From: Thermocatellispora tengchongensis
GTDB taxonomy: Bacteria > Actinomycetota > Actinomycetes > Streptosporangiales > Streptosporangiaceae
Direction: 5' to 3'
DNA: 64,000 bases
Assembly: GCF_014202315.1 (NCBI RefSeq)
Contig: NZ_JACHGN010000025.1
Span: 62,001-126,000, forward strand
This document shows, in pieces, positions 1 to 64,000 of this stretch; the first letter of the stretch is position 1, and every line of letters starts with the position of its first letter. The notes below the pieces were generated by a model. The model was not told where the DNA came from and did not search any database. It saw only the letters and a program-made list of their open reading frames with translations. Position numbers and translations under genes: made by a program.

Positions 1-365
1 CCGTCACCGCGATGCAGGACCTGCTGCAGGTCCACCCCGACGTTGCCGCCGTCTACGCGCACAACGACGACATGGCCCTTGGAGCGCTCCAGGTCCTCAA
101 GGAGAACGGCAAGGACAAGGTCCTGGTCACCGGCGTGGACGGCCTCATGGAGGCGGTCAAGCAGATCGCCGGAGGCGGGCAGTACGTCGCCACCGCGCTC
201 AACGACCCCATCTCCCTGGGCGCCACGGCCGTGGACACCGTGCTCAAGGTACGCGGCGGCGAGAAGGTCCCGGCGTACGTGGACGCGGGCACCGCACTGA
301 TCGACACCGCCAACGCCGGTGACTACAGCGGCGGGACGGGCGAGTTCGCTCAGGCCCTGCAGTAG
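1..365 (+). CDS. Sugar ABC transporter substrate-binding protein, C-terminal part (5' end outside window)
   Basis: This is the last 120 or so residues of a periplasmic-binding-protein-like lipoprotein of the RbsB/peripla_BP_4 type. The open frame enters from the window edge, so the gene is cut by the window and not truncated in nature. The segment VYAHNDDMALGALQVLKE followed by VTGVDG is the characteristic second-lobe ligand and hinge region of ribose/autoinducer-2-type binding proteins. It sits 38 bp upstream of the dehydrogenase gene and in the same direction as the ATPase and permease further down, so it should deliver the substrate to that transporter. The ligand cannot be read from this fragment. 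Confidence 0.9.
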   Translation, partial: VTAMQDLLQVHPDVAAVYAHNDDMALGALQVLKENGKDKVLVTGVDGLMEAVKQIAGGGQYVATALNDPISLGATAVDTVLKVRGGEKVPAYVDAGTALIDTANAGDYSGGTGEFAQALQ

Positions 366-403
366 TCCCACCCACACAACCCAGCACCAGAGGAAAGAGA
401 GAG

Positions 404-1447
404 ATGCCGGAAACCATGCAGGCCGCAGTGCTCCACGCTCCCGGGGACATCCGGGTCGAGCAGGTGCCCGTGCCGGAACCCGGGCCGGGCGAGGCGCTGG
501 TCCGCGTCGCGGCGTGCGGCGTGTGCGGATCGGACATCCCGCGCATGCTGCGCACCGGTGCCTACCGCTTCCCGATCATCTGCGGGCACGAGTTCTCCGG
601 CCACGTCGTACGGCTGGGCGAGGGCACGCAGGGCGCGCAGGAGGGCGACCTGGTCAGCGTTCCGCCGCTGATCCCGTGCCACCGCTGCGCGCCCTGCAGC
701 CAGGGCAAGTTCAGCCTGTGCAAGGACTATGGGTACTTCGGCAGCCGGCGCGACGGGGCGTACGCGCAGTACGTGACCGTGCCGGCCGAGAACCTGATGG
801 TGCTGCCGGCCACCCTGGACCCCAGGGCCGCGGCCATGCTCGACCCGGCGGCGATCGCGCTGCACGCGCTGTGGCGCACCCGGCTGCGTCCGGGCCACCG
901 CGTCGCCGTGGTCGGCGCGGGGCCGATCGGGCTGTTCGCGGTGCAGTGGGCGCGGCTCGCGGGGGCGTCGGAGGTACTGGCGATCGAGCTGGACGAGCGG
1001 AAGGCGGCCATGGCCGTCGAGGCCGGCGCCACGCACACCGCGACCGGCGCCGAGGCCGCCGCCGACGTGGCGGGAGAGGGATACGACGTGGTCGTGGAGT
1101 CGGCCGGTGTGCCGGCCACCATCGACCAGGCCGTGGCCCTGGCCGCGCGGCACGGGGAGGCGGTGTTCATCGGCATCCCGCACGACCCCGTGGTGCTGCC
1201 CAAGCCCACCTTCAGCTCCTTCCTCCGCCGTGAGGTGACCCTGCACGGTGCCTGGAACTCCTTCTCCGCGCCCTTCCCCGGCGAAGAGTGGCGGGTGGCG
1301 GCCAAGGCGATGGCCTCGGGCGACCTCGCCTGGAAGTTCATGATCACGCACGAGCTCGGGCTGGACGCGCTGCCCGAGACCATGGCCGGCCTCGGCTCGC
1401 GGTCCATCTTCAGCGCCAAGGTCCTGTTCCTGCCGAACGAGGGGTGA
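404..1447 (+). CDS. Zinc-dependent alcohol dehydrogenase, galactitol-1-phosphate 5-dehydrogenase-like
   Basis: A medium-chain dehydrogenase of 347 residues, normal length. The catalytic zinc site is visible as CGVCGSDIPRM and GHEFSG near residues 40-70. A structural-zinc cysteine cluster follows (CHRCAPCSQGKFSLC), then a Rossmann motif VVGAGPIGLFAVQ. The phrases GSRRDGAYAQYV and the FPGEEW segment near the C-terminus resemble E. coli GatD (from memory of that sequence), so a polyol or polyol-phosphate substrate oxidised with NAD(P)+ is the best guess. The ATG is preceded by the purine-rich AGGAAAGAGAG. The kinase gene follows after 2 bp. The exact substrate is unknown. Confidence 0.88.
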   Translation: MPETMQAAVLHAPGDIRVEQVPVPEPGPGEALVRVAACGVCGSDIPRMLRTGAYRFPIICGHEFSGHVVRLGEGTQGAQEGDLVSVPPLIPCHRCAPCSQGKFSLCKDYGYFGSRRDGAYAQYVTVPAENLMVLPATLDPRAAAMLDPAAIALHALWRTRLRPGHRVAVVGAGPIGLFAVQWARLAGASEVLAIELDERKAAMAVEAGATHTATGAEAAADVAGEGYDVVVESAGVPATIDQAVALAARHGEAVFIGIPHDPVVLPKPTFSSFLRREVTLHGAWNSFSAPFPGEEWRVAAKAMASGDLAWKFMITHELGLDALPETMAGLGSRSIFSAKVLFLPNEG

Positions 1448-1449
1448 CG

Positions 1450-2967
1450 ATGAGCGCGTTCCTCGCCCTGGATCTGGGCACGGAAGGCGCCCGCGCCGCG
1501 GTCTACCACCCGGACGGCACGTGTGCCGGGGCAGGCGAGGACTCCTACCCCACCTCGTTCCCCCGGCCGGGCTGGGCCGAGCAGAACCCGGACGACTGGT
1601 GGCGGGCGAGCGTCAACGCCGTACGCGCGGCGCTGGAGGAGGCCGGGAACCCGCAGGTCGCCGGGGTGGGGGTGGCGACCACCGCCTCCACCGTCGCCGT
1701 GCTCGACCGGCACGGCCGCCCGCTGCGCCCGGCCCTGCTGTGGATGGACGCCAGGGCCAGCGCCGAGTCGGCGCTGACGGCGCGGGTCGAGCACCCGGTG
1801 CTGCGCTACTCCGGCCGCGGCGACGCGGTGGAGTGGCTGGTGCCCAAGGCCATGTGGCTGGCCCGCAACGAGCCCGGCGTCTACCGCGAGGCCGCGCGGA
1901 TCGTGGAGGCGGTCGACTACGTCGTGTGGCGGCTCACCGGGCGGTGGGCCGGCTCGCGGATGAACGCGGTCTGCAAGAGCAATTACGACCCGCGCGGCGC
2001 GGGCCACCCGCACGACCTGTACGAACTGCTCGGCGTCGGCGACCTCGGCGCCAAGGTGCCCGCCGAGATCGTGCCGGTGGGCGACCCGATCGCGCAGGTC
2101 TGCGCCGCCGCCCGCGCCGAGCTGGGCCTGACCGGCCCGGCCGTGGTGGCCTCGGGCGGCATCGACGCCCACCTGTCGCTGCTGGCCCTCGGCGGCGCCC
2201 GCGAGGGCCGGGTGTCGATCGTGTGCGGCACCTCCAACGCCTTCGTCACCGAGATCGCCGAGCCGGTCTTCCCGGCCACCGTGTGGGGACCGTACCCGGA
2301 CGCGCTGCGCACCGGCCACTGGCTGGTCGAGGGCGGTCAGGTCAGCGCGGGCTCGGTGCTGGCCTGGGCGGGGGAACGGCTCATGGGGCGGACCCGGGCC
2401 GAGATCGGCGGGCTGATCAAGGCCGCGGCGGCGCTGCCGCCGGTCGAGCACGGACTGATCGTCCTGGACTACTTCATGGGCAACCGCACGCCGCTGCGTG
2501 ACCCGCGGCTGCGCGGCGCGGTGCTCGGGCTGACCCTGGCCAGCACCCCGGAGCAGGTCTACCGGGCGGCCGTCGAGGGCGTGGCGTACGGCACCCGCCA
2601 GGTCATCGACTCCTTCACCGAGGGCGGCGTCGCCGTGGAGGAGATCTTCGTCTCCGGCGGCATCCGGCACAACGAGCTGTGGCTGCAGACCACGGCCGAC
2701 GTGCTCGGCCGGCCGATCAGCCTGGCGGGCGAGGACAACCTGACGCTGCGCGCCTGCTCGGTGATCGCCTCGGTGGGCGCGGGCCGGCACGCCACCCTGG
2801 ACGAGGCCGCGGCCGAGTACGCGCCCCGCCTGCGCGTCGTGGAACCGCAGGCGGCGCACGCGGGCGCCTATCGGCACGGCTACGCCGACTACCTCGCGGC
2901 CACCGCCGCCACCACGCCCGTCGCGCACCGCCTCACCGCGCCGGACCGCCTGGAGGGGGGCTCATGA
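1450..2967 (+). CDS. FGGY-family carbohydrate kinase
   Basis: A 505-residue sugar kinase that phosphorylates a ketose or related sugar with ATP. The N-terminal phosphate-binding motif ALDLGTEGARAAVY opens the FGGY_N domain. WMDARASAES near residue 100 and the C-terminal VEGVAYGTRQVIDSF and VSGGIRHNELWLQ segments belong to the FGGY_C domain. The chosen ATG follows the dehydrogenase stop by 2 bp. A longer frame extends upstream but overlaps the dehydrogenase and lacks family similarity. The stop overlaps the next start in an ATGA. Xylulokinase, ribulokinase and LsrK-type (autoinducer-2) kinases all share this fold, so the substrate is left open. Confidence 0.9.
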   Translation: MSAFLALDLGTEGARAAVYHPDGTCAGAGEDSYPTSFPRPGWAEQNPDDWWRASVNAVRAALEEAGNPQVAGVGVATTASTVAVLDRHGRPLRPALLWMDARASAESALTARVEHPVLRYSGRGDAVEWLVPKAMWLARNEPGVYREAARIVEAVDYVVWRLTGRWAGSRMNAVCKSNYDPRGAGHPHDLYELLGVGDLGAKVPAEIVPVGDPIAQVCAAARAELGLTGPAVVASGGIDAHLSLLALGGAREGRVSIVCGTSNAFVTEIAEPVFPATVWGPYPDALRTGHWLVEGGQVSAGSVLAWAGERLMGRTRAEIGGLIKAAAALPPVEHGLIVLDYFMGNRTPLRDPRLRGAVLGLTLASTPEQVYRAAVEGVAYGTRQVIDSFTEGGVAVEEIFVSGGIRHNELWLQTTADVLGRPISLAGEDNLTLRACSVIASVGAGRHATLDEAAAEYAPRLRVVEPQAAHAGAYRHGYADYLAATAATTPVAHRLTAPDRLEGGS

Positions 2968-3935
2968 GCGTCCCCGCCGACTACGACGACCAGCTCTACC
3001 AGGTCGCCGTCCGCTACTACGAGGACGGCCAGACCCAGGAGCAGATCGCCCGCGTCCTCCACCTCACCCGGTGGAAGGTGGGCCGGATGCTGGCCGAGGC
3101 CCGTGAAGCCGGGATCGTGCGCATCCAGGTGGTCCACCCCAAGTTCCGGGTGCCGCAGATGGAGCGCTCGCTGGTGGAGCGCTTCGGCCTGCGCGCCGCG
3201 ATCGTGGTGGCGGCGGGCTCCTCCACCGACCCCGAGCACCTGCGCGAACGGGTGGCCATGGCGGGCGCGGAGTACCTGATGGCGATGCGCCCGTCGCCCC
3301 GGCTGATCGGCGTCTCCTGGGGGCGCACGCTCGACCGGCTGGCCGGCGGGCTCAGGCCCGGCTGGGCCAAGGGCGTCAACGTGGTGCAGATCAACGGCGC
3401 GCACAGCCGCTCGCGGCAGCCGACCACGGCGCACAGCATGGCCAACGTCATCGCGCACCACGGCGGCGGCACCGCCACCCTGCTGCCCGCCCCGGCGATC
3501 CTGGAGCAGAGCAGCACCCGTGCCGTGCTGGAGAACGACCGCGCCGTCGCCGACGTACTGGCCCTGGCCGCCCGCGCCGACCTGTTCCTGTTCAGTCCGG
3601 GCGGCATGAGCAGCGACTCGGTGCTGGTGGACTCCGGCCAGATCGACGCCGGCGACATCGCCAGGCTGGCGGCGGCCGGGGCCGTCGGCGACGTGCTCGG
3701 CCGCTTCGTGGACGCGCGCGGCCGGATCGTGGACGCCGACCTGGACGGACGCACGCTCGGGCTGTCCCTGGACGTGCTGCGCTCGGCCGCCGCCACCACG
3801 GTCGCGCTGGTCAGCGGCGAGGCCAAGCACGAGGTGTGCCGGGCCGTCGTGGTGAGCCACGTCTGCGACGTGCTGATCACCGACGAGCCGAGCGCGGCGT
3901 ACCTGCTGGGCACCCCGGCCAAGGAGGGCATGTGA
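2964..3935 (+). CDS. SorC/DeoR-family sugar-responsive transcriptional regulator (LsrR-like)
   Basis: A 323-residue regulator. Residues 15-45 form the helix-turn-helix (TQEQIARVLHLTRWKVGRML). The remainder is the sugar-phosphate-binding SorC domain, with GVSWGRTLDRLA around residue 115 and LFSPGGMSSDSVLVDSGQI in the middle. SorC proteins usually repress their own operon until a phosphorylated sugar, made by the neighbouring kinase, releases them. The gene starts inside the kinase stop (ATGA overlap) and its stop overlaps the ATPase start, which suggests translational coupling and autoregulation. Its operator would lie upstream of the window. Confidence 0.92.
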   Translation: MSVPADYDDQLYQVAVRYYEDGQTQEQIARVLHLTRWKVGRMLAEAREAGIVRIQVVHPKFRVPQMERSLVERFGLRAAIVVAAGSSTDPEHLRERVAMAGAEYLMAMRPSPRLIGVSWGRTLDRLAGGLRPGWAKGVNVVQINGAHSRSRQPTTAHSMANVIAHHGGGTATLLPAPAILEQSSTRAVLENDRAVADVLALAARADLFLFSPGGMSSDSVLVDSGQIDAGDIARLAAAGAVGDVLGRFVDARGRIVDADLDGRTLGLSLDVLRSAAATTVALVSGEAKHEVCRAVVVSHVCDVLITDEPSAAYLLGTPAKEGM

Positions 3936-5428
3936 GCGACACCACGGAGCGGCTGCACATGTCGGGGATCGTCAAGCGCTTCCCCGGCACCGTCGCCCTG
4001 GACGGCGTGGACCTGAGCGTGCGCGCCGGAGAGGTGCACTGCCTGCTCGGCGAGAACGGCGCGGGCAAGAGCACGCTGATGAAGATCCTCGCCGGCTCCT
4101 ACCAGCCGGACGAGGGCACGATCCTGCTCGACGGCGAGCCGTACCGGCCCGCCACCCCGCACGCCGGCCTCGCCGCCGGCATCGCGGTGATCTACCAGGA
4201 ACTCGACCTGCTGCCCGACCTCACCGTGGCGCAGAACCTGCTGCTCGGCCGGGCGCCCCGCCTGGGCCCCTTCGTCCGCCGCGCGCGCCGGGCCGGGCTC
4301 GCCCGCGAGGCCCTGGACCGGGTCGGCGCGAACTTCCCCGTGACGACGCCGGTCAGGGAGCTGCCCATCGCGGCGCGGCAGCTCACCGCCATCGCCAAGG
4401 CGCTCACCGCCGACGCGCGCGTGATCGTCATGGACGAGCCCTCCGCCACCCTGGGCGAGAGCGAGCTGGCCAGGGTCTTCGAGGTGATCAGGTCCCTCAC
4501 CGCGGAAGGCCGATCGGTGATCTTCATCTCGCACCGGATGGAGGAGGTGATGGAGATCGGGCACCGGGCCACGGTGCTGCGCGACGGGCGTACGGCGGGG
4601 GTGTTCGACCTGTCCTCGACCGGCCCCGGCGAGCTCGTCGCCGCCATGATCGGCGAGGCCAAGGAGCTGGTGCGGCCCACCGCCCACCCGGCGCCCGAGG
4701 GCGAGCCGCGGCTGAGCGTGGAGCGGGTGCACGTCCCCGGCCTGCTCGACGTACGCGGCATCGAGGTGCGGCCCGGTGAGATCGTCGGCCTGGCCGGGCT
4801 CGGCGGCGCGGGGCGTACGACGCTGCTGCGCGCGCTGTTCGGGGACATCAAGGCGCAGGTCACCGCCCGGCTGGACGGCGTGCCGCTGCGTCCGGGCAGC
4901 CCCGCCGCCGCGGTGCGGGCCGGGCTGGCCCTGGTGCCCGAGAGCCGCAAGGAGCAGGGGCTCATGCTGGGCCTGTCGGTGAGCCGCAACGCCGCGATCG
5001 CCGCGCTCGGCAGGCCCCCGTGGCTGATGCCCGGCCGTACCGGCCGCAGGATCACCGCGGACGCGCTCACCGCCCTCGGCGTCAAGTCGGCCGGACCCGG
5101 CCAGCTCGTGGGGCAGTTGTCGGGCGGCAACCAGCAGAAGGTCGTGCTGGCCAAGTGGATCACCCGCGGCCGTATCCGGGTGCTGCTGCTGGACGAGCCC
5201 ACGCGCGGCCTCGACGTCGGCGCCAAGGCCGACCTGTACCGGCAGGTGCGCCACCTCGCCGGCCAGGGCGTGGCGGTGCTGCTGGCCAGCAGCGAGCTGA
5301 ACGAGCTGACCGCCAACGCCGACCGCATCCAGGTCCTGTACGAGGGCCGCAACGTGGCGGGCTTCGACCCCAGGGTCAGCCCCGAAAGCGTGATCGCGCA
5401 CACCGTCATCACAGGAGCGACGCCATGA
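3932..5428 (+). CDS. Sugar ABC transporter ATP-binding protein (RbsA-like, duplicated ATPase)
   Basis: A 498-residue protein with two fused ABC ATPase domains, as in RbsA/LsrA/MglA. The first half has Walker A GENGAGKST and a degenerate signature (ELPIAARQLTAIAKAL). The second half has a degenerate Walker A (GLGGAGRTTL), a full signature LSGGNQQKVVLAKW and Walker B VLLLDEPTRGLDVGAKADLY. One active and one degenerate site is normal for the family. The GTG start at 3932 overlaps the regulator stop. The open frame extends 96 bp upstream but into the regulator gene. It energises the permease that follows. Confidence 0.95.
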   Translation: MSDTTERLHMSGIVKRFPGTVALDGVDLSVRAGEVHCLLGENGAGKSTLMKILAGSYQPDEGTILLDGEPYRPATPHAGLAAGIAVIYQELDLLPDLTVAQNLLLGRAPRLGPFVRRARRAGLAREALDRVGANFPVTTPVRELPIAARQLTAIAKALTADARVIVMDEPSATLGESELARVFEVIRSLTAEGRSVIFISHRMEEVMEIGHRATVLRDGRTAGVFDLSSTGPGELVAAMIGEAKELVRPTAHPAPEGEPRLSVERVHVPGLLDVRGIEVRPGEIVGLAGLGGAGRTTLLRALFGDIKAQVTARLDGVPLRPGSPAAAVRAGLALVPESRKEQGLMLGLSVSRNAAIAALGRPPWLMPGRTGRRITADALTALGVKSAGPGQLVGQLSGGNQQKVVLAKWITRGRIRVLLLDEPTRGLDVGAKADLYRQVRHLAGQGVAVLLASSELNELTANADRIQVLYEGRNVAGFDPRVSPESVIAHTVITGATP

Positions 5429-6432
5429 CCACTTCGATCGGATCCGCCATGACCGCGGCGGTCAAGGAGGCCGGCGGCGGCAGGTCCCGCCGGGGCACCG
5501 ACCTGATCGTCAAGTCCAACCTGCTGCTGGTCTTCCTCGCGCTGTGCGTCGTGGCCAGCCTGCTGGCGCCGCAGTTCCTCACCGGGCGCAACATCGCCAA
5601 CCTGCTGCAGCAGTCGGCGCTCACCGGGATCGTCGCCATCGGCATGACCATGGTGGTGCTCACCGCGGGGATCGACCTGTCGGTGGGCAGCGTGGCCGCG
5701 TTCGGCGGGATGACCGTGGCGCTGCTGATGGGCTCCGGAATGCCGGTCCTGCCCGCGATCGCGATCAGCATCGCGGTGGGCGCGGTGTTCGGCGCGATCA
5801 TGGGCGGGCTGTCGGCGTACCTGGGGCTGCCATCGTTCATGACCACATTGGCCGGGCTCACCGCCATCCGCGGCCTGACGTACCTGCTCACCGACGGCAA
5901 GCCGGCCGACGGCGGCGGCTCGGAGGCGTTCCAGCTCCTCGGCGGTGGCTTCATTGGCTATGTGCCGATCGTCGGGATCGTGTTCGTGGCGATCACGATC
6001 CTGGCGGCGCTGGTGCTGCGCGGCACGACCTTCGGCGAGTACGTCTACGCCGTCGGCAGCAACAAGGAGGCCGCGCGCCTGTCCGGGCTCCCGGTGCGCG
6101 CGGTGATCACGACGGTGTTCGCGGTGTCGGGCGCGCTGGCCGCGCTGGCCGGGGTGCTGCTCACCTCCCGGCTGACCGTGGGCCAGCCGACCGCCTTCAG
6201 CGGCCTGGAGCTGGACGCGATCGCCGCGGTGGTGCTCGGCGGCACGAACCTGTTCGGTGGCCGTGGCGGCGTGTTCGGCACGTTCGTGGCGGTGCTGCTG
6301 CTGTCGGTGCTGCGCAACCTGTGCAACCTGCTCGGCCTCGGCTCCTTCTTCCAGATGGTGGTGACCGGCCTGATCCTGCTGGTCGCCCTGATCCTCAACA
6401 TGCTCATCGAAAGGCGGGGCGCGCGTGCCTGA
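5425..6432 (+). CDS. Sugar ABC transporter permease (RbsC-like)
   Basis: A 335-residue inner-membrane permease of the BPD_transp_2 family. Many hydrophobic segments are visible, and the family hallmark GIDLSVGSVAAFGGM lies around residue 85-100, with LDAIAAVVLGGTNLFGGRGG near residue 275. The ATG overlaps the ATPase stop by 4 bp. Only one permease gene is present, so it should act as a homodimer with the RbsA-like ATPase and the binding protein at the left edge. LsrC/LsrD-type systems instead have two permease genes. Confidence 0.95.
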   Translation: MTTSIGSAMTAAVKEAGGGRSRRGTDLIVKSNLLLVFLALCVVASLLAPQFLTGRNIANLLQQSALTGIVAIGMTMVVLTAGIDLSVGSVAAFGGMTVALLMGSGMPVLPAIAISIAVGAVFGAIMGGLSAYLGLPSFMTTLAGLTAIRGLTYLLTDGKPADGGGSEAFQLLGGGFIGYVPIVGIVFVAITILAALVLRGTTFGEYVYAVGSNKEAARLSGLPVRAVITTVFAVSGALAALAGVLLTSRLTVGQPTAFSGLELDAIAAVVLGGTNLFGGRGGVFGTFVAVLLLSVLRNLCNLLGLGSFFQMVVTGLILLVALILNMLIERRGARA

Positions 6433-7345
6433 CACCGTCCCTGGCTCGCTGCGGGCCTATCTGCACGGACTGCCCGGGGTGGACGAGGTCGGCGTACGCC
6501 GCCGGGCCGCCGACCTCGCCACCCGGTCGGTCAAGACCACGGCCAAGGCCCGCGCCATCGACCTGGCCATCCGGATGGTGGACCTGACCACGCTGGAGGG
6601 CGCCGACACGCCGGGCAAGGTGCGCGCCATGGCCGCCAAGGCCGTGCGCCCCGACCCGGCCGACCCCACCGCGCCACCGGTCGCCGCGGTCTGCGTCTAC
6701 CCCGACATGGCCGCCGTGGCGGCCCAGGCCCTGGCCGGGACCGAGGTGGCGGTGGCCTCGGTCGCCACCGGATTCCCCGCCGGGCGTACGCCGCTGGAGG
6801 TGAAGCTGGCCGACACCCGCGCCGCCGTCGCCGCCGGCGCCACCGAGATCGACATGGTCATCGACCGCGGCGCGTTCCTCGCCGGCGACTACGGCAAGGT
6901 CTTCGAGGAGATCGCCGCGGTGAAGGAGGCGTGCGGCGAGGCGCACCTGAAGGTGATCCTGGAGACCGGCGAGCTGGCCTGCTACGACAACGTACGCCGG
7001 GCGTCCTGGCTGGCGCTGCACGCCGGCGCGGACTTCATCAAGACCTCCACCGGCAAGGTCACGCCCGCCGCCACGCCGCCGATCACGCTGATCATGCTGG
7101 AGGCGGTGCGCGACTACCGCGCCCTCACCGGGCGGCAGGCGGGGGTCAAGCCCGCCGGCGGCATCCGCACCACCAAGGACGCGATCCGCTACCTGGTCCT
7201 GGTCAACGAGGTGGCCGGGCCCGACTGGCTGTCGCCGGCCCACTTCAGGCTGGGCGCCTCCACCCTGCTCAACGACCTGCTCATGCAGCGCGCCAAGCTC
7301 GCCACCGGCCACTACGGCGGCCCCGACTACTACACCCTCGACTAG
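6425..7345 (+). CDS. deoC: Deoxyribose-phosphate aldolase
   Basis: DeoC splits 2-deoxyribose 5-phosphate into glyceraldehyde 3-phosphate and acetaldehyde through a Schiff base. The Schiff-base lysine is in ADFIKTSTGKV (near residue 205), and the second active-site lysine in GVKPAGGIRTTKDA (near residue 240). The protein is 306 residues, somewhat longer than short bacterial forms because of an N-terminal extension. The GTG start lies 8 bp inside the permease gene. Its place between a sugar importer and two aldehyde dehydrogenase genes fits aldehyde release and oxidation. In this operon it may act on a phosphorylated sugar other than deoxyribose 5-phosphate. Confidence 0.93.
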   Translation: MPDTVPGSLRAYLHGLPGVDEVGVRRRAADLATRSVKTTAKARAIDLAIRMVDLTTLEGADTPGKVRAMAAKAVRPDPADPTAPPVAAVCVYPDMAAVAAQALAGTEVAVASVATGFPAGRTPLEVKLADTRAAVAAGATEIDMVIDRGAFLAGDYGKVFEEIAAVKEACGEAHLKVILETGELACYDNVRRASWLALHAGADFIKTSTGKVTPAATPPITLIMLEAVRDYRALTGRQAGVKPAGGIRTTKDAIRYLVLVNEVAGPDWLSPAHFRLGASTLLNDLLMQRAKLATGHYGGPDYYTLD

Positions 7346-7352
7346 AAGGACC

Positions 7353-8816
7353 ATGACCACCTTGGAGTACGGACCCTTGGACGACGGCCCCCTGGAGTAC
7401 GCCCCCGCGCCCGAGGCGCGGTCGATCGTGGCGATCCGCCCGTCGTACGACCTGTTCATCGACGGCGAGTTCACCGAGGCCAAGAGCGAGGAGCGGATCG
7501 TCACGGTCAACCCGGCCGACGAGCAGCCTCTCGCCGAGGTCGCCGCGGCGGGCGAGGCCGACGTGGACCGCGCGTTCACCGCGGCGCGCAGGGCGTACGA
7601 GGGGGTGTGGTCGCGGCTGCCCGGGGCCGAGCGCGGCAAGTACCTGTTCCGGATCGCGCGGATCATCCAGGAACGCGCCCGCGAGCTGGCGGTGCTGGAG
7701 TCGCTGGACAACGGCAAGCCGATCAAGGAGACCAGGGACGTGGACGTGCCCCTGGCCGCGGCCCACTTCTTCTACCACGCCGGATGGGCCGACAAGCTGG
7801 CCCACGCCGGGCTCGGGCCTTCGCCCCGGCCGCTGGGCGTGGTCGCGCAGGTCATCCCGTGGAACTTCCCGCTGCTGATGCTCGCCTGGAAGATCGCCCC
7901 CGCGCTGGCCTGCGGTAACACGGTCGTGCTCAAGCCCGCCGAGACCACCCCGCTCACCGCGCTCGTCTTCGCGGAGATCTGCCAGGAGGCCGACCTGCCA
8001 CCGGGCGTGGTGAACATCGTGACCGGCGCCGGCGACACCGGCCGCGCCGTGGTCGCGCACCCCGAGGCGGACAAGATCGCTTTCACCGGCTCCACCGAGG
8101 TCGGCAGGGAGATCGCCCGCGCGGTGGCGGGCACCGGCAGGCGGCTCACCCTGGAGCTGGGCGGCAAGGGCGCCAACATCGTCTACGACGACGCCCCGCT
8201 CGACCAGGCCGTCGAGGGCATCGTCACCGGCATCTTCTTCAACCAGGGCCACGTGTGCTGCGCCGGCTCCCGCCTGCTGGTGCAGGAGTCGCTGGCCGAG
8301 GAGCTGCTGCCCAGGCTCCGCGCCCGGATCGAGCGGCTGCGCCTGGGCGACCCGCTGGACAAGAACACCGACATCGGCGCGATCAACTCCGCCGCCCAGC
8401 TCGCCAGGATCCGCGAGCTCGCCGAAGCGGGGGCGAACGAGGGTGCCGAGCCCTGGTCGCCCGCCTGCGCGATCCCCGAGCGCGGCTACTGGTACCCGCC
8501 CACCGTCTTCACCGGCGTGGCCCAGTCCCACCGGATCGCCCGCGAGGAGATCTTCGGGCCGGTCCTGTCCGTGCTCACCTTCCGCACCCCCGAGGAGGCC
8601 GTGACCAAGGCCAACAACACCCCGTACGGACTGTCGGCCGGGGTGTGGACCGAGAAGGGCTCGCGGATGCTGTGGACCGCGGCCCGGCTGCGCGCCGGTG
8701 TCGTGTGGTGCAACACCTTCAACCAGTTCGACCCGGCCAGCCCGTTCGGCGGCTACAAGGAATCCGGTTACGGCCGCGAGGGCGGCCGCCACGGCCTGGA
8801 GGCGTACCTTGGCTGA
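7353..8816 (+). CDS. Aldehyde dehydrogenase family protein
   Basis: A full-length (487 residues) NAD(P)+-dependent aldehyde dehydrogenase. The cofactor-binding segment QVIPWNFPLLMLAWKIAPAL, the general base Glu in LELGGKGANIV (near residue 270) and the nucleophile Cys in FFNQGHVCCAGSR (near residue 303) are all present, as is the C-terminal PFGGYKESGYGREGG. The gene follows deoC by 7 bp, so acetaldehyde or a related product of the aldolase is a likely substrate. The product would be the acid. No acylating (CoA-dependent) hallmark can be assigned with confidence. Confidence 0.93.
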   Translation: MTTLEYGPLDDGPLEYAPAPEARSIVAIRPSYDLFIDGEFTEAKSEERIVTVNPADEQPLAEVAAAGEADVDRAFTAARRAYEGVWSRLPGAERGKYLFRIARIIQERARELAVLESLDNGKPIKETRDVDVPLAAAHFFYHAGWADKLAHAGLGPSPRPLGVVAQVIPWNFPLLMLAWKIAPALACGNTVVLKPAETTPLTALVFAEICQEADLPPGVVNIVTGAGDTGRAVVAHPEADKIAFTGSTEVGREIARAVAGTGRRLTLELGGKGANIVYDDAPLDQAVEGIVTGIFFNQGHVCCAGSRLLVQESLAEELLPRLRARIERLRLGDPLDKNTDIGAINSAAQLARIRELAEAGANEGAEPWSPACAIPERGYWYPPTVFTGVAQSHRIAREEIFGPVLSVLTFRTPEEAVTKANNTPYGLSAGVWTEKGSRMLWTAARLRAGVVWCNTFNQFDPASPFGGYKESGYGREGGRHGLEAYLG

Positions 8817-9678
8817 CACCCCCGCGCGCATCGCGGTGCGCAGAACGTACAAGCTCTACATCGGGGGCGCGTTCCCGCGCTCGGAGTCAGGCAGGTCCTA
8901 TCCCGTGACATCCTCCCGAGGCACCCACCTCGCCAACGCGGCCCGTGCCTCCCGCAAGGACGTGCGCGACGCCGTGGTGGCGGCCCGCAAGGCGTTCCCC
9001 GGCTGGTCAGGGCGCACCGCCTACAACCGGGGGCAGATCCTCTACCGCGTCGCCGAGATGATGGAGGGCCGCCGCGCCCAGTTCGCCGCGGAGGTCATGG
9101 CCGCCGAGGGCATCGGCCGGCCCCGGGCCGATGCGGTCGTCTCGGCCGCGATCGACCGCTGGGTCTACTACGCCGGCTGGGCCGACAAGATCACCCACGT
9201 CCTGGGCGGGGCCAACCCGGTCTCCGGCCCGTACCTCAACCTGTCCGAACCCGAGCCGACCGGCGTGGTGGGCGTGCTGGCCCCCGCGGGCTCGCCCCTG
9301 CTGGGCCTGGTCTCGGTGCTTGCCCCGGTGATCACCACCGGCAACACCGCGGTCGTGCTGGCCGACGAGCACGCCCCACTCCCCGCGATCACCCTCGCCG
9401 AGGCCCTGGCCACCTCCGACCTCCCGCCCGGCGTGGCGAACATCCTCACCGGCCACCTCACCGAACTGGCCCCGCCCCTGGCCGCCCACGCCGACGTCAA
9501 CGCCCTGGACCTGACCGGCGCCGGCGACCTGTCCCGGGCCCTGGAGGAGTCCGCGGCCGGCACCCTCAAACGCGTACTGCGCCCAGGCCCCGCCGACTGG
9601 ACCGACCCCGACCCCGGCACCGCCCGCATGCGCCCGTTCCTGGAGATCAAGACCGTCTGGCACCCCACCGGCACCTGA
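8809..9678 (+). CDS. Shortened aldehyde-dehydrogenase-like protein lacking the catalytic cysteine region
   Basis: A 289-residue paralogue of the preceding enzyme. The N-terminal NAD-binding half is recognisable (YKLYIGGAFPRSESGRSYP, VYYAGWADKITHVLGG, TGVVGVLAPAGSPLLGL, TTGNTAVVLA). The protein stops soon after the cofactor domain, so the region that would carry the LELGG glutamate and the nucleophilic cysteine is absent. The TTG at 8809 overlaps the upstream stop by 8 bp and suggests coupling; a GTG at 8836 is the alternative. It probably cannot catalyse oxidation alone. It could be a structural partner of the active enzyme, because the gene pair looks intact and not like a random remnant. 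Confidence 0.8.
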   Translation: MADTPARIAVRRTYKLYIGGAFPRSESGRSYPVTSSRGTHLANAARASRKDVRDAVVAARKAFPGWSGRTAYNRGQILYRVAEMMEGRRAQFAAEVMAAEGIGRPRADAVVSAAIDRWVYYAGWADKITHVLGGANPVSGPYLNLSEPEPTGVVGVLAPAGSPLLGLVSVLAPVITTGNTAVVLADEHAPLPAITLAEALATSDLPPGVANILTGHLTELAPPLAAHADVNALDLTGAGDLSRALEESAAGTLKRVLRPGPADWTDPDPGTARMRPFLEIKTVWHPTGT

Positions 9679-9681
9679 ACC

Positions 9682-10827
9682 TCATCGCCGCGCCTCGGCC
9701 AGCCGCTCGTAAAGGCGCAACGCGCCCTCGACGCCGTCGGGCGAGATGAGCATGGCGAGGCCGTCGGCGCAGAAGCGCGCGGCCCGCTCCGCACGGGGCA
9801 GCATGACCCGCTCGTAGGCGCGCACCGCGGCGTCGAGGTCCGGCCCGGCGGCGACCGCCTCGGCCAGCTCGGCGCCCTCCAACATGGCCAGGTTGGCCCC
9901 GACGCCGAGCGGCGGCATCAGGTGGGCCGCGTCGCCCAGCAGCGTGACCCCGGGGACGTGCTCCCATCGGTGCGGGACGGGCAGGGCGAACAGGGGCCGG
10001 TTGACGAACGGGCCGTCGTTGCCGCGCAGCAGGTCGCGCAGTCGCTCGTCCCAGCCGTCGAACAGGCCCAGCAGGTACGCCCGCGTCGCCGCGCCGTCAC
10101 CGAGGTCCACACCGGCGCGTACGTCCCAGTCCCGCGGCCCGCGGAAGGCGGCGTAGACACGGATGCGGCCGTTGCCGTTGCGCTGCGCGATCAGGGCCCG
10201 GTCCCGGCCGTACGCCGCCATGCCGCCGTCGCCGACGAGTTCGGCGACAGCGGGGTGGCGGGCGTCGGCGTCCTCGAAGACGGTCTCCACGTAGGTCACT
10301 CCGGTGTACTCGGGCGTGCCGGGCGACACGGCCGGACGGACCCGCGACCAGGCGCCATCGGCCCCGACGACCAGGTCGAACTCCGCGGCGGAGCCGTCAC
10401 GGAACGACAGGCGGCAGGTGCCGTCGGGCAGCGGTGTCGCCGCGTCCACCCCACGGCCCCACTGCACGGTGCCCGGGGCCAGCGACTCGATCAGGAGCTC
10501 GCGCAGCACGCCCCGGTCGATCTCCGGCTTGGTCTCCTCCCCGGGGGCGGGCAGCCGGTGCCGCAGGAGGGCCGCGGACTCATCGAGGGTGCGCTGCTCC
10601 TGCCCCTCGGGCCGGGACAGCACCCGGAACCGGTCCAGCAGCCCCGCCTTGGCCAGGGCGAGCTGGCCGACGCCGGCGTGCATGTCGAGCGTGCCGCCCT
10701 GTTCACGGGCGCCGGGCGCGGTCTCGATCTCGAAGACGGTGACGGGAAGGCCGTGCGTCTGCAGGACGCGGGCAAGGGTCAGCCCGCCCGGCCCAGCTCC
10801 GGCGACAGCGATTCGAGGAGTTCTCAT
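9682..10827 (-). CDS. FAD-dependent monooxygenase, TetX-like
   Basis: A 381-residue class A flavin monooxygenase. The N-terminal dinucleotide motif VAGAGPGGLTLARVLQ binds FAD. The stretch EQGGTLDMHAGVGQLALAKA is strongly reminiscent of TetX-type enzymes, and VVGADGAWSRVRPAV and LLGDAAHLMPPLGVGANLAM are the second and third FAD/NADPH motifs. The ATG at 10827 precedes the FAD motif directly; the longer open frame runs through the promoter of the divergent regulator. Members hydroxylate aromatic substrates including tetracyclines, but related enzymes in antibiotic producers do other ring hydroxylations, so resistance is only a possibility. It is probably controlled by the divergent TetR. Confidence 0.88.
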   Translation of the reverse strand: MRTPRIAVAGAGPGGLTLARVLQTHGLPVTVFEIETAPGAREQGGTLDMHAGVGQLALAKAGLLDRFRVLSRPEGQEQRTLDESAALLRHRLPAPGEETKPEIDRGVLRELLIESLAPGTVQWGRGVDAATPLPDGTCRLSFRDGSAAEFDLVVGADGAWSRVRPAVSPGTPEYTGVTYVETVFEDADARHPAVAELVGDGGMAAYGRDRALIAQRNGNGRIRVYAAFRGPRDWDVRAGVDLGDGAATRAYLLGLFDGWDERLRDLLRGNDGPFVNRPLFALPVPHRWEHVPGVTLLGDAAHLMPPLGVGANLAMLEGAELAEAVAAGPDLDAAVRAYERVMLPRAERAARFCADGLAMLISPDGVEGALRLYERLAEARR

Positions 10828-10837
10828 AGCGGGGACA

Positions 10838-10867
10838 ATACACCGTATCGCCAAAATACGCCTGTAT
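10838..10867. promoter_or_regulatory. Twin operator-like dyads between the TetX-like and TetR genes
   Basis: Two small inverted repeats lie in tandem in the divergent promoter region: ATAC-ACC-GTAT at 10838-10848 and ATAC-GCCT-GTAT at 10856-10867, repeating every 18 bp and each followed by CGCC. Position and symmetry suit binding by the adjacent TetR-family regulator. This is inference from sequence symmetry only. Confidence 0.5.
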
Positions 10868-10922
10868 CGCCCCGGACGCTGTAGTGTGAACCCGCACAGC
10901 GGACCACTAGATGCGAGGCGCG

Positions 10923-11669
10923 ATGAGAGCACGACACGACTCGGGCGACGGCGAGCCGATGCTCATCTGGGAACGGCCCGAGCCGCCCAGCCGCCCCGCG
11001 CCGAGCCCGCTGAGCCGCGAGCGGATCGTCCGCGCGGCCATCGACCTGGCCGACGCCGAAGGGCTCGACGCGGTGTCCCTGCGCAAGGTCGCCGCCGCCC
11101 TGAACGCCGGGCCGATGCGGCTGTACGGCTACCTGTCCACCAAGCAGGAGCTGCTGGACCTCATGGTGGACGAGGTATACGGCGAGATCATGGCCCCCGG
11201 ACCGGCCGCGGAGGACTGGCGGGCGGCGCTACGCGACCTCGCCCACCGCACCCGGAGCGCCGCCCTGCGCCACGAGTGGTTCGCCGACCTGCTGGGCAGC
11301 CGCCCCAACCTCGGCCCCAACGCGCTGGCCTTCCTCGACGCCTCATTCGCCGCCCTGCACCGCGCACCGGGCCTCACCAGCCTGGACGCCGCGCTCCACG
11401 CCGGCGGCACCGTGACCGCCTACGTGATCGGCGCGGTACGGCGCGAGATCACCGAACTACGCGCCGAGCGCGCCTCCGGCATGGACAAGACCCAATGGCA
11501 GCGCGCCTCCGGCCCCTACCTCACCCGAATGCTCGCCACCGGCCGCTACCCCGCCCTTGAGCGAGCCATCCAGGCGGACGACTTCCCACCCGACCCCGCC
11601 ACCGCCTTCGCGTCCGGGCTGGAGTGCGTACTCGACGGGATCGCGTCCCGGGTGAGCCCGGAGAGCTGA
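10923..11669 (+). CDS. TetR/AcrR-family transcriptional regulator with TetR_C-type C-terminal domain
   Basis: A 248-residue repressor-type protein. Residues 30-75 form the TetR helix-turn-helix (SRERIVRAAIDLADAEGLDA, then KVAAALNAGPMRLYGYLSTK). The C-terminal half resembles the TetR_C class that also regulates tetracycline determinants. An ATG 12 bp upstream (10911) is an alternative start; the chosen one has a GCGAGG Shine-Dalgarno-like sequence just before it. It is divergent from the flavin monooxygenase gene and probably represses it and itself through the dyads at 10838-10867. Confidence 0.9.
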   Translation: MRARHDSGDGEPMLIWERPEPPSRPAPSPLSRERIVRAAIDLADAEGLDAVSLRKVAAALNAGPMRLYGYLSTKQELLDLMVDEVYGEIMAPGPAAEDWRAALRDLAHRTRSAALRHEWFADLLGSRPNLGPNALAFLDASFAALHRAPGLTSLDAALHAGGTVTAYVIGAVRREITELRAERASGMDKTQWQRASGPYLTRMLATGRYPALERAIQADDFPPDPATAFASGLECVLDGIASRVSPES

Positions 11670-12022
11670 GCCTACGGGCCGGTCACGCGCGGTCGTACCG
11701 CTCGGCCAGGCTGTGCCAGCGGGGGCAGGGGGCCGAGTTCGCCCGGCAGCGGCCATCTCGGCGCGCCCGGTGTCGGCGGCGCGCTGGGCTGCGCTCACCG
11801 AGGTACGGCCATGCACGATGTGTGCTGGTCCACTGGCAAATGCCGCTGAACGGCGCGGCAGTGGAGCGGGCCGGGACGGATCGGACGGACCCCGGCCCCG
11901 GGGGGAGCGCGAGGGTTCTCCCTCGCCGGGGTGTGGGGGGAGCCCCACTGTCACAGTCCCGAGCGAAGCGAGGGGCCGCGCTCTTCGCCCGGACCAAGCG
12001 CGCGCCCCCGCTCCCAAATCAA
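11670..12022. other. Chromosomal flank between the TetR gene and attL; no gene supported
   Basis: About 350 bp with the same high GC as the chromosome. Open frames exist on both strands but have no recognisable domain or convincing ribosome-binding site. A minus-strand frame ending near 11683 has a C-terminal string that loosely recalls the tail of IS5-type transposases; this is too short to call. Confidence 0.5.
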
Positions 12023-12065
12023 GAGCCGACGAGGGGAATCGAACCCCTGACCTGCTGTTTACAAG
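12023..12065. repeat. attL: 43-bp partial tRNA-Thr copy
   Basis: The 43 bp are identical to 28690-28732. On the minus strand they cover the anticodon loop through the discriminator base of tRNA-Thr, without the 5' half, so no functional tRNA is encoded here. Identity stops abruptly after the anticodon-loop AAG on the inner side. Confidence 0.95.
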
Positions 12066-12149
12066 CTAGGCACGGAGCTGAGACCAGAGCCTCGCCGCCC
12101 TGGTCAGACGTATGGAGGTGATCGCCCGGGTGCGGGGTTGTGTGCCTGC

Positions 12150-12178
12150 GTTGCTGTACTTCTGTGCTGTACAGCAAC
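12150..12178. repeat. Left-end TGCTGTAC-N5-TGCTGTAC direct repeat
   Basis: TGCTGTAC occurs at 12152-12159 and 12165-12172, separated by five bases. The same arrangement occurs near the right end at 28621-28641. The left copy is also part of a perfect 10-bp inverted repeat, GTTGCTGTAC with GTACAGCAAC. Position 85-90 bp inside the att core suggests arm-type integrase or Xis binding sites. Confidence 0.6.
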
Positions 12179-12221
12179 GGCCCTGGTCTGGGCGAACAGA
12201 GCTGTAGCCGGGGAGCCCGGT

Positions 12222-12335
12222 GGCAAGCGGACCCGAACCGCAGGGCCGCCAAGGCCCGAGGACTGGAAGCCGCGCGGCAAGCTGGCCTTCCGCTTTTCAG
12301 GCGGAGTAGGCATCCTACTCGCCTGATCGGGAGCG
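12222..12335. repeat. Left copy of a structured, tRNA-like imperfect repeat
   Basis: This segment shares blocks with 14232-14380. CCTTCCGCTTTTCAGGCGGA (12286-12305) is identical in both, and GGCAAGCG(G)ACCCG-ACCGCAGGGCC is nearly identical. On the minus strand the 20-bp block folds as an anticodon-arm-like hairpin with loop CTGAAAA, as in tRNA-Phe(GAA). No full cloverleaf was found, so it is not called a tRNA. Confidence 0.6.
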
Positions 12336-12415
12336 TTATAAAGGGCTTGGGGAAGGTGGCATGGACGCGACCCGGCGACCCCGAGCACCGAAAGCCGCGT
12401 GGCAGAGATCGCCGA

Positions 12416-12868
12416 TCATGCCATGACGGCACATATCAACAGCAGTGACAGCCCGTAGAGCCCGATGGCGAAGTGCAAGACCACCCACAGCCGATGAAGG
12501 CGGATGCGATGCATCCGGGGGAAGGCACGGTAGTGATCAGCGCGTGCCTTCACCAACCTCTCATCAGTGCCCAGTACCCCACGCTCCGCAAGGTCTTTGG
12601 TCAAAGCACGCGCCTGAGACAGGTGGTAGGAAGCCCTCTCGTAGTACTTCGAGACAGCGACAGCGCCGTACAGGCCAGTCATCGAGATAAAGACACACAA
12701 GGGCAAAACGTACAGCGAGAAGCGCTGCTGAACGATCAGAGCGCTCAAGGCTGCTGTGATGACGATCAGAAGGTTGCTAAGCGTCGAACGCTGAGTCTCA
12801 CACTGGCGTAGCTGCTCCCGATGTTCCTTCCAGTAGGCGCGTATCGCTTCATCCGAGATCTCGGCCAT
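12416..12868 (-). CDS. Small three-helix membrane protein, divergent partner of the DUF4062 protein
   Basis: A 150-residue protein of no certain family. An N-terminal charged helix (EHREQLRQCETQRSTL) leads into a hydrophobic hairpin at about residues 32-70 (LLIVITAALSALIV, then YVLPLCVFISMTGLYGAVAV). A soluble helical stretch of about 55 residues follows, then a third transmembrane helix (WVVLHFAIGLYGLSLLLICAV). The layout recalls small SLATT- or RipA-like membrane proteins found with nucleotide-signalling and TIR-like sensors, but no diagnostic motif can be cited. GGCGGAG precedes the ATG. Only 89 bp separate it from the divergent DUF4062 gene, so a shared promoter region is likely. A membrane-disrupting effector role is inference. 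Confidence 0.75.
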   Translation of the reverse strand: MAEISDEAIRAYWKEHREQLRQCETQRSTLSNLLIVITAALSALIVQQRFSLYVLPLCVFISMTGLYGAVAVSKYYERASYHLSQARALTKDLAERGVLGTDERLVKARADHYRAFPRMHRIRLHRLWVVLHFAIGLYGLSLLLICAVMA

Positions 12869-12957
12869 TGACTCCGCCCCACCTGCATCCGGATACCATG
12901 TGCTGCACGGACCGCCCTGGTTCGCAAGTGAACCTCGACCGGTGGAGACATCGTATC

Positions 12958-14079
12958 GTGAGAGTCTTTATCAGCAGCACACGGAAAGGCTTGGAGGAAG
13001 AGCGCGACTCCCTCCCCGGTTTGATCACCGCGCTGGGCCATACGCCAGTGCGCTTCGAAGACTTCTCAGCCCAGACCACTCCGAGCAGAGAGGCATGCCT
13101 GGCGGCTCTGGAGTCCGCAGATGTCTGTCTGTTCATTTTGGGTCCCAACTATGGTCACGTGTTCCCGGAAACTGGACAGTCGGCCACGCATGACGAATGG
13201 GTGCACGCACAACGTCTGGGGACGCCACGGCTGGTCTACCGTAAGACCGGGGTGATATTCGAGCCCGACCAGCACAAATTCACGCGCATCGTGGAGGCTT
13301 ATGCGACAGGCGTGTTTCGGGACTCCTTCTCCAACAGCGTGGAGCTTCAGACCAAGGTCGTCAAAGGCTTGCGCGAGCTGGATTCAAAACCATCTCCCCT
13401 AGAATTCAGAAGATTGACCCAGAAGCCTCCCCTCATCTGGATCGCAGATGACGACAGAGTACATTCATTTGGTAGCAGTCAAGACTCTCTACTCGAACTA
13501 CACGTGCTACCAATGGATTACCCTGGGTACTCGGCCCGCGAGATGGACCGATTCACTGATTCGCTAGTGAGTCGGGTCCGCGGGACCGAATACATCGAGA
13601 GTGGCCAGGCGCTCCACCTTTTCAGATCCCAGGATCACGCGGCTGTCAGTATCGAGAGCAATCAGCATCGCGCATGGGACAAACCCCAAAAAGGGGAGAT
13701 CAGAGAAGTTCGTCTGTATAAGACGGGGCAGGTCTCCGTTCGATCAACCCTCCCCAGAGACCAGATGGGCTCAATTCTGGATCCCGAAGCGCTACCGAAG
13801 CAGCTCGCTGAGATGCTGCGATTTATAGGAGCGTTGGGCATTATCCAACAAGGACATGTCGTCGTGGCAGCCGGCGTGCCGTCGGACGGACTCATCAGCG
13901 TCGATACCTTTGATCCGCATCGCTTGCGGACCCGTGCCCAGCCGTTGGGCTTTGGCCGTTCGGCTGGCATGTACCGCACTGAACCGGACGAGTCCATCAG
14001 CCTGGCAGCTTTGGAGAATGGAGCTCACGAAGTCGGCAGCGACCTCTCCCGAGCACTGTTTGGTCGGCTACGGACGTAA
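12958..14079 (+). CDS. DUF4062 (TIR-like fold) domain protein with uncharacterised C-terminal region
   Basis: A 373-residue protein. The first 95 residues are a DUF4062 domain, starting MRVFISSTRKGLEEERDSL and containing PVRFEDFSAQTTPSREACL, DVCLFILGPNYG and SATHDEWVHAQ. DUF4062 has a TIR/SLOG-like fold and commonly serves as the N-terminal module of defence STAND proteins. Here it is not fused to an NTPase; the C-terminal 230 residues match no domain I know. The GTG at 12958 starts exactly at the domain and follows GGTGGAGA; an ATG 90 bp upstream would run into the neighbouring promoter. Codon use is less GC-rich than the chromosome, suggesting transfer. Confidence 0.82.
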   Translation: MRVFISSTRKGLEEERDSLPGLITALGHTPVRFEDFSAQTTPSREACLAALESADVCLFILGPNYGHVFPETGQSATHDEWVHAQRLGTPRLVYRKTGVIFEPDQHKFTRIVEAYATGVFRDSFSNSVELQTKVVKGLRELDSKPSPLEFRRLTQKPPLIWIADDDRVHSFGSSQDSLLELHVLPMDYPGYSAREMDRFTDSLVSRVRGTEYIESGQALHLFRSQDHAAVSIESNQHRAWDKPQKGEIREVRLYKTGQVSVRSTLPRDQMGSILDPEALPKQLAEMLRFIGALGIIQQGHVVVAAGVPSDGLISVDTFDPHRLRTRAQPLGFGRSAGMYRTEPDESISLAALENGAHEVGSDLSRALFGRLRT

Positions 14080-14694
14080 TCATTTGTAGTCCCTTGATTC
14101 AGCAGACCGCTCCACCTGGTGAACCTCGTTCTCCGGCCTCCTCAAGTACTGGGCCACTCACGGCAGGTTTGCCATGCCAATCGTGGCGCTGGGTTAGCGC
14201 GCTCCGTGTACCGAGAACCTGCTTACCCGATGGCAAGCGACCCGTACCGCAGGGCCCAGGGCTGGGATATCTGGCCCACCCGACCAGATCGGGAATATGC
14301 TCGCGACAACCATCAGGAATGGAAGCCCCGTGGCAGCATGACCTTCCGCTTTTCAGGCGGAACAATCATCCTGCTCGGGTGACGGTGGCGTGGGTGCGTC
14401 GGTGGGCGGGGACGTTGCTGTCAGTGCTGCTGTCACCCCAGCCATGGTCACCCGGTGGCAAGGCCCGACGGAGGAGGGCCTTGCCGGCGATCGCCCCAGC
14501 CCATACGGCGAGGGCCGAAGTCCGCGATCGTCACGGCCTCAGCCCGCTTCAGACAACGGGAACCCGCCCGGAGATAGAGCTTACCTGCCGGGCCTCGATC
14601 ACATAGGCTTTCGCAGAGGCGGGCTCAAGATCTGTCTCATAGTAGGCGATCAGACCATTGCAGTTAGTTTGAGCTCGCGCCAGCGGAGGTGGCC
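14080..14694. other. Intergenic region without a supported gene; holds the second structured repeat
   Basis: The first half holds the tRNA-like repeat at 14232-14380. The second half (14390-14694) is plain GC-rich sequence followed by an AT-richer stretch before the STAND gene, where its promoter must lie. Open frames across it have no recognisable product. Confidence 0.5.
14232..14380. repeat. Right copy of the structured, tRNA-like imperfect repeat
   Basis: It shares CCTTCCGCTTTTCAGGCGGA (14342-14361) with the left copy at 12286-12305, plus flanking blocks, with a longer insert between them. On the minus strand ACCCGA and TCGGGT at the outer edges are complementary, closing a possible long stem. 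The pair of repeats frames the DUF4062/membrane-protein module. Confidence 0.6.
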
Positions 14695-17295
14695 ATGGGG
14701 AACGTCAAGGCGACGCGTGCTACGGAACGTGCTGGCGTAAATTATGTGCGAACGACCCTAGATTCGATAAATCAAATTGTGCAGGAGACATCGTCCTCCA
14801 ATGATTTCGGAGAGGATTTGTATGTCAACCTCGTCGAAAACGACTCCCGCACCGGAGATTTGATTCTCATTCAGGTTAAGAGCGGTCCGAGCTATAAACG
14901 GAGCGACGGATATCGAATCCCGGTTGGCGACCATCTGGAGTTTTGGAAGAATTGCAACGTACCCATTTTTGGGGTGGTCTACGACGTCGACGAGGAAGTC
15001 GCATACTGGGTAAACATCAGCGAGTATCTAGCTACCGAAACGTTGAGCAGCGCGATTAAGGTAGCGAGAGTCCCTGAACGGCAATTGACTCGGACTAATG
15101 CCAGCAACTTCATCTCTCACGCGATAGAGTTTTGCGCTAACTGGCATAGAGCTAGTCGGCCATTGATTGCGAGGCGCCTACAAGCAGCTTCATCAAACAA
15201 CCAAAGATTTGTCGGTCGGATGGAAGCACGTCAAATCCTTCACGACTTTCTACACGAAGATGCTTACACCTGCGCCATAATTTCTGGCATCGCCGGAACG
15301 GGAAAGACGGCCTTGGCACAGGTCAGCGCAGCTGACGCCATTAACGCCTTTCCCGGCGGTGTAATTTTCATCGATATGCACGGCTTCGCAACATCCTCGC
15401 GAAGGGGCCAAGCGCGTGACGCTTATCGCACTTTGCTGATGGCGCTTGGGTTGGACTCAGCAGATATTCCAGACCGCCATGGCGAGCAAGCGGCGCTATA
15501 TCATTTAACCTTGCATATGCTTGCTGAGACAAATAAGCCCGTTCTTGTCGTGTTCGACAATGTTGCCGACCCTTCCCAAGTAGTCGACCTCATCCCATCA
15601 TCGCCTCCTCACAAAGCGCTAGTTACTTCACGAGAAAAGCTCAGCTACTTCGTCGATGCTTATCATCTGCTAATTCCAGAGCTCGCACCTACGGAATCTG
15701 CGACTCTACTGGAAGGTGCGCTTGAGGCCACTTCGGCCAAGCGGACTGTCAATACCACCGATCCTGAAGTCATCAGGCTATCGAATTTGTGCGGCAACCT
15801 ACCACTCGCACTAAGAATATCAGCCGGTATTCTTGCCGAAGACCCGCACCTGTCGATAGCTGACCTCAATGCAGAGCTTGCGGAACGACGTTCAGCACTC
15901 GATGTTCTTCAGCACGGGGATCTGGCAGTACGAGCCGCACTCATAACCTCATATGCACGACTTCCGCAAGATCGTCGGCACGATTTTACATCCCTCGCCA
16001 TAATACCCAGTCCCGAATTCGCTTTGAGTTCGGCGGCCACGGTATGGCAGTCCGACCAGAGGACTGCCCGCCAAAACCTCCGTAGGCTAGCAGAAACCCT
16101 TCTCATCGAGCCGGCTGGAGCGCCTGAGAGATGGCGCATGCACGACCTCGTTTACGCCTTCGCGGAAGAGCAGCTGGAGGACGTATCTCCGGAGAAGAGG
16201 AGTGCTGCCACTGCCTCTCTCATGGATCTGTTTGTTGAACATGTCCAGAACGCCAACTGGCAACTACGTCCGGACAGAGGAGAGGAGCATAGGGCCAAAG
16301 CTTTCGCCAATGCACAGGACGCTATTTCGTGGTTTGGCCAGGAATTAAGCACTCTAACTGAGCTCATTGAGCGGGGCTTCGCTCTCGGAGAAGATGGAAC
16401 TGAAAATGCTTATTTGATAGCGATGAATCTAGTCGAATACCTAGGTAGAACGCGTCAAGCTGATCGGGCTGTCTACGTTGGAGAGCGAGCACTAGACGCC
16501 GCGAAGCAGCTGAAAGATGTGGAACGCCAATGCCGGGCCTTGAACAATCTCGGTCTCGCACTGACTGCAGCGAACCGGCTCGCCGAGGCTAGACAAAAGC
16601 TTCTTAAAGCGGTGGCGATTGCGGAACGTCGTGGCTATAGAAAGCTTGTGGCAGGTCCCTTGATTAGTCTTAGCGCCGTCCAGCGCGGCTTAGAAGGACC
16701 TGCGGCAGCTATCCCCACTCTGCAGCAGGCAGTCAGCTATGCTTTCGCCGTGGGCGAAGATCATGGTATTGCAGCTGCGTTGACCAATCTCGGCATGGCT
16801 TATCGCGAAGCCGGCCGCAACGACTTAGCAGTGCAAACACTCCAGCAAGCACTCCCTTTTCATCATGCGTCGCGAGACCACGGGAACACAGGATCCGGCT
16901 ACACCAACCTGGGACTTGCTCTTACTGCAATAGGACATCTCACCGATGCTGTCCAGGCCTTCAAGCTAGGGATGATGTTCTACAAGAAAGCATACGATCG
17001 CCATGGAGAGGCGTGTGCGGAACTGGGCCTCGGTCGCGCCCTCGCTCGAAAGGGGAATATCTCTGAGGCAAAGCCTTTCTTGAGAAGCGCCCTAACCGCA
17101 GCTCAAGAACTGGCGGACAAACGCCTGGAGGGCGAGGCCCTGATGGAATACGGTCATTTGGCCCGAGTTTTGGGTGACCTTGCTGCCGCTGATCGTTACT
17201 TTTCGCTATCCGCAGCAGCTTACGAGGACGCTGGCTACACTGACGCGGCATCAGCGCTAGAGGAGATTCGTCGTGAACTTCACTCATCTGGTTGA
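14695..17295 (+). CDS. STAND NTPase: DUF4365 nuclease-like domain, NB-ARC ATPase and TPR repeats
   Basis: An 866-residue NLR-like protein. Residues 1-150 look like DUF4365, a predicted PD-(D/E)XK nuclease domain: Asp55 followed by the Gln-x-Lys of LILIQVKSG (60-62). Residues 170-490 are NB-ARC: Walker A GIAGTGKT (198-205), Walker B VLVVFDNVAD, ALVTSRE, the GLPL-like GNLPLAL (367-373) and MHD at 482-484. From about residue 560 to the end are TPRs (ALNNLGLALTAANRLAEARQ, AALTNLGMAYREAGRNDLAV). GGAGG lies 5 bp before the ATG at 14695. Proteins of this plan in bacteria sense phage components through the repeats, oligomerise and switch on the N-terminal effector. The gene is visibly AT-richer than its neighbours. 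Anti-phage function is inferred. Confidence 0.88.
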   Translation: MGNVKATRATERAGVNYVRTTLDSINQIVQETSSSNDFGEDLYVNLVENDSRTGDLILIQVKSGPSYKRSDGYRIPVGDHLEFWKNCNVPIFGVVYDVDEEVAYWVNISEYLATETLSSAIKVARVPERQLTRTNASNFISHAIEFCANWHRASRPLIARRLQAASSNNQRFVGRMEARQILHDFLHEDAYTCAIISGIAGTGKTALAQVSAADAINAFPGGVIFIDMHGFATSSRRGQARDAYRTLLMALGLDSADIPDRHGEQAALYHLTLHMLAETNKPVLVVFDNVADPSQVVDLIPSSPPHKALVTSREKLSYFVDAYHLLIPELAPTESATLLEGALEATSAKRTVNTTDPEVIRLSNLCGNLPLALRISAGILAEDPHLSIADLNAELAERRSALDVLQHGDLAVRAALITSYARLPQDRRHDFTSLAIIPSPEFALSSAATVWQSDQRTARQNLRRLAETLLIEPAGAPERWRMHDLVYAFAEEQLEDVSPEKRSAATASLMDLFVEHVQNANWQLRPDRGEEHRAKAFANAQDAISWFGQELSTLTELIERGFALGEDGTENAYLIAMNLVEYLGRTRQADRAVYVGERALDAAKQLKDVERQCRALNNLGLALTAANRLAEARQKLLKAVAIAERRGYRKLVAGPLISLSAVQRGLEGPAAAIPTLQQAVSYAFAVGEDHGIAAALTNLGMAYREAGRNDLAVQTLQQALPFHHASRDHGNTGSGYTNLGLALTAIGHLTDAVQAFKLGMMFYKKAYDRHGEACAELGLGRALARKGNISEAKPFLRSALTAAQELADKRLEGEALMEYGHLARVLGDLAAADRYFSLSAAAYEDAGYTDAASALEEIRRELHSSG

Positions 17296-17520
17296 CATGC
17301 AGTAACGGTTCTATTCGCTAGAACGGCATGAGCGGCGAGAGGCCTATCTGCCGAGTCAGCACTGCGCTCGCTTTTAGTGTGTGGGCGGCGGTGGCCGCGA
17401 CCGGCCGGAGAGCCGCAGCGCGGCCAGCGACCGCCCGACACGCGGCAGGCCGCCGCAGGCGGCACGGCCTTGATGACGTGTAGAGAAGTTGCTTTCACGA
17501 TCGGCTTGTGATCGCTTCGG

Positions 17521-18249
17521 CTATGGCCAGTACGGCTTGGCGCTGGCCCAGACGCGCTCGAAGCTGTGCAGGTAGGTGACCACGGTGCCGTCGTCCTCGG
17601 CTCTCCGGAGATGCATGACGGGAGCGTGAGCGGCTGGAACGCCGTAGGCATGGACGTTGACGAGGAACTGGTCGTCCGCCCGGTAGATAGAGTTGTAGAG
17701 CACCGTCCCGTGTAGCCGGACCTCGACCCCCGGTTCGTCGCAGAGAGGTTGGTAGAGCGCGAGGGCGTTGGTGATCCTGGCGGCCATGACCTCCGATCCG
17801 ATGTGTTCCTCCGTGCCTCGGGTGGCTACCTCGGTGCTGTCGGGGTCGCCGAGGAGGATGCGGAGTTTGACGCCTGCGCGGGCGCGGCTGGTGAGGATGC
17901 GGAGCAGGCCGGCGTCTTCGGCCAGGAAGAGCGCGCTGTAGGCAAGGATGCCGATTTCGGTGGTCGCGCTCTGGAACAGGTCGCGCCAGACGGCGTGCGG
18001 GACGGCCCAGCGATGCGGATACACGGCCTGCACTTCGTCGCTGTAGGACCGGTGCCGTCGCGCGACCTCCGGCCACAGGTCCGCCTCGTCCACCTGGAGA
18101 AGGTCCGCCACCGCCCACCGGTGTCGCGGATACGGCACGCGGCCCTTGAGCCAGCGGTGCACCGTCTTGGGGTCGACGGCCAAGGCGGCGGCGACGTCGT
18201 TAGGGTGCAGCCGGGCGGCGGCCAGCGCGTACCGGAGGTTGTCGTTCAC
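17521..18249 (-). CDS. XRE-type regulator with degenerate phospholipase-D-like C-terminal domain (copy 1)
   Basis: A 242-residue protein. The N-terminus is an XRE-like helix-turn-helix (DVAAALAVDPKTVHRWLKGR). The rest is a domain with PLD-like features: LRILLGDPDS in the middle, and GTVLYNSIYRADDQFLVNVH, where the family HxK motif would be; the lysine is missing, so it is probably a ligand-binding and not a catalytic domain. A GTG start follows AGGAG with 7-bp spacing. The close paralogue at 20267-21004 has the same layout. It is divergent from the gene at 18388, with tandem AGACGTCCCT motifs between them that may be its operator. Confidence 0.82.
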   Translation of the reverse strand: MNDNLRYALAAARLHPNDVAAALAVDPKTVHRWLKGRVPYPRHRWAVADLLQVDEADLWPEVARRHRSYSDEVQAVYPHRWAVPHAVWRDLFQSATTEIGILAYSALFLAEDAGLLRILTSRARAGVKLRILLGDPDSTEVATRGTEEHIGSEVMAARITNALALYQPLCDEPGVEVRLHGTVLYNSIYRADDQFLVNVHAYGVPAAHAPVMHLRRAEDDGTVVTYLHSFERVWASAKPYWP

Positions 18250-18295
18250 CGCGTGCTCCTCTCGGGAAACCGGCCCCGCCAGTGACGTTAACATG

Positions 18296-18315
18296 AGACG
18301 TCCCTAGACGTCCCT
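18296..18315. promoter_or_regulatory. Tandem AGACGTCCCT operator-like repeats
   Basis: AGACGTCCCT occurs twice in direct succession (18296-18305, 18306-18315) between divergent genes. Related TGAGACGTCC pairs occur at 19186-19205 and GGACGTC sites at 21020-21057, always next to regulator genes of this element. Confidence 0.55.
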
Positions 18316-18387
18316 TAGTTGCGGTGTTCCGGCCGACAGCAAAAAGCGACTCTCGAACACACGCCACACTTCCGAGGGTCAAGGAGC

Positions 18388-18747
18388 ATGCACATGCGGA
18401 GCAGTCAGGTCGTCCGCGAGCAGCAGCGGGCCTATCAGCAGGCCCTGTTGACCAACCTGCGCAAGGAGCTCACCGCCCGGGACGTTCCGGCGGTCCTCAT
18501 CGTGACCGAGGACGGACGTCCCGCGCTGGACGTCACCGACAGCCGATGCCGGTCCCGCCGGATCTTCGTACATCTGCCGTTCTGCTGGTTCTACTGGGGA
18601 GACCAGCACGACGAGCGGGTGTCGTTCCTGCGCCTCCCAGACGCGGCCGACCGCATCACCCAAGCGGCACGCGACGGCTGGCGCGAGGGCGAGCAAGGCG
18701 AACTCGGCATCGACCTGAGCAAGATCGTCGATGCGTACCGTCCGTGA
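18388..18747 (+). CDS. Conserved-looking AICE hypothetical protein
   Basis: A 119-residue soluble protein without a recognised domain. It starts with MHMRSSQVVREQQRAYQQAL, a charged helix, and includes an unusual aromatic run, FVHLPFCWFYWGDQ, at the centre. AAGGAG precedes the ATG directly. It is divergent from the XRE/PLD regulator gene and overlaps the tandem-GntR gene by 17 bp, so the two are probably co-expressed. Its role in the element (regulation or transfer) is unknown. Confidence 0.7.
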   Translation: MHMRSSQVVREQQRAYQQALLTNLRKELTARDVPAVLIVTEDGRPALDVTDSRCRSRRIFVHLPFCWFYWGDQHDERVSFLRLPDAADRITQAARDGWREGEQGELGIDLSKIVDAYRP

Positions 18748-19198
18748 GATCGTGACCGGCTGGCGGGTTTACTCCCAGATCGCCGACCGGCTGCGCAGGC
18801 GGATCACCGAGGGCGTCTACCCGCCCGGAAGCGTCCTGCCGTCCGAGGCGGAGCTGTGCGCCGAGTTCGGCATCGCCCGCAACACCGCCCGGCGCGGCCT
18901 GGCCGTCCTGGAAGGCGAGGGGCTGATCGTCACCATCCCCGCCAAGGGACGGATCGTGGCCGGCGGTGAGGCCACGCCGTACCGGTACCGGCAGATCGCC
19001 GACGATCTGCGCGCCCAGATCGAAGTAGGCGAGATCGCGCCCGGCGCGGCCGTGCCGAGCGAGGCCGAACTCCGGGAGCGCTATGCCGCCTCGCGCAACA
19101 CCGTGCGGCAGGCGCTCGCCGTACTCCAGGGGGAGGGCCTGATCGTGGCCGAGCACGGACGCGGCCGGTTCGTGCGGTGTTGGGATGAGACGTCCTGA
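18731..19198 (+). CDS. Tandem double GntR helix-turn-helix protein
   Basis: A 155-residue protein built from two consecutive GntR winged-helix domains and almost nothing else. The first is YSQIADRLRRRITEGVYPPG, then RNTARRGLAVLEGEGLI. The second is YRYRQIADDLRAQIEVGEIA, then RNTVRQALAVLQGEGLIV. Usual GntR proteins have one such domain plus a ligand-binding or oligomerisation domain; here both are HTH, so one polypeptide could bind a pseudo-palindromic or tandem site. The stop codon lies inside the TGAGACGTCC repeat pair. A role like KorSA of pSAM2 (a GntR repressor of the transfer functions) is a reasonable guess. Confidence 0.85.
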   Translation: MRTVREIVTGWRVYSQIADRLRRRITEGVYPPGSVLPSEAELCAEFGIARNTARRGLAVLEGEGLIVTIPAKGRIVAGGEATPYRYRQIADDLRAQIEVGEIAPGAAVPSEAELRERYAASRNTVRQALAVLQGEGLIVAEHGRGRFVRCWDETS

Positions 19199-19205
19199 GA
19201 CGTCC
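19186..19205. promoter_or_regulatory. Tandem TGAGACGTCC repeats before the HD-domain gene
   Basis: TGAGACGTCC is perfectly duplicated head to tail (19186-19195, 19196-19205), overlapping the stop codon of the tandem-GntR gene and ending just before the HD gene. It matches the core of the motif at 18296-18315 and is likely an operator of this element's own regulators. Confidence 0.55.
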
Positions 19206-19253
19206 ATGCCTGCCCCTGGATCCGCGCCGGTACGGCACGCAATCGTGGACAGC

Positions 19254-19820
19254 ATGGGACAAGCTGAATGGGCGCGTGACCTCGCCAGAGACCTGCTGGA
19301 GACGACCCTGCCGCGCCGGTGGGCGCACGTCCAAGGCGTCGCCGCGCAGGCCGAAAGCCTGGCTCCGATCCTCGGGGACGACGCCGACATCCTGATCGCC
19401 GCGGCCTATCTGCACGACATCGGGTATGCGCCCGGCCTGGTCGACACGGGGTTCCACCCGCTGGATGGCGCACGCTACCTGCGCGACGTCGTCAAGGCGG
19501 ACGCTCGCCTGTGCCGCCTGGTCGCCCATCACACCTGCGCGGTCAACGAAGCACGCAACCGGAACCTGTTCGACGCCCTGACGACCGAGTTCGGCGAGGA
19601 GCGTCCTGACCTGATGGACGCGCTGACCTACTGCGACATCACCACCGGCCCCGACGGTCAGCGCCTCACCGCGACCGAACGCCTGGCGGAGATCCATGCC
19701 CGCTACGGCCCCGATCACCTGGTGAGCCGGTCCATGACCGTGTCGACACCGCGCATCATGGCCGCCGTGCGCGCGGTGGAAGCCGCTCTATCCGATGTAC
19801 GGCAGGCCGGTACCGGCTAG
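19254..19820 (+). CDS. HD-domain phosphohydrolase-like protein
   Basis: A 188-residue HD-superfamily protein. The metal-binding residues show as His in RRWAHVQGVA, His-Asp in AAYLHDIGYAPGL and His-His in VAHHTCAVNE. A last Asp may be in ALTYCDITTG. Such domains hydrolyse nucleotides or phosphoesters. The ATG at 19254 begins the domain naturally; an ATG at 19206 adds 16 residues and touches the operator repeats. It overlaps the Nudix gene tail to tail by 33 bp. HD plus Nudix on an AICE suggests nucleotide-pool or signal-nucleotide control. Confidence 0.85.
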   Translation: MGQAEWARDLARDLLETTLPRRWAHVQGVAAQAESLAPILGDDADILIAAAYLHDIGYAPGLVDTGFHPLDGARYLRDVVKADARLCRLVAHHTCAVNEARNRNLFDALTTEFGEERPDLMDALTYCDITTGPDGQRLTATERLAEIHARYGPDHLVSRSMTVSTPRIMAAVRAVEAALSDVRQAGTG

Positions 19821-20264
19821 GTAGTGCTCGATCCGCATCCGCATAGCGCGGTCCATCGTCAGCGACAGGACCTCGTCCCGGGGAACCCAGCGGACCTCGC
19901 GCGACTCGGTGCTCGGCGTCAGCTCGCCGCCGACAGCACGCGCGGTCAGGACGATGGAGAACTCCTGGCGGGCCTCGCCGTTGGACGTGTAGAGGATCAC
20001 ATGCCGAGGGTCGGTGTAGATGCCGACCAACCCGGTGATCTCACACTGGATCCCCGTCTCCTCCAGGGTTTCGCGGATCGCCGCCTGGGGGGCGGACTCG
20101 CCCAGATCGATGGCGCCGCCCGGGAGCGCCCAGTTGTCGTTGTCGGTGCGGCGGATCATCAGCACGTCCCCGGCCTCGTTGGTGACCAGGGCGTTGACCG
20201 AGGGCACCATGCTGTTGGGCGCAGGCGCGTTCGGGTCGTCGTGGAAGTCGATCCGCGTGGCCAT
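19788..20264 (-). CDS. Nudix hydrolase, Pif-like
   Basis: A 158-residue Nudix protein with a complete catalytic box: GAIDLGESAPQAAI followed by RETLEETGI. It would hydrolyse a nucleoside diphosphate linked to another moiety. In the AICE pSAM2, the Nudix protein Pif gives conjugal immunity against entry of the same element, so an entry-exclusion role is likely by analogy. The start ATG is 2 bp downstream of the stop codon of the XRE/PLD gene, so the two form an operon. The C-terminal codons overlap those of the HD gene on the other strand. Confidence 0.88.
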   Translation of the reverse strand: MATRIDFHDDPNAPAPNSMVPSVNALVTNEAGDVLMIRRTDNDNWALPGGAIDLGESAPQAAIRETLEETGIQCEITGLVGIYTDPRHVILYTSNGEARQEFSIVLTARAVGGELTPSTESREVRWVPRDEVLSLTMDRAMRMRIEHYLAGTGLPYIG

Positions 20265-20266
20265 GG

Positions 20267-21004
20267 TCAGAACTGTATCGGCCGCGCTCCGGCCCACACC
20301 TTCTCGAAGCTGCTGAGGTAGGTGGTGACCATGTCGCCGCCGGCCACTCGTCTCAGATGAAGGACCGGGGCGTTGGCGGCCAGCTCACCGTACACGTGCG
20401 TGTTGACGAGCACCTGGTCATCAGCCCGGTAGATGGAGTTGTACAGCACCGTCCCGTGCATCCGGAACTCGCCGACCTCGCTCAGCGGCGCGTACAGGGC
20501 CATCACGTTTCTGATCTTCGCGGCGATGGCCTGCTCGCCGATTCCCTCATCGGCGCTGCGCTGGATCACGACCGGTGACTCGGGATCGCCCAGGAGGACG
20601 CGCAGCCGTACCCCGGCGGCGGCCTTGTCCTTCAGCAGGCGGATGATGCCGGCGTCTTCGGCCAGGAACATCCCGACGTAGACGAGGATGTCGATGTTCT
20701 GCGTCGCCTCGCTGAACAGACGTCCCCAGGTGTCCCTCGGCATGATCCATCGGTGGGGATAGATCGTCACGACTTCGCTCTCGGATGCGGCGATGACCTG
20801 CTCCCGGCTCAGAGCCTGCGGCCACAGGTACGTCTCGTCCACGCCGAGGAAGGACGCCGTGGCAAACCGGTGTCTTCGGTACGGCTGCCGGCCCTGGGTG
20901 ATCCACCGCTCGACGGTCTTGGGATCGACCTCAATCGCCTCGGCCAGTTCGGCGATGCTCACGCCCTTCTCCAACAAGGCCGCGCGTAGCCGCTCGTTCG
21001 CCAT
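20267..21004 (-). CDS. XRE-type regulator with degenerate phospholipase-D-like C-terminal domain (copy 2)
   Basis: A 245-residue paralogue of the protein at 17521-18249. It has the same helix-turn-helix (SIAELAEAIEVDPKTVERWI), the same VTIYPHRWIMPRDTWGRLF segment and LRVLLGDPESPVV, and shares HGTVLYNSIYRADDQ, with no lysine in the HxK position. The ATG at 21004 is preceded by the GGTGAGAT region; the longer frame crosses the GACGTC motifs. It is followed immediately by the Nudix gene. Duplication within one element suggests two regulators with related ligands or operator preferences. Confidence 0.83.
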   Translation of the reverse strand: MANERLRAALLEKGVSIAELAEAIEVDPKTVERWITQGRQPYRRHRFATASFLGVDETYLWPQALSREQVIAASESEVVTIYPHRWIMPRDTWGRLFSEATQNIDILVYVGMFLAEDAGIIRLLKDKAAAGVRLRVLLGDPESPVVIQRSADEGIGEQAIAAKIRNVMALYAPLSEVGEFRMHGTVLYNSIYRADDQVLVNTHVYGELAANAPVLHLRRVAGGDMVTTYLSSFEKVWAGARPIQF

Positions 21005-21019
21005 CTCACCTGCCCACAG

Positions 21020-21057
21020 GGACGTCCGGGGACTTGACCATCGTAGGCCGGACGTCT
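21020..21057. promoter_or_regulatory. GGACGTCC and GGACGTCT operator-like sites upstream of XRE copy 2
   Basis: The palindrome GGACGTCC lies at 21020-21027 and GGACGTCT at 21050-21057, upstream of the minus-strand XRE/PLD-Nudix operon. They match the core repeated at 18296-18315 and 19186-19205. Confidence 0.5.
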
Positions 21058-21152
21058 TGAACATGTCCCGTCGTGTAGTGATCTCGTCCTGACTCTGCGT
21101 CGCATTCTCGGTTCGCCAGCACGAAATCCCGGACCGAGAGGAGACGATCACC

Positions 21153-21338
21153 ATGACGAACGAGATCTACCCGGCCCCCGCGTGCGAGTGCGGCGCACGG
21201 CTCGGCAAGGGACAGACCCGCTGCCGCAAGTGCCGGTCCCGCGAGCTCTACCTCAAGCGGCAGAACGGCAAGCGGCGTCGTGAGACCCGGCGCCCTCCGC
21301 GCGGCCCGCGCATCCGCGGCAGGGCTCGGGAGGTCTGA
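21153..21338 (+). CDS. Small zinc-ribbon basic protein
   Basis: A 61-residue protein with a CxC...CxxC zinc-ribbon pattern (CECGARLGKGQTRCRKCRSR) followed by a very basic tail rich in Arg and Lys. GAGGAG stands before the ATG. It opens a plus-strand run towards the transfer genes. Nucleic-acid binding is the natural guess; no named family can be assigned. Confidence 0.75.
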   Translation: MTNEIYPAPACECGARLGKGQTRCRKCRSRELYLKRQNGKRRRETRRPPRGPRIRGRAREV

Positions 21339-21340
21339 CC

Positions 21341-21517
21341 ATGATCCCGCTGATTGTCGCCGCCGTCCTCGCCCTCACCGTTCTGGTCGGCTTCGTGGCC
21401 CTGGTGGTGAGCATCCACCGCAACGACCGGGCGATGAGCCGGGGCGGGCAGCTGCGAGACGGTCTGGCGCGCCGGGTCACCGGCTGCTACGTGAGCCGGG
21501 GCGTGTCGTGGACGTAG
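21341..21517 (+). CDS. Short single-pass membrane protein
   Basis: A 58-residue frame starting 2 bp after the zinc-ribbon gene. An N-terminal transmembrane helix (MIPLIVAAVLALTVLVGFVA) is followed by a basic cytoplasmic tail with RAMSRGGQLRDGLARR. It overlaps the convergent GntR gene by 41 bp. Small membrane proteins of this kind are common beside AICE transfer genes; a function in spread or mating-pore support is possible but not shown. Confidence 0.6.
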   Translation: MIPLIVAAVLALTVLVGFVALVVSIHRNDRAMSRGGQLRDGLARRVTGCYVSRGVSWT

Positions 21518-21845
21518 CCAACTGCTCTTCGACCTTCGCCAGCCGTACCGCCAGCTCTTGCACGGCGGAGCGCAGCTCGGCCACCTCACCGGCCAGGTCG
21601 GCGGCGGGGGCTGCCTCGGCCTGGTCACGCACGAAGACACCCTTGCCCTGCTGGCCGACGACCAGGCCCTCGTTGCGCAGGATGCCCACGGCCATCTTCA
21701 CCACGCTGAGTGAGGCGTCGTACTGCTCGGCGAGCTGGGCGGTGGACGGCAGCGGGTCGCCGGGCGCGAGGGCGCCGCCGCGGATCTGGGCGCGCAGATC
21801 GTCGGCGATCTGGAGGTAGGCGGGTCGCCCGGTGTGCTTGACCAT
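21477..21845 (-). CDS. GntR-family regulator, KorSA-like
   Basis: A 122-residue regulator: one GntR winged helix (YLQIADDLRAQIRGGALAPG, then SLSVVKMAVGILRNEGLVV) and a C-terminal helical segment (ELRSAVQELAVRLAKVEEQL) that could form a coiled coil for dimerisation. There is no effector-binding domain. It is divergent from the replication/transfer operon, and a palindrome lies in the shared promoter region, so it probably acts like KorSA of pSAM2 in repressing that operon. The ATG at 21845 begins just before the HTH; the longer frame would cover the promoter. Confidence 0.87.
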   Translation of the reverse strand: MVKHTGRPAYLQIADDLRAQIRGGALAPGDPLPSTAQLAEQYDASLSVVKMAVGILRNEGLVVGQQGKGVFVRDQAEAAPAADLAGEVAELRSAVQELAVRLAKVEEQLATSTTRPGSRSSR

Positions 21846-21883
21846 CGGCCCAATCTCACCACACCAAGACAGCCACGCCAACG

Positions 21884-21911
21884 TTGACAACTGAGGTAAC
21901 TAAGTTAACTA
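21884..21911 (+). promoter_or_regulatory. Promoter and palindromic operator of the transfer/replication operon
   Basis: A perfect -35 TTGACA (21884-21889) is followed after 16 bp by TAACTA (21906-21911). A near-palindrome GTAACTAAGTTAAC (21896-21909) lies between and overlaps the -10. Repressor binding there would block the promoter. The nearby GntR protein is the obvious candidate. Confidence 0.65.
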
Positions 21912-21944
21912 TGTTGGCTACGACGAATAAGGAGGTCATCACCT

Positions 21945-22274
21945 ATGCGTACCGTCCCGATCCCTGTCGACACGTCCAAGCTCACGATCACCTGCGTCAA
22001 GGCCCCGGCCCCGCGCGTCCTCAACCGCGACACCGGCGAGATCAAGACCGACAAGAACGGCAACACCGTCTACGAGGTCACCGCCAGCGTGGAGGACGAG
22101 TTCGGCCGGATCGAACTCGTCAAGATCGCCACCACCGGGGAACCACCCGTCAAGGCCGGCGACCAGCTCAGCCCGGTCGGCCTGCTCGGCTACGTCTGGG
22201 AGATGGCCGGCCGGTGGGGCATCTCCTACCGCGCCTCCGCCCTGCTCCCGGCGCGGGAGGCGGCCGATGTCTGA
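21945..22274 (+). CDS. Conserved AICE hypothetical protein upstream of the FtsK-type gene
   Basis: A 109-residue protein with no named domain. The sequence suggests a small beta-rich fold (VYEVTASVEDEFGRIELVKI), with no signal peptide or membrane helix. A strong AAGGAGGT lies 8 bp before the ATG. Its end overlaps the FtsK-type gene by 8 bp, indicating coupling. Proteins at this position are widespread in actinomycete elements, but their role has not been settled to my knowledge. Confidence 0.75.
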   Translation: MRTVPIPVDTSKLTITCVKAPAPRVLNRDTGEIKTDKNGNTVYEVTASVEDEFGRIELVKIATTGEPPVKAGDQLSPVGLLGYVWEMAGRWGISYRASALLPAREAADV

Positions 22275-23607
22275 CGCCTCCGTCTGGTCCGCAGTCCTGG
22301 CCGCCACGGCGGCCGGGCTGTGGGCCTGGCGCCGCTGGCACTACCCGTCCTTCTGGTACCTGGTCGGCTACCCGATCACCGCCGTCTCGGTGCGCGCCTC
22401 CTGGCGGCGCGTGGCGCTGGGCTGCGGGCTGACCAAGAAGCGGCAACGCTGGTGGTTCACCACCGTCCCGGGCGCGATCGCCTCCACCGGCATCGTCCGC
22501 GTCAAGCGCCGTTTCCAGCGGGTCGCCGTCGACACCAAGCCGTTTATGTGGCTGCCGCTGCCGACCCGGTACGGCTGGCGCGTCACCCTGCACACGCTGG
22601 AGGGCCAAACGCCGGGCGACTACGCCGACGCGGCCGAACGCCTCGCGCACTCCTGGGGCGTGCACGCAGTCCGGGTCTCCTCCCCCCGGCCGGGGCGGGT
22701 GGTGCTTCAGGCGACCATCCGCGACCCGCTGGTCAAGGTCGACCACTTCCCGCCGTCGCCGGAGTTGCTGAGGGTCACTGTCGGGCGGCTGGAGACCGGC
22801 AAGCCGTGGATCATCGACTTCCGCACTGTGCCGCACTGGCTGAATGCGGGCGCGACACAGAGCGGCAAGTCCAACCTGGCCAACGCGCTCATCGTCGGCC
22901 TGGCGCCGCAGCCGGTGGCGCTGGTGGGCTTCGACCTCAAGGGCGGCGTGGAGTTCACCCCCTACAGCCCGCGGCTGTCTGCCCTGGCCACCTCGCGGGC
23001 CGAGTCGCTGACGCTGCTCGATGACCTGGTCGCCCTCATGGTCGACCGCATGGGAGTGTGCCGCCAGGCCGGCGCCCGCAACATCTGGCAACTCCCGCCC
23101 GCGCTGCGGCCGGTCCCGATCGTGGTCCTGGTCGATGAGCTGGCCGAGCTGTACCTGATGGCCGACAAGAGCGAGAAAGACGAGATCGCCCGCACCTCCA
23201 CGGCGCTGCTGCGGGTGGCCCAGCTCGGCCGGGCCTTCGGCATCTACCTGTTCTGCTGCGGCCAGCGCATCGGCTCCGACCTCGGCCCCGGCGTCACCGC
23301 CCTGCGCGCCCAGTGCTCCGGCCGCATCTGCCACCGGGTCAACGACCCCGAAACCGCCACCATGACCCTCGGCGACCTCGACCCGACCGCGCTCGTCTCC
23401 GCCCGCGCCATCCCCGCCGAAACGCCCGGCGTCGCGATCGTCGCCGGTCAAGACGGCCAGTGGTACCGCGCCCGCTCCTTCTACGTCAGCGAGGCCACCG
23501 CCGAACACGCCGCCCGCACGTACGCCCACCTCGCCCCGTCCTGGGACGAGATCACCGCCCACCTGACCGGCACCGACGCCGACCTGCCCGAACTGCTGGA
23601 CGCCTGA
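22267..23607 (+). CDS. FtsK/SpoIIIE-type DNA translocase, TraSA/TraA-like
   Basis: A 446-residue protein. An N-terminal membrane-associated segment of about 45 residues precedes the ATPase. Walker A is GATQSGKSNLAN (near residue 195) and Walker B IVVLVDELAEL (near residue 287); FGIYLFCCGQRIGSDLGPGV fits the FtsK core. In pSAM2-type elements one FtsK-like protein suffices to move double-stranded DNA between mycelia, so this is the transfer protein. It lacks a gamma DNA-recognition domain like that of chromosomal FtsK. It overlaps the preceding gene and is followed by the DUF2637 gene. Confidence 0.92.
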   Translation: MSDASVWSAVLAATAAGLWAWRRWHYPSFWYLVGYPITAVSVRASWRRVALGCGLTKKRQRWWFTTVPGAIASTGIVRVKRRFQRVAVDTKPFMWLPLPTRYGWRVTLHTLEGQTPGDYADAAERLAHSWGVHAVRVSSPRPGRVVLQATIRDPLVKVDHFPPSPELLRVTVGRLETGKPWIIDFRTVPHWLNAGATQSGKSNLANALIVGLAPQPVALVGFDLKGGVEFTPYSPRLSALATSRAESLTLLDDLVALMVDRMGVCRQAGARNIWQLPPALRPVPIVVLVDELAELYLMADKSEKDEIARTSTALLRVAQLGRAFGIYLFCCGQRIGSDLGPGVTALRAQCSGRICHRVNDPETATMTLGDLDPTALVSARAIPAETPGVAIVAGQDGQWYRARSFYVSEATAEHAARTYAHLAPSWDEITAHLTGTDADLPELLDA

Positions 23608-23625
23608 GCCGAGAGGAGGGGAACG

Positions 23626-24261
23626 ATGCGACGTTTGGCCTGCTGGCTGCTGGACACCGGACCGGTCGCGGTCCTGGCCGTCATCGCGGGTGCCGGATCC
23701 TTCACCCACATCCGCGACACGGCCGCCGAGCACGGCCAGACCGGTTGGATGTCCTGGGCGGTGGCCGTCTGCATCGATCTGACCTGTGTCATGGCGGCCC
23801 GGGAGCGGCAGCGGGACAAGATGACCGGGCGGGTACGGCGCGGCCTCGTCTCGTGGCCGGTGCTCGTCCTGGCTGGCGGCGTCGTCCTGTCCCTGGCCGC
23901 CAACCTGGCCCAAGCCGCGCCGACCGTGTGGGGCTGGATCACCGCCGCGACCCCGGCGGGCGCGTTCCTCATCGCCGTGTCGATGTTGGAACGCCGCGCG
24001 ACCGCGCCTCGTCCCGAACCGTCCCCGACGTCGGCCACCGAACCGGTCGGCGCTGCCGTACCCGCTGACCTCGTCCCCGTCCCGGACCTTCACGACCGCG
24101 AGCGCGGTCCCGCCCCGGCACTGCTGGACTACGCCCGCCGCATCGCCGCCGAACATCACGCCAAGCACGGCACGCCCATCACCCGCGACGCTCTCCGCGC
24201 CCGGCTGGGTGTGTCCAACCAACTCGCCGCCGACCTGCTCCACACCCTGCACACCGCCTGA
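23626..24261 (+). CDS. DUF2637-like membrane protein (Spd/spread-type)
   Basis: A 211-residue protein with about four transmembrane helices in the first 125 residues (PVAVLAVIAGAGSFTHI, WMSWAVAVCIDLTCVMAA, WPVLVLAGGVVLSLAANLAQ, ITAATPAGAFLIAVSM). A cytoplasmic tail carries a helix-turn-helix-like end (ITRDALRARLGVSNQLAADL). DUF2637 proteins are typical of actinomycete plasmids and AICEs, next to the translocase, where Spd proteins help spread DNA within the recipient mycelium. GAGGAGGGG precedes the ATG. Confidence 0.85.
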   Translation: MRRLACWLLDTGPVAVLAVIAGAGSFTHIRDTAAEHGQTGWMSWAVAVCIDLTCVMAARERQRDKMTGRVRRGLVSWPVLVLAGGVVLSLAANLAQAAPTVWGWITAATPAGAFLIAVSMLERRATAPRPEPSPTSATEPVGAAVPADLVPVPDLHDRERGPAPALLDYARRIAAEHHAKHGTPITRDALRARLGVSNQLAADLLHTLHTA

Positions 24262-24280
24262 CCAAGAAGGGAGAACACCG

Positions 24281-24601
24281 ATGTCTGACCGCTCCGCGCT
24301 CATCACCGGGCTGCGTGACCTGGCCGCCTTCCTGGAGACCAACCCAAAGATCCCTATCGCGAACAGCCTCACCATCCACCACTTCGCCAGGCACACCGAC
24401 GACACGGCGCTCCGCAACGAGATCGACCAGATCGCCGCCCAGCTCGGCTCAATGATCAACATGGAGGAGATCCCGCACGGCCACTACAGCACCTCCATCC
24501 GCTTCGGCCCGGTTGAGTACAAGGCCGTTGCGATCATGGCCGCCGCCCGCGCCCGCTACGCCGCCGAGAACACCTATAGCGGCTGCATCGACCCCGAATA
24601 G
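24281..24601 (+). CDS. Small AICE hypothetical protein
   Basis: A 106-residue soluble protein with no recognised domain. It begins MSDRSALITGLRDLAAFLE and ends near NTYSGCIDPE. The composition is mixed alpha/beta, with no membrane segment. AAGAAGGGAG lies before the ATG, and it follows the DUF2637 gene by 19 bp in the same operon. I cannot assign a function. Confidence 0.7.
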   Translation: MSDRSALITGLRDLAAFLETNPKIPIANSLTIHHFARHTDDTALRNEIDQIAAQLGSMINMEEIPHGHYSTSIRFGPVEYKAVAIMAAARARYAAENTYSGCIDPE

Positions 24602-24613
24602 GAGGAACCGATC

Positions 24614-24775
24614 ATGCGAATCCGACTCGACGGCACCCGCGCCGAGATCGTGGACGCCCTGTACCGGCTGCGCCTGGCCTTCACCGTCTCCGACGTCTCC
24701 CGGGTCTATCCCGACCGCGCCAAGCCCCGCCACTGGCGCATCTACCTCACCACCGAACCCCGCGACAGGAGGTGA
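24614..24775 (+). CDS. Very small AICE protein (53 residues)
   Basis: A 53-residue frame between two genes of the operon, beginning MRIRLDGTRAEIVDALYRLR. GGAGGA lies 8 bp before the ATG, and its stop overlaps the AGGAGGTGA that serves the next gene. No family is recognised; the fold could be a small beta-alpha-beta unit. Spacing and ribosome sites make it credible as a gene. Confidence 0.6.
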   Translation: MRIRLDGTRAEIVDALYRLRLAFTVSDVSRVYPDRAKPRHWRIYLTTEPRDRR

Positions 24776-24780
24776 TCGCC

Positions 24781-24888
24781 ATGCTCGTCAAGTTCGCCTG
24801 CTGCACCTGCAACGGCACCGGCCTCGACAACGACCGCCAGACCTGCCGCGACTGCCACGGCAGCGGCATCGACAACCACGGCGCCTAA
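24781..24888 (+). CDS. Miniature DnaJ-type zinc-finger protein (35 residues)
   Basis: A 35-residue protein containing two CxxCxGxG motifs of the DnaJ cysteine-rich type (CCTCNGTG and CRDCHGSG) and little else. They could bind one zinc ion. AGGAGGTGA precedes the ATG. It lies between the small 53-residue gene and the initiator gene. Small zinc-knuckle proteins of this type occur in actinomycete plasmids, but no role is known to me. Confidence 0.65.
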   Translation: MLVKFACCTCNGTGLDNDRQTCRDCHGSGIDNHGA

Positions 24889-24983
24889 CGCGCGGCGCCC
24901 CCGGCCTGGCCGTACATCCGCCAAGACAACCGCCAGGTCGGGGGCCATCCCTCCACCCGAACGAGTGAAAGGAGGACCCCATC

Positions 24984-26348
24984 ATGCCCGTTTCTACCAC
25001 CAATCCGCACGCCCTCACTGGGCTGATCTCTCGGCTCAACGCCCCCGACTTCGACCGGTGGGCCGCCCAGATCCACCGCACCGGCGGCTGCCGCCAGCCC
25101 ATCCACCTGCGCGGCAAGGTCGAACACTACGACGCCGCCACCGGCGCCCTGCTCCACCGCTACACCACCCGCACCGAACCCAACGGCGTCCTGCGCCTGC
25201 CCTGCAAGACCCGTCGTGCCTCCCGCTGCCCTGCCTGCGCCGAGGTCTACCGCGCCGACACCTACCACCTCATCCGCGCCGGCCTGGTCGGCGGCAAGGG
25301 CATCCCCGAGACGGTCACCACGCACCCGACGCTGTTCGTCACCCTGACCGCCCCATCGTTCGGCGCCGTCCACACCCGCCGCGATCAGAACGGCAAGACG
25401 CTGCCCTGCCACGCCCATCGCAACGCGCCTACTTGTCCGCACGGCCGCGCCCTGTCCTGCACCGAACGCCACAGCAAAGACGACCCTCGCCTGGGCGAAC
25501 CGCTGTGCCCGGACTGCTATGACTACACCGGCTCGGTGCTGTTCAACGCGCTCGCCCCCACCCTGTGGAAACGCTTCGCCGACTCCCTGCGCCGCCACCT
25601 GGCCAAGCTCGGCGGCCTGACGCTCAAGGACCTCCCGCACCACCTGACCGTGTCCTTCGCCAAGGTCGCCGAATACCAGCGGCGCGGCGTCGTCCACCTC
25701 CACGCCGTCCTGCGCCTGGACGGCCCCGGCGGCCCTGACCTGCCGCCCCCGGCCTGGGCCACCGCCGAAACGCTGGAGCAGGCCGTACGGCACGCCGCCC
25801 GCGTCGTCAGCGCCCTGGTCCCCGCCTACGACGACCAGCCCGCCCGCCTGCTCAAGTGGGGCAGCCAGCTCGACATCCGCCCCATCACCCTGCACGGCGA
25901 CCTCACCGAGCAGGCCGTCGCCGGCTACATCGCCAAGTACGCCACCAAGGCCGCCGAATGCGTCGGCACCTTGGATCGCCGCATCAACCCGCTCGACAAC
26001 CTTGACGCCTACAACCTGCGCGACCACGCCAAGCGGCTGATCCGCGAATGTCTTCGCCTGGGCGCCATCGAGGAGCTGGCCGACCTGCGGCTCACCGAGT
26101 GGGCGCACATGCTCGGCTTCCGCGGCCACTTCTCCACTCGCTCCCGTCACTACGGCCCCACCCTCGGCGACCTTCGCGCCGCCCGCGAAACCCACGCCCG
26201 CGAGATCACCCTTGGCCGCCTCCCGCTCTTCGACGAGGACACCGTTCTCGTCATCAGCGAATGGACCTACGCGGGCAAGGGCCACTCTGCCGGAGACCAG
26301 CTCCTCGCCGCCGCTCTGACCGGCACACCGCTGAGGAGGCCCGTATGA
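24984..26348 (+). CDS. repSA: RepSA-like rolling-circle replication initiator
   Basis: A 454-residue HUH-type initiator of the pSAM2 RepSA class. A cysteine-rich zinc-binding N-terminal part (LPCKTRRASRCPACAEVY) precedes LFVTLTAPSFGAVH (motif 1). The HUH metal motif shows as GVVHLHAVLRL near residue 235, and the tyrosine motif as YIAKYATK near residue 316. It nicks the element's origin and is needed for replication after excision. It overlaps xis by 4 bp, the usual rep-xis-int order of AICEs. Confidence 0.92.
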   Translation: MPVSTTNPHALTGLISRLNAPDFDRWAAQIHRTGGCRQPIHLRGKVEHYDAATGALLHRYTTRTEPNGVLRLPCKTRRASRCPACAEVYRADTYHLIRAGLVGGKGIPETVTTHPTLFVTLTAPSFGAVHTRRDQNGKTLPCHAHRNAPTCPHGRALSCTERHSKDDPRLGEPLCPDCYDYTGSVLFNALAPTLWKRFADSLRRHLAKLGGLTLKDLPHHLTVSFAKVAEYQRRGVVHLHAVLRLDGPGGPDLPPPAWATAETLEQAVRHAARVVSALVPAYDDQPARLLKWGSQLDIRPITLHGDLTEQAVAGYIAKYATKAAECVGTLDRRINPLDNLDAYNLRDHAKRLIRECLRLGAIEELADLRLTEWAHMLGFRGHFSTRSRHYGPTLGDLRAARETHAREITLGRLPLFDEDTVLVISEWTYAGKGHSAGDQLLAAALTGTPLRRPV

Positions 26349-26527
26349 GCGCCGAACTCCTCACCGTGCCCGAAGCGATGGCCCGTCTCAAGGTCAGCCG
26401 CTGGACCCTCTACAACCTCATCCGCTCCGGCCAGATCACCTCGATCCTCGTCAGCGAACGCTGCCGCCGTATCCCGGCCGACGCTCTCGACGCCTATGTG
26501 ACCCGGCTCTGCGAGGAGGTCGCCTGA
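26345..26527 (+). CDS. xis: Excisionase (Xis), MerR/HTH_17-type
   Basis: A 60-residue DNA-binding protein with a single winged helix-turn-helix (LLTVPEAMARLKVSRWTLYN, then GQITSILVSERCRRIP). It belongs to the HTH_17 excisionase class, which directs integrase towards excision. The gene overlaps the initiator stop by 4 bp and its stop shares one base with the integrase ATG, so rep, xis and int are translationally coupled. Confidence 0.93.
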   Translation: MSAELLTVPEAMARLKVSRWTLYNLIRSGQITSILVSERCRRIPADALDAYVTRLCEEVA

Positions 26528-27783
26528 TGCCCAAGCGAGCGAACAACGAGGGCTCGATCTTCCCGTATCGGAACGGCTACGCGGCTTATGTCTGGGTCAC
26601 CACGCCGGACGGCACCAAGACCCGCAAGTGGGCGTACGGCAAGACGCGCGAGGAGACCCACGAGAAGTGGCTCAAGCTCCACGAGCAGGCGCGCAAGGGG
26701 CCCGTGGTCACCAAGTCGGAGACCGTCGCCGCCTACCTGGAGCGCTGGCTGCGCGAGGTCGTGGAGCCCAACCTCGCCCCCAAGACCGCCGCCCTCTACG
26801 AGATGTTCGTCCGGCTCTACATCACACCGGAGCTCGGCAAGAAGCGGCTGGACAAGCTGACGGTCCGCGACGTTCAGGGCTGGCTGAACAAGATCCGTAC
26901 GGCCTGCCAGTGCTGCATGCAAGGCAAGGATGCCAAGCGACCCGAGAAGCACAGCGATCCGAAGAAGCGGCGCCACTGCTGCGCGGTCGGGAAGTGCTGC
27001 AAGCAGCAGCCCTCTGGCGGCACGATCCGCAACGCCCACATGACGCTGCGGTCCGCCCTGGAGAACGCCGTCCGCGAGGAGATCATCTCCCGCAACGTGG
27101 CGGCGAACGTCAAGATTCCACTCCCGCGACGGAAGAAGATCAAGCCGTGGACCGTCGAGGAGGCCCGCCGGTTCCTGGAGTCGGCACACGACCGGCGTGA
27201 TCCGATGTACGCGGCCTACGTCCTGGTCCTCGTTCTCGGCCTGCGCCTTGGTGAAGCGCTCGGCCTCCGCTGGGCGGACGTCGACCTCGACGCCGAGGAG
27301 ATGGCGATCGGCTGGCAGATCCAGCGGGTCCGCAACCGCCTGCTTCACCGCCAGACCAAGACGCACGACTCCGATGCGACGCTCCCCCTGCCCTCCATCG
27401 CCGCCGCCGCGCTCCGAGACCGGCATACAGCCCACGAAGCAACCCGCGAGAAGGCCGGAGATGGCTGGCAGGACACTGGCCTCGTCTTCACCACGGCCAG
27501 CGGCAAGCCCATCGAGCCGTCGAACTTCGTCCGCAGCTTCAAGGCCGCCTGCCACAAGGCCGGCGTCCGCGAGATCAACGTCCACGCCACCCGCAAGACC
27601 TGCGCCTCGCTCCTCGTCGCCCTCGACGTCCACCCGCGCGTGGCCATGCAGATCCTCCGCCACAGCCAGATCTCCGTCACCATGAACGTCTACAGCGAAG
27701 TCTCCACCGAGGAGACCCGCAAGGCTCTCCGTCGACTCGGCGAACGTCTCGGCCGCGGCCGGATCCCCGAGCCGGATGAATGA
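26527..27783 (+). CDS. int: Tyrosine recombinase, AICE integrase
   Basis: A 418-residue phage-type integrase. An N-terminal AP2-like arm-binding region (NNEGSIFPYRNGYAAYVWVT) is followed by a SAM-like core-binding domain (TVAAYLERWLREVVEPNLAP), here with a cysteine-rich insert (CQCCMQGKDAKRPEKH and CCAVGKCCKQQ). The catalytic domain shows Arg in LGLRLGEALGLRWADVD, HATRKTC, His in LRHSQISVTM and the nucleophile Tyr in NVYSEV. It recombines the 43-bp tRNA-Thr core. The cysteine-rich insert around residues 125-160 is unusual for integrases and may bind zinc. Confidence 0.94.
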   Translation: MPKRANNEGSIFPYRNGYAAYVWVTTPDGTKTRKWAYGKTREETHEKWLKLHEQARKGPVVTKSETVAAYLERWLREVVEPNLAPKTAALYEMFVRLYITPELGKKRLDKLTVRDVQGWLNKIRTACQCCMQGKDAKRPEKHSDPKKRRHCCAVGKCCKQQPSGGTIRNAHMTLRSALENAVREEIISRNVAANVKIPLPRRKKIKPWTVEEARRFLESAHDRRDPMYAAYVLVLVLGLRLGEALGLRWADVDLDAEEMAIGWQIQRVRNRLLHRQTKTHDSDATLPLPSIAAAALRDRHTAHEATREKAGDGWQDTGLVFTTASGKPIEPSNFVRSFKAACHKAGVREINVHATRKTCASLLVALDVHPRVAMQILRHSQISVTMNVYSEVSTEETRKALRRLGERLGRGRIPEPDE

Positions 27784-27927
27784 ACGGTAAGCCATGGAAG
27801 CACACTAAAAGGCCGGCCGAGGAACCCACTGTCTTTAAGACCTGTACGCGGTACGGAATTATGGCCTGTCTGAAAAATGCCCCCAGGTGAGCGGGCGACC
27901 TCAATCAGCCGCAATGAGCGGTCGGCG

Positions 27928-28386
27928 TCATGCTTGGGGATACCCCTGATCCGCCATGCACTCATCGTAGAACTTGATACGCATCCCAGATGCATATATT
28001 TCTCCTATATCGGTTTGCGCCTCTAGCGGATCGCCGGTCGGCGGTGGATACGCCTGGTCTGTCAGCTTCTGGCAGTATGCCTGGGCCTCATAGAGAGTCC
28101 GCCGAGAGGTTTCTGATGATCGCCGCGGCCCTGATCGCTGCCGTACCGACCCCTGAGCCGCAGGTTGCGATGTGGGCGAAGCGGCGGGCCCTCGTGGGCC
28201 TCGCGGACCTCGAGGCCCCGGCGGTCCTGGCGGTCCGGAAGGTCCAGGAATGGCCTTCTGCTCTTGGAGGGCAACCATCGAGGCAGAGTGCTGACGTAGC
28301 ATAATGGCCTGGACCGTCACCACGATCACGAGAATCGCAACAGTTACGGTCAGTGCATACAGTAACTTCAGGTGCTTGGGTGCCAC
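27928..28386 (-). CDS. Membrane-anchored protein with a short collagen-like (Gly-X-Y) segment
   Basis: A 152-residue protein. An N-terminal transmembrane helix (LLYALTVTVAILVIVVTVQAI) is followed at about residues 48-68 by a run of Gly-X-Y triplets rich in proline (GPSGPPGPPGPRGPRGPRGP). The C-terminal soluble part has two cysteines (AYCQKLTDQAY and YDECMADQGYPQA). It lies between int and attR on the opposite strand. Collagen-like repeats form triple helices in some surface proteins; seven triplets is short. Function is unknown; surface display or exclusion is conceivable. Confidence 0.65.
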   Translation of the reverse strand: MAPKHLKLLYALTVTVAILVIVVTVQAIMLRQHSASMVALQEQKAIPGPSGPPGPPGPRGPRGPRGPAASPTSQPAAQGSVRQRSGPRRSSETSRRTLYEAQAYCQKLTDQAYPPPTGDPLEAQTDIGEIYASGMRIKFYDECMADQGYPQA

Positions 28387-28620
28387 AGCGCTGCAATCTA
28401 CTCCTCAGGCCCTGTGGTGAGTACTCCAAATTCTGCTGTTGAACCAGGGATTGAGCGGAATAGCAGTGGCGGCAAGAACGGCGAGCTACAGGGCAGACTG
28501 ACCCTGTAGGTCAACGCCCGCGCCATGAACGCAGAGGGCGGGACTTGGCGTCGCACCCAACCCGGCGTGGCTCAAGAGACGCGGCATCACCCTCTTCGAC
28601 AAGCAGCCACTGCGTCCCGT

Positions 28621-28641
28621 TGCTGTACTTTGCTGCTGTAC
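28621..28641. repeat. Right-end TGCTGTAC-N5-TGCTGTAC direct repeat
   Basis: TGCTGTAC at 28621-28628 and 28634-28641 with five bases between, the same unit and spacing as at 12152-12172. It lies about 50 bp inside attR. Candidate arm-type integrase or Xis sites. Confidence 0.6.
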
Positions 28642-28649
28642 AAGATCCA

Positions 28650-28682
28650 AAAGGCCCCTCCCGATCACCGGGAAGGGCCTTT
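28650..28682 (-). terminator. Terminator of tRNA-Thr, supplied by the integrated element
   Basis: On the minus strand AAAGGCCC (28682-28675) pairs with GGGCCTTT (28657-28650), followed by another T, just downstream of the tRNA. It lies inside the att core boundary, so it belongs to the element and not to the original chromosome. Confidence 0.75.
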
Positions 28683-28689
28683 CACCTGG

Positions 28690-28763
<74 letters not shown>

Positions 28764-28826
28764 GGGGGCTAACAGTGTAGTCGGGCGGGGCGTTCATCGT
28801 CACCCCGAGTTAGCGGGCCGTTCAGG

Positions 28827-29774
28827 CTAGGTGCGGCGGCGGGAGATTTCGTAGAGGGCGATGCCTGCGGCTACGCCGGCGTTGAGGGATTCGGCGGCGG
28901 CGCGCATGGGGATGCGGACGATCTGGTCGCAGGTGTCGCGGACCAGGCGGGACAGGCCCTTGCCCTCGGAGCCGACCACGACCACCAGGGGTTCGGTGAT
29001 GACGGTGGCGTCGGCGAGGTCTGTGGACGCGTCGCCGTCCAGGCCGATGACGAACAGGCCCGCCTCGCGGTATTCGCGTAGGGCGGCGGTCAGGTTGGCG
29101 GCGCGGGCGACGGGCAGGGTGGCCAGGGTGCCGGCGGAGGTCTTCCAGGCGCCGGCCGTCACGCCGGCCGAGCGGCGGGAGGGGACCAGGAGGCCGTGGG
29201 CGCCGAAGGCGGTGGCGCTGCGGGCGATGGCGCCGAGGTTGCGCGGGTCGGTCACGCCGTCGAGGGCGACGATCAGGGGGATCTCGGCGGCGTCTCTGGC
29301 CGCGGTCACCAGGTCGTCGGGGTGGGCGTACTCGTACGGCGGGAGCTGGAGCGCCAGGCCCTGGTGGACGGTGGCCTCGGTCAGGCGGTCGAGCTTGTCG
29401 CGGGTGACCTCCAGGAGGGCGATTCCCCGCTCGGCGGCCAGTTTGATGGCCTCGCGGACCCGGTCGTCGTTGTCGATCCGCTGCGCGACGTACAGGGCGT
29501 TGGCGGGGACGCCCGCGCGCAGGGCCTCGACCACCGGGTTGCGTCCGCCGATCACCTCGGGGGCGTCGTCGCGGCGCGGGCGCCTGGCGGCCGTGGCCGT
29601 GCCCGTCTGCTGGGGACGGGCGCCGGCCTGCCGCTCCTTGTACCAGTGCCGCATGTGGGCAGGAGGGGTCGCGCCCTTGCCCTCCAGGCCCCGGCGGCGG
29701 TGACCGCCGGTGCCCTTGGTCGGACTCTTCTTCTTCGCGGGGCGTCCGGACCCCTTACTACCCCCTGCAGCCAT
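28827..29774 (-). CDS. rlmB: 23S rRNA (guanosine-2'-O-)-methyltransferase RlmB
   Basis: A SpoU/TrmH-family enzyme of 315 residues that 2'-O-methylates a guanosine of the 23S rRNA peptidyl-transferase region. A basic N-terminal extension leads to the substrate-binding domain ([20 protein letters not shown]) and the knotted catalytic domain: [14 protein letters not shown] (motif 1), [14 protein letters not shown] (motif 2) and [15 protein letters not shown] (motif 3). The ATG at 29774 is chosen; another lies 6 bp upstream. It follows cysS by 19 bp, the usual actinobacterial cysS-rlmB operon. Confidence 0.94.
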
Positions 29775-29793
29775 GGGCATCAGCCTAAGGGCT

Positions 29794-31191
29794 TCAGCGG
29801 GCCACTTCCCACCGCGGCCCCTTGGGGGTGTCCTCGACGATGATGCCGGCGGCGGCGAGCTGGTCGCGGATCGCGTCGGCGGCGGTGTAGTCCTTGCGGG
29901 CGCGCGCCGCCTGCCGCTGCTCCAGGGCCACCGCCACCAAAGCATCGACGATCTGGCGCAGGCCGGAGTCGTCGCCGGAGGACCGCCACTGCTCCGAGCG
30001 CGGGTCGAGGCCGAGCACGTCGAGCATGTTCTGCGTCTCGGCGAGCAGCCGGGCGACCTGCTCCTTGTTGCCCTGGGCCAGCGCCACGTTGCCCTCGCGG
30101 ACCACCTCGTGCACCACGGCGAGCGCCTGGGGCACGCCGAGGTCGTCGTTGAGCGCGTCGACGAACGGCTGCGGCAGCGGCGCGTGCGCGTCGACGTCGT
30201 GGATCACCTCGGCCGCCCGGGTGACGAAGCCCTCGATCCGCCGGTACGCCGCCGCCGCCTCCTGCAGCGCCTCCTCGGAGTACTCGATGACGCTGCGGTA
30301 GTGCGGCGAGGCGAGGTAGTAGCGCAGCTCGACCGGCCGGACCTTCTTCAGCATCTCGGGGATCAGCAGCGAGTTGCCCAGCGACTTGCTCATCTTCTCG
30401 CCGCTCATCGTGAGCAGGGCGTTGTGCATCCAGTAGCGGGCGAAGCCGTCGCCGGCCGCCTGCGACTGGGTCAGCTCGTTCTCGTGGTGCGGGAAGATCA
30501 GGTCGATGCCGCCGCCGTGGATGTCGAAGGTCGGCCCGAGGTACTTGGTCGCCATCGCCGAGCACTCCAGGTGCCAGCCCGGACGCCCCGGCCCCCACGG
30601 GGTGGGCCAGGTGGGCTCACCCGGCTTGGCGCCCTTCCACAGGGCGAAGTCGCGCGGGTCGCGCTTGGCGCCGTCGGACTCGGTGTCGCCGGCCGCGCGC
30701 ATGTTCTCCAGCCGCTGGTTGGACAGCGAGCCGTAGCGGTCGGCGTAGGAGACCACGTCGAAGTAGACGTCGCCCCCCGCGGCGTACGCGTGGCCGCGCT
30801 CGATCAGCCGCTTCATCAGCTCGATCATCTCCGGCACGTGGCCGGTCGCGCGGGGCTCGACCGTGGGCGGCAGGCACCCGAGCATCTGGTACGCCCAGGT
30901 GAACGCGCGCTGGTTGCGCTCGGCGACGACGAACCAGGGCACGCCCTCCTCGGCGGCCACCCTGATGATCTTGTCGTCGATGTCGGTGACGTTCCGGCAG
31001 AAGGTGACGTCGTACCCGGACCGCGTAAGCCACCGCCGCAGGACGTCGAAGTTGACCCCCGACCGGATGTGCCCGATATGCGGCGGAGCCTGCACGGTGG
31101 CCCCACACAGGTAGATCGAGACCCGGCCGGGTTCGACCGGAACGAATTCGCGAACCGTCCGCTTGCTGGTGTCGTAGATGTGCAGGCTCAC
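29794..31191 (-). CDS. cysS: Cysteinyl-tRNA synthetase
   Basis: A class I aminoacyl-tRNA synthetase of 465 residues, the normal length. The HIGH motif reads [16 protein letters not shown] near residue 40 and the KMSKS motif is [13 protein letters not shown] near residue 270. Zinc ligands include the Cys of LCGATV near the N-terminus and [14 protein letters not shown] in the centre. It charges tRNA-Cys. The ATG follows directly on the family start [10 protein letters not shown], and the gene is co-directional with rlmB downstream. Confidence 0.97.
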
Positions 31192-31411
31192 GACGCAAGG
31201 CTAACGCCTCACCCCGCCTCACAAGCCGCGTTGCGGCACGTTGAAATCGAGACTCGGCGCCCACCTCGCGCGACCACGGGTTCGGGATCGATCCCGGCGC
31301 TCCCGGCGGCGTGGCGGAATGCCTCACTGGTGCGCGGGCGCACCATTGGGATCGGCCCGTAACAGTCTGCGACACGATCGGGTGAGAGGGCTTCTGTAGG
31401 CTCGAAGGGCC

Positions 31412-32779
31412 ATGGACGTCACTTCCCCCGGGGCGGCAGGTCTCTCCTCCCGCCCGTCCGCATCCGCCCGCCCTGCCGGCGGCGCGTCGCTGACGCTGCG
31501 CCGGATCGGCATCGCCCTGTCCGGGGTCGGCGTGGCCGCCCTGGGCGGTGTCGCCTGCGTGCTCTCGTTCGACGACCTCCGCGACCTGGCCATCAGGGGC
31601 GAGGCCGACCCGAACCTCGCCTACCTGTACCCGGCCGGGTTCGACGCCCTGCTCGCGGTCGCGCTGATCAGCGTCCTGCTGCTGCGCACCGGCAGGGTTC
31701 TGGTACGCCTCCAGGCGGGCGCCGTGCTCGTCCTGCTGCTCGCCGCCGCGGTGGCGGTGGACGTCGCGGGCGCCATGCGGGCGGTGATGGACCTGCGCCA
31801 GGCCGCGATCCTGATCGCCGCGGTGCCCTGGGCGATGCTGGCACTGGCACTGTGGCTGTGGCTGCTGATGATCAAGCACGCCCAGGCCCGGCGCGAGTCC
31901 GCCGACCGCGCGCTTCCGGCGACGGGGGGCCATGACATCGTCCCATTCGCCGGGCCTCCGGCCGGGGCCGCCGTCCCTGCCGCCTCCACTGTCCCGGCTG
32001 TCCCCGCTGGCTCTGCTGTCTCCGGGGTGCCGACTACGGTCCCTGCCGCGCACGTGAGCGCGCCGGCCGTCGCCGCGCCGGCCGCGCCCGTCGTGCCGTC
32101 CTTCGAGCGCCAGGGGACGCCGGAGCCTCAGGAGCCGCAGGAGCGTACGGCGGCGGCCGAGGAGCGCGTTGCCGCCGCGCCGCGCCCGCTGCCGCCGCGG
32201 CAGCCCGACATGGAGCTGCGGTGGGGCGACATCATCCGCGAATCCCCGCGGCGGCCCAAGGGCGACGTGCTGGTGCACCCCCGTCCCGAGCCCGCCGGGG
32301 CGGCCCAGGACGCCGCTCACCCGCTGGGCGAGCGGGTGGAGACGTGGGACGTGGCGGAGGTCCGTACGGACGCTCCCTGGGGCTCTGAGGGCCCGCGGCG
32401 CGCCTCCGGCGACGAGGGCGGCGGCGAGGGCGAGGGCGCCGGTATCGAGATCTCCGAGCGGGACCAGGACACCCAGCCGCTGCGCACGTTCGGCGACCAG
32501 CCGCGTGCCACGACCTCTGCGCGCGACGCCGCCGCCGATGCGACGGAAGGCGCGGTGGAGGACGAAGTGGGCAAGGTGGGCGAAGTTGGCGAGGCGGACG
32601 TGCCGACCGAGCCGCATCCGACGATCCCGGCCGGCTCGTCCCCCCGTACGCCCCGCGCCGAGGCCGCCGCGCATGAATCCGCGGCGCACGAGGCGCCGCC
32701 GTCCGGGCGGATGCGGAGCACCCCGCGGCCTCCCGAGGACGCGGACGACACCCGGGACGACCGCGCAGAGGACGACTGA
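31412..32779 (+). CDS. DUF2637-type membrane protein with long acidic/proline-rich tail
   Basis: A 455-residue protein. Residues 25-160 carry four membrane helices of the DUF2637 type (GIALSGVGVAALGGVACVLS, LYPAGFDALLAVALISVLLL, GAVLVLLLAAAVAVDVAGAM, PWAMLALALWLWLLMIK). The remaining 290 residues are low-complexity, rich in Ala, Pro and Glu, probably disordered. The chromosomal gene is related in type to the spread-like gene of the integrated element at 23626, although it lies outside it. The start follows a GGCCATGG context without a strong ribosome site. Function is unknown. Confidence 0.8.
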   Translation: MDVTSPGAAGLSSRPSASARPAGGASLTLRRIGIALSGVGVAALGGVACVLSFDDLRDLAIRGEADPNLAYLYPAGFDALLAVALISVLLLRTGRVLVRLQAGAVLVLLLAAAVAVDVAGAMRAVMDLRQAAILIAAVPWAMLALALWLWLLMIKHAQARRESADRALPATGGHDIVPFAGPPAGAAVPAASTVPAVPAGSAVSGVPTTVPAAHVSAPAVAAPAAPVVPSFERQGTPEPQEPQERTAAAEERVAAAPRPLPPRQPDMELRWGDIIRESPRRPKGDVLVHPRPEPAGAAQDAAHPLGERVETWDVAEVRTDAPWGSEGPRRASGDEGGGEGEGAGIEISERDQDTQPLRTFGDQPRATTSARDAAADATEGAVEDEVGKVGEVGEADVPTEPHPTIPAGSSPRTPRAEAAAHESAAHEAPPSGRMRSTPRPPEDADDTRDDRAEDD

Positions 32780-33540
32780 CACCGACCGGCGTTCCCCGCG
32801 CTCCGAGGGGTGTCCCAGCCCACGGGCGGGGGCATCCCGCGGCGCGGAGACCACCACGGCCTGCGGGCCTGGTCCCAGCCCTCAGGGCAAGGGCATCCCT
32901 TCAGCCGCCGGGCGCCCCCTGCTCGACGGGCGTTCCCGGCCGACGGGCGTTCCCCGCCGACGGGCGCTCCCCGCCGACGGGCGCTCTCCGCCCTGGCCGG
33001 CGCTCCCACGGCGGCGCCCGGCGCCACTCCTCGTAGTGCACCGGCCCCCGGCGCGGCGCGTGCGTCTGCTGGGCCGCGGCCCGCAGCAGACGCCGGCACG
33101 GAGGCGCGGGACGCGATAGCCGCCCTTCGCCCCGAGCCACACGGTGACCAGGAGGGCGGGCAGGCCGGGGTTCGGGCAATTCCCGGCCGTCACGTGCCCT
33201 CGCGGCCCCGACAGGTCTCCCCCGGCCACCCCGGCCTCGGCTGGGCCTTCACGGCCCTTCCCGGCCCTGACGGGCGCCTTCGAGCACTCCCCCGGCACCG
33301 GCCCGGCCTTCCGGGCACGGATCGTTCTCCGGCCCTTTCCGGATCTGACCGGCGCGCCGGGCCCCCAGACCGGCCCTCCCAGCCCCACCCGCCCCTGACG
33401 GCCCTCTCCGGAGCGCTCCCGGCACCGGCGCCAGCCGGCCGGCCCTCCCGGGGCGGACCAGTCCGTCCCGCCATGGGGTGGGCATGGGTCGGCCCCCGGG
33501 CGGTGGTCGCCCCGGGGGCCGGTTGTGCGGGGGATGCGAG
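32780..33540. other. Low-complexity GC-rich region with tandem 15-17-bp repeats; no gene supported
   Basis: At about 32915-32992 a unit like CCGACGGGCGTTCCC recurs several times with small changes. The rest is similarly skewed to C and G, with long open frames on many strands as a by-product. Nothing in them resembles a protein domain, and frame-shifted antisense copies are equally open. A degenerate minisatellite is the simplest reading. Confidence 0.55.
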
Positions 33541-33807
33541 CTACACGCGCGACCGCCTCAGGCCGGCGACGATGCCGACGCCCACGACGGCGAGTACGAC
33601 CTGCATGACCAGCTCGATCCAGTCGATACCGGGTGTCGTCTCAACGCCGATCCCCTGGGCGATGAGCGTGCCGACCAGTGCGGCCACGATTCCGACGACG
33701 ATTGTGAGGATCCATCCGATCGCCTGCCTACCGGGAAGCAGCAGGCGACCGATTGCGCCGATGACGGCCCCGATCACGATGGCGCCGAGAATGGACTCGA
33801 TGGTCAT
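33541..33807 (-). CDS. GlsB/YeaQ/YmgE-family stress membrane protein (copy 1)
   Basis: An 88-residue membrane protein with three hydrophobic segments (ILGAIVIGAVIGAIGRLLLP, GWILTIVVGIVAALVGTLIA, IELVMQVVLAVVGVGIVAGL). The family, typically 80-90 residues, is associated with general stress responses. An AGGTTGAT region precedes the ATG. A close paralogue lies 102 bp upstream on the same strand. Confidence 0.9.
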   Translation of the reverse strand: MTIESILGAIVIGAVIGAIGRLLLPGRQAIGWILTIVVGIVAALVGTLIAQGIGVETTPGIDWIELVMQVVLAVVGVGIVAGLRRSRV

Positions 33808-33909
33808 ATCAACCTCCCCGTGAGGGTGAGACGTTCACTCTCACGGGAGTGCCGCTACCCGATTTTTACCCGATAACCGGACGAGTCGTGAAGACGCAGG
33901 TGAGGGGCG

Positions 33910-34179
33910 TTATGCCCGGCCTCTGCCCGCCATGACCCTGGTCACGATGAGGACTCCGATGACGGCGAGCACCACCTGCATGAGGAGCTCGATCCAGTCC
34001 ACGCCCGCCGTGGTGGCGACGCCGAACGCCTGGGCGATGAGAGTGCCGATCAGGGCGGCCACGATGCCCACGATGAGCGTAAGGGCCCAGCTCATGTTCT
34101 GGCGGCCGGGAACGATGAGGCGGGCGAGCGCGCCGATCACGGCTCCGATGACAATCGCCCAGATGATGGTTCCGATCAT
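33910..34179 (-). CDS. GlsB/YeaQ/YmgE-family stress membrane protein (copy 2)
   Basis: An 89-residue paralogue of the preceding protein (IIWAIVIGAVIGALARLIVP, ALTLIVGIVAALIGTLIAQA, IELLMQVVLAVIGVLIVTRV). Same orientation, with GGGGGAGCT before the ATG. The two are clearly a tandem duplication, probably with divided regulation since each has its own upstream region. Confidence 0.9.
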   Translation of the reverse strand: MIGTIIWAIVIGAVIGALARLIVPGRQNMSWALTLIVGIVAALIGTLIAQAFGVATTAGVDWIELLMQVVLAVIGVLIVTRVMAGRGRA

Positions 34180-34475
34180 GTCCAGCTCCCCCGTTATGCC
34201 GACATGGTCTATCGACCAGGGAAGATACCCATTTTCGGTGGCATAACGCGCGAAAAGCGGGCGGTGGTCCGTACCGCGCCAGATGACGGACCCCCGCCCG
34301 CTGTCCGGTGTCGGCGGGCATCCGCGCCGCCCGCCGGGAGACCATGAACGGCATCCCGATAATGAGACGCCCGCGCTCTACGCGAGGTTGACGCCGTCTT
34401 GACGGAATGCTTGCGTCACAGGCCGGACATTCCGTCAAGATCATAGTCAGATGGGATCGCGGGAGCAACCCGGGG

Positions 34476-34958
34476 TCACGCGCGGGCGATCACCAGGGCG
34501 GTCGCCACGGCCGCCACGCCCTCGCCACGGCCCGTCAGGCCCAGACCGTCGGTGGTCGTGGCGCTGACGCTCACCGGGGCGCCCACGGCCGCCCCAAGGG
34601 CCTTCTCGGCCTCCGCGCGGCGCGGGGCGAGCTTGGGCCGGTTGCCGATCACCTGGATCGCCACGTTGCCGATCTCGAAGCCGGCCGCGCGCACCTGGCG
34701 GGCGGTCTCCTCGAGCAGGGCGGCGCCGGACGCGCCCTTCCAGCGCGGGTCGGCGGTGCCGAACAGCGCGCCGAGGTCGCCGAGCCCGGCGGCCGAGAGC
34801 AGGGCGTCACAGGCGGCGTGGGCCGCCACGTCGCCGTCGGAGTGGCCGGACAGGCCGGTCTCGCCGGGCCAGTGCAGGCCGGCGAGATACAGCTCCCGTA
34901 CGCCGTCATCGGCTGATGCGAACGGGTGGACGTCGACTCCGACGCCCACCCGTGGCAA
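34476..34958 (-). CDS. ispF: 2-C-methyl-D-erythritol 2,4-cyclodiphosphate synthase
   Basis: IspF of the MEP isoprenoid pathway, 160 residues. The metal site Asp and His are in GVGVDVHPF, and the phosphate/metal segment is [39 protein letters not shown]-like C-terminal residues bind the second substrate part. The TTG start at 34958 lies 8 bp after the carD stop; a GTG 9 bp further in is an alternative. The usual neighbour ispD is not present in this window. Confidence 0.95.
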
Positions 34959-34966
34959 TGTCGTGT

Positions 34967-35449
34967 TCAGGAGTTGAGGACCTCGTCGAGCAGGGCCTCG
35001 GCCTTGTCCTCGTTGGTCTTCTCGGCGAGGGCCAGCTCGCTGACCAGGATCTGGCGCGCCTTGGCCAGCATCCGCTTCTCACCGGCGGACAGACCACGCT
35101 CCTTGTCGCGCCGCCAGAGGTCACGCACGACCTCGGCGACCTTGTTGACGTCGCCGGACGCAAGCTTCTCCAGGTTCGCCTTGTAGCGACGAGACCAGTT
35201 GGTGGGTTCCTCCGTGTGCGGCATGCGGAGGACGTCGAAGACGCGCTCAAGGCCTTCCTGGCCGACCACGTCGCGCACGCCGACGAGCTCAGCGTTCTCA
35301 GCCGGCACCTGCACGGTAAGGTCGCCCTTGTCAACCTTCAGTACGAGGTAGGTCTTTTCCGCACCCTTGATGGTCCGGGTTGTGATGGCTTCGATGCGAG
35401 CAGCCCCATGGTGGGGGTAGACGACAGTGTCGCCGACCTGGAAAGTCAT
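34967..35449 (-). CDS. carD: CarD-family RNA polymerase-binding transcription regulator
   Basis: A 160-residue CarD protein. The N-terminal RNAP-interaction domain starts [20 protein letters not shown]; the C-terminal DNA-binding helices include [20 protein letters not shown] and [20 protein letters not shown], with the conserved Trp. CarD stabilises open complexes at ribosomal and other promoters. The ATG at 35449 starts the family sequence; the open frame is longer but without similarity. An ATTTTA at 35542-35547 reads as a TAAAAT -10 on its strand, though no matched -35 is certain. Confidence 0.96.
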
Positions 35450-35982
35450 GTGACAAGTACCCCTTCCGCTGTACTCCAGGGTACCACGCATCCACAGGCT
35501 CCCGGAACAGTGAAATCCCCATAACTGCAGGTCAAGGCGGCATTTTAGGGCTTGACAAACGCTCGACTATGTGAAGCGCGGGCCATTACATAGCGGATGA
35601 CCTGCGCTGGCGCGGCATGTCGGAGCATTGCCGGAGCCGGAAACCCGGCCCCGCGGAGACCGCGGACGATCATCGTTCGCGGCTTCGGGGAACGTTCCAG
35701 GTGATCGTGTATCCGGGCGCGGCGGGACCGTTTCACCGCCTCCCCGGGACGGTATCGGGGGTACGGGGCACAAGGGCGCCGGCGGCTCCTCCCACCACTC
35801 CGCCAACCGCGGGGTGCGGGCGAGGAGCGGCGACGGCGATGGATAAAGTTGCCCCTGCACTACCCTCGCAGCTTCCGCGCCACACCTTCCGCATCATCGG
35901 TCGCGCTGCCGCGCGACACCGCTACCGTGCCACACGCGGGCCCGCAGGCAAGCCCGGCCCGCCCGACAAGGAGATTCGAACC
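35450..35982. other. Divergent promoter region between carD and the lipoprotein gene
   Basis: No gene is supported over about 530 bp. A minus-strand TAAAAT (35547-35542) is a plausible carD -10. The right part, up to AAGGAG at 35968-35973, is the leader of the lipoprotein gene. Confidence 0.5.
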
Positions 35983-36663
35983 GTGACCCGCACCAGCCGT
36001 CGCTGGGCGATCGCCGCCACCGCGTTCATCGTGGCCGTCCCGGTCCTGGCCGGTTGTGCCACCGGATTCGACGCCAACCTCAGCAAGCCGTACTCCCCGA
36101 CCGAGGCCCGGGTGACCGCGGCCAAGGGGATCCACATATCCCGGGCCTTCCTCCTGGGGCCGGAGCAGGGCGCCACGCTGCCCCAGGGCGGTGCCGCGCC
36201 GCTGTACATCTCGATCCTGAACTCCAACCGGAACCCCGACCAGCTCGTGGGCGCCACGGCCGACGGCGTCGGCACGGTCAAGATCGCCTCGCCGATCACG
36301 CTGCCGAACAACCAGATGGTCAGCACCGGCCAGGCGCCGAGCAGCGGGGCCCAGGCGGCCTCGGTGACCGTCGAGTCGCTGGCCAAGCCGCTCTCCGGCG
36401 GCGAGTACGTCACGATCAACCTGCAGTTCAGCAACGCCGGGGTGATCCCGGTGTCGGTCCCGGTGATCCCGCGCACCCGCGAGTTCAGCACCTACCCGCC
36501 GGCCTCGGTCGCGCCGACCGCCACCCCGGCCGCCCCCGACGCCACGGCCACCCCGGGCGCGACCGTCACCCCGACGCCCACCGGTACGCCGGGCGCGGAG
36601 GCCACTCCGGGCGCTCCCACGGCCACGCCGACGGCCTCGGAGGCCGCCGCCGGGCACGGCTGA
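35983..36663 (+). CDS. Lipoprotein, DUF461/copper-chaperone-like in outline
   Basis: A 226-residue exported lipoprotein. The signal peptide (RRWAIAATAFIVAVPVLAGC) ends in lipobox LAGC. The mature part, with NQMVSTGQAPSSGAQAASV and VTINLQFSNAGVIPVSVPV, has a beta-sandwich look similar to small copper-chaperone-like lipoproteins, but without a clear metal motif. The last 55 residues are Thr-Pro repeats, likely cell-wall spanning. GTG start with AAGGAG 9 bp upstream; the longer open frame upstream lacks signal features. Function is unknown. Confidence 0.83.
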   Translation: MTRTSRRWAIAATAFIVAVPVLAGCATGFDANLSKPYSPTEARVTAAKGIHISRAFLLGPEQGATLPQGGAAPLYISILNSNRNPDQLVGATADGVGTVKIASPITLPNNQMVSTGQAPSSGAQAASVTVESLAKPLSGGEYVTINLQFSNAGVIPVSVPVIPRTREFSTYPPASVAPTATPAAPDATATPGATVTPTPTGTPGAEATPGAPTATPTASEAAAGHG

Positions 36664-36851
36664 CCGTCCCCGCGTCCGAACGGCCCCCACGGACCCGCCA
36701 AAGGCCCGTACGGGGTCCGCGAAAGACCCGCGAGCAAAGGGCCCGTACGGGTCCGTGAAAGGTCCGACGGCCCCCACGGGCCCGCGAACACGACGCGGGC
36801 CCGTGGAGACAGAGACAACGACGCGGGTCCGTGAAAACGACTGAAAACGAC

Positions 36852-36885
36852 GATGCGCGCACCTGGAGATCCAGGTGCGCGCATC
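36852..36885. terminator. Perfect 15-bp inverted repeat, bidirectional terminator
   Basis: GATGCGCGCACCTGG at 36852-36866 and its exact complement at 36871-36885, with loop AGAT. It lies between the converging lipoprotein and regX3 genes, so it can serve both. The upstream 180 bp contain several near-repeats of GGGCCCGTACGGGTCCG. Confidence 0.75.
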
Positions 36886-36898
36886 CGCGTACAGGGGG

Positions 36899-37588
36899 TC
36901 AGTCCTCCACGGGGTCGAACTTGTAGCCCAGCCCGCGCACGGTGAGGATGCAGCGGGGGCTGCTGGGGTCGGACTCGACCTTGGCGCGCAGCCGCTTGAC
37001 GTGGACGTCCAGGGTCTTGGTGTCGCCGACGTAGTCGGCGCCCCACACGCGGTCGATGAGCTGGCCCCGGGTGAGCACCCGCCCGGCGTTGCGGAGCAGC
37101 ACCTCCAGCAGCTCGAACTCCTTCAGCGGGAGCTGGACCTGCTTGCCGCGCACGGCCACGATGTGGCGATCGACGTCCATGCGGACCGGCCCGGCGGCCA
37201 GGACCGCCGACTCCAGCTCCTCCACGTCGCCCTGGCGGCGGAGCACCGCGCGGATGCGGGCGACCAGCTCCCTGGAGGAGAACGGCTTGGTGACGTAGTC
37301 GTCGGCCCCCAGCTCCAGGCCGACCACCTTGTCGATCTCGCTGTCCTTGGCGGTCAGCATGATGACCGGCACCTTGGAACGCTGGCGCAGCGAACGGCAC
37401 ACCTCGGTGCCGGGCAGACCGGGGAGCATGAGGTCGAGGAGCACGAGATCGGCGCCGTTGCGGTCGAAGGTGTCGAGCGCCTCGGGGCCCGTGGCCGCGA
37501 CCGCGACCTCGAACCCCTCCTTGCGCAGCATGTACGACAGCGCGTCGGAGAACGACTCCTCGTCCTCGACGACGAGTACGCGGGTCAC
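36899..37588 (-). CDS. regX3: Phosphate-responsive response regulator, RegX3/PhoP-like
   Basis: A 229-residue OmpR/PhoB-class regulator. The receiver domain (VTRVLVVEDEESFSDALSYM) has its phosphoacceptor Asp in LVLLDLMLPGLPG and Lys in DDYVTKPFS. The C-terminal winged helix has LTRGQLIDRVWGADYVGDTK and DVHVKRLRAKVE. The GTG start overlaps the senX3 stop by 4 bp. It would control the phosphate regulon, consistent with the PHO box upstream of senX3 and phoU. Confidence 0.94.
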   Translation of the reverse strand: MTRVLVVEDEESFSDALSYMLRKEGFEVAVAATGPEALDTFDRNGADLVLLDLMLPGLPGTEVCRSLRQRSKVPVIMLTAKDSEIDKVVGLELGADDYVTKPFSSRELVARIRAVLRRQGDVEELESAVLAAGPVRMDVDRHIVAVRGKQVQLPLKEFELLEVLLRNAGRVLTRGQLIDRVWGADYVGDTKTLDVHVKRLRAKVESDPSSPRCILTVRGLGYKFDPVED

Positions 37589-38769
37589 TGTGCGGCCTCC
37601 ATGGGGGTCGTGGATGTGCTGGGTACTGCGTAGGCCGTGCCGCCGAACGCCGGCAGCTTGAGGGTGAACGTGGACCCGGAGCCCTCCTTGCTCCAGACGG
37701 TCACCTCGCCGCCGTGGGCGACCGACACGTGTTTGACGATGGCGAGGCCGAGGCCGGTGCCACCGGTGGCCCGCGAACGGGCGGCGTCGACGCGGAAGAA
37801 GCGCTCGAAGATGCGCTCCTGCGCGCTCTCGGGGATGCCGATGCCCTGGTCGCTGACGCTGATCTCGACGGAGTCGCCGGCGGGCCTGGCGCTGACCACG
37901 ACCCGCGTGTGCTCGGGGCTGTAGGCGACCGCGTTGTCGATCAGGTTGCGCAGCGCGGTGACCAGCAGGTCGTCGTCGCCCCACACGCGCAGGCCCTCGG
38001 TGCCGCCCGCGACGAGGGTGATGTCCTTGGCCGCCGCCCTGGTGTTGCAGCGGTCGATGGCCTCGTGCACGATCTCGTCCACGGGCACGGGGCCGGGGGT
38101 GGGGATCGGCTCGCCGCCCTGGATGCGCGACAGGGTGATCAGGTCCTGCACCAGGTAGGTCAGCCGCGCGGCCTCGTGCTGCATGCGGCCCGCGAAGCGG
38201 GTGACGGCCTCGGGGTCGTCGGCCGCGTCCTGGATGGTCTCGGCGAGCAGGCTGAGCGCGCCGACGGGGGTCTTCAGCTCGTGGCTGACGTTGGCCACGA
38301 AGTCGCGGCGCACGGCCTCCACCCGGCGCCGCTCGGTCTGGTCCTCGGCGAGCACCAGCACCTGGCCGTGCGAGCCGAGGGGCGCCACGCGCACGCCGAA
38401 GCTGGTGGCCTCCTGGCCGAACTTGTGTCCGGCCACCTCGAACTCGCTCTCGCGGATCTCGCCGTCCCTGCGCACCTGCCTGGCCAGCGCCAGCAGCTCG
38501 GCCGCCATCAGGTGGTCGCCCTTGACCAGCCCGAACGCGCGCGCGGCGGAGCTGGCGCGCAGCACGCGGTCGTTGCGGTCCAGGACCACCGCCGAGGACG
38601 GCAGCACGGCCAGCACGGAGGCGACGCCCGGAGGGAGCGTGTTCACCTCCGCCTCCTCGGTGGGCCTGGCGTCGCGCCTGCCCTCGCTGTGGTTGCGCAC
38701 GGCGAGCACGGCGAGCGCTCCGACGACGAACCCGGCGAGGGCCGCGAGACTGGCCAGTAGTTCGCTCAT
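37585..38769 (-). CDS. senX3: Sensor histidine kinase, SenX3/PhoR-like
   Basis: A 394-residue kinase. One N-terminal membrane segment (LLASLAALAGFVVGALAVLAV) is followed by a PAS-like domain (SSAVVLDRNDRVLRASSAAR) and HisKA with the phosphorylated His in FVANVSHELKTPVGAL. The ATPase domain has LRNLIDNAVAYSP (N box), VSDQGIGIP and GGTGLGLAIVKHV. It phosphorylates the overlapping RegX3. The ATG at 38769 is chosen; the longer frame runs over the promoter and PHO box. In Streptomyces the equivalent pair is called PhoR/PhoP. Confidence 0.95.
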   Translation of the reverse strand: MSELLASLAALAGFVVGALAVLAVRNHSEGRRDARPTEEAEVNTLPPGVASVLAVLPSSAVVLDRNDRVLRASSAARAFGLVKGDHLMAAELLALARQVRRDGEIRESEFEVAGHKFGQEATSFGVRVAPLGSHGQVLVLAEDQTERRRVEAVRRDFVANVSHELKTPVGALSLLAETIQDAADDPEAVTRFAGRMQHEAARLTYLVQDLITLSRIQGGEPIPTPGPVPVDEIVHEAIDRCNTRAAAKDITLVAGGTEGLRVWGDDDLLVTALRNLIDNAVAYSPEHTRVVVSARPAGDSVEISVSDQGIGIPESAQERIFERFFRVDAARSRATGGTGLGLAIVKHVSVAHGGEVTVWSKEGSGSTFTLKLPAFGGTAYAVPSTSTTPMEAAQ

Positions 38770-38868
38770 GGAACCTCCATGCCCTGCCCGTTCACACCCA
38801 CGATGGTAGGTGGGGTTACCTTGTGCCACGACTCCCGGCAAGCGGTTGACCACGGCGTTTCCCGCAAA

Positions 38869-38901
38869 GTTCACTTACCGGTTGGAGTTCGTTCATTAGG
38901 A
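38869..38901. promoter_or_regulatory. PHO box between senX3 and phoU
   Basis: Three 11-bp direct repeats: GTTCACTTACC, GGTTGGAGTTC, GTTCATTAGGA. The period and GTTCAC core match the actinomycete PhoP-binding PHO box, and it lies 19 bp upstream of phoU. The divergent arrangement with the kinase gene is the usual one. Confidence 0.8.
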
Positions 38902-38920
38902 CGCGCGTACGGTAACGGAC

Positions 38921-39577
38921 ATGCGCGACGCCTTTCACGAAGAGCTGGATTCGCTCACAGACCGTCTCGTCGAGATGACCAGGCTGGTGCGGTCGGCGAT
39001 CTCCAGGGCGACCACCGCACTGCTGGACGCCGATCTCCAGCTCGCCGAGAGCGTGATCTCCCGTGATGAGGAAGTCAACCAGATCCACGCCGAGATCGAG
39101 ACCTCGATCTTCGAGCTGATGGCCAGGCAGCAGCCGGTCGCGGTGGACCTGCGCATGGTGATCACGGCGCTGCGCATGGGCAACGACCTGGAGCGCATGG
39201 GCGACCTGGCCGAGCACGTGGCCAAGATCACGCGGCTGCGCCACCCCGACTCCGCGATCCCGCCGGAGCTGCGCTCCACGATCCTGGAGATGGGCCAGAT
39301 CGCCGAGCGGCTGGTGACGAAGGCCGGAAGCTGCATCGCCGCGCGCGACGCCGAGGCGGCGCTGGAGCTGGAGCACGACGACGACGCGATGGACAAGCTG
39401 CACCGCAGGCTGTTCCGGGTGCTGCTGGCCAAGGACTCCAAGTACGGCACGGAGCAGGCGATCGACGTCACGCTCATCGGCCGCTACTACGAGCGGTACG
39501 CCGACCACGCCGTCAGCGTGGCCCGTGACGTCGTCTACCTGGTGACCGGGTCGCGGGTCCAGGACCTGACGTCCTGA
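38921..39577 (+). CDS. phoU: Phosphate-transport regulator PhoU
   Basis: A 218-residue all-helical PhoU with two related three-helix repeats. Metal-binding-type acidic residues occur in RDEEVNQIHAEIET and GNDLERMGDLAEHVAKI in the first half, and HDDDAMDKLHRRLF and RYYERYADHAVSVARDVVYL in the second. PhoU dampens the signal from the Pst transporter to the sensor kinase. It is divergent from senX3/regX3 with a PHO box between. No pst genes occur in this window. Confidence 0.95.
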   Translation: MRDAFHEELDSLTDRLVEMTRLVRSAISRATTALLDADLQLAESVISRDEEVNQIHAEIETSIFELMARQQPVAVDLRMVITALRMGNDLERMGDLAEHVAKITRLRHPDSAIPPELRSTILEMGQIAERLVTKAGSCIAARDAEAALELEHDDDAMDKLHRRLFRVLLAKDSKYGTEQAIDVTLIGRYYERYADHAVSVARDVVYLVTGSRVQDLTS

Positions 39578-39599
39578 ACCCGCCGGTCGGGGTCGCGGG

Positions 39600-40343
39600 C
39601 TACCGGCCCTGGTTGGCCACGGCCTGGATGGCGGCCTCGGCCGCCTCGGGGTCGAGGTACTCGCCGCCCTTGACCAGCGGCGTGAAGTTCTCGTCGAGCT
39701 CGTAGCGCAGCGGGATGCCGGTCGGGATGTTCAGCTTGGCGATGGCTTCGTCGCTGATCCCGTCGAGGTGCTTGACCAGCGCGCGCAGCGAGTTGCCGTG
39801 GGCCACGACGAGCACCGTGCGGCCGGCCGACAGGTCGGGCACGATCGAGTCGTACCAGTAGGGCAGCATGCGCTGCACGACGTCCTTCAGGCACTCGGTG
39901 CGCGGGCGCAGCTCCGGGGGCAGCAGCGCGTAGCGCGGGTCGGCGGCCTGGCTGTACTCGTCGTCGTCGGCGATCGGCGGCGGCGGCACGTCGTACGACC
40001 TGCGCCAGAGCATGAACTGCTCGTCGCCGAACTCCTCGCGCGTCTGCGCCTTGTTCTTGCCCTGGAGCGCGCCGTAGTGGCGCTCGTTGAGCCGCCACGA
40101 GCGGCGTACGGGGAGCCAGAGCAGCCCCGCGGCCTCCAGCGCGAGGTTGGCAGTCTGGATCGCCCGGGTCAGCAGGCTGGTGTGCACCACGTCGGGCCGC
40201 AGGCCCGTGTCGAGGAGCAGCCGCCCGCCGCGCCGCGCCTCGGTCTCGCCGGTGGGGGAGAGGCCGACGTCCACCCAGCCGGTGAACAGCCCCTTCGCGT
40301 TCCACTCGCTCTCGCCATGCCGCAACAGCACCAAAGTCGCCAT
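39600..40343 (-). CDS. gpmA: 2,3-bisphosphoglycerate-dependent phosphoglycerate mutase
   Basis: A 247-residue glycolytic enzyme interconverting 3- and 2-phosphoglycerate. The phosphohistidine motif is [20 protein letters not shown] at the N-terminus, and the second catalytic His is in [34 protein letters not shown] carries the Glu general acid. The ATG starts the family sequence; the open frame extends into the next gene. It follows the YbjN-type gene, in the common actinobacterial order mshA-ybjN-gpmA. Confidence 0.96.
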
Positions 40344-40357
40344 GCCGCGTAGCCTAC

Positions 40358-40849
40358 TCAGCGGTTTTCCGGATCGGCGAAACGGGCGAAAGCCCGCAGG
40401 TTGGCCAGCGACTCGCCGCGTTTGACCCGCCAGTCCCACTCGCGCCGGATCGAGGACGCGAAGCCGAGTTCGAGCGCCTTGTCGAAGGACTCGTCGGAGT
40501 AGGTGAGCACGCAGCCGAGCAGGCGGTCGATCTCCTCCTCCGAGACCGCCGCCAGCGGGAGCCGGCCCACGAGGTAGACGTCACCCACGGAGTCGAGCGC
40601 GAAGCGCACGCCGTACATGGAGCCGTTCCTGGTCAGCAGCCAGCGGTAGAACTCGGCGTGGTTCTCGTCGGGCTGCCGGCAGAAGAACGCCTCGATGTGC
40701 AGCACGCGGTCGCCGACGATGAGCCAGGTCATGGTGGCCAGCTTGTGCTGTCCGGGCAGGCGGGCCAGGAAGGCTCCCGGCCTGGGCTGCTCGTAGTCGA
40801 CCTCGGCGCTCTTCAGCGCCGCCTCCACCACATCCGCCGCGGCACTCAC
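40358..40849 (-). CDS. YbjN domain-containing protein
   Basis: A 163-residue protein with a YbjN/CesT-like chaperone fold: [40 protein letters not shown] and [18 protein letters not shown]. The family is conserved next to mshA in actinobacteria, but no biochemical role is firmly known. The GTG at 40849 has AGGG 8 bp upstream; a GTG at 40858 is the alternative. It lies between mshA and gpmA, co-directional with both. Confidence 0.88.
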
Positions 40850-40868
40850 GTGCCCCACCCTACGGCGC

Positions 40869-42146
40869 TCACGAGTTGACGGCCACGGGGGTGCGGTGCA
40901 GGTGGGCCATCGCGCCGGCGTACACCTCGGCCAGGCGGGAGGCGGTGGCCTGCCAGCCGAACGCCGCGGCGTGCTCGACGGCGCCCTCGGCGAGCACGGC
41001 GAGGCGGCGCGGCTCGCGCAGCAGCCGGTGCAGCACCCGGGCCCAGTCGCCGGGGTCGTGCCCGTCCACGAGCAGCCCGGACACGCCGTCGCGCACGGCC
41101 GTGCGCAGGCCGCCGACCGAGGCCGCGACGACCGGCGTGCCGCATGCCTGGGACTCCAGGGCGACCAGGCCGAAGGACTCGTTGTGCGAGGGGACCACGG
41201 TCACGTCGGCGGCGCGGTACCAGTCGGCCAGCTCGTGCTGCGGGGCGGGCGGCACCAAGCGCACGATGTCGGCGATGCCCAGCTCCCGCGACAGGTCGGC
41301 GAGCATGGCGGGGCGGCTCAGCCCGCTGCCGCTCGGGCCGCCCACGCACGCGACGACCAGCCTGCGGCGCAGCCCGGGGTCCTCCACCAGCATCCGGGCG
41401 GCGGCGCGCAGCAGCACGTCGGGCCCCTTGAGCGGCTGCACCCGGCCGACGAACAGCAGCACCCGGGAGTCGTCGGGCAGGCCGAGCCGGTGCCGGGCGG
41501 CGCCGGTGGACGCGGGCTGGAACACGGTGAGGTTGACGCCCGGGTTCACCACCGCGACGCGGGCGGGGTCGGCGCCGTACAGCTCGACCAGCTCGCGCGC
41601 CTCGGCGGCGGTGTTGGCGACCAGGCGGTCGGCGACGTCCACGACCTGCTCCTCGCCGAGGACGCGGGCGTTCGGCTCGGGCTTGTCGTCCGCGGCGAGC
41701 AGCAGGTTCTTCACCTTGGCCATGGTGTGCATGGTGTGCACGAGCGGCACGCCCCAGCGCTCCTTGGCCAGCCAGCCGACCTGCCCGGAAAGCCAGTAGT
41801 GGGAGTGGATCACGTCGTAGCGCCCGGGATCGTAGGTCGCCTCGGTACGCAGCACCCCGGACAAGAAGGCGCACAACTGGCCGGGCAGGTCGCCCTTGTC
41901 CAGCTCCTCGTACGGCCCGGCCGTGACGTGGCGGACGGACACCCCGGGCGCGATCTCGGCCACCGGCGGCAGGTCGCGCGCGGTCTGCCGGGTGAAGATC
42001 TCCACCTCGACGCCCAGGTGCGCGAGCCGCTTGGCGGATTCCACGATGTAGACGTTCATACCGCCCGCGTCCCCGGTCCCCGGCTGGTCCAGGGGGGACG
42101 TGTGCATGCTGATCGTCGCGACCCGGCTCACCCGTCGTCGCCTCAC
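40869..42146 (-). CDS. mshA: D-inositol-3-phosphate glycosyltransferase, mycothiol biosynthesis
   Basis: MshA transfers GlcNAc from UDP-GlcNAc to inositol 3-phosphate, the first step of mycothiol synthesis. The 425-residue GT4 enzyme begins [20 protein letters not shown] followed by GGMNVYIVE. It contains [20 protein letters not shown] in the N-terminal Rossmann domain and, in the C-terminal domain, [20 protein letters not shown] and the EX7E-type [20 protein letters not shown]. The GTG at 42146 has GGAGG 8 bp upstream. Mycothiol marks the organism as an actinobacterium. Confidence 0.94.
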
Positions 42147-42301
42147 CGACACCACCTCCAGAGCGTTATGAACTTTCAAAATCATCCGGTGATTCCCGAT
42201 ATGTGAGCACAGCTCCGGCGGCGGCCCCGCATCGGGGGCAGGTCCGGACGCCTGGCGAGAAACGCCTGGCAAGATAGGCGAGCCGGCGATGAAGGGACGA
42301 T

Positions 42302-43054
42302 GTGGACGTGACGAAGCGCACAGCGGTGGTGACCGGGGCGAGCAGCGGCATCGGCGCCGCCACGGCGCGGCGGCTGGCCGCCGAGGGCTACCAGGTCGTG
42401 GCGGCGGCGCGGCGCCGCGAGCGGCTGGACGAGCTGGCCGCGCGGGTGCCGGGCGTGACCCCGGTGACCCTGGACGTGACCGCGCAGGACTCGGTGGACG
42501 CGCTGGCCGCCGGGCTGGAGCGGTGCGACGTGCTGGTCAACAACGCGGGCGGCGCGTTCGGCCTGGAGACCGTGGCGCAGGCCGACCCCGCCGACTGGCA
42601 GCGCATGTACGACGTGAACGTGATGGGCTCGCTGCGGGTCACCAAGGCGCTGCTGCCCAAGCTGATCGAGTCGGGCGACGGCGTGCTGGTCATGCTGACC
42701 TCGACGGCCGGGCTGGTGTCGTACGAGGGTGGCGGCGGCTACTGCGCGGCCAAGCACGGGCAGACGGCGATGACCGAGACGCTCCGCCTGGAGCTGGTCG
42801 GCGAGCCGGTGCGGGTCGTGGAGATCGCCCCGGGCATGGTGCGCACCGACGAGTTCGCGCTGACCCGCTTCCGCGGCGACGCCGAGGCCGCGGCCAAGGT
42901 GTACGCGGGCGTGCCCGACCCCCTGACGGCCGACGACGTGGCCGACGCCATCGCCTGGTGCGTCACCCGCCCGGCCCACGTCAACATCGACCGCATGATC
43001 ATCCGTCCCCGGGCCCAGGCGGCCCAGCACAAGGTCCACCGCGTCTTCTCGTGA
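42302..43054 (+). CDS. SDR-family NAD(P)-dependent oxidoreductase
   Basis: A 250-residue classical short-chain dehydrogenase. The cofactor motif is [18 protein letters not shown], then NNAGG, and the catalytic Ser in [14 protein letters not shown] with the YxxxK of [13 protein letters not shown]. It closely follows the YdfG/3-hydroxy-acid dehydrogenase subgroup in pattern. The GTG at 42302 is used; GTG at 42308 is equally possible with AAGGGA upstream. It is divergent from mshA, and its substrate is unknown. Its stop lies within a 20-bp tandem duplication. Confidence 0.92.
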
Positions 43055-43083
43055 AACGGCCGGACTTCTCGTGAAACGGCCGG
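43045..43083. repeat. 20-bp tandem duplication at the SDR stop / methyltransferase start
   Basis: CTTCTCGTGAAACGGCCGG occurs at 43045-43063 and again at 43065-43083. The first copy holds the SDR stop codon and the second the GTG used by the methyltransferase gene, in a different frame offset (20 bp is not a multiple of three). Confidence 0.9.
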
Positions 43084-43865
43084 TCGGGAGCATCACCAGG
43101 GGGACCACCGGGCACAACCGGCTGCGCCGCGCCGACCGCTGGATCGCGGCCGTGTACGCCCGGCTGCTGGCCGCCGCCCGCCGCCCCCTGGTGGTGGACC
43201 TGGGCTACGGCGCCTCGCACGTCACCACCCTGGAGCTGTTCACCCGGCTGCGCCGGGTCCGGCCGGACGTGGAGGTGACCGGCATCGAGATCGACCCGGC
43301 GCGGGTGGCGGCGGCGCTGCCGTTCCAGCGGCCGGGGCTGAGCTTCGCGCTCGGCGGCTTCGAACTGCCGGTGGAGCGCCGCCCGGTGCTGGTGCGGGCC
43401 TTCAACGTGCTGCGCCAGTACGGCGAGGAGGAGGCGTGGCAGGCGTGGGCGCTGATGCGCTCCCGCATCGACCCGGCCGGCGCGATCGTGGAGGGCACCT
43501 GCTCCGAGATCGGCCACCGGGCGTCCTGGGTGGCGCTGGACGCCTCGGGCCCGCGCACGCTGACCCTGTCGGCCCGCTTCACCGGCTTCGGACGCCCCTC
43601 CGACCTGGCCGAGCGGCTGCCCAAGACCTTGATCCACCGCAACGTCCCCGGCGAGCCGATCCACGCGCTGCTGCGAGATCTCGACCGCGCGTGGGCGGCG
43701 CACGCGCCGTACTCCGCCTACGGCGTACGCCAGCGCTGGCTGGCCACCGTGCAGACGGTCGCGGAGAAGTGGCCGGTCGCGGCCCATCCCCCGCTCGGCG
43801 GGCGCGCCCGCTGGCGCCAGGGCGAGTTGACCATCCCCTGGGCCGCCGTCAGCCCATCGCGCTGA
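43071..43865 (+). CDS. Class I SAM-dependent methyltransferase-like protein
   Basis: A 264-residue protein with a Rossmann methyltransferase core: LVVDLGYGASHVTTLELF (motif I) and VTGIEIDPARVAAALPF (motif II). The C-terminal part, with AIVEGTCSEIGHRASWVALD, is conserved-looking but not tied to a known substrate. The GTG start lies in the second copy of the tandem duplication, 17 bp after the SDR stop. The neighbours (SDR, GNAT) do not indicate a pathway. Confidence 0.83.
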   Translation: MKRPVGSITRGTTGHNRLRRADRWIAAVYARLLAAARRPLVVDLGYGASHVTTLELFTRLRRVRPDVEVTGIEIDPARVAAALPFQRPGLSFALGGFELPVERRPVLVRAFNVLRQYGEEEAWQAWALMRSRIDPAGAIVEGTCSEIGHRASWVALDASGPRTLTLSARFTGFGRPSDLAERLPKTLIHRNVPGEPIHALLRDLDRAWAAHAPYSAYGVRQRWLATVQTVAEKWPVAAHPPLGGRARWRQGELTIPWAAVSPSR

Positions 43866-43885
43866 GCCGCATATCGTTGGCGGAC

Positions 43886-44410
43886 GTGCTCCGATTCGTC
43901 ACAGATCCCGACCTGACCCCGCGGCTCGTGGCCGACCTGATCGACTGCTGGGCGGAGGCGACCAACGCGGGCGGCGCGGTGGGCTTCGTGCCGCCGGTGA
44001 CGGCCGACGACGTACGCCCGACGGCCGAGCGGACGTTCGCCCGCTGCGGCCCCGGCGGCCCGGACCACCTCCTCGCCGGCTTCGACGAGGACGGCGCGCC
44101 CGCCTGCTGGCTGGTGCTCGCCGACAACGGCTCGGCGCTGCGCGCCCACTGGCGCTGGGTGGTCCGGGTGATGGTGCACCCCAAGCACCAGGGCAAGGGG
44201 TACGGGGCCGCGCTGATGCGCGCCGCCGAGGACGTGGCCCGCGAGCAGGGCGCCGAGGCGCTGCACCTGGTCTGCCGGGGCGGCACCGGCGTGGACGCCT
44301 TCTACGCCCGCATGGGCTACCGGGAGGTGGGCAGGATCCCCGGCGCGATCCGCGTGGGGCCGGGCGACGACCGCGAGGAGATCTATCTGGTCAAGATGTT
44401 GACCCGCTGA
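43886..44410 (+). CDS. GNAT-family N-acetyltransferase
   Basis: A 174-residue acetyltransferase. The acetyl-CoA signature is MVHPKHQGKGYGAALMRAAE near residue 100, followed by VCRGGTGVDAFYARMGYREV. The start is uncertain: the GTG at 43886 is used, with a TTG 9 bp upstream; neither has a strong ribosome site. It ends 20 bp inside the convergent macrodomain gene. The substrate is unknown. Confidence 0.85.
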   Translation: MLRFVTDPDLTPRLVADLIDCWAEATNAGGAVGFVPPVTADDVRPTAERTFARCGPGGPDHLLAGFDEDGAPACWLVLADNGSALRAHWRWVVRVMVHPKHQGKGYGAALMRAAEDVAREQGAEALHLVCRGGTGVDAFYARMGYREVGRIPGAIRVGPGDDREEIYLVKMLTR

Positions 44411-44912
44411 GCGCGCGTCCGAAATGGGCGTACGCTGTGGTATCGAACAGCACGAAGCGGATCTCGGCCACCTCGGCCGGCGTCTCGCGCACCGTCTCGA
44501 CGGCGATGCGCGCGCCGTCGTCCAGCGGCCAGCCGTAGATGCCGGTGGAGATGGCGGGGAAGGCCACGCTCTTCGCGCCCAGCTCGTCGGCGACGCGCAA
44601 CGACTCTCGATAGCAGGAGGCCAGCAGGTGCGAGCGGTCCTCCGAACGCGCGTACACGGGCCCGACCGTGTGGATCACCCAGCGGGCCGGCAGCCGGCCC
44701 GCCGTGGTCGCGACCGCCTGCCCGGTGGGCAGGCCGCCGGCGTAGCGCGAGGCGCGCAGCTCGCGGCACTCGGCCAGGATCTCCGGCCCGCCCTTGCGGT
44801 GGATCGCGCCGTCCACCCCGCCGCCGCCCATGAGCGAGGAGTTGGCGGCGTTGACGACGGCATCGACGCGCTGTTCGGTGATGTCGCCCAGCACCAGCGA
44901 GATTTCGGCCAT
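44391..44912 (-). CDS. Macrodomain protein, O-acetyl-ADP-ribose deacetylase-like
   Basis: A 173-residue macrodomain of the YmdB/MacroD type: GDITEQRVDAVVNAANSSLM, then GGGGVDGAIHRKGG and AISTGIYGWPLDDGARIA. Such proteins remove acetyl or ADP-ribosyl groups from O-acetyl-ADP-ribose or modified proteins. The ATG is the family start. It overlaps the GNAT gene tail to tail by 20 bp and is divergent from the BlaI-type gene. Confidence 0.94.
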   Translation of the reverse strand: MAEISLVLGDITEQRVDAVVNAANSSLMGGGGVDGAIHRKGGPEILAECRELRASRYAGGLPTGQAVATTAGRLPARWVIHTVGPVYARSEDRSHLLASCYRESLRVADELGAKSVAFPAISTGIYGWPLDDGARIAVETVRETPAEVAEIRFVLFDTTAYAHFGRALSGSTS

Positions 44913-44946
44913 ACGACCGGACTACCACACGTGAACTCGACAACAC

Positions 44947-44956
44947 GTAGTACTAC
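44947..44956. promoter_or_regulatory. Palindromic BlaI-type operator candidate
   Basis: GTAGTACTAC is a perfect 10-bp palindrome in the divergent promoter region of the macrodomain and BlaI-type genes. TACTAC/GTAGTA half-sites are typical of BlaI/MecI operators. The BlaI-type protein encoded 31 bp downstream is the likely ligand. Confidence 0.6.
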
Positions 44957-44987
44957 ATTCCGTGGTGGCCGCGCTATCGTGGAGGGC

Positions 44988-45344
44988 GTGAAGGGTCTGG
45001 GCGAGCTCGAACGCAGCATCATGGACATCCTCTGGGCGCACAACACGCCCATGACGGCCCGCGAGGTGGGCAGGCACATCGCCGACAGAGACCTCGCACC
45101 CACCACGGTCATGACCGTGCTCGACCGGCTGACCCGCAAGGGCTTCCTGGCGCGCACGCGAGACGGCCGGGCGTGGCGCTACCAGCCGGCGGCGAGCCGC
45201 GACGCCTACGTCGCCGAGCTCATGCTGGAGGCGCTCGACCTCACCGGCGACCGCTCGGCCGCGCTGACCCGCTTCGCGCAGGCCGTCTCGGGCCCCGAGG
45301 CCGAGATCCTGCGCAAGGCGCTCACGGAGCTGGAGGACGAGTGA
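44988..45344 (+). CDS. BlaI/MecI/CopY-family transcriptional regulator
   Basis: A 118-residue winged-helix repressor: GLGELERSIMDILWAHNTPM, then TTVMTVLDRLTRKGFLAR and a C-terminal dimerisation segment. In such systems a membrane M56 peptidase cleaves the repressor when it senses a signal, often a beta-lactam. The M56 gene follows after 16 bp. The GTG start at 44988 is uncertain; another GTG lies 9 bp upstream. No beta-lactamase or PBP gene accompanies it here. Confidence 0.9.
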   Translation: MKGLGELERSIMDILWAHNTPMTAREVGRHIADRDLAPTTVMTVLDRLTRKGFLARTRDGRAWRYQPAASRDAYVAELMLEALDLTGDRSAALTRFAQAVSGPEAEILRKALTELEDE

Positions 45345-45360
45345 GCAAGGAGGCCGTTCC

Positions 45361-46284
45361 GTGACGGCGGCGGCCCTGGGGCTTCTCGCCCTGGCCTGCG
45401 TGGCCGGCGCGTGGCGGTTCACCACCGCCCGCTGGGCCTATCGCGCGCCGCGCACGGCGATCCTGCTCTGGCAGGCGCTCGGCGTCACCTGGGGCCTTGC
45501 CAGCACCGGCGCCCTGCTGTCGTACGCGCTGCAGCCGTACGACCGCGGCATCGTCGGCGGGCTGGCCGCGTTCGCGTACTCGGCGGCCAGCGGCGGCTAC
45601 GGCCCGCCGGGGGCCTACGACATGCCCCACGTGCTCGCCCTGATCGCCGGGCTGTCGCTGCTGGCCGTGCTCGTCGGCGTCCTGGTCACGGCGGGGTTCC
45701 AGACCCTGCGCGCCCGGCGCAGGCACCGCGAGATGCTGGCCCTGATCGCCCGCGACGACCCCGGCGTGCCGGGCGTGCGCGTGCTCGACCACCCGGGCGC
45801 GGCGGCGTACTGCGTGCCCGGCCTGCGCTCCCAGGTCGTGATCAGCGCCGGCACCCTGAAGCTGCTCTCCCCCGACGAGCTGGCCGCCCTCCTGGCGCAC
45901 GAGACCGCCCACGTACGCGAGCGCCACGACCTGGTGCTGCTCCCGTTCGCCGCCCTGCGCCGCGCGCTGCCGTGGTCCCAGATCGTCCGCGACGCGCAGG
46001 ACGCCGTCGGCCTGCTGATCGAGATGGCCGCCGACGACCGGGCCCGCCGCTTCTGCTCGCCCCGCCGTCTGGCCACGGCCCTGCTGCGGTTCGGCACCGC
46101 CGGCGCGATCCCGACCCCGACCGGCACCATGGGCGCCACCGGCCCCGCCGCCACGGTGATGCTCCGCGTGGAGCGCCTGGTGACCCCTCGCCCCGCGCTC
46201 CCGCGCGCCGTGACGGCCGCCGCCCTGAGCCTCAGCGCCGCCCTGATCACCAGTACGCCGCTGCTGTGGCTGCTGCCGCACTGA
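45361..46284 (+). CDS. M56-family membrane metallopeptidase
   Basis: A 307-residue membrane protease of the BlaR1/MecR1 type without a C-terminal penicillin sensor. The zinc motif is HETAH in LLAHETAHVRERHDL near residue 180. Hydrophobic helices flank it (ALGLLALACVAGAWRF, VLALIAGLSLLAVLVGVLV, and the C-terminus LSAALITSTPLLWLL). AAGGAGG precedes the GTG. It probably cleaves the co-encoded BlaI-type repressor. The signal is unknown. Confidence 0.92.
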   Translation: MTAAALGLLALACVAGAWRFTTARWAYRAPRTAILLWQALGVTWGLASTGALLSYALQPYDRGIVGGLAAFAYSAASGGYGPPGAYDMPHVLALIAGLSLLAVLVGVLVTAGFQTLRARRRHREMLALIARDDPGVPGVRVLDHPGAAAYCVPGLRSQVVISAGTLKLLSPDELAALLAHETAHVRERHDLVLLPFAALRRALPWSQIVRDAQDAVGLLIEMAADDRARRFCSPRRLATALLRFGTAGAIPTPTGTMGATGPAATVMLRVERLVTPRPALPRAVTAAALSLSAALITSTPLLWLLPH

Positions 46285-46325
46285 CCGTCTCACCGCCGAC
46301 CGCTAGCTCCAGTTAGCCGCCGCGT

Positions 46326-46337
46326 TTGCAATTGCAA
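46326..46337. promoter_or_regulatory. Perfect palindrome TTGCAATTGCAA upstream of the XRE gene
   Basis: A 12-bp perfect palindrome lies 24 bp upstream of the XRE regulator gene, in an otherwise GC-rich stretch. Autoregulation is a simple explanation. Confidence 0.5.
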
Positions 46338-46360
46338 GCACGGGGGCACATACTGGAGGC

Positions 46361-46903
46361 ATGGCACTACCGAAGGTCGGCTCGATCGGCGAATACATCC
46401 GTGAGCAGCGCCAGCAGGCGAAGATCTCGCTACGGCAGCTCGCGCAGGCGGCGGGGGTCTCCAACCCCTACCTGAGCCAGATCGAGCGAGGGCTGCGCAA
46501 GCCGAGCGCGGAGATCCTGAACCAGATCGCCAAGGGGCTGCAGATCTCCGCTCAGGCGCTCTACGTGCAGGCCGGCCTGATCGAGGATCGCGAGCAGGAC
46601 AGCGATGTGCTGACCGCCATTCGCGCCGACACGTTCCTCACCGAGAGACAGCGGCAGGTGCTGATCGATATCTATGAGTCGTTCCGCAAGGAGAACCGCG
46701 CCGGGGCCCCGGCCGAGGGCACGCAGACCTCCCAGAAAGCGCGCCCCGAGCCGAGGCCCGAGGGGAGCGGCGCGACCCCATCGCAGGACGACGGAGAGCC
46801 GCTGCCAGAGGAGACCTCGATCGCCGCATTCGAGCCCTTCACGGCGACCAACGGAGCCGCCTCCGGCAACGGCAACGCCACACCGGAAACCAAGGAAGGT
46901 TAA
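46361..46903 (+). CDS. XRE-family transcriptional regulator
   Basis: A 180-residue protein. Residues 8-65 are a cro/C1-type helix-turn-helix (QAKISLRQLAQAAGVSNPYL, then SQIERGLRKPSAEIL). Residues 65-115 add a helical region (ALYVQAGLIEDREQD, TERQRQVLIDIYESFRKEN), and the tail is disordered. It is followed after 3 bp by the HbhA-like gene, a common actinobacterial pairing. The ATG is preceded by the TACTGGAGGC ribosome site. Confidence 0.92.
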   Translation: MALPKVGSIGEYIREQRQQAKISLRQLAQAAGVSNPYLSQIERGLRKPSAEILNQIAKGLQISAQALYVQAGLIEDREQDSDVLTAIRADTFLTERQRQVLIDIYESFRKENRAGAPAEGTQTSQKARPEPRPEGSGATPSQDDGEPLPEETSIAAFEPFTATNGAASGNGNATPETKEG

Positions 46904-46906
46904 CCC

Positions 46907-47335
46907 ATGACGATTGCCACCGAGGTAAAGAAGCTCACCGAGTCCAAGCCGTTCTACGCCGTGGCCGGCGCGGGCGACTACGCGGTCGAGAAGCTGCGCG
47001 AGCTGCCCGCCGCCCTGGAGCGGCTGACCGCGCAGCGCGGTGAGCTGCGCGAGCAGGCCAGGGAGCTGCCGGTCAAGGCCCGCGAGTACGCCGCCAAGGC
47101 CGAGGGCTACGCCCGCGAGCTCCCGGAGAAGGCCAAGGAGTACGCCGACGCCCTCAACACCCGGGCCACGGCCATCTACGAGGACTTCGCCACCCGCGGC
47201 CGCCGGGTCGTCAGCCGGGTGAGCGGCGACGCCGCCCTGGAGCTGGAGCAGTACTCCGAGGAGTCCGAGGCCGACAAGCCGGCCCCGGCCCCGGCCCGCA
47301 AGCCCGCCACCCGCAAGGCGCCCGCCAAGGCCTGA
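46907..47335 (+). CDS. HbhA-like heparin-binding hemagglutinin homologue
   Basis: A 142-residue helical protein resembling mycobacterial HbhA: an N-terminal coiled-coil ([40 protein letters not shown]) and a C-terminal Lys/Ala/Pro tail ([16 protein letters not shown]), though shorter than the mycobacterial heparin-binding one. Repeats of the type [20 protein letters not shown] are visible. In other actinobacteria such proteins bind lipid or wall polymers. AAGGAAGG lies before the ATG. Confidence 0.85.
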
Positions 47336-47351
47336 CGGCCCCGGCGACACC

Positions 47352-47377
47352 GGCCCGTCCCCACCCGGGGGCGGGCC
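47352..47377 (+). terminator. Terminator after the HbhA-like gene
   Basis: GGCCCGTCCCC pairs with GGGGGCGGGCC (one G-T pair) and is followed by TTT. It abuts the truncated end of the YCII remnant on the other strand. Confidence 0.75.
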
Positions 47378-47387
47378 TTTCCGTCGT

Positions 47388-47628
47388 AGAAACCGGTCAG
47401 GGCCTCCTTGGTCTCGGCGTACGGGCCGTCGCCCACGATCGGCCGCCCGCCCTTGCCGCCGGGCACGCGCACGGTCGTCGCGGTCGCGGTCGGGTAGAGC
47501 GCGTGGCCGCCCCGCAGCACGGCCCGGTGCGCCTCCTCGAACGCGGCGTACTCCCGTAGCCCGTCGGCGTACTCCGGCCGGCTCCAGTCCACCTCGGCGG
47601 TGTAGATGAGGGCGATGTAGAGCGGCAT
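47388..47628 (-). pseudogene. YCII-domain remnant truncated at its C-terminus
   Basis: A YCII-related protein start: [51 protein letters not shown]. Normal members continue another 20-40 residues after this GFY; here the frame instead runs into the antisense of the HbhA terminator at about 47388. GAGGACCC precedes its ATG, so it was a separate gene, but the upstream DUF1905 frame has no stop before it and reads through in frame. Confidence 0.7.
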
Positions 47629-47910
47629 GGGTCCTCCCCGGCCGTTCTCCTGCAAGAGCACCGTCACGGTGTCCCCCGCCTCCTTGCCGATCGCCCTGCG
47701 GACCTCGGCCTTGACCGGCAGCTTATGGGTGCCGTCGCCCATCGCCATGAACGAGCCGCGGAACGGGTGCCCGTCGATGCTCCCCCGCACCTTGACCAGC
47801 CCCCGCGTCCCGAAGAACGCCACCGACTCCGGCCACACGACGTACGTGTGCCCGCCCTTCGCCGGGCTTTTCACCAGCGTCGCGGTGAACTCCTTGTCCA
47901 GCGCGCTCAT
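47629..47910 (-). CDS. DUF1905 domain protein, stop codon lost (fused in frame to the YCII remnant)
   Basis: A DUF1905 domain of about 94 residues: [40 protein letters not shown] and [16 protein letters not shown]. Normal members stop here. In this genome the frame continues into the YCII remnant and then antisense to the HbhA gene, to a stop at 47176; an annotator could therefore report a 244-residue protein. The ATG lies 1 bp after the restored stop of the frameshifted VOC gene. The domain is intact, but the gene context is decaying. Confidence 0.7.
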
Positions 47911-47911
47911 C

Positions 47912-48284
47912 TCACTCACCGCTCTCCGTGATCTCCAGGCCGTTCCCGTCGGGGTCGCGCAAGGCGAACATCGGCGGGACCCTCCCACCGCAGCAGCTCG
48001 CCCACGTCCACGCCGCGCGCCGCCGGCTCCTCCCGCAGCAGCGCGGCGTCCCCCGTGGTCAGCCTGATCCCGGTCTCGACCCCGGCCTCCCGCGCGGGAA
48101 CCAGCGCGATGGTCGTGGCCGCCCCCGGCGCCGCCACCTCGATCCACCGCCCGCCGAGCCGCTCGACCGGCGCGTCCAGCGTCTTGGCGAGCCCCAGTGT
48201 CCCGGCGTAGAACGCGACGGCGCGATCCTGATCGGTAACGGGAACGCCAACGGTCCTGATCCCGGTGATACGACTGACACCCAT
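47912..48284 (-). pseudogene. VOC-family (glyoxalase-like) gene with a frameshift near its end
   Basis: A VOC/glyoxalase fold protein: [52 protein letters not shown]. After this the reading frame changes: the family end [20 protein letters not shown] appears in another frame from about 47980. A net shift (for example 2 bp lost) near 47976-47984 explains it. The shifted frame ends at 47912, just before the DUF1905 ATG. As read, the unshifted frame ends at 47916 with a nonsense tail. Sequencing error is possible. Confidence 0.72.
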
Positions 48285-48376
48285 TTCGTCCTCCTGCCCT
48301 CTTCGAGGTCTCACATGAAGGACGAACGGCCCACCCCGGTTCTGGACAGGCGTCCGCCCAGTCCCGGCAGGCTCCG

Positions 48377-49774
48377 TCACGCACCGGCCTTGGAGACAGG
48401 CCGATCGGCGCTCTCCGCGCGGGGCGTACGGTCGCGGACGAGGCCGGAGACCGCCGTGAGGAGGGCCAGGACGACGACCACGCAGCCGTACACGGTGGCC
48501 GTGACGCCCAGGCCGAGCGACGGCACCGCGAACCCCGCGGCGACCGCGGGCACGCTGAAGGCGAGGTAGCTGACGACGTAGACGGACGCGAACATCCCGG
48601 CCCGCTCGGCGGGGCCCGCCAGGGCCGCGAGCGAGCGGAACGCGCCGAGGAAGGCGCTGCCGAACCCGCAGCCCGCGACGACCGTCGCGGCGAAGAACAG
48701 CGGCGTGGACCCGGCGGCGAGCGCCGCCAGGGTCAGGCCGGTGCCGGCGGCGAGCACCAGCGACCCGCCCGTCATGACCCGCCTCGCCGGCAGGTCGCGT
48801 ACGACCAGGCACGCCACGGCCCCGGCGGCGGTGAGCGCGGTGACGACGAGCCCGCCGACCAGGCGGTCGGGGACGCGCAGCACGCCCGCGGTCAGCGAGC
48901 CGCCCAGCGACAGGTAGAGCCCGCCCATGGCCCACGTGGCGACCAGGGAGGGAACGGCCGCCGCGAACGCGCCGCGAGCGGGCCGTGGCACCGCCACCCG
49001 TGGGCGCAGCGAGACGAGCGCGTCGCGTCCCCTGCCGGGACGGGGCGCGACCGGCTCGGGCAGCAGCGCCATCGCGGCCGCCAGCAGCACGAAGACGGCC
49101 GTGAGCACGACGAAGACCGAGGTGGTCGGGGCCGCCGTGTAGCGCACGAGCAGACCGGCGCCGAGCGCTCCCGCGGCCAGACCGCCGGTCGGCGCGACGC
49201 TGTTGACCAGCGCGCCCAGTTGACGGACGCGGCCCGATCCGGGCTGCAGGTCCACCAGACCGGCGCTGATCGCGCCCGTCGCCGCCCCGGTGGCCAGGCC
49301 CTGCACCACCCTGGCCAGCAGCAGCGCCCCTACGCCGTCCGCCGTCAGGAACGCGACCATGGCGCCCGCCTCGGCCAGCAGGGCCGCGATCAGCACGGGC
49401 CGCCGGCCGACGTGGTCGGACAGCCCGCCGACGGTGAGCAGCGCGATCAGCAGCGCGACGGCGTAGACCGCGAACACGGTGGTCAGCATGGCCGCCGAAA
49501 AGCCCCAGCGCTGCTGGTAGACCACGTACAGCGGCGAGGGGGCGCTCGCGGCGGCCATGAACGCCACCAGAGCCCCGGCGAGCAACCAGAACCCGGCCCC
49601 GCGCGAGACCCGGCCCCGCGCCACCCTCCCGACCGTCCCCGTCCCGGCAACCGTCTCGGCCCCTCCGGGTCCGCCTCCGGCCTCGCCGTCCCCCCGTCCG
49701 GGTGCGCGGCCCGGCGCGCCCGGGTCCGCGTCCAGGGTGTTCGCCGACGAAGCACAGCCCCCCGATGTCGTCAT
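48377..49774 (-). CDS. MFS transporter, drug-efflux-like
   Basis: A 465-residue major facilitator with about 12 membrane helices. The family loop motif is [15 protein letters not shown], and the first helix is [20 protein letters not shown]. The N-terminal 60 residues are charged and low-complexity. The ATG at 49774 has GGGAG 7 bp upstream. It is divergent from an ArsR-type regulator gene, with repeated TTCGAACCG motifs between, so it is probably an inducible exporter. The substrate is unknown. Confidence 0.9.
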
Positions 49775-49804
49775 CACGGCACTCCCAGCGTCACGGTTCC
49801 AACA

Positions 49805-49863
49805 TTTTCGAACCGAAATACCGTACGACGACGCCACCCGAGAGTTCAACTATTATCGAACCG
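49805..49863. promoter_or_regulatory. Repeated TTCGAACCG sites between the MFS and ArsR genes
   Basis: TTTTCGAACCG at 49805-49815 and TTATCGAACCG at 49853-49863, 48 bp apart. The AT-rich region and repeats suit operators of the ArsR-type regulator. The second copy ends at the GTG start. Confidence 0.55.
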
Positions 49864-50183
49864 TGCCTGGAGCCCGGGACCTACCGCACCCCGACGCCGC
49901 GAGCCTGGTGCTGACCGACGTGCTGTTCGCGCTCAGCGACCCCTCGCGGCTGGCCCTCGTACGGCGGCTCGCGCAGGCCCCGCTGGAGGTGTCGGCGTGC
50001 CACCCCACCGAGGGAAAGGTGCCGAAGTCGACGCTGTCGCACCACCTGAAGACCCTCCGCGAGGCCGGTGTGATCCGCAACGTCCCGGAGGGCCGGCATC
50101 GGTACGTGAGCCTGCGCAGAGAGGATCTGGACGACCGCTTCCCGGGCCTGCTGGACGCCGTCCTCCGCGCGACCGCGGACTAG
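49863..50183 (+). CDS. ArsR-family transcriptional regulator
   Basis: A 106-residue winged-helix repressor: LTDVLFALSDPSRLALVRRL, then PKSTLSHHLKTLREAGVIRN and GRHRYVSLRREDLDDRF. There is no CxC metal motif in the recognition helix, so it likely senses an organic compound or acts otherwise. The GTG at 49863 starts the family sequence; the longer frame covers the promoter. It is divergent from the MFS gene and probably controls it. Confidence 0.9.
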   Translation: MPGARDLPHPDAASLVLTDVLFALSDPSRLALVRRLAQAPLEVSACHPTEGKVPKSTLSHHLKTLREAGVIRNVPEGRHRYVSLRREDLDDRFPGLLDAVLRATAD

Positions 50184-50315
50184 CCGAACAAGCACGTACG
50201 GCACCGCCGCCTGGCCGCCTCCTCGACCCCGCCTCCCGCTGCCCCACCTGCCGGGGACGCACGTAGCGGCGCCGCGCGTCGGCGCATGGGCCGGCCCGGA
50301 AGGACAGCGGGGCAG

Positions 50316-51041
50316 TCAGGGAGTTTCGGCGATGGGCTGCCGGTACCTCAGCTCGTGGAGATGTCCTCCCTTGATCAGGATCGACGCCTCCACCGGACGC
50401 CGGCTGTCGGAGTACACCACCCGGAACTGACGCAGAATCGGCACGTCGTCCGGCAGTTCCAGCCCTTCCTGCTCCTCCGTGGTCGGCTGCCGGACCGAGA
50501 TCCGGTCCTCGAACTCCCGTTGCGGGAACCCGAGATCGGCCAGGGCCTGAGGGGCACCGCCGGGGATCTTGGCGCGGCGGGTGAGCGGACTCCCCTGGGC
50601 GATCTCCAGAGGGTAGTACGACCACGACAGTTCCAGCGGATCGCCGTCGCTGAGCAGCAGGCGCCGCCGCAGGATCGCCCTTCCGCCCTCGTCCAGCTCA
50701 AGCGCGCGGGCGATGTCGGCAGGAGGCTCGCATTCGGCCACGTCGAGCAGCCGGTACGCGTACCCGCGCGGTGAGGGAGCCAAGTATGCGGCGGCCTCGA
50801 CCACGACGGGCGCCCTGTCGCGGACGTAGACGCCCTTGCCCGGGTGGCCGTAGACGAATCCCTCGTCCTTCAACAGGGACAGAGCGCGCTGGACGGTGGC
50901 CCCCGCCGCCGCATGACGCTCGGCGAGCTGCGGAGTCGAGGGGAGCCGCGTTCCCGGTGTCAACCGTCCCGACATGATCTGCGCCCTGAGCTCGGCCGCT
51001 ATCTGCTGGTGCCGGGGCCGCCCATCCGTGTGCCTGGCCAC
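50316..51041 (-). CDS. GntR-family regulator with UTRA domain (HutC/YvoA-type)
   Basis: A 241-residue regulator: N-terminal GntR winged helix (HQQIAAELRAQIMSGRLTPG, then TVQRALSLLKDEGFVYGHPG) and a C-terminal UTRA ligand domain (AILRRRLLLSDGDPLELSWS, YYPLEIAQGSP and EASILIKGGHLHELRY). The ATG is the natural start. An HTH-less UTRA gene lies 13 bp upstream in the same direction; the two may form heterodimers. Confidence 0.92.
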   Translation of the reverse strand: MARHTDGRPRHQQIAAELRAQIMSGRLTPGTRLPSTPQLAERHAAAGATVQRALSLLKDEGFVYGHPGKGVYVRDRAPVVVEAAAYLAPSPRGYAYRLLDVAECEPPADIARALELDEGGRAILRRRLLLSDGDPLELSWSYYPLEIAQGSPLTRRAKIPGGAPQALADLGFPQREFEDRISVRQPTTEEQEGLELPDDVPILRQFRVVYSDSRRPVEASILIKGGHLHELRYRQPIAETP

Positions 51042-51054
51042 TTCGGTCTCCGGA

Positions 51055-51597
51055 TCACAGGTCGAGCGCGTAGCGCAGGTGCCGGCTCTCGGTGTTCATG
51101 GTCATCACGCTCGCCTCTATCGGTGTGCCGTCGTCCGCCGTCATGAGGCGGAACAGGACCAGTACGTACTCATGCTCGCGGAGGCGCAGGAGCCGGCGCT
51201 CCTCGTCGGTGGCAGGGCGAGCTGAGACGTCCTCCTCCACGTGGCGCGGCGCGTGGCCGAGTTCGCCGAGCAACGTGATCGCGCCACCGCGGATCTTCCT
51301 GTACTCCGCCAGCGGTGTCCCGCGCGCTATCCATCCCGGATAGTACGAGTCCGCCAGCTCGACCGGGTGCCCGTCGAGCAGGATCACGCGCCGCCGCACG
51401 ACGACGCTTTCGCCCGCGGCCACCCCCAGGGCACCCGCCACCTCTGCGGGTGGCGCGACCTCGCCCACCTCGCGGAGTTCCTGCGTACCGGCCTTCCCCT
51501 GCGCTGCCGCCTCCTCGGCCCACGCCTCCTGCCGCCCCGCCCGCCGGGGACGCACGTACGCCGTGGAAACGCTCACCCACCTGCCCTGACCATCCAT
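51055..51597 (-). CDS. Stand-alone UTRA-domain protein without a DNA-binding domain
   Basis: A 180-residue protein homologous to the C-terminal part of the following regulator: VVVRRRVILLDGHPVELADS, YYPGWIARGTPLAEYRKIRG and EASVMTMNTESRHLRYAL. The N-terminus (MDGQGRWVSVSTAYVRPRRA) has no winged helix. It may sense a ligand and modulate the GntR partner. It opens this small operon; a divergent ATPase gene lies upstream. Confidence 0.85.
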   Translation of the reverse strand: MDGQGRWVSVSTAYVRPRRAGRQEAWAEEAAAQGKAGTQELREVGEVAPPAEVAGALGVAAGESVVVRRRVILLDGHPVELADSYYPGWIARGTPLAEYRKIRGGAITLLGELGHAPRHVEEDVSARPATDEERRLLRLREHEYVLVLFRLMTADDGTPIEASVMTMNTESRHLRYALDL

Positions 51598-51634
51598 GCT
51601 TCCCCCTCACCGCAAACGCCACCTTACCGGACAA

Positions 51635-51705
51635 GCAGCATGGTTGCGATCAAGAGCGATTCCTCGAATCCCTTACTGCTTTATCGAAATCGCAGTATGG
51701 TTGCG
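51635..51705. promoter_or_regulatory. Direct repeats GCAGYATGGTTGCG in the divergent promoter region
   Basis: GCAGCATGGTTGCG at 51635-51648 and GCAGTATGGTTGCG at 51692-51705, start points 57 bp apart, between the UTRA gene and the ATPase gene. They are candidate sites for the GntR-UTRA regulator; the spacing is about five to six helical turns. Confidence 0.5.
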
Positions 51706-51767
51706 GCCGTCTCCCTACCCCGCGCGGCACGCGCGAAGCGGGCCGCGCCTCCCGAGAGGTGGTCGTC

Positions 51768-52166
51768 ATGCCGGTGACCGTGAGCACGTGCGTCCTGGAC
51801 GGCACGCCATCAGCGCCACACGCCTGCCGCGCCTTCGTCTCGACGGCGCTCGCCGCCCATCCCCGTCTCGACGATCTCGCCCTCATCGCCTCGGAACTGG
51901 TCGCCAACTCCGTACGCCACTCCTTCTCCAGGCTTCCGGGCGGCCGGGTGAGCGTGCGGGTCATCGAAGGGGCCGGCTGCGACGGTACGGCCTTCGCCGG
52001 GGTGAAGGTCACCGACGACGGCTCCAGCACCCGCCCTCTCGTCAGGCGGCGGGTGGAACTGTCGGAGTCCGGCTACGGACTGGCCCTGGTCGCCGCGCTG
52101 GCGGACCGGTGGGGCCACTACTCGGTGGACAACAAGAGGACGGTATGGGCCGCTGTGAGGACTTGA
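51768..52166 (+). CDS. ATP-binding protein of the anti-sigma RsbW/HATPase_c type
   Basis: A 132-residue single-domain ATPase: ALIASELVANSVRHSFSRLP is the N box, VTDDGSS the G1 region and ESGYGLALVAALADRWGHYS the G2 region. Streptomycetes and relatives have many such small kinases that regulate sigma-factor antagonists. The ATG at 51768 starts the family sequence; the longer frame covers the promoter. Neighbours do not show a partner. Confidence 0.9.
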   Translation: MPVTVSTCVLDGTPSAPHACRAFVSTALAAHPRLDDLALIASELVANSVRHSFSRLPGGRVSVRVIEGAGCDGTAFAGVKVTDDGSSTRPLVRRRVELSESGYGLALVAALADRWGHYSVDNKRTVWAAVRT

Positions 52167-52757
52167 GCCCGGGAGCACGTACGGACACCCGGGATGGCGG
52201 CGAGTCCGCGTCACCGGCAGACATGGGCAGTCCGCGCGTGCGGTATGCAAGGCCATCTGTCCGGCCCGTCACGGGCTTCCGAGAAGAGCGGTCTGTCCGC
52301 AGGTGGTGAGGTGGGTCCGTCACAGGCGGTGGGGCGCTGTATCGCGGGTGGCGGGGCGGACCGCCACGAGTGGCGGAGTGGATCCGCCACGCGCGGGGGC
52401 GCTGTGTCGCGGATGGGGGGCTGTGTCGCGGGTGGGGGCTGTGTCGCGGACGACAGGGCAGTAGCGCACTGTCGTGGGCAACGGGGCGGGGGTTCGGCGC
52501 TGCCATACGCCGATCGCCGCGGCGCGGAAGGCGGTCCTGAGGGTGCGGCGGGACCTCGGCCACGGCGGTGTTGAGGGGCCCGCCCGGTAGGGCGGGGGGT
52601 GGCGGGTGGGTCAGCCGCCCGCACCGATGCGCGGCCGCGCGAGGACACGCGGGTGTTGGCATGGCTTCACGGGGTTTCGGTTCGGCTTCTGGGGGGCGCG
52701 TGGGGCGCGGTTGGCGGTTAGGGTGGGGGTGCTTGAGTCTTGGTGATAGGAGCGGCG
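52167..52757. other. Region without a supported gene, with a GC-rich minisatellite
   Basis: At about 52330-52455 variants of GCTGTGTCGCGGRTGGGGG recur four times. Flanking sequence gives open frames on several strands without recognisable domains. Confidence 0.55.
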
Positions 52758-53084
52758 ATGCTGGGCATCCATTCTGCGCTGGACCTGATCTTCTGGCTGC
52801 TCGCCATCGGGGCGTTCGCCATGTCGGCGTTCGCGTTCGTGCACGCGCTCCGCACTCCGGCGCGCGCCTTCGCGGTGACCGGGAAGCAGACCAAGAAGCT
52901 GTGGACGATCATTCTGGGGTTCGCGGTGCTCTTCTCCTTCGCCGCGGCCGTGCAGTATCTTTCGGTGATCGGAATCTTCACGATCGCCTCGGTCATCGCG
53001 TCAGGCATCTACCTGGCCGACGTGCGGCCGGCGGTGAAGGAGATCGGTAAGGGCGGCAACTCCGGTCCCTACGGTCCCTGGTAA
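52758..53084 (+). CDS. DUF2516-family membrane protein
   Basis: A 108-residue actinobacterial membrane protein with three hydrophobic helices (DLIFWLLAIGAFAMSAFAFV, IILGFAVLFSFAAAVQYLSV and FTIASVIASGIYLADV) and the conserved DVRPAVKEI near the end. The family has no known function. AGGAG lies 5 bp before the ATG at 52758. Confidence 0.88.
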   Translation: MLGIHSALDLIFWLLAIGAFAMSAFAFVHALRTPARAFAVTGKQTKKLWTIILGFAVLFSFAAAVQYLSVIGIFTIASVIASGIYLADVRPAVKEIGKGGNSGPYGPW

Positions 53085-53161
53085 TCGCCACTGTCACCTG
53101 CGGAAACAGTTATGTGCTGACCGATTTGACGGATCACGTGGTGATTTTTCGGAAACATCTG

Positions 53162-53188
53162 TTGACACTTACGAAACAATGATACGTT
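53162..53188 (+). promoter_or_regulatory. Promoter candidate of the LacI/CelR-type gene
   Basis: TTGACA at 53162-53167 and TACGTT at 53183-53188 (15-bp spacing), immediately upstream of the CelR-type operator. The spacing is short, so the -10 is tentative. Confidence 0.45.
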
Positions 53189-53190
53189 TC

Positions 53191-53204
53191 TGGGAGCGCT
53201 CCCA
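53191..53204. promoter_or_regulatory. CelR/CebR-type operator upstream of the LacI regulator gene
   Basis: The perfect 14-bp palindrome TGGGAGCGCTCCCA is the known binding site of CelR/CebR repressors in cellulolytic actinomycetes. Located 31 bp upstream of the regulator gene, it implies autoregulation. Confidence 0.85.
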
Positions 53205-53234
53205 CCTGCGCGCGTAATCGGTGCGGAGGAGACA

Positions 53235-54225
53235 ATGGACGATCTGCCCACCCTCGCTCAGGTCGCCGCCGCAGCCGGCGTTTCCCCAGCAACGGCGTCA
53301 CGCGTACTCACGGGATCGGTGCGGGTGAGCACCTCCACCCGCCGTCAGGTACATGACGCGATGTCCCGCCTGGGGTACGTACGGCGGCGAGCCCCGCGAG
53401 GAGTGTCGGCCCGGCGCAGCGATCAGCTCATCGCGGCCGTGGTCTGCGAGTCACCCCAACGCCTGTTCACCGAGCCGTTCTACGCCCGGCTGCTCGCCGC
53501 GGCGGACGACACCCTGGCCGGGCACGGCGTGCCTATGATGATCATGACGGCAACGCCCAACACGTCCACGATCACCGCGCCACCGCTGGTCGCGGGAACA
53601 GTGGACGGCATCCTGCTCATCGGGGCCCGCGAACGGCATCCGCTGATGGTGACGCTCGCCGCCTCCGGCGTGCCGATCCGCAGCATCGGCCGGCTGCCCG
53701 ACGGCCTGGAGATGCCGTACGTGGACATGGACAACCGCGACGGCGGGCGCCAGGCCGCCGAGCATCTGCTGCTCGCCGGGCGCAGGGCCATCGCCGCCAT
53801 CGGCGGGCCACCGGGCCTGCCGGGCGCGTGCGACCGGCTGGAGGGCTTCCTGCAAACGCTCGCCAAGGCCGGGATGACGAACGTGCCGGTGGCGTACGGC
53901 GACTTCACCCACGCCTCGGGCGGGCACGCCATGCAGTGGCTGCTCGGCCGGATACCGCACCTCGACGCGGTGTTCGCCGGGTCGGACACCATGGCCGCCG
54001 CCGCGATCCAGACACTCAAGCGGGCGGGCCGCCGCGTGCCCGACGACGTGGCCGTGATCGGGTACGACGACGCCCCCATCGCCCGCCACACCAACCCGCC
54101 GCTGACCACGATCAGGCAGCCGATCGAGGAGCTCACCTCCGTCGCCGTACGCCTGCTGCTGATGGCCACCGCGACGGGCGAGACTCCTGCCAACAACCCG
54201 ATTCTGCCCACAGAGCTGGTGATCC

Positions 54226-54239
<14 letters not shown>
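53235..54239 (+). CDS. LacI-family regulator of cellulase genes, CelR/CebR-like
   Basis: A 334-residue repressor. The N-terminal helix-turn-helix is PTLAQVAAAAGVSPATASRV, followed by the hinge region and a periplasmic-binding-protein-like ligand domain (PFYARLLAAADDTLAGHGVP, PDDVAVIGYDDAPIARHTNP, PPLTTIRQPIEEL). In Thermobifida CelR and Streptomyces CebR the ligand is cellobiose, which releases the repressor. The operator at 53191-53204 and at the GH48 gene links it to the local cellulases. Its gene overlaps the kinase gene by 14 bp. Confidence 0.92.
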
Positions 54240-57379
<3,140 letters not shown>

Positions 57380-57390
57380 GCACTCCCCAC

Positions 57391-57423
57391 CGTACGGCCC
57401 CCGCCCCCGCCGGGGGCCGTACG
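57391..57423 (+). terminator. Terminator after the GH5 gene
   Basis: CGTACGGCCCCCG at 57391-57403 and its exact complement at 57411-57423 around a 7-base loop. Perfect 13-bp stem 11 bp downstream of the stop codon. Confidence 0.8.
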
Positions 57424-57449
57424 CATGCGGGCCCCCGCCCGGGGCGGGG

Positions 57450-57462
57450 CTGAAAGTTTCAG
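57450..57462. promoter_or_regulatory. Palindrome CTGAAAGTTTCAG upstream of the GH48 gene
   Basis: Identical to 55656-55668. It lies about 85 bp upstream of the CelR-type operator at 57547. Confidence 0.6.
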
Positions 57463-57546
57463 TTGCACGGGACGGAAAGACGCAGGCGGCGTCATCGGGG
57501 CGTAACGCGTCATTGACACGGTCGCAACGGTGACGCCAGATTTCGA

Positions 57547-57560
57547 TGGGAGCGCTCCCA
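57547..57560. promoter_or_regulatory. CelR/CebR-type operator upstream of the GH48 gene
   Basis: Perfect TGGGAGCGCTCCCA, identical to 53191-53204, lying 72 bp upstream of the GH48 start codon. Confidence 0.85.
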
Positions 57561-57631
57561 TCCTATTCCTTCTCCATCGGCCCTCAGATTCGGTACTTCG
57601 TACCGAGAGATCCCCCCGGAGGACCTTTCTC

Positions 57632-60583
57632 ATGTATCGAGCACCCCTGAAAGCGGGAGCGCTCCCACGCCCGCGGGCGAGACGGCGCGTCGCGCTGGCC
57701 GCGGTCGCCGCCCTGGCCGCGGGTACGTTGACCGCCCTGGCGCCGACCGCCGCCCAGGCGGCGGTGGCGTGCACCGTCGACTACCAGGCGAACGACTGGG
57801 GCACCGGCTTCACGGCCACCGTGAAGATCACCAACAACGGTGACCCGATCAACGGGTGGACCCTCGGGTTCGCCTTCCCGGGCAACCAGAGAATCAGCCA
57901 CGGGTGGAGCGCGACCTGGACCCAGTCGGGCGCGAACGTCACCGCCAGGAGCTACGACTGGAACGGCAACCTGGCGACCGGGCAGTCCACCAGCATCGGC
58001 TTCAACGCCTCCTACAGCGGCACCAACGCCAAGCCCACGGCGTTCACCATAAACGGCACGGCCTGCAACGGCGGCGACCCGGTCAACCAGGCGCCCACCG
58101 TCTCGCTGGACAGCCCCGATGCCGGCGCCACCTTCACCGCCCCGGCGACCGTGAGCATGGAGGCGACGGCCTCCGACAGCGACGGGAGCGTGACCAAGGT
58201 CGAGTTCCTGAACGGGTCCACCGTCGTGGGGACCGACACCAGCGCGCCGTACACCTTCGACTGGACGAACGTCGCGGCCGGGTCGTACTCGCTCAGCGCG
58301 CGGGCCACCGACAACCTGGGCGCGACCAAGACCTCCGACCCGGTCGGGATCACGGTGAGCGCGAGTTCCGAGCCCGCGGTGGTCGTCTCGCCGGCCACGA
58401 TCACGGTGGCCGAGGGCGGGGAGGCGACGTTCGGGGTGAAGCTGTCGCGGCAGCCCTCCGGGAACGTCACCGTGACCACCGCCAGGACCTCCGGCGACAC
58501 CGACCTGAGCGTCGAGGGCGGCGGGTCGCTGACGTTCACCTCGTCCAACTGGAACACCGCGCAGAACGTCACGATCGGCGCGGCCGAGGACGCCGACGAG
58601 ACCGGCGGCAGCGCCGAGTTCACCGCCACCGCGACCGGGCACACCCCGGCGAAGGTCACCGCCACCGAGGCGGACAACGACCTGGGCACCGGCGACGGCG
58701 AGTACACCCAGCGCTTCCTCACGATGTACAACAAGCTGAAGGACCCGGCCAACGGGTACTTCTCCCCGCAGGGCGTGCCCTACCACTCCATCGAGACCCT
58801 GATGGTGGAGGCGCCCGACCACGGGCACGAGACCACGTCCGAGGCCTACAGCTACTACCTGTGGCTGGAGGCGGTGTACGGACGGGTGACCGGCGACTGG
58901 TCGAAGTTCAACGACGCGTGGGCCTCGATGGAGAGGTACATCATCCCGGCCACCGCCGACCAGCCGACCAACAGCTTCTACAACCCCAGCAAGCCGGCGA
59001 CGTACGCGGGTGAGTGGGACGACATCAAGCAGTACCCGTCCAAGCTGGACACCAGCGTGACCGTGGGCGTGGACCCGATCGCCAACGAGCTGAAGACCGC
59101 CTACGGCACCAGCGACATCTACGGCATGCACTGGCTGCTGGACGTGGACAACACCTACGGCTTCGGCCGCTGCGGCGACGGCACCACCAAGCCCGCCTAC
59201 ATCAACACCTACCAGCGCGGGCCCGAGGAGTCGGTGTTCGAGACCGTGCCGCAGCCGTCCTGCGACACCTTCGCGCACGGCGGCAGGAACGGCTTCCTCG
59301 ACCTGTTCACCGGCGACAGCTCCTACGCCAAGCAGTGGAAGTACACCAACGCCCCCGACGCGGACGCCCGCGCGGTGCAGGTGGCGTACTGGGCGCACAC
59401 CTGGGCCACCGAGCAGGGCAAGGCGTCGCAGATCTCGACCACCGTGTCCAAGGCCGCGAAGATGGGCGACTACCTGCGCTACGCGATGTACGACAAGTAC
59501 TTCAAGAAGCAGGGTTGCACCAGCACCTCCTGCCCGGCGGGCACCGGCAAGGACAGCGCGTCGTACCTGCTGAGCTGGTACTACGCCTGGGGCGGCGCGC
59601 TGGACAGCTCGGCGGGCTGGGCCTGGCGGATCGGGTCGAGCCACAACCACTCCGGCTACCAGAACCCGATGGCGGCCTGGGTGCTGTCCAACGTGGACGC
59701 GCTCAAGCCCAAGGGCACCACGGCGGTCCAGGACTGGAGCACCAGCCTGAAGCGGCAGCTTGAGTTCTACCGCTGGCTGCAGTCGGCCGAGGGCGCCATC
59801 GCCGGCGGCGCGACCAACAGTTGGCAGGGCCACTACGCCACCCCGCCGTCGAACCTGCCGACGTTCTACGGCATGACCTACGACTGGCAGCCCGTCTACC
59901 ACGACCCGCCGTCCAACCAGTGGTTCGGCTTCCAGGCGTGGACGATGGAGCGGGTGGCGGAGCTCTACTACGCCACCGGCAACACCGACGCCAAGGTGGT
60001 GCTGGACAAGTGGGTCAAGTGGGCCACCGACAACACCACGATCAACGCCGACGGGACGTACCGCATCCCCTCGACGCTGGTGTGGAGCGGCCAGCCCGAC
60101 ACCTGGAACCCGGCCAACCCGGGCGCCAACGCGAACCTGCACGTCACGATCCGCGACTACACCACCGACGTGGGCGTGGCCGGCTCGTACGCCAAGGTGC
60201 TGATGTACTACGCGGCCAGGTCGGGCGACACCGAGGCCAGGGACATCGCCAAGGCGCTGCTCGACGGCATGTGGGAGAACCACCAGGACGCCAAGGGCGT
60301 CTCGGTGCCGGAGACGAAGGCCGACTACAACCGGCTCGACGACCCGATCTACATCCCCGCCGGGTGGACCGGGAAGATGCCGAACGGCGACACCATCGAC
60401 TCCAACTCCACCTTCATCTCCATCCGGTCCTTCTACAAGAGGGACCCGGACTGGCCGAAGGTGCAGAGCTACCTGGACGGCACGGGCCCCGCGCCGACCT
60501 TCAACTACCACCGCTTCTGGGCCCAGGTGGACGTGGCGGTGGCGCTCGCGGAGTACGGACGCCTGTTCCCCTCCTCCGAGTGA
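57632..60583 (+). CDS. Secreted GH48 cellobiohydrolase with N-terminal CBM2, Ig-like and Calx-beta-like domains
   Basis: A 983-residue exocellulase. A long signal peptide ([20 protein letters not shown]) is followed by CBM2 ([20 protein letters not shown]), an Ig/Big-type domain ([20 protein letters not shown]), a Calx-beta-like domain ([20 protein letters not shown]) and the large GH48 domain from about residue 360 ([20 protein letters not shown]). The key GH48 acid lies in the [17 protein letters not shown] region. GH48 enzymes release cellobiose processively. GGAGGA stands 9 bp before the ATG. The CelR-type palindrome occurs both upstream and within its first codons. Confidence 0.95.
57655..57666. 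promoter_or_regulatory. Second CelR-type palindrome core within the GH48 signal-peptide codons
   Basis: GGGAGCGCTCCC at 57655-57666, 24 bp into the coding region (codons 9-12), with flanks C and A, so one base is off the full 14-mer. Repressor bound here could act as a roadblock, or pair with the site at 57547 (108 bp apart) by looping. Confidence 0.7.
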
Positions 60584-60615
60584 TCTGATCTCCCGGGGCG
60601 CGGCGGCATCCCTGA

Positions 60616-63204
<2,589 letters not shown>

Positions 63205-63221
63205 GGCGCCGCCCCCGAACC

Positions 63222-63257
63222 GCCGGCCGGGCGTCGCGGACCCCTCGCCCGGCCGGC
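63222..63257 (+). terminator. Terminator after the GH9 gene
   Basis: GCCGGCCGGGCG at 63222-63233 and its exact complement at 63246-63257 around a 12-base loop, 17 bp after the stop codon. It also lies before the end of the convergent SGNH gene. Confidence 0.7.
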
Positions 63258-63289
63258 CCCTATTTCCAGCCCGCCCGTTTCGGCCGGTT

Positions 63290-63997
63290 TCAGTCGGCGC
63301 TGCCGCCCAGCGCGGTGACCAGCCAGTTGGCCAGGTGCGCGTGGCCGCTGTGGGTGGGGTGCACGCCGTCGGGCAGCACCGAGGTCTTGACCGGCCCGGC
63401 CACCATCGGCTGGGCGAGCGGGTCGAGGAAGGTCGCCTTCGACTTCTCCGCCGCCGCCGCGATGGCGTCGCGCACGTCGTACGCCCAGTCGGGCGCGCGC
63501 CGCAGCCAGATCGGCCCGACCACCACGATCCGGGTACGCGGCCAGGTCGCGCGGACCGCGGCGATGGTCCTGGACGCCGCGTCGTGCACGCGTTCGGGCG
63601 TGACCCGGCGGTCGTTGTGCCCGCCGGACAGGATCACCATGTCGGGGGCGGGCCGCCAGGACAGCTCCCGCTCGAACGACTCGCGGAAGTCGCGGCCCAC
63701 CCGGCCCTTGTTGACGAAGCCGGTGCCCCCGGCCCCGGCCGTGATGAGCTGCCAGCCGAGCCGCTTGGCGGCCAGCGCGGCGTAGGTCTCCCAGCGCGGC
63801 ACCGGCCCGGAGCCGACGGTGAAGCTGTCGCCGACGATCATCACGACCGGCGCGGGGCCCGGGTCGGCGGCGGGCCGGTCGGCCTGCGGGGTCTTGGTGC
63901 CGGACGGCCCGGCCGTGCACCCGGACAGGCCGGTAATGGCACAACAAATCGCCAAAATGGGCCCGATCGCGCTCGTCAGGGCGCGATGCGCTCGCAA
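63290..63997 (-). CDS. SGNH/GDSL-hydrolase-like lipoprotein (start may lie beyond the window)
   Basis: An esterase-type protein of at least 235 residues. The signal peptide ends in lipobox LSGC. Block I is MIVGDSFTVGSG, block III GHNDRR and block V DGVHPTHSGHAHLANWL with the Asp-His pair. Such enzymes deacetylate polysaccharides or lipids. The TTG at 63997 is the first possible start within the window, 3 bp from its edge, so the true start may be outside. It is convergent with the GH9 gene; a role with the cellulases (acetyl removal from plant polymers) is possible but not shown. Confidence 0.85.
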   Translation of the reverse strand: MRAHRALTSAIGPILAICCAITGLSGCTAGPSGTKTPQADRPAADPGPAPVVMIVGDSFTVGSGPVPRWETYAALAAKRLGWQLITAGAGGTGFVNKGRVGRDFRESFERELSWRPAPDMVILSGGHNDRRVTPERVHDAASRTIAAVRATWPRTRIVVVGPIWLRRAPDWAYDVRDAIAAAAEKSKATFLDPLAQPMVAGPVKTSVLPDGVHPTHSGHAHLANWLVTALGGSAD

Positions 63998-64000
63998 TCC

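Follow-up and report, generated by a model that had tools for sequence, protein, structure and literature searches.

We propose, with about even confidence, that genes A and B of the 64,000-nucleotide stretch of DNA analysed here (the window) encode paired repressors that act through one operator type, each with a PLD-like domain serving as sensor or oligomeriser and with an effector linked to the Nudix and HD proteins encoded beside them. Within this proposal, a shared operator and autoregulation are very probable. The two regulator genes are as follows.

17521-18249, minus strand: gene A, Cro/CI-type HTH plus degenerate PLD-like domain (GTG start, 242 aa; fold assigned through 54% identity to B)
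20267-21004, minus strand: gene B, Cro/CI-type HTH (residues 1-63) plus degenerate PLD-like domain (residues 76-244) (ATG start, 245 aa)

The identity between A and B extends over 242 columns (E 2e-88); HGTVLYNSIYRADDQ is letter-for-letter the same in both proteins, and they have the HTH stretch VDPKTVxRW in common. Within the HTH, V26, D27, K29, T30, R33 and W34 occur in 64/64 family rows, and H183, Y188, S190, D195, N201 and H203 are likewise present in all 64 family proteins, with T185 at 98%. In a 91-row set, Y188 and the polar cluster R181, H183, T185, S190, D195, N201 and H203 are all kept at 90% or more. The initial annotation had described the stretch around these residues as fully conserved; in a more diverse 19-row set, only R181, D195 and H203 of this stretch reach 90%.

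The motif of PLD enzymes is H-x-K-x4-D. A and B depart from it in that the histidine is kept (His183) and the lysine has become threonine (Thr185 in B). None of 316 aligned rows (304 with a letter at this position) has lysine there, the residues being T in 266, A in 13, S in 6, P in 6, V in 4 and others in 9, with a gap in 12; the position of H183 is H in 283, S in 15, Q in 3 and others in 4, with a gap in 11. The alignments and the model of B therefore bear out, for both genes, the earlier description of an HTH joined to a PLD-like domain that has retained the histidine and lost the lysine.

The predicted structure of B (pLDDT 94) comprises a Cro/CI-type HTH and a PLD-fold domain. Comparison of the C-terminal domain with known structures by VIA-align gave TrmBL2 (Z 14.8), FAM83B DUF1669 (Z 13.6), Nuc (Z 13.4) and the TrmB sugar-binding domain (Z 12.6). 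NucT matched B with Z 13.5, the Nuc and NucT matches spanning 137-141 residues, and the TrmB effector domain (2f5t; Z 12.6) aligned with an rmsd of 3.0 over 131 residues. The C-terminal domain of B is thus predicted to have the PLD fold, as had been supposed, and not to be structurally unrelated to it. The N-terminal HTH had fold matches with Z 10-11, including P22 c2 (10.9), C.AhdI and ImmR (7t8i, 10.4). By sequence it resembles HTH_3 (the strongest match from 19 members has E 2.9e-9, with A and B under the curated cut-offs), and the winged HTH of TrmB (PF01978) had no match in A or B at E<=0.1. The PLD-like domain overlaps the uncharacterised Pfam domain DUF5919 (PF19319), which B matches with 15.3 bits against a cut-off of 23.5 and A does not match. 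Nine of 19 relatives match DUF5919 at E<=0.01 (best 3.8e-5); L268, which has another HTH, lies above the cut-off (24.5 bits) and L263 below it (23.3 bits). The PLD fold predicted here is a likely one for DUF5919. With the regulators as queries, sequence searches of the PDB brought up HTHs, designed repeats and short PLD segments.

The close fold matches to the single-motif PLD nucleases Nuc and NucT, together with the retention of H183, D195 and H203 in the family, would suit a domain that is still an enzyme, i.e. a DNA-targeted phosphodiesterase or nuclease in which H183 and other conserved residues cleave a phosphodiester. This is improbable, however, given the lysine-free alignment at position 185, the spacing H-x-T-x9-D, which differs from that of the enzymes, and a gene position and autoregulatory operators that suit a regulator. 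A regulatory domain that senses a ligand is somewhat favoured. The suggestion that a catalytic fold has been recast as a sensor is partly supported by the PLD fold, the loss of the lysine and the TrmB-type precedent, although both the ligand and the catalytic loss remain putative.

Between and beside A and B lie the other genes of the cassette.

18388-18747, plus strand: hypothetical cassette gene (119 aa; no Pfam or PHROG family; model pLDDT 87)
18731-19198, plus strand: two tandem GntR winged HTHs (PF00392, two stretches, E 3.3e-37)
19206-19820, plus strand: HD-domain phosphohydrolase (PF01966, E 5.8e-11; putative start codon 3' of an operator)
19788-20264, minus strand: Nudix hydrolase (PF00293, E 1.4e-23; start 2 nt past the B stop)

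As originally noted, B is coupled to the Nudix gene (2 nt apart, TGA-CC-ATG) and A is divergent from the hypothetical gene. The model of the hypothetical protein had no match at E<=0.001 in a fold search, no effector domain was found in the GntR protein, and a PDB sequence search with the HD protein gave nothing below E 0.1; the Nudix protein matched many Nudix structures in the PDB, with no substrate indicated. The same arrangement (B>Nudix> <HD <GntR A>) is seen again in 80 named relatives, with Nudix in 80 of these loci, HD in 77, a distinct A in 76 and GntR in 70. Of 105 loci, which include the 80 named ones and count some genomes twice, 100 have A on the strand of B and downstream of it; the other 5 are without a distinct A.

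The putative regulatory sites of the cassette are listed below, with scores from a matrix trained on relatives only.

18296-18314, plus strand: operator OA, AGACGTCCCTAGACGTCCC, a pair of direct repeats with 10-bp spacing, located between the divergent gene A and hypothetical gene (matrix 33.2)
19187-19205, plus strand: operator at the HD start, GAGACGTCCTGAGACGTCC (matrix 20.9)
20718-20736, plus strand: operator copy within the B reading frame (matrix 15.5)
21020-21035, minus strand: operator OB2, AAGTCCCCGGACGTCC, downstream of the -10-like box (matrix 23.2)
21040-21045, minus strand: putative -10-like box of B, TACGAT (negative in a strict sigma-70 scan)
21050-21069, minus strand: operator OB1, GGGACATGTTCAAGACGTCC, tandem with 10-bp spacing on the upstream side of the -10-like box

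These four scores are the top four matches in the window and all fall in the cassette, the next match in the window scoring 10.1 and the best of five shuffled windows 14.0. The motif GACGTCC is not significantly enriched over the whole window (27 found against 22.7 expected, with 22 of 100 shuffles as high), so the case for the operators rests on their clustering, 11 of the 27 copies lying within 18297-21056, and on their conservation across genomes. The OA tandem occurs in 58/66 of the relatives' sequences upstream of A and in none of 200 shuffles; a conserved TTAnCGTC downstream makes spacings of 13 and 23 frequent there as well. The OB2 pattern was found in 61/78 relatives (shuffled maximum 1), with the window's own copy deviating from it. 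For OB1, a first, stricter pattern matched 0/79 sequences, and a pattern fitted after the alignment was inspected matched 73/78 relatives and 0 of 200 shuffles. The counts of 58/66, 61/78 and 73/78 exclude the window's own sequence. Matrix matches of at least 8 were found in the HD/GntR interval in 50/80 named loci and inside B in 53/80. The codon for Gly94 of B is GGA in 64/65 sequences, compared with 4-18% at 13 other Gly columns, so that the intragenic operator is, on the evidence of codon choice, under DNA-level constraint. In Nudix-linked upstream sequences from outside the family, tandem repeats with a lag of 10 were present in 20/49 (shuffled mean 1.95, maximum 6), the next best lag being 11 (10/49), and the half-site sequences drift. 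The GACGTCC sites to which the initial annotation drew attention are, on the matrix and conservation results, the core of a real operator type common to the A and B promoters.

In the mechanism that we envisage, A and B would be duplicates that act as master repressors for an integrative and conjugative element of actinomycetes (AICE). The Cro/CI-type HTH of each would bind direct repeats of the GACGTCC type one helical turn apart, and because the repeats are 10 bp apart the protomers would align head to tail on one DNA face. B would occupy its own promoter, at OB1 and OB2, and the intragenic site; the site of A would lie between the divergent promoters, with one more site where HD begins and another, present in sister elements, just before the integrase. 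An autoregulated and cross-regulated switch of this kind would control A, B, HD and sometimes the integrase, and keep the element quiet. The C-terminal PLD fold, with the HxK lysine lost, would be a non-catalytic sensor or oligomerisation domain, and the effector may be a small phosphorylated molecule, with the cassette's Nudix and HD proteins determining how much of it there is, which is the weakest step.

The term repressor rests on the position of the operators relative to the TANNNT-like box, because a strict sigma-70 scan found no promoter at the A and B starts. OB1 and OB2 flank the conserved -10-like box and another operator lies inside B, an arrangement that fits repression, and on this sequence evidence A and B probably repress rather than activate. 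If they were instead activators of B-Nudix, A, HD and the integrase, sites upstream of or beside the start would be expected, as seen at several genes, and the HTH sequence does resemble that of BldC (NF033787, E 6.7e-6 and 4.8e-5; 25.9 and 23.1 bits, below the cut-off of 77), but the flanking and intragenic operators make this reading improbable.

The host element of the cassette is a 16.7-kb AICE, recognised by its integrase, tRNA att repeats, Rep and FtsK-like Tra, with excision and transfer being predicted functions.

12023-12065, plus strand: distal att direct repeat (43 bp, 100% identical to 28690-28732)
22267-23607, plus strand: FtsK/SpoIIIE-like transfer gene (PHROG 1358, E 6.8e-37)
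24984-26348, plus strand: rolling-circle-type replication initiator (PHROG 3419, E 6.7e-5; homologues in AICE loci)
26345-26527, plus strand: small HTH_17 protein in the excisionase position (PF12728, E 2.8e-11)
26527-27783, plus strand: tyrosine integrase (PHROG 1, E 3.8e-64)
28690-28732, plus strand: proximal att direct repeat, within tRNA-Thr (28689-28763, minus strand)

An operator lies at most 250 bp upstream of 22 of 58 readable tyrosine integrases and was not found at the other 36; the 58 include five duplicated loci, the distinct count being 19/53. In L171 an operator (score 16.2) precedes a serine recombinase. The integrase in the window itself lacks an operator, with no matrix match of at least 5 nearby.

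The initial annotation had suggested that the ligand might be a nucleotide processed by the Nudix or HD protein. In favour of such a link, the PLD-like domain, Nudix and HD also occur together in L263, L268, L270 and L274, where the HTH is an HTH_31 that exceeds the Pfam cut-off; in L271, the N-terminal part matched nothing in Pfam. After HTH swaps it is the PLD-like domain, not the HTH, that remains with Nudix and HD. The presence of H183 also coincides with that of Nudix (64 + 15 concordant rows, 8 discordant; Fisher p 4e-10), but this is not independent evidence, because 14 of the 15 rows lacking both share one clade in the tree, which also contains two Nudix-bearing members. A ligand tied to Nudix and HD is therefore suggested only tentatively. 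A less likely alternative to the main proposal is that the PLD-like domain is a mere dimerisation or oligomerisation scaffold, with A and B being ligand-free repressors like TrmBL2 and with Nudix and HD linked otherwise, e.g. through conjugal immunity. TrmBL2 is the best fold match and is described as being without the sugar-binding subdomain (PMC4877046); the phage-type clade is without H183 and mostly without Nudix; and an AICE Nudix protein, Pif of pSAM2, is already tied to conjugal immunity (PMC3218068). Against a scaffold stand the HTH swaps and the conservation of the polar cluster, which seems to go beyond a scaffold's needs.

Returning to a sensing domain, a more speculative extension is that Nudix and HD set the level of a phosphorylated signal that A and B read through their PLD pockets, which have lost the lysine, and that tells the element whether the cell already has a copy. 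PMC3218068, in its treatment of Pif, leaves open the mechanism and range of Nudix-based conjugal immunity; such a circuit, if real, would be the missing mechanism, and would act via repressors assembling head to tail on 10-bp repeats, with one site within a repressor gene. The likeness between Pif and the cassette Nudix, both AICE proteins, is at the domain level only.

The same gene trio of XRE regulator, Nudix and HD (metal-dependent phosphohydrolase) has been described as the xre-nud-mdp cluster in Frankia AICEs, Sco5349, pMEA100 and pSE211 (PMC3218068), and is likened to ours by description only. The cluster is thus already published, although its description there names no PLD-like domain, second paralogue A or operator. 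The fold, the paralogue pair and the operator array were not met in the literature searched, where DUF5919, a combination of PLD-like domain, HTH regulator and Nudix, and a TrmB/PLD combination were likewise not found. BldC is an actinobacterial regulator whose molecules bind head to tail on direct repeats of DNA (PMC5859096), as is predicted for A and B from their 10-bp tandem operators, but is MerR-like and without an effector domain. The archaeal TrmB and TrmBL2 likewise join an N-terminal HTH to a C-terminal PLD-like fold, and TrmB senses sugars; their HTH is of another type, identity is 11-14% over the aligned part, and A and B belong to bacterial mobile elements. Nuc, NucT and the FAM83 DUF1669 have the fold in common with B (Z 13.4-13.6), FAM83 being likewise a degenerate PLD superfamily member, whereas A and B are without the HxK lysine and fused to an HTH. 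Phage CI-type and ICE ImmR repressors are alike in HTH fold and in their role in mobile elements, but their operators are inverted repeats and the partner of ImmR is ImmA-type, whereas A and B have direct-repeat operators and a Nudix partner gene. The conserved cassette links the Nudix of an AICE with a specific regulator pair, a clear operator and a candidate pocket, and offers a concrete list of DNA targets and a bacterial counterpart to the TrmB route from PLD fold to regulator.

A and B form two clades of 27 each among 66 rows (SH-aLRT 98 and 91). The regulator family was matched in 126/200 genomes of the host's family and in 116/394 genomes sampled across the class, some of the matches being partial. 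Viral scans with the L069 and L064 relatives as queries found no relative; the phage Alderaan carries a relative, and the next annotated gene is Cro-like. The cassette also frames a cargo site with anti-phage-like genes.

The regulator genes A and B lie where the initial annotation had placed them, within an integrated element of 16.7 kb. The encoded proteins, each with an HTH and a PLD-like domain, are 54% identical from end to end. The features of the element are as follows.

12023-12065 and 28690-28732: att direct repeats, 43 bp, perfect, the second copy within tRNA-Thr
12868-14079: DUF4062 protein, cargo
14689-17295: DUF4365-NB-ARC-TPR (STAND-like) protein, cargo
17521-18249, minus strand: A, HTH + PLD-like regulator
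18388-18747: cassette hypothetical protein, family unknown, predicted alpha/beta fold
18731-19198: cassette GntR protein, 155 aa, two tandem GntR winged HTHs
20267-21004, minus strand: B, HTH + PLD-like regulator
28689-28763: tRNA-Thr, containing the att copy 28690-28732

Between the att repeats lie genes for an FtsK-like transfer protein, a replication initiator and a tyrosine integrase, and a small HTH_17 protein occupies the excisionase position; with an att copy in tRNA-Thr, the element is by its layout an actinomycete integrative and conjugative element (AICE). Beside both att copies lies a 25-bp repeat (12149-12173 and 28618-28642, 88% identical), possibly representing integrase arm sites.

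A model of B built from 91 sequences (pLDDT 94.3, pTM 0.79) bore out the PLD-like C-terminal domain proposed initially: residues 76-244 matched TrmBL2 (Z 14.8, rmsd 2.4, 136 residues), FAM83B (Z 13.6) and the PLD-fold proteins NucT (13.5) and Nuc (13.4), with the sugar-binding domain of TrmB at 12.6. The N-terminal part (1-63) matched the repressor-type HTHs of CapH, P22 c2 and ImmR (Z 10.4-11.0). By sequence alone B matched PLDc_2 (E 0.0015) and DUF5919 (E 0.017), both below threshold, and A matched neither. The C-terminal part of a relative with another HTH (L268, 3995-4861) exceeds the Pfam cut-off for DUF5919, so this uncharacterised domain probably shares the PLD fold modelled for B. The family has H-x-T where the enzymes have H-x-K, with no lysine at that position in 316 aligned rows, in agreement with the proposed loss of lysine and retention of histidine. 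R181, H183, T185, Y188, S190, D195, N201 and H203 (B numbering) are each kept in 90% or more of the rows of a 91-sequence family alignment, and on this conservation they look like a retained pocket; in the smaller, most diverse set of 19 rows R181, D195 and H203 alone reach that level.

The GACGTCC sites noticed initially recur as predicted operators among relatives. The tandem pattern GGGAC[GT]TC[TC]NGGGAC[GT]TC was found upstream of A (operator OA) in 58/66 relatives and 0 times in 200 shuffles. Upstream of B, the OB2 pattern occurred in 61/78 (shuffled maximum 1); a first pattern for OB1 matched 0/79 sequences, and one fitted after inspecting the sequences matched 73/78. Repeats are spaced 10 bp start to start; other frequent distances are 20 and 30 bp upstream of B, and 13 and 23 bp upstream of A. 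With relatives as the training set and the window left out, a matrix gave its top four matches in the cassette (B, Nudix, HD, GntR, the hypothetical gene and A): OA (33.2), OB2 (23.2, although this copy deviates from the OB2 pattern), one site where HD begins (20.9) and one inside the B gene (15.5). No other site in the window exceeded 10.1, and five shuffled windows reached at most 14.0. On codon usage the intragenic site is no by-product of the protein sequence, because the Gly94 codon is GGA in 64/65 genes (4-18% at 13 other Gly columns) and 75% of the Arg95 codons are CGT or CGA, against 56% at the Arg column that ranks second. A strict promoter scan gave no sigma-70 match.

In sister elements a near-perfect operator copy precedes the integrase in 22/58 readable cases (19/53 distinct), and in one element, L171, a copy precedes a serine recombinase. 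Outside the family the half-site sequences drift and the one-turn tandem persists: among 49 non-redundant Nudix-linked upstreams, 20 match at least 7/8 positions at lag 10 (shuffled mean 1.95, maximum 6), lag 11 coming next with 10. A and B have the HTH stretch VDPKTVxRW in common, which fits their use of one site type.

The window's own genome holds five homologues, namely two B+A pairs and a lone B. The regulator family was matched in 126/200 genomes sampled from the host's family, 116/394 from the class (some partially) and 17/396 from the phylum, where a single-protein query lowered sensitivity. Among the 80 named loci that ranked best out of 330 relatives, Nudix was counted in all 80, HD in 77 and GntR in 70, while 76 have a distinct A and 35 the hypothetical gene. 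Of the four loci that lack A, three end early or stop at the edge of the retrieved flank. A 105-locus set overlaps these 80 and counts some genomes twice. In relatives B and Nudix run in one direction, HD and GntR (optionally with the hypothetical gene) in the other, and A in the first again. This order is kept although the identity of the transfer gene to the window's, 78-91% in some elements, drops to 26-32% in others, and it is kept also in L171, where the serine recombinase replaces the tyrosine integrase. A and B each form one clade, which indicates a single duplication retained as a pair; by these sequence comparisons the pair is a conserved device.

From the genes, operators, conservation and predicted fold we infer that A and B probably form a two-repressor silencing switch. 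Cooperative, head-to-tail binding of both proteins to the same tandem sites would shut off their own promoters and HD, in some elements also the integrase, and so keep the AICE quiet. BldC binds DNA direct repeats head to tail (PMC5859096), and the tandem sites suggest the same arrangement here.

The initial annotation also suggested that the ligand of the PLD-like domain could come from the Nudix or HD protein, an origin that we regard as possible but rather doubtful. Such a signal is favoured by the 2-nt B-Nudix junction, by the same predicted operator at the HD start, and by the PLD-like domain accompanying both enzymes even with a different HTH. Twelve loci (L263-L271, L274-L276) were matched in the C-terminal part only, with Nudix and HD close by in 12/12. 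Of the seven N-terminal parts read, four exceed the Pfam cut-off for HTH_31 (L263, L268, L270, L274), two look alike by eye (L264, L265) and one has no Pfam match (L271). This suggests that the DNA-binding part is swapped modularly and that the C-terminal domain is what stays with the enzymes. Co-occurrence of H183 with Nudix (64 + 15 rows concordant, 3 + 5 discordant) nevertheless counts against such a signal, since on the tree a small number of events accounts for it, chiefly a single phage-type clade, and two rows of that clade have Nudix despite lacking the histidine.

Phage-borne relatives without H183 and Nudix occur in phage Alderaan (L100, 7022-7753) and at L182-L188; in Alderaan a Cro-like gene is annotated next, which puts the relative in an immunity-repressor position. 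The actinomycete genome G403 carries several genes with this HTH type and no match to the PLD-like part (L073-L077), pointing to possible other C-terminal partners.

Clustering of xre, nud and mdp genes is already known from four Frankia AICEs, Sco5349, pMEA100 and pSE211; Pif of pSAM2 is a Nudix protein that confers conjugal immunity by an unknown mechanism (PMC3218068). XRE/GntR proteins have been described as transfer repressors, with Nudix acting against redundant transfer (PMC11706625), and a possible relation to CI has been mentioned for an ICE gene that combines HTH and Nudix domains (PMC9513070). In the open-access passages and listings searched, neither the PLD-like domain nor the A paralogue nor the tandem operators came up.

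The GntR protein yielded no effector domain, and for the hypothetical protein Foldseek gave no match at E<=0.001. Cargo is concentrated in the gap between Nudix and HD, which measures at most 200 bp in 56/102 loci and more than 500 bp in 39/102, counting duplicates. Ten large cargo proteins were tested, of which several (L154, L158, L157, L042, L139, L162, L048) match anti-phage families, namely DRT UG22 reverse transcriptase, OLD/GajA-like ATPase, ApeA-HEPN, NNH1-NACHT-LRR protein and DUF4062; two (L142, L159) had no match, and the L093 protein matched a transposase. In the window's AICE the DUF4365-NB-ARC-TPR protein had weak PADLOC matches and the DUF4062 protein none. Direct repeats of 68 bp, 79% identical (12259-12326 and 14315-14382), lie on both sides of the DUF4062 gene and perhaps mark a cargo insertion boundary.
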